The notes beneath the pieces were generated by a model. The model made no database searches and had not been told where the DNA came from. It worked only from the letters and a program-made list of their open reading frames with translations. A program made the translations under genes and the position numbers. From assembly GCA_021812845.1 (NCBI GenBank), contig JAKAML010000020.1, positions 1-10,376 on the forward strand: DNA of 10,376 nt, written 5' to 3'. Of the stretch, positions 1-10,376 are shown in pieces (position 1 is the stretch's first letter; every line of letters begins with the position of its first letter). The DNA comes from Pseudomonadota bacterium (lineage in GTDB: Bacteria > Pseudomonadota > Alphaproteobacteria > Rhizobiales > Hyphomicrobiaceae).

Positions 1-740
1 CCGCGCACCCAGCCCTTGCCCTGGAGCTGCCGGGCGGCGGAGGCGAGCGCGTCGGGGACGGAGCGGAAGATGTCGGTCGTGCCGTCGCGGTCGAGATCGT
101 GGGCGTGCTGGAAATACTCGGTCGGCATGAACTGCGTGAGGCCCATGGCGCCGGCCCACGACGAGCGCATGTCCGAGCGCGGCACGCCGGCCTCGAGCAT
201 CCTCAGCGCGGCGATCAGCTCGGCGCGGAACATCTCCTTGCGGCGGCCGAGATAGGCCTGGGTGGCGAGCACACGGATCGCATCGTGGCCGAGCGCGTGG
301 CGGCCGAAGGCGGTCTCGCGGCCCCAGATGGCGAGCACGGAGAAGCGGTCGACGCCGATCTCGGCCTCGATGCGGTCGAGGGCGGCCTTGTGGCGGGCGA
401 GCAGCACGCGGCCCTCGGCGGCGAGCTTCTCGAGATACGATTTGTCGAGATACTTGTCGGGCGGACGGGTGAACTCGGCCTGGCCGCGGCTGTCGGCCTT
501 GCCCTCCGGCCGGCCGGTCAGCACGAGGTCGGGGAGCGAAACGTCGGGCTTTCCGAGCCCGGCGAAGGCCTGGTCGAACGTCGCGCGGCTGACGCCGGCC
601 GCCAGCGCCTCGGGCCACAGGCCCGCGAGGAAGGCGCGGAACGACGGCTCGGCGCGGGGCGCGGTCGCGACGAGGAGCGCCACCGCGCCGAGCACCGCCA
701 GCACCCAGGCGAGACGCGCCAGCGGGCTCGCCCCCTTCAT
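1..740 (-). CDS. Lytic murein transglycosylase, MltB-type (SLT_2), 3' end outside window
   Basis: Periplasmic enzyme that cleaves peptidoglycan between MurNAc and GlcNAc, forming 1,6-anhydro ends. Reading down from ATG 740-738 gives 246 codons before the window edge. Residues 8-28 are hydrophobic after a Lys/Arg start (signal peptide or anchor). The MltB-family core follows: 'SVLAIWGRETAFGRH' at about 134-148 carries the expected catalytic Glu at 142, and 'AGAMGLTQFMPTEYF' at 196-210 is the substrate-groove signature. 'HDLDRDGTTDIF' at 214-225 is also typical of the family. The family usually continues well past this point, often with a C-terminal peptidoglycan-binding domain, so the end is missing here. 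No strong Shine-Dalgarno is visible before the ATG. The start rests on the signal peptide. It is co-directional with galE, 216 bp downstream of it. The product class is secure; the subfamily member is not. Confidence 0.9.
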   Translation of the reverse strand, partial: MKGASPLARLAWVLAVLGAVALLVATAPRAEPSFRAFLAGLWPEALAAGVSRATFDQAFAGLGKPDVSLPDLVLTGRPEGKADSRGQAEFTRPPDKYLDKSYLEKLAAEGRVLLARHKAALDRIEAEIGVDRFSVLAIWGRETAFGRHALGHDAIRVLATQAYLGRRKEMFRAELIAALRMLEAGVPRSDMRSSWAGAMGLTQFMPTEYFQHAHDLDRDGTTDIFRSVPDALASAARQLQGKGWVR

Positions 741-956
741 GGGGCAATTCTCGCCGCACCGACTGGGGTCCGAGCCGAGACCGACCACGCCACGATCCTC
801 CCGTGCCGCGCCGTGACGGCGCGCGATCCACGACCGCCGTGGTGGCGGCGATGTGGGGCCTTTTTACGACCGGCCGGAGGATAAGGCCATGCCCCGGGAC
901 AGCGGGCCGCGGGGCATCGGCGCGCCGCGCGGACCGTCGTTGCCGGCTCGCGGGTA
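741..956. other. Intergenic region between galE end and lytic transglycosylase start
   Basis: These 216 bp hold no convincing gene. Three inverted repeats are visible: a 17-bp dyad at 807-823, a 5-bp-stem hairpin at 834-848 (CCGCC/GGCGG), and a 6-bp-stem hairpin at 891-915 (GCCCCG/CGGGGC) just past the galE stop. None is followed on the minus strand by a T-run, so none is a clear intrinsic terminator. The promoter of the transglycosylase should lie here, but no convincing -35/-10 pair was found. Confidence 0.5.
807..823. promoter_or_regulatory. Perfect 8+1+8 dyad upstream of the lytic transglycosylase
   Basis: CGCGCCGT-G-ACGGCGCG is a perfect inverted repeat with a single central base, centred 75 bp upstream of the transglycosylase ATG. 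It could be an operator for a dimeric regulator or a transcript hairpin. In such GC-rich DNA some perfect dyads occur by chance, so this is a candidate only. Confidence 0.25.
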
Positions 957-1952
957 TCAGGCGGCCGCGAGCTTCGTCCGCGCGAGGTGGTCCTCCCAGG
1001 CGAGGGCCTGGGCGACGATGCGGTCGAGGTCGTCGTGCTCGGGCGTCCAGCCGAGCGTCGCGCGGATCTTTTCCGAAGCCGCGACGATGGCCGCCGGGTC
1101 GCCGGGCCGGCGGGGTGCGAGGTTGACTTCGAAATCGACGCCCGAGACCCGCTTCACCGCGGCGATCACCTCGTGCACCGAGTAGCCCTTGGTATAGCCG
1201 CAATTGAAGATGTCGGAGGTGCCGCCGCGGCGCAGGTAGGAGAGCGCCGAGATGTGGGCGCGGGCGAGATCCTTGACGTGGATGTAGTCGCGGATGCAGG
1301 TGCCGTCCGGCGTCGGGTAGTCGGTGCCGAAGACGTCCATGCGCGGCCGCTTGCCGAGCGCGGTTTCGCAGGCGACCTTGATGAGATGGGTGGCACCCTT
1401 GGTCGACTGCCCGGTGCGGCCGGCGGGATCGGCGCCGGCGACGTTGAAGTAGCGCAGCGCCACATAGCGCAGGGCGTGCGCGCGGCCGGCGTCGGCCAGC
1501 ATCAGCTCGGTCATCAGCTTGGACGTGCCGTAGGGCGACATCGGCGCCGGGGCCGCGGCCTCGGTGACCGGGTTCTCGGCCGGGTTGCCGTAGACGGCGG
1601 CGGTCGAGGAGAAGATGAAATGCGGGACGCCGGTTGCGACGGCAACCTCGATCAGGTTGCGTGAGTTCGACGTGTTGTTGCGGTAGTAGCCGAGAGGATC
1701 GGCGACCGACTCCGGGACCACGACCGAGCCGGCGAAGTGGATGATCGCCGTGACGCCGTGGCGGCGGATCACGGTGCCGACGAGGTCCTGATCGCCGGCG
1801 TCGCCGACGACGAGGCGCGCGGCCTCGGGCACGGCCCAGCGGAAGCCGGTCGAGAGATTGTCGACGACGACCACCTCCGCGCCGGCGTCGAGGAGCTCGA
1901 GGACCATGTGGCTGCCGATGTAGCCGGCGCCGCCGGTGACAAGAACGCTCAT
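957..1952 (-). CDS. galE: UDP-glucose 4-epimerase
   Basis: Cytoplasmic extended short-chain dehydrogenase/reductase that interconverts UDP-glucose and UDP-galactose with bound NAD+. The product is 331 residues, the normal length for the family. The NAD-binding 'GGAGYIG' is at 7-13, and 'DNLSTG' at 31-36 follows the second beta strand. The catalytic serine/threonine region 'SSTAAVYG' is at 115-122, and the YxxxK pair is Y141/K145 in 'YGTSK'. 'RYFNVAGA' and 'LGWTP' near the end are also GalE hallmarks. The start is fixed by the Rossmann fold beginning at residue 2. A weak purine stretch (AGAGAG) lies rather far upstream. It is divergent from galU, which makes its substrate, so the pair supplies UDP-sugars for polysaccharide. 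Related 4-epimerases acting on other UDP-sugars cannot be excluded. Confidence 0.94.
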   Translation of the reverse strand: MSVLVTGGAGYIGSHMVLELLDAGAEVVVVDNLSTGFRWAVPEAARLVVGDAGDQDLVGTVIRRHGVTAIIHFAGSVVVPESVADPLGYYRNNTSNSRNLIEVAVATGVPHFIFSSTAAVYGNPAENPVTEAAAPAPMSPYGTSKLMTELMLADAGRAHALRYVALRYFNVAGADPAGRTGQSTKGATHLIKVACETALGKRPRMDVFGTDYPTPDGTCIRDYIHVKDLARAHISALSYLRRGGTSDIFNCGYTKGYSVHEVIAAVKRVSGVDFEVNLAPRRPGDPAAIVAASEKIRATLGWTPEHDDLDRIVAQALAWEDHLARTKLAAA

Positions 1953-2330
1953 CTTGGGTATCCACTCTCTGGTCTTGATGCGCCGTCAGGGACGGGGCGC
2001 TAGGGTTGACGCGGCATCGATGTGACCCGAACGGGTGCGGCCGACCGCCGGACGGGTCGTCCCGGAGCAGCGGGCGGCGCCGGGGCCGGCGATCGAGCCG
2101 TCACCGGCCGCGGCATACAAATCGCATACCAACCGGTGGCGGTACCGGCAATCGCCCGCCGGGCACCTCGAAAGTGGCATGGGACGCGACGGCGGCGCGG
2201 GGCGGCCCTCCGGATCATCCCCAAGTCGGGCTGCGGGCGCCCGAGGCCCCCGCAGGCCGCACTCCCGCCACATCGGGACGCCAAGCCGCCGCGCCGGAAC
2301 GACGGGAACGAAGATGCGAGGGATTGGACG
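1953..2330. other. 378-bp divergent intergenic region, galE/galU promoters expected
   Basis: This stretch separates the divergent galE and galU starts and must contain both promoters. It is very GC-rich and holds no gene. An open frame runs through it into galU, but its predicted peptide is low-complexity and unlike GalU. The only AT-rich patch is around 2113-2135, where two GCATAC words occur 11 bp apart. I could not fix a convincing -35/-10 pair for either gene. Confidence 0.5.
2113..2134. promoter_or_regulatory. Tandem 11-bp imperfect repeat (GCATAC words) upstream of galU
   Basis: GCATACAAATC is followed directly by GCATACCAACC, matching at 9 of 11 positions, so GCATAC recurs one helical turn apart. 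It forms the only AT-rich patch between galE and galU. It may be a binding site for a regulator or overlap the galU promoter -10 region (TACAAA on the plus strand). The evidence is pattern only. Confidence 0.25.
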
Positions 2331-3215
2331 ATGACAGCCAGGAAGAAGCGCATCCGCAAGGCGGTGCTGCCGGTGGCGGGCCTCGGCACGCGGTTCCTGC
2401 CGGCGACCAAGGCGATGCCCAAGGAGATGCTGACGGTCGTCGACCGCCCCGTCATCCAGCACGTCGTCGACGAGGCGCGGGCGGCGGGCATCGAGCACTT
2501 CATCTTCATCACCGGCCGCAACAAGGGCGTCATCGAGGACCACTTCGACAGCCAGTTCGAGCTCGAGCGGACGCTCGCCGAGCGCGGCAAGAAGAGCGAG
2601 CTCGAGCTCCTGTCGCGCGATCTGCCCGACGCCGGCCAGACGAGCTTCACCCGCCAGCAGGCGCCGCTCGGCCTCGGGCACGCGGTCTGGTGCGCGCGCG
2701 ACATCGTCGGCGAGGAGCCGTTCGCGCTGTTGCTGCCGGACATGCTGCATCACGCCGACACGCCGTGCATGGCCGACATGATCAGGGCCTACGACAAGCA
2801 CGGCGGCAATCTCGTCGCGGTCTCGCCGGTGCCGAAGGACCAGACCCACCTCTACGGCATCGTCGGCGTCGAGAACGCCAAGGACAAGGTGTCGCCCATA
2901 ACGAAGATGGTCGAGAAGCCGCCGCGCGGCACCGCGCCGTCGAACCTCCATATCACCGGCCGCTACATCCTCCAGCCGGAGATCTTCGACCTCCTGTCGC
3001 AGCAGGAGCGCGGCACGGGCGGCGAGATCCAGCTCACCGATTCGATGATCCGGCTGATGGACGAGGCGCGCCAGCCGTTCCACGCCGTCCGCTTCGACGG
3101 CGACATCTACGACTGCGGATCGAAGATCGGCTTCCTGCTCGCCAACGTGGCCTATGCGCTCGCCCGCGACGACCTCGGCCCGAGCCTGAAGGCCGAGCTC
3201 AGGAAGATGGTGTGA
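2331..3215 (+). CDS. galU: UTP--glucose-1-phosphate uridylyltransferase (UDP-glucose pyrophosphorylase)
   Basis: Cytoplasmic nucleotidyltransferase that makes UDP-glucose and pyrophosphate from UTP and glucose-1-phosphate, the entry point to UDP-sugar, exopolysaccharide and LPS core synthesis. The 294-residue length matches the family. The nucleotide-binding 'AGLGTRFLPATKAMPKEML' is at 16-34, 'QQAPLGLGHAV' at 109-119, the metal-site 'LLLPD' ends at D137, and 'MVEKP', 'GRYIL' and 'GGEIQLTD' follow in the expected order. The ATG at 2331 is chosen over an in-frame start about 310 bp upstream because GAGGGA (2318-2323) lies 7 nt before it and homology begins here. Oddity: the last 59 bases of the gene lie within a 60-bp block repeated exactly at 7011-7070, at the far side of the TIR-STAND gene. 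The reading frame itself is intact. Confidence 0.96.
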   Translation: MTARKKRIRKAVLPVAGLGTRFLPATKAMPKEMLTVVDRPVIQHVVDEARAAGIEHFIFITGRNKGVIEDHFDSQFELERTLAERGKKSELELLSRDLPDAGQTSFTRQQAPLGLGHAVWCARDIVGEEPFALLLPDMLHHADTPCMADMIRAYDKHGGNLVAVSPVPKDQTHLYGIVGVENAKDKVSPITKMVEKPPRGTAPSNLHITGRYILQPEIFDLLSQQERGTGGEIQLTDSMIRLMDEARQPFHAVRFDGDIYDCGSKIGFLLANVAYALARDDLGPSLKAELRKMV

Positions 3216-3216
3216 G
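3157..3216 (+). repeat. 60-bp direct repeat, left copy (3' end of galU)
   Basis: This block runs from within the codon for the Ala of '..YALARDD' through the galU stop codon (3213-3215) plus one G. It is identical base for base to 7011-7070 in the same orientation. The flanks diverge at once on both sides (G before and A after here; A before and G after there). This copy is joined to the body of galU and is the functional one. It is read as the left attachment-type boundary of the cassette carrying the TIR-STAND gene. Confidence 0.97.
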
Positions 3217-3219
3217 AAG

Positions 3220-3238
3220 CCATCGACATTTGCGATGG
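3220..3238. repeat. Small hairpin at the left cassette boundary
   Basis: CCATCG and CGATGG form a perfect 6-bp stem around a 7-nt loop, starting 4 bp after the end of the left direct repeat. It could be part of an attachment site (arm or core-flanking dyad) or a weak galU transcript terminator; the following bases (TTCATTG) give no real T-run. The position next to the junction is the reason to list it. Confidence 0.35.
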
Positions 3239-3255
3239 TTCATTGACCGCGCCAT

Positions 3256-3306
3256 GACCGGACTTGCCTGACCCGGCGAAGGCCGGGGGCAGGCCATGGG
3301 GCGGTC
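3256..3306. repeat. Large imperfect hairpin (REP-like or terminator) after galU
   Basis: Inner arms GCCTG-A-CCCGGC (3266-3277) and GCCGGG-GG-CAGGC (3282-3294) pair around a GAAG loop. An outer GACCG (3256-3260) can pair with CGGTC (3302-3306). This is the strongest structure in the cassette's left arm and lies between two convergent genes, where a bidirectional terminator would fit. No T-run follows it, so it could instead be a dispersed REP-type palindrome. Other copies in the genome would decide. Confidence 0.4.
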
Positions 3307-3399
3307 GGAGCTCACGCTTTTCGACCGGAAAGCGGGCTCTCCTCCGGATCGGCTGACGTCCCGGGAGGTGGTGCGGTCACCAAGGTCGCGGCGCCGGGA

Positions 3400-6300
3400 T
3401 CAGACCTTGAGGCGGAAGCGGTCCATGAGTGATCGGCGCGAATGATCCGAGGGGCCGTCGCCGTAGTTCGAGGCGAGGACGTGGCCCCAGTTCAGGAGGT
3501 CGATCATGCCGTCGCCGCCGATGGCGCGCATGAAGGATCGCTCGTGGCGCGGCACGACCAGCACGAAGTAGTAAGCCCATCGACCGTTGCTGTCCTTGGC
3601 CTTCAGCTTGTGGACGCGGTGGCCGCGGTGGGAGACGAAGCGCTCGAGGAAGGTCGAAGGCTCGCCGACGCGCGGCTCCTTGCGCGTCGTGCCGTTCGGG
3701 TCGGCGGGCTCAGCCGCGATGCGTGACAGGAGCCGGCGGTCGCGCTGCCTGAGGCGGCGGAGCCGGCCCGCGTCCTGCTCGTCCTCGCCGCCCGCCAGCG
3801 GCGGCAGGACATCGAGCGCGCGGCGCGCCGTCTCGGTTCTCTCGCGCGACGACAGCGCCAGGAGCGAGGTCAGGGCGAGCGTCGGCAGAACTTCGCCGGA
3901 GACGTCGGCGGGCGGCCGGCGCAGGAGGGCGACCAGCGCGTCGTCGGCCGCCGACCCCTCGATCGCCGCAAGACGGCAGATCGCCTCCTCGCGGGTTTCC
4001 ACGCTGAGCGTCGGATCGAGCGCGGCGGCGGCCAGGGGCTCCGCGAGATCGCCGTCGCGGGCGCCGAGGCGGGCCAGGGCGATGGCGCAGCGTGGACTGA
4101 CGACGGCACCGGAGCGCAGGCGAATGGCGGTCATCGACTGCTGCCGGCGAGCGACCGAATCGGGATCGTCGGCGATGGCTTCGGTCTTGGTCGTGATCGT
4201 GCCGTCCGGCGGGTTGGCGCAGATCTCGTCGGCGCGCTTCGCCCAACGCATGAGCAGCGTATCGGGATCTTCCACAGCGAGCTGCATCTTCGCGAGCGAG
4301 AGCGCGATCCGATCGAGTACCCTGTCGTGCATCGGCGGGGTGCTGATCATGCGGGTGCCGGTCCGGCGGGCTTGGAGGAGGTACGTCATCTCCTCCAGGT
4401 TCTCCTGCCGCAGCCTCACCACCGGCTCGCCGCAGCCCAGGGCGTCCGTCAGCCATTGCAGTGCCCACGCCGCGGCGCTGGCCTCGAACCCGCCGCGGCC
4501 GGCCATCCCGATCAACTCGGCGGTGAGCGGCTGCAATCTCGTCTCTTCCTCCTCGTTCGCCGTCAGCACCTCCTGGAACGCGAGATCGAGAACCGAAACG
4601 GCAGCGGCGGCGGCGGCGACGGGGCTGCGGTCCTCTTTCATCGTCATCTGCACCTCGAGATACCGCTGGGTCTGGGTGCCGACCCAGTTCAAGCCGCTTT
4701 CGATAATCGGCCGACGGTAGCCGACTTCCGACGCGGGCAGGCCGATCCGCTCGGTGAAGGGCAGGGCGCAGATCGCGAGCGACCGACCGTCCGCTATGGT
4801 CGCGCTTTGTCGCGTCCGCTCGATCAATGGCTCGAAGAGCTGGCTGCGGTCGGCGCGGGTCAACGCGGCCTCGTCCAGGGTGCCGATCGCCTGCTCGACG
4901 ATCGTGGCGGCGATCTCGACGGGGACCGGCAATCCGTCCGCGATCGCATCGAGCAGCACCCGCAGGCGATAAGGAAGCGGACAGAGATCGGTCGGCTGCG
5001 CGACGGCACGGGTAGCGACGAAACGGGCGGTTTCGGGGTCGAGCATCTGCAAGGCCCGCGACAGCACCGGCAGCCAGCGGCGCCGGGTCTGGGCCGCGTC
5101 GTGATGGCCGCGAAGCTCGGAATGCAGCGCCTCCATCCGCTCGAACGGATCGGCGAACTCCTGCCGCTGCGGTGCGACGACCGCGTCCGGTCCACTCTCG
5201 CCGACCGGAAATGCGAGGGCCTCGGCGGCCAGTTGGCGATGCTCGCTCGGGTCGGTGAACGCCAGTCCCTGGATCGGGGAGCGCCGACCGCGGTCGATCT
5301 CCTGCGGGCGGAAGACGTGCGAGCGCGCGCAGATCGCGAGCGCGGCGCCGAGCGACAGCGATCCGAGCTCGGGCCAGGCTGCGCGACAGTCCGGCCACAC
5401 GGGATCCATCAGGCGGACGAGGTCGGAGCGGGAGAAGTACTCGCGTCCGGCCGCGAAGGTGCGCAAGGCCGTCGCGGCCAGAAGCTCGCGCAGGCCTTCG
5501 ATGGCCGAGAACTCCTCGGTCTCGGAAAGAACCTCGGTCAGATCGTGGTAGAACGGATCGACCGCCCATGACGGGCCCTCGCGACGGGTGAGGGGGAGCA
5601 CGTTGAGAATGAAGTGGGCGCTCCGGAATCGCGACGACTCTTGCAGGTTCTTGGTGACCTCTCCTTCGCCTCCGAGTTTGATCTTGGCGAGCAGACTGTC
5701 CTGTTGGCCGGTGTCGAGATCGAGGAGCTCGAACCGCGTGAACTTCGCGTATGGGAATCGCTTCTCGATGTCGCCGGTCGCGTTCCTGCTGCGGGCGGCC
5801 AGGACCGCCCGCGTGCCGGACCACTGCGTCGTTGCGGTCGTATCCGCCGCCGGGCTGCCCGACGTGCTCTCGCCCTTGCCACTCGGTAGCGCGGCGCCGA
5901 GCGCATCGAGGACACGGGTGATCGCCGCATCCGACCCGAGCCGGTCGACGTTGTCGAGCAGTACCAGCGTCGGCCGGCGGTTCGTGAGGTGGTTGTCGAT
6001 GGCGATGCGGACGCCTTCCGACTGCTCCGTGTTCAGGCGATTGCGCACGGGTGCGAGGGCGGCCTCGATGAGATCGCCTTTGTCGAGGCTTCGACCCGTC
6101 AGCACTGCGGCGTCGACGAGGAGCGGCAGGGCGCCGCCGTCGGGCCAGCCCGCGACTTCGAGCCGGCGTGGCTCGGAGGCCCGGTCCGTGCTGATGGCGT
6201 TCGTGAAATCCCCGGCGCACGCGAGAGCCATGTGACGGAGGGCGATGCTCTTGCCGCGGTTGCGTCCACCCAGAATCGTGGAGGCATTGCCTGTCCGGCC

Positions 6301-6906
6301 GTCGACGAGATGGCTGATGGTGCAGATGGCCGGCAGCCTGTCCTCAGACTTCGGCGGTCTCCTGTCGTGCTCCGTGAGCGGGCGCAGGCGGACCGCGCAA
6401 TATCCGTCTTCCAAGGTCAATCCGCTGCCGAGCTCGGTGTGCGCCAGAACGTTCTCGAGCGCGAGAGCATACTCCTGGAGCCTTCTCCGATCGTCGTTGA
6501 CCTGCTGCTCCGGGGTGGCGACGCCCTTGCTGAGGATCCACTGCAGGAGCGAGCCCAGGCTCGTGCTGTGCCTCTGGCTACCGCTCCAACCCCGGAAGTC
6601 GATGGCGTTGCCTTGCCTGTAGGCATCGGGAATGGAGCGCGACGGCTCGTCGATATGGATCGAGACGAGCTTCTTGTCGGCGAGGCGTGCCTCCTTGAGC
6701 ACCTCGGCACTCCCGATGGCGTCGCTCGACCAGATCACGACCACGGCCCTCGCGGCGTCGATCTCGCGCTCGATCGTCGGGCTCCAATCCACGTTGCCCA
6801 TCTGCCGGTCGCGAAAGACCGTCAGGCGAAAGCGCTCGAGCGCGGCTTCCAGGTCGATGGCGGTGCGCTCGTTCGCGCGCGAGTAGCTGATGAAAACGTC
6901 GGCCAT
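3400..6906 (-). CDS. TIR-domain NACHT/STAND-like NTPase with helical C-terminal region, putative anti-phage NLR-like protein
   Basis: The product is 1168 residues. Residues 1-128 are a TIR domain: 'DVFISYSR' at 3-10, 'FRDRQMG..W' at 31-41, and 'VVVIWSSDAIGSAEVLKEA' at 55-73, with E72 at the usual NADase glutamate position. An NTPase module follows: Walker A 'GGRNRGKS' at 213-220, 'LPLLVDAAVL' at 260-269, Walker B 'TLVLLDNVD' at 313-321, and a sensor-like 'AVLAARSR' at 367-374. The rest is largely helical and repeat-like, ending in a separate 89-residue module (about 1080-1168). By family knowledge, such STAND proteins bind an invader ligand, oligomerise and trigger the TIR domain to destroy NAD+. 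That function is inferred here. ATG 6906 is chosen because the TIR domain starts at once. The open frame continues upstream without support. It has no Shine-Dalgarno. It is the only gene between the two 60-bp repeats. Domain order is certain; close family (Avs, bNACHT or new) is not. Confidence 0.85.
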   Translation of the reverse strand: MADVFISYSRANERTAIDLEAALERFRLTVFRDRQMGNVDWSPTIEREIDAARAVVVIWSSDAIGSAEVLKEARLADKKLVSIHIDEPSRSIPDAYRQGNAIDFRGWSGSQRHSTSLGSLLQWILSKGVATPEQQVNDDRRRLQEYALALENVLAHTELGSGLTLEDGYCAVRLRPLTEHDRRPPKSEDRLPAICTISHLVDGRTGNASTILGGRNRGKSIALRHMALACAGDFTNAISTDRASEPRRLEVAGWPDGGALPLLVDAAVLTGRSLDKGDLIEAALAPVRNRLNTEQSEGVRIAIDNHLTNRRPTLVLLDNVDRLGSDAAITRVLDALGAALPSGKGESTSGSPAADTTATTQWSGTRAVLAARSRNATGDIEKRFPYAKFTRFELLDLDTGQQDSLLAKIKLGGEGEVTKNLQESSRFRSAHFILNVLPLTRREGPSWAVDPFYHDLTEVLSETEEFSAIEGLRELLAATALRTFAAGREYFSRSDLVRLMDPVWPDCRAAWPELGSLSLGAALAICARSHVFRPQEIDRGRRSPIQGLAFTDPSEHRQLAAEALAFPVGESGPDAVVAPQRQEFADPFERMEALHSELRGHHDAAQTRRRWLPVLSRALQMLDPETARFVATRAVAQPTDLCPLPYRLRVLLDAIADGLPVPVEIAATIVEQAIGTLDEAALTRADRSQLFEPLIERTRQSATIADGRSLAICALPFTERIGLPASEVGYRRPIIESGLNWVGTQTQRYLEVQMTMKEDRSPVAAAAAAVSVLDLAFQEVLTANEEEETRLQPLTAELIGMAGRGGFEASAAAWALQWLTDALGCGEPVVRLRQENLEEMTYLLQARRTGTRMISTPPMHDRVLDRIALSLAKMQLAVEDPDTLLMRWAKRADEICANPPDGTITTKTEAIADDPDSVARRQQSMTAIRLRSGAVVSPRCAIALARLGARDGDLAEPLAAAALDPTLSVETREEAICRLAAIEGSAADDALVALLRRPPADVSGEVLPTLALTSLLALSSRERTETARRALDVLPPLAGGEDEQDAGRLRRLRQRDRRLLSRIAAEPADPNGTTRKEPRVGEPSTFLERFVSHRGHRVHKLKAKDSNGRWAYYFVLVVPRHERSFMRAIGGDGMIDLLNWGHVLASNYGDGPSDHSRRSLMDRFRLKV

Positions 6907-6908
6907 GG

Positions 6909-6920
6909 CGCGGGTCCGCG
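6909..6920 (-). promoter_or_regulatory. Hairpin occupying the ribosome-binding position of the TIR-STAND gene
   Basis: On the transcript CGCGG-AC-CCGCG ends 2 nt before the ATG, exactly where a Shine-Dalgarno would be expected; no AGGAG-like word is found in the roughly 60-nt leader. With realistic folding it is a 4-bp stem with a 4-nt loop. It would keep initiation low, which would suit a toxic effector, but the effect is inferred. Confidence 0.35.
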
Positions 6921-6973
6921 AGGCGGGCTGGCTCGGAAAGGAATGCGAGGTGGAAATGTCAGTGTGGCGACTG

Positions 6974-7002
6974 ATTAGATCAGGTTTCGCAGGCAGTGTG
7001 AA
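6974..7002 (-). promoter_or_regulatory. Sigma70-like promoter of the TIR-STAND gene
   Basis: On the minus strand TTCACA (7002-6997, 5 of 6 to TTGACA) is followed by exactly 17 bp and TCTAAT (6979-6974, 5 of 6 to TATAAT). This sits in the most AT-rich stretch of the area and predicts a start near 6967, about 60 nt before the ATG. The -35 box begins 9 bp inside the right direct repeat, so the promoter belongs wholly to the cassette. Confidence 0.65.
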
Positions 7003-7010
7003 GAATCCAA

Positions 7011-7070
7011 CGCTCGCCCGCGACGACCTCGGCCCGAGCCTGAAGGCCGAGCTCAGGAAGATGGTGTGAG
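7011..7070 (+). repeat. 60-bp direct repeat, right copy (orphan galU 3' end)
   Basis: This is an exact copy of 3157-3216. It could encode '..LARDDLGPSLKAELRKMV' plus stop (7067-7069) on the plus strand but has no gene body in front of it, so it is an orphan galU tail. It ends 9 bp before the first base of the tadG-like stop codon. It marks the right boundary of the cassette. Confidence 0.97.
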
Positions 7071-7079
7071 GGCCGGGGC

Positions 7080-8321
7080 TCAGTTCACGAGCTGCGGCAG
7101 CGTCATGGCGCGGAAGCGGCGGAGCAGCGGGGGCAGCGGGGTCGAGCGGTCGAAATCCGACCGGACGGTCAGCGTGCCGATCGAGTTCAGCACCAGCCGC
7201 TGGGCGACGATCGCGGTGTAGCTCGCCGTCTGATTGGCGGTCGATCGGCTGTTGACGATCATCACCCCGCGCGGCAGGTAGACGGTGCCCTCGATGCGGG
7301 TGTCGCCGTCGCTGTTGATCGTGAAGGCGGGGGCGTCGGTGGTTGCGGTGGCGCGGCTCTGGAACATCAGGACGCCGGCGTAGGTTCCGGACCGCGGCGC
7401 GGTGACGTCCAGCGCGCTGTCGCTGTTGACGTTGAGGCGCGCGTTGGTGCCGGTGAAATGCAGCATCACCTCGGTGCCCGTGACCCGCGACAGCGAGTTG
7501 ACGAGGAACTCGCCGTCGCGGAAGACGTAGATGCCGGGTTGGAGATTGGCGGTGGCTCCGGAGTTGACGACGGTGTCGCCGCAGTAGACGCCGGGAGTCA
7601 TTGTCAGCGTCACCCCCGTGTTGATGGTGAAGTCGGTGTGGTTGCAGCCGCCGGCGGCGGGCTCGGGGAGTTCGAGAAGCGGGTCGGCCTGTCCGGCCTT
7701 GTCGTCGAGCGGCGGCGGCGTGGCGGTGCTGCCGGCGTTGAGGCGGCTGGTGCCGCTGACGTGCAGGCGGGCGGTCGCGACGTGGCTGTTGCTGTTGGCG
7801 AGGAATGCCTCGGTCGCGTGCATCGAGTTGACCTGGACGCCGCAGTCGGCGTCGAGGCGGCTGTCGCTGTTGACGTAGAGTCCGGTCTCTTCGGGCTCGA
7901 GCAGCAGGATGCACTGCGGCGCCACTTTCGCCGCCGCCGCCCGGGCGACGCTGCGTGCCTCGATCGGAAGCCGATCGATGCCGAGGATCTGGCTGATCGT
8001 GGTCGGCACGGCGTCCCGGGCGGAGACGGTCACCGTGTCTCCGGAGATATCCACCTGGGGCGTGGCGGCGCCAGCGTAGTTGCTGGCGAACAGGCGCATG
8101 GCGGTATCGACCCGCGACGGCTCGAGCGCGCCGACGGCAGCGAGTGCGGCGGCGTCGGTCGCCGCCGCCATTCGGCGCTGCGCGCTGGCGGCGCGGCTGT
8201 AGTCGAGGGCGATGCCGGTCACGCCGAGGAGCGCGGCGAGGCTGACGGAGAATACGACGGCAACTGTCCCGCGCTCGTCGCGGCGAAACTCGACAACACT
8301 ACGCATGGCACGCAAACGCAT
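7080..8321 (-). CDS. TadE/TadG-family (Tad/Flp pilus assembly) protein with beta-repeat region
   Basis: The product is 413 residues and is inner-membrane anchored with a large periplasmic part. 'RRDERGTVAVVFSVSLAALL' at 13-32 begins the Tad-type N-terminal segment, with one membrane helix at about 18-38 followed by 'ALDYSRA' and an Ala-rich stretch to 66. From about 148 to 385 a short motif of the form VNSxS recurs about eleven times (for example 149-154, 163-166, 272-276, 297-301, 355-360), which fits a beta-solenoid. Four Cys (137, 160, 226, 247) could form disulphides. 'PGVYCGDTVVNSG' and 'PGIYVFRDGEFLVNS' are typical of alphaproteobacterial members, which usually read VNGN rather than VNS. 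The ATG at 8321 is chosen for GGAG (8333-8330) 8 nt upstream and because the Tad segment starts here; an upstream in-frame ATG at 8621 has neither. No other tad genes are in view. Confidence 0.82.
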   Translation of the reverse strand: MRLRAMRSVVEFRRDERGTVAVVFSVSLAALLGVTGIALDYSRAASAQRRMAAATDAAALAAVGALEPSRVDTAMRLFASNYAGAATPQVDISGDTVTVSARDAVPTTISQILGIDRLPIEARSVARAAAAKVAPQCILLLEPEETGLYVNSDSRLDADCGVQVNSMHATEAFLANSNSHVATARLHVSGTSRLNAGSTATPPPLDDKAGQADPLLELPEPAAGGCNHTDFTINTGVTLTMTPGVYCGDTVVNSGATANLQPGIYVFRDGEFLVNSLSRVTGTEVMLHFTGTNARLNVNSDSALDVTAPRSGTYAGVLMFQSRATATTDAPAFTINSDGDTRIEGTVYLPRGVMIVNSRSTANQTASYTAIVAQRLVLNSIGTLTVRSDFDRSTPLPPLLRRFRAMTLPQLVN

Positions 8322-8604
8322 TTGAAAAGCTCCATCGGGGATGGCCCGAGCATGGGTGCCGGCGGGTAAAGCAATCGCAAATTGCCGCCCGAACCGACGG
8401 CCTCGTCGCCGATGCATGTCGATTGTGCGGAAATCGTTCGTCGATTCCTGCCGAGGGCGTGTGCCGGAATGACGCACTCGGACGGGTCCGACGAGGCGTG
8501 TCGCATTGCGGCAATCCGCCCCCGTGCCGCCTAGACGTTGGTCGCATAGTGTCGATTCTATCGGTGGATAGACGCCGACTATTCCGACCACGGGGAGACT
8601 GGAC
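8322..8604. promoter_or_regulatory. Divergent intergenic region with several dyads
   Basis: These 283 bp separate the divergent tadG-like and reductase-like genes. There are four dyads: GCAAT-N5-ATTGC at 8371-8385, TCGGAC-GG-GTCCGA at 8478-8491, ATTGC-G-GCAAT at 8505-8515, and CTATC-GGTG-GATAG at 8558-8571 nested inside ATAGT (8546-8550) and ACTAT (8578-8582). The first and third share the same half-site. These could be operators for one or both genes. No strong promoter boxes were identified, and no small gene. Confidence 0.4.
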
Positions 8605-9672
8605 ATGGCGCAATCGCGCATTCTGATCCTGGGGGCCTCCTACGGCTCCCTACTCGCCACCAAGCTCGCACTCGCGGGCCACGCGGTGCATCTGGTTTGC
8701 CTGCCGGCCGAGGCCGAGCTCATCAACACCGACGGCCTCCGCGTCAGGATGCCTTCGAAGGCGCTCGGGACCACGGTCGAGGTGCATTCCAAGGCGCTGC
8801 GGGGACCGGTGACGGCCTCGGCGCCGGACACGGTCGATCCGTCGAAATACGATCTCGTCTGCCTCGCCATGCAGGAGCCGCAGTACCGGCTCGCCGGCGT
8901 CCGCGAGCTGCTCGACCGGGTCGGCCGCGCCGGCGTGCCGACCATGTCGATCATGAACATGCCGCCCTTGCCCTATCTGGCGCGCATCCCCGGGCTCGAC
9001 ACGACACAGCTCCGCGACTGCTACGCCGACGCGACGGTGTGGGCCGGGTTCGACCCCGCCAACATGACGCTGTGCAGCCCCGATCCGCAGGCCTTCCGCC
9101 CGCCGGGCGAGCCGGTCAACGTGCTGCAGGTCAGCCTGCCGACCAATTTCAAGGTGGCGCGCTTCCCGTCCGAGAAGGCGACGGCGCTGCTGGCGCGGCT
9201 CGAGGCCGACATCGAGGCGGCGCGGTTCCGCCACGACGGCAAGGACGTCGAGCTGCCGGTCAAGCTCAAGCTGCACTCGTCGATCTTCGTGCCGATGGCC
9301 AAGTGGGCGATGCTGCTCACCGGCAACTACCGCTGCGTGCAGCCGGGCGCGCCACGCGCGATCCGCGATGCCGTGCACGCGGACCTCGCGGCCTCGCGCG
9401 AGATCTACGGCTGGGTGACGGGCCTCTGCCGCACGCTCGGCGCGGCGGCCGAGGATCTCGTTCCGTTCGAGAAGTACGCGGCGGCGGCCCAGGGGCTCGC
9501 GGCACCGTCGTCGGCGGCGCGGGCGCTGGCGGCGGGCGCGCCGTTCATCGAGCGGGTCGACCGCCTGGTGCAGCGGATCGCGCGTCAGAAGGCAATCCCG
9601 ACGGCGCTGATCGACGCCCAGGTCGCGCTTGTCGACCAGAAGCTCGAAGTCAACCGCAAGGCGGCCGCGTGA
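8605..9672 (+). CDS. Ketopantoate reductase-like (ApbA/PanE-type) NAD(P)-binding protein
   Basis: The product is 355 cytoplasmic residues. The N-terminal Rossmann unit reads 'RILILGASYGSLLATKLALA' at 5-24, with strand two ending in 'VHLVCLP' and 'YDLVCLAMQ' at 82-90, the position where PanE relatives have 'D.vivavK'. The C-terminal half is helical: 'LKLHSSIFVPMAKWAMLL' at 221-238 and 'FIERVDRLVQRIARQKAIPT' at 314-333, matching the layout of the ApbA C-terminal domain (a Glu/Asp pair followed by 'gvPT'). The usual GxGxxG/A is GASYGS here, so the second glycine is missing, and several usual PanE residues differ. True ketopantoate reductase activity is therefore doubtful. The substrate is unknown; opine-dehydrogenase-like enzymes are another possibility. 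GGGGAG (8592-8597) lies 7 nt before the ATG. Confidence 0.72.
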   Translation: MAQSRILILGASYGSLLATKLALAGHAVHLVCLPAEAELINTDGLRVRMPSKALGTTVEVHSKALRGPVTASAPDTVDPSKYDLVCLAMQEPQYRLAGVRELLDRVGRAGVPTMSIMNMPPLPYLARIPGLDTTQLRDCYADATVWAGFDPANMTLCSPDPQAFRPPGEPVNVLQVSLPTNFKVARFPSEKATALLARLEADIEAARFRHDGKDVELPVKLKLHSSIFVPMAKWAMLLTGNYRCVQPGAPRAIRDAVHADLAASREIYGWVTGLCRTLGAAAEDLVPFEKYAAAAQGLAAPSSAARALAAGAPFIERVDRLVQRIARQKAIPTALIDAQVALVDQKLEVNRKAAA

Positions 9673-9778
9673 GGCGCCCGGCGGGCGGACGGGTGGTGCT
9701 CCGCGCCGCCCGACCGCTCGCGCCCCGCGTCGGGCTCGTTTCCGGCCTGTCGCAGTCCCAGCCGCAGGCAACTCCGCG

Positions 9779-9810
9779 GCTCCCCGCACGTTATCGAGGT
9801 GCGGGGGAGC
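9779..9810 (+). promoter_or_regulatory. Long hairpin directly before the ribosome-binding site
   Basis: GCTCCCCGCAC (9779-9789) pairs with GTGCGGGGGAGC (9799-9810) with one bulged G around a 9-nt loop, ending 1 nt before the Shine-Dalgarno AAGGAGG (9812-9818). With no T-run it is a poor terminator for the upstream gene. It could stabilise the mRNA 5' end or tune translation of the secreted protein. Confidence 0.5.
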
Positions 9811-9823
9811 GAAGGAGGTCGGC

Positions 9824-10222
9824 ATGTGGCGTAGGGCGACGATCTCGCTATTGGGAGCAGTCGTGACGGCGGCGGTGCCGCTCTGGTCGCAACCGGCGTC
9901 GGCCGAGGCCGAGCGGATGCCTGCCGTGCCGCCGGCTTTCGAGCCGGTCACGCCGGGCGATCCGCAGCGAACCGTTCCCGAGCGGGTCGAGAAGGACGCG
10001 CGGCCGCCACCCACCGCGCCGGCGGCAAAGGAGACCCTGACCGAAAAGCTCGACCGCACCGATGGCGTCCTGAAGCCGCCCTCCGGCATCGCGCCGCCGA
10101 TGAACGTGCCGGCGCCGGCGCCGCATATCGACAGGGAGATGGTCGTCCCGGTGCCGGCTCCGCCGCCGGTGACGTCGCCGCCGGTCGAGCCCCCCGCACC
10201 GCAGCAGCCGCCGCCGAGATAG
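9824..10222 (+). CDS. Small secreted proline-rich protein, conserved hypothetical
   Basis: The product is 132 residues. 'MWRRATISLLGAVVTAAVPL' followed by 'WSQPASA' is a classical Sec signal peptide with likely cleavage after A27, so the mature protein of about 105 residues should be periplasmic. The middle segment 'EKLDRTDGVLKPPSGIAPPM' is its most characteristic part and resembles the '(S/D)xGVIxPPxxxDPxM' core I know from small uncharacterised rhizobial proteins. The tail is almost all Pro/Ala/Val and should be unstructured. The start is secured by AAGGAGG (9812-9818) 5 nt upstream, the best Shine-Dalgarno in the window; in-frame upstream codons lack the signal peptide. Function is unknown. 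It converges with the manC-like gene across 39 bp. Confidence 0.8.
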   Translation: MWRRATISLLGAVVTAAVPLWSQPASAEAERMPAVPPAFEPVTPGDPQRTVPERVEKDARPPPTAPAAKETLTEKLDRTDGVLKPPSGIAPPMNVPAPAPHIDREMVVPVPAPPPVTSPPVEPPAPQQPPPR

Positions 10223-10241
10223 CTCCGAGCAGGCCGGCCCG

Positions 10242-10255
10242 GCGCGGATCCGCGC
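10242..10255. terminator. Perfect palindrome between convergent genes, possible bidirectional terminator
   Basis: GCGCGGATCCGCGC is a 14-bp perfect palindrome in the 39-bp gap between the stop of the proline-rich protein and the stop of the manC-like gene. The place fits a shared terminator, but there is no T-run on either side and the tight centre costs stem pairs. Confidence 0.35.
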
Positions 10256-10261
10256 TCGCGC

Positions 10262-10376
10262 CTACTTCGTCTCCTCGGGCGCGCGATTGTAGATGTCGTC
10301 CGAGCGGACGATGTCGTCCTCGCCGAGATAGGAGCCGATCTGCACCTCGATCAGCTCGAGCGGCACCTTGCCGGGG
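10262..10376 (-). CDS. manC: Mannose-1-phosphate guanylyltransferase/mannose-6-phosphate isomerase, C-terminal end only
   Basis: The stop is TAG at 10264-10262, and 37 complete codons are visible before the right edge. The peptide contains '[20 protein letters not shown]' followed by '[13 protein letters not shown]'. This is the conserved end of the cupin (type II phosphomannose isomerase) domain of ManC/AlgA/CpsB/XanB enzymes, which make GDP-mannose from mannose-1-phosphate and GTP and also isomerise fructose-6-phosphate. A stand-alone cupin isomerase would share this end, so the guanylyltransferase half is assumed from family habit. It fits the sugar-nucleotide theme set by galE and galU. 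Confidence 0.82.

Follow-up and report, generated by a model that had tools for sequence, protein, structure and literature searches.

A TIR-receptor-like gene between perfect 60-bp repeats of the galU 3' end: a possible integrase-less cassette

How does a single gene of defence type come to be flanked on both sides by the same 60 bases from the 3' end of a housekeeping gene? The question is raised by a contig of 10,376 nucleotides (hereafter the window, meaning the whole stretch of DNA analysed), part of an incomplete, probably metagenome-derived draft, in which the 3' end of galU recurs downstream of galU itself (Table 1). We confirmed the perfect 60-bp direct repeat reported in the initial annotation: the two copies agree at 60 of 60 bases, lie in one orientation and are offset by 3854 bases, and the bases just beyond each of their ends, read from the letters, differ, as had also been stated. 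The repeat starts within galU and ends one base past its stop codon (3213-3215), so that galU stays whole.

Table 1. Positions of the galU repeats, the sequence between them and the neighbouring genes in the window
Feature	Position	Strand	Remarks
galU	2331-3215	+	Pfam NTP_transferase, 81.2 bits
Repeat copy 1	3157-3216	+	Last 59 bases of galU plus one base; exact match to 7011-7070
Left arm	3217-3399		Non-coding, 183 bases
TIR-STAND-like gene	3400-6906	-	1168 aa; Pfam TIR_2
C-terminal module, residues 1087-1168	3403-3648	-	About 82 aa; conserved family, no Pfam match
TIR domain, residues 4-107	6586-6897	-	TIR_2 (PF13676), 52.4 bits, cut-off 28
Right arm	6907-7010		104 bases; presumed promoter region of TIR gene
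Repeat copy 2	7011-7070	+	Exact match to 3157-3216
TadG-like gene	7080-8330	-	Pfam Tad, 26.9 bits, cut-off 22.3; outside cassette, adjoins copy 2
ApbA/PanE-like gene	8605-9672	+	Pfam ApbA, 21.3 bits, just below cut-off 22.2

A chance origin of the 60-base repeat is excluded, because 100 order-1 resamples of the window never produced an exact direct repeat longer than 18 bases (mean maximum 14.4); once copy 2 is removed, the longest in the window itself is 17 bases. Within the assembly that could be searched, which is 54% complete and comprises 2.04 Mb in 400 contigs, just two full 60-base copies occur, the next best being a 25-base match at 92%. A base-rate scan for exact direct repeats of at least 30 bases at a distance of at least 300, covering 153 sequences and 2,418,736 bases (including 25,520 N), gave 12 rows: the galU-tail pair (60 bases), three rows from a tandem duplication in L198 (64, 208 and 34 bases), four from a repetitive stretch of L097 (36-47 bases) and one pair each in L040, L057, L061 and L067 (32-37 bases). 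No second galU tail was found in 112 galU loci (one genome per species). Of 103 family genomes, 31 have a detectable tail, and of these only the window's own genome carries two full copies. In register, the tails of relatives differ at 14-24 of 59 bases from the two identical tails of the window, which points to galU itself, or to another member of the same population, as the origin of the copy.

The sequence between the repeats (3217-7010, 3794 bp) is occupied over 3507 bases (92%) by one gene, the only one there, as annotated, and with one repeat makes up the cassette of 3854 bp. Neither arm (183 and 104 bases) is long enough to hold a recombinase gene. Among 50 genomes, both the whole left arm and the right arm were seen in the own genome only; part of the left arm (approximately 3262-3304) has short matches in G026 (two) and G006 (one). 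A simple scan of the right arm gave no sigma-70-like site, and no RNA families or tRNAs were found in the window. The cassette does not fit an insertion sequence or composite transposon: its ends are galU tail, with no transposase or IS copies there and no transposase gene between the repeats. Foreign composition, considered separately, was not seen: the cassette falls within the host range.

The initial annotation called the encoded protein TIR-STAND. Its TIR half is borne out by the Pfam match (Table 1), and Glu72 stands at the position of the catalytic glutamate of TIR NADases. The STAND half is likely: a Walker A-like motif from residue 213 and a Walker B-like motif from residue 314 were recognised by eye, there was no NTPase family match in Pfam at E<=5, and P0036, a relative of the same layout that is 24% identical over the body, gave a sub-threshold NACHT match (21.4 bits, cut-off 26.7). 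The full-length structure prediction was unusable (pLDDT 38.4). No PADLOC system protein matched at full length; three matched the N-terminal TIR part, the best being SAVED_TIR (E 7.6e-4). The search of viral contigs for relatives of the protein gave one pattern match and no relative. The protein resembles TIR-STAND (NLR-like) receptors in its TIR domain, P-loop-like motifs and large size, and differs from them in an NTPase too divergent for Pfam and a C-terminal module without a Pfam match. Judged from its sequence, it is likely a TIR-STAND receptor with a putative NTPase part. By analogy with the family, the cargo would most likely serve as an immune receptor, in which the NTPase and C-terminal parts would sense an invader and the protein would oligomerise, whereupon the TIR domain may consume NAD and so stop growth.

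Two congeners, G001 and G003, have a readable galU (91% and 87% identical to that of the window, respectively). Their galU stretches contain neither a TIR homologue nor a second galU tail, and no TIR homologue was found in their whole genomes at E 1e-20. The genes flanking the cassette are collinear with those of G001 and, less fully, of G003. The ApbA/PanE-like gene directly follows galU in G001, where it is 83% identical and the TadG-like neighbour is absent. In G003, galU adjoins a TadG-like gene whose end lies 18 nt away, a junction which the right flank of copy 2 resembles, the TadG-like gene of the window ending 10 nt from that copy. Copy 2 probably represents the tail that galU had here before the insertion. 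The empty site sought in relatives was found in part: the cassette is absent from both congeners and galU meets a TadG-like gene in G003, but the exact pre-insertion junction is not demonstrated, because the TadG-like protein of the window resembles that of G003 in its N-terminal Tad segment only, and no locus of the 112 other than G003 has a matching ORF on the downstream side of galU. The other cargo that might have been expected between the same repeats did not appear in any of these loci.

We also searched for an integrase or a mobile relative. Neither a motif scan (no positive control) nor a profile built from 18 tyrosine recombinases, whose run on its own members was judged by line count, detected a tyrosine recombinase in 3548 ORFs. 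These lie within 12 kb on the downstream side of galU in the 112 loci, many of which end sooner and which represent one genome per species; hence no element known to target galU emerged. Tyrosine recombinases occurred in 60 of 60 relatives among the matches listed, and the own genome has at least four such matches elsewhere, so that a helper acting in trans is possible. A phage or satellite attP carrying the galU tail was considered and rejected: five viral contigs match a 20-base pattern, and the seven window proteins that were looked for are encoded in none of them. In phage records the body of galU had two partial matches and its tail none, and the cassette DNA had no match in plasmid and phage records. 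In those of the publications found that were read, galU is not an integration site.

Tentatively, with a probability of roughly 0.4, we favour an integrated 3854-bp cassette that lacks an integrase and whose ends act like att sites at the galU 3' end, either CIME-like or moved in trans. A circle bearing a copy of the galU tail would have recombined with the chromosomal tail, the incoming tail completing galU as copy 1 and the old tail being pushed downstream as copy 2, next to the TadG-like gene; the recombinase may have acted in trans or have been lost since, as is the case in CIME-type elements. According to the accessible part of one paper, integrative and mobilizable elements with tyrosine recombinases have repeats of 8-60 bp, a range that includes the galU-tail repeat, and the 3' ends of housekeeping genes are among their targets, while CIMEs (cis-mobilizable elements) have lost their integration and transfer genes and kept attL and attR (PMC5704250). 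The galU cassette likewise has direct repeats at both ends, one of which completes a housekeeping gene, and accessory cargo, with no integrase or transfer genes inside; it differs from CIMEs in that the cargo is a single gene and no parent ICE/IME or helper is known at galU. The initial impression of an integrated element that restores its target gene and has no recombinase agrees with this; galU is intact and the one gene inside is of defence type.

The main rival, which we regard as rather unlikely, is insertion of a defence unit without a site-specific recombinase that duplicated 60 bp of its target, as in restriction-modification units; Nobusato 2000 and Furuta 2010 are said to have described units inserted in this manner. 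It would give perfect identity, synonymous sites included, for free, and agrees with the lack of a recombinase, both inside the cassette and in the neighbourhood of galU in related genomes. Under such an insertion, however, the end one base past the galU stop would be a coincidence, yet it is predicted by a tail-restoring att site, and neither the 112 loci nor the 31 family genomes with a detectable tail showed another insertion bearing a different duplication. Like the restriction-modification cases, the cassette is a defence unit on its own, without a recombinase, enclosed by long direct repeats of its host target; unlike them, it has a TIR protein as cargo and a duplication that finishes at a stop codon. 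Long target duplications around restriction-modification units are in print (PMC3874152, PMC3031569; both seen in part), as are integrase-less elements bounded by att sites, and therefore the suggestion of a so far undescribed route for exchanging defence genes is not supported; repeat footprints of this kind are already known for other defence genes.

Some observations weigh against the att reading itself. The two tails are identical whereas those of relatives have diverged, so that an att site evolving on its own would have to come from the same species; a fresh target duplication explains the identity without further assumption. The lack of a tyrosine recombinase near galU in the 112 loci, the host-like composition, the lack of a plasmid or phage match, and a TadG match that is partial between G003 and the window and missing in G001 also count against it.

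Distinctly less probable than a target duplication is homologous or illegitimate recombination, in which an incoming circle or linear DNA, with the TIR gene adjoining a galU tail of the same species, recombined with galU, or in which template switching placed a copy of the 60-bp tail between the TadG-like gene and a TIR gene already resident there. The second tail is indeed identical to the host's own and came from the same population or from galU, as the divergence of the relatives' tails indicates, but a copy ending at the stop is left unexplained and neither readable congener has a TIR gene at galU. An assembly artefact is very improbable: the draft is fragmented and incomplete and the contig short, but usual short reads exceed 60 bases (read length here not known), reads must hold both junctions into and out of the tail, the flanks are collinear with congeners, and the sole alternative pairing, an empty galU together with a TIR circle of 3854 bp, would be the same element in another state.

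Returning to the cargo of the favoured att-bounded cassette, the C-terminal module is more novel than the repeat-bounded arrangement. It is common to four large proteins at 47-73% identity, three TIR proteins (P0035, P0036 and that of the window) and one Nostoc plasmid protein, whose bodies scarcely match. Its further relatives are small proteins; three of eight small-copy loci examined lie near type IV secretion-type genes, and in two cases the small protein directly follows a gene for a VirD4/TraG-type DNA-transfer ATPase. The module was not found in phages, and 38 pattern matches in viral contigs included no relative. A literature search by three peptide words found no published description of it, and the literature found on decoys in STAND proteins, available in part, concerns fungal and plant NLRs and wider immunity topics. 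The module is perhaps the sensor of the receptor. A bolder proposal, to which we give little credence, is that of a mobile receptor with an interchangeable sensor: the module would be a bacterial integrated decoy copied from a small protein beside type IV secretion-type genes, receptors with unrelated bodies would detect elements carrying that machinery, and the receptor would move as a lone gene, duplicating or restoring a host gene end.

In the literature found, of which parts were available, the long host duplications around lone defence genes concern restriction-modification units, with no TIR or NLR-like gene so placed, judged by titles and the opening lines of abstracts. Finding a TIR receptor in this setting would extend the rule beyond restriction-modification, and the locus would make it possible to test how a defence gene moves when no recombinase is evident. 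For one group of bacterial NLR-like receptors, the module is a concrete candidate for the sensor, and the gene neighbours of its small relatives suggest what it may sense.

The two blocks that bracket the TIR gene (table) are identical at 60 of 60 bases, lie in the same orientation and are spaced 3854 apart; galU ends at 3215, so that the repeat comprises its last 59 bases plus one. The longest exact repeat across 100 order-1 resamples was 18 bases, which bears out the initial annotation in placing the match beyond chance; its view that a single gene lies between the repeats also held. Apart from this one, a survey of exact direct repeats of at least 30 bases, at least 300 apart (153 sequences; 2,418,736 bases including 25,520 N), yielded four single pairs of 32-37 bases, repeats within a repetitive part of L097, and a tandem duplication at 5048-6240 of L198 in the congener G001, made up of exact blocks of 64, 208 and 34 bases with a spacing of 853 bases. 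Among nine relatives compared, the seven in register differ from the window at 14-24 of the 59 tail bases (L114 and L132, shifted by a codon, were left out). The two tails of the window are identical, and copy 2 therefore derives either from galU itself or from a source within the species.

Coordinates of features in the window and at loci with small copies of the C-terminal module
Feature	Position	Strand	Remarks
Repeat copy 1	3157-3216
Repeat copy 2	7011-7070
TIR gene	3400-6906	-	1168 aa, sole gene between the repeats
TIR_2 domain	residues 4-107		Pfam 52.4 bits, cut-off 28
C-terminal module, ~82 aa	residues 1087-1168; window 3403-3648	-	no Pfam match
VirD4/TraG-type ATPase and small module protein	L149 7045-8690		G012, window's family
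VirD4/TraG-type ATPase and small module protein	L223 2505-4318		Runella plasmid pSP2_1, beside caspase-family genes
Divergent module copy adjoining VirB8 gene	L218 631-1755		G720; VirB8 127 bits

Our first reading, to which we give a probability of about 0.42, is a cassette bounded by att sites, which is favoured because the repeat ends at the galU stop codon. Cis-mobilizable elements (CIMEs) are att-bounded elements that lack an integrase, and the related IMEs have repeats of 8-60 bp and can insert at the 3' ends of housekeeping genes, according to passages of PMC5704250. Somewhat less probable, as the main alternative, is a long target duplication on insertion, which is favoured by the perfect identity of the two galU tails and the lack of an integrase. 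Restriction-modification systems are described as inserting with long, variable target duplications in parts of PMC3874152 and PMC3031569. With both this process and CIME-type elements already in print, the initial suggestion of an undescribed route is not supported. In 3548 ORFs lying at most 12 kb 3' of galU at 112 loci, many of which are truncated where a contig stops, no tyrosine recombinase was found; four such matches occur elsewhere in the own genome. In composition the cassette does not stand out from its host, as measured in 193 1-kb windows on ten readable contigs of the own genome (104,108 bases in total). The source assembly is a half-complete draft, apparently of metagenomic origin. 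Part of the left arm, 3262-3304, has two short matches in G026 and one in G006, and its 14-base core is present in L049 and L064 and absent from the ten own contigs.

All 60 relatives have a galU match at E<=0.001; those of G002, the third congener, and G058 are weak (best E 2.9e-5 and 4.2e-6), so neither assembly shows a full galU. These relatives, sampled at one genome per species, and a scan of genome contigs gave 112 oriented galU loci, with at least one species present twice (L034, L125). No second galU tail occurs in the stretches examined at these loci; at 19 there are scattered 13-22-base matches to the 120-base query, which we take as chance or palindromes. An 87-base DNA query matched 31 of 103 family genomes, with two full copies in the own genome only and extra partial matches in G016 (24 bases) and the own genome (25 bases). 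The best-scoring named galU loci belong to Hyphomicrobium, Filomicrobium and Chelatococcus. An empty site in close relatives had been proposed as a check, and this stood in part: the congeners G001 and G003 lack the cassette at galU, with a different exact junction. In G001 the ApbA-like gene comes directly after galU, and both the TIR and the TadG-like gene are missing; in G003 galU is followed by a convergent TadG-like gene, the only such match among downstream ORFs of the 112 loci, and then by a mannose-1-phosphate guanylyltransferase-like (manC-like) gene named from its translation. The TadG-like proteins of G003 and the window match only in the Tad segment at their N-termini, with 43% across 49 residues. 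Copy 2 and the adjoining TadG-like gene plausibly represent the old galU junction. Gene content between galU and the manC-like gene differs in each of G000 (the own genome), G001 and G003.

The TIR protein has Walker A-like and Walker B-like motifs at residues 213 and 314, and no NTPase family matched it even at E 5, where the only row besides TIR_2 was a sub-threshold PEX14-like match. All three PADLOC matches fall within the TIR part, and the full-length structure model was unusable. A search of ~5.8 billion proteins returned three relatives, whose matches span 9-12% of the query; it scored only the 8000 candidates with the most words in common with the query, words being taken from the first 500 residues, and distant relatives may therefore escape it. 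In 397 genomes of the order, searched at E<=1e-20, a single match came up besides the own gene; it lies in G012 and falls on the C-terminal module. The own genome also encodes a second TIR protein of ~407 aa (L147).

Pfam matched neither the window module, two small relatives nor the G012 copy, and the distant Runella copy gave a sub-threshold LicD match (16.4 bits vs 22.6). The module could be modelled with confidence (pLDDT 84.9) and has no clear relative among solved structures. The 93-residue C-terminus matched 31 proteins of 85-128 aa, in a search restricted to 0.55-1.75 times query length; 30 of them start with Met, and many are encoded on short contigs. Two large TIR proteins that came from a region search (P0035 and P0036) end in the module, as does a 1050-aa Nostoc plasmid protein, whose HTH and NTPase matches are all sub-threshold. 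Module identity among these three and the window protein is 47-73%, and one of the six pairs of bodies matches (window/P0036, 24%, E 3e-14), the other five giving no significant match. The module is common to large proteins with unrelated bodies and to small proteins. It is rare in the samples: 2/103 genomes of the family, 3/385 of the class and 3/398 of the phylum (own genome included), 2/72,556 plasmid records and 0/50,697 phage records.

Eight loci with small copies were examined (G012, Runella plasmid pSP2_1, three in G528 and three in G720). Type IV secretion-type neighbours occur at three (G012, Runella and one G720 locus); none was recognised at the other five, mostly by reading translations. 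In G012 and Runella the small module gene, whose start in G012 is a presumed one, lies directly 3' of the ATPase gene, and the two ATPases share 36% identity over ~400 residues (E 8e-83). By its typing the Runella plasmid is non-mobilizable, and nothing else annotated within its first 30 kb bears the name of a transfer gene, so the ATPase/module pair need not be conjugative. Because small copies adjoin type IV secretion-type genes at three of eight loci, it is conceivable, though not likely, that the module of the large proteins acts as a decoy, which would let the receptor sense elements that carry such genes.
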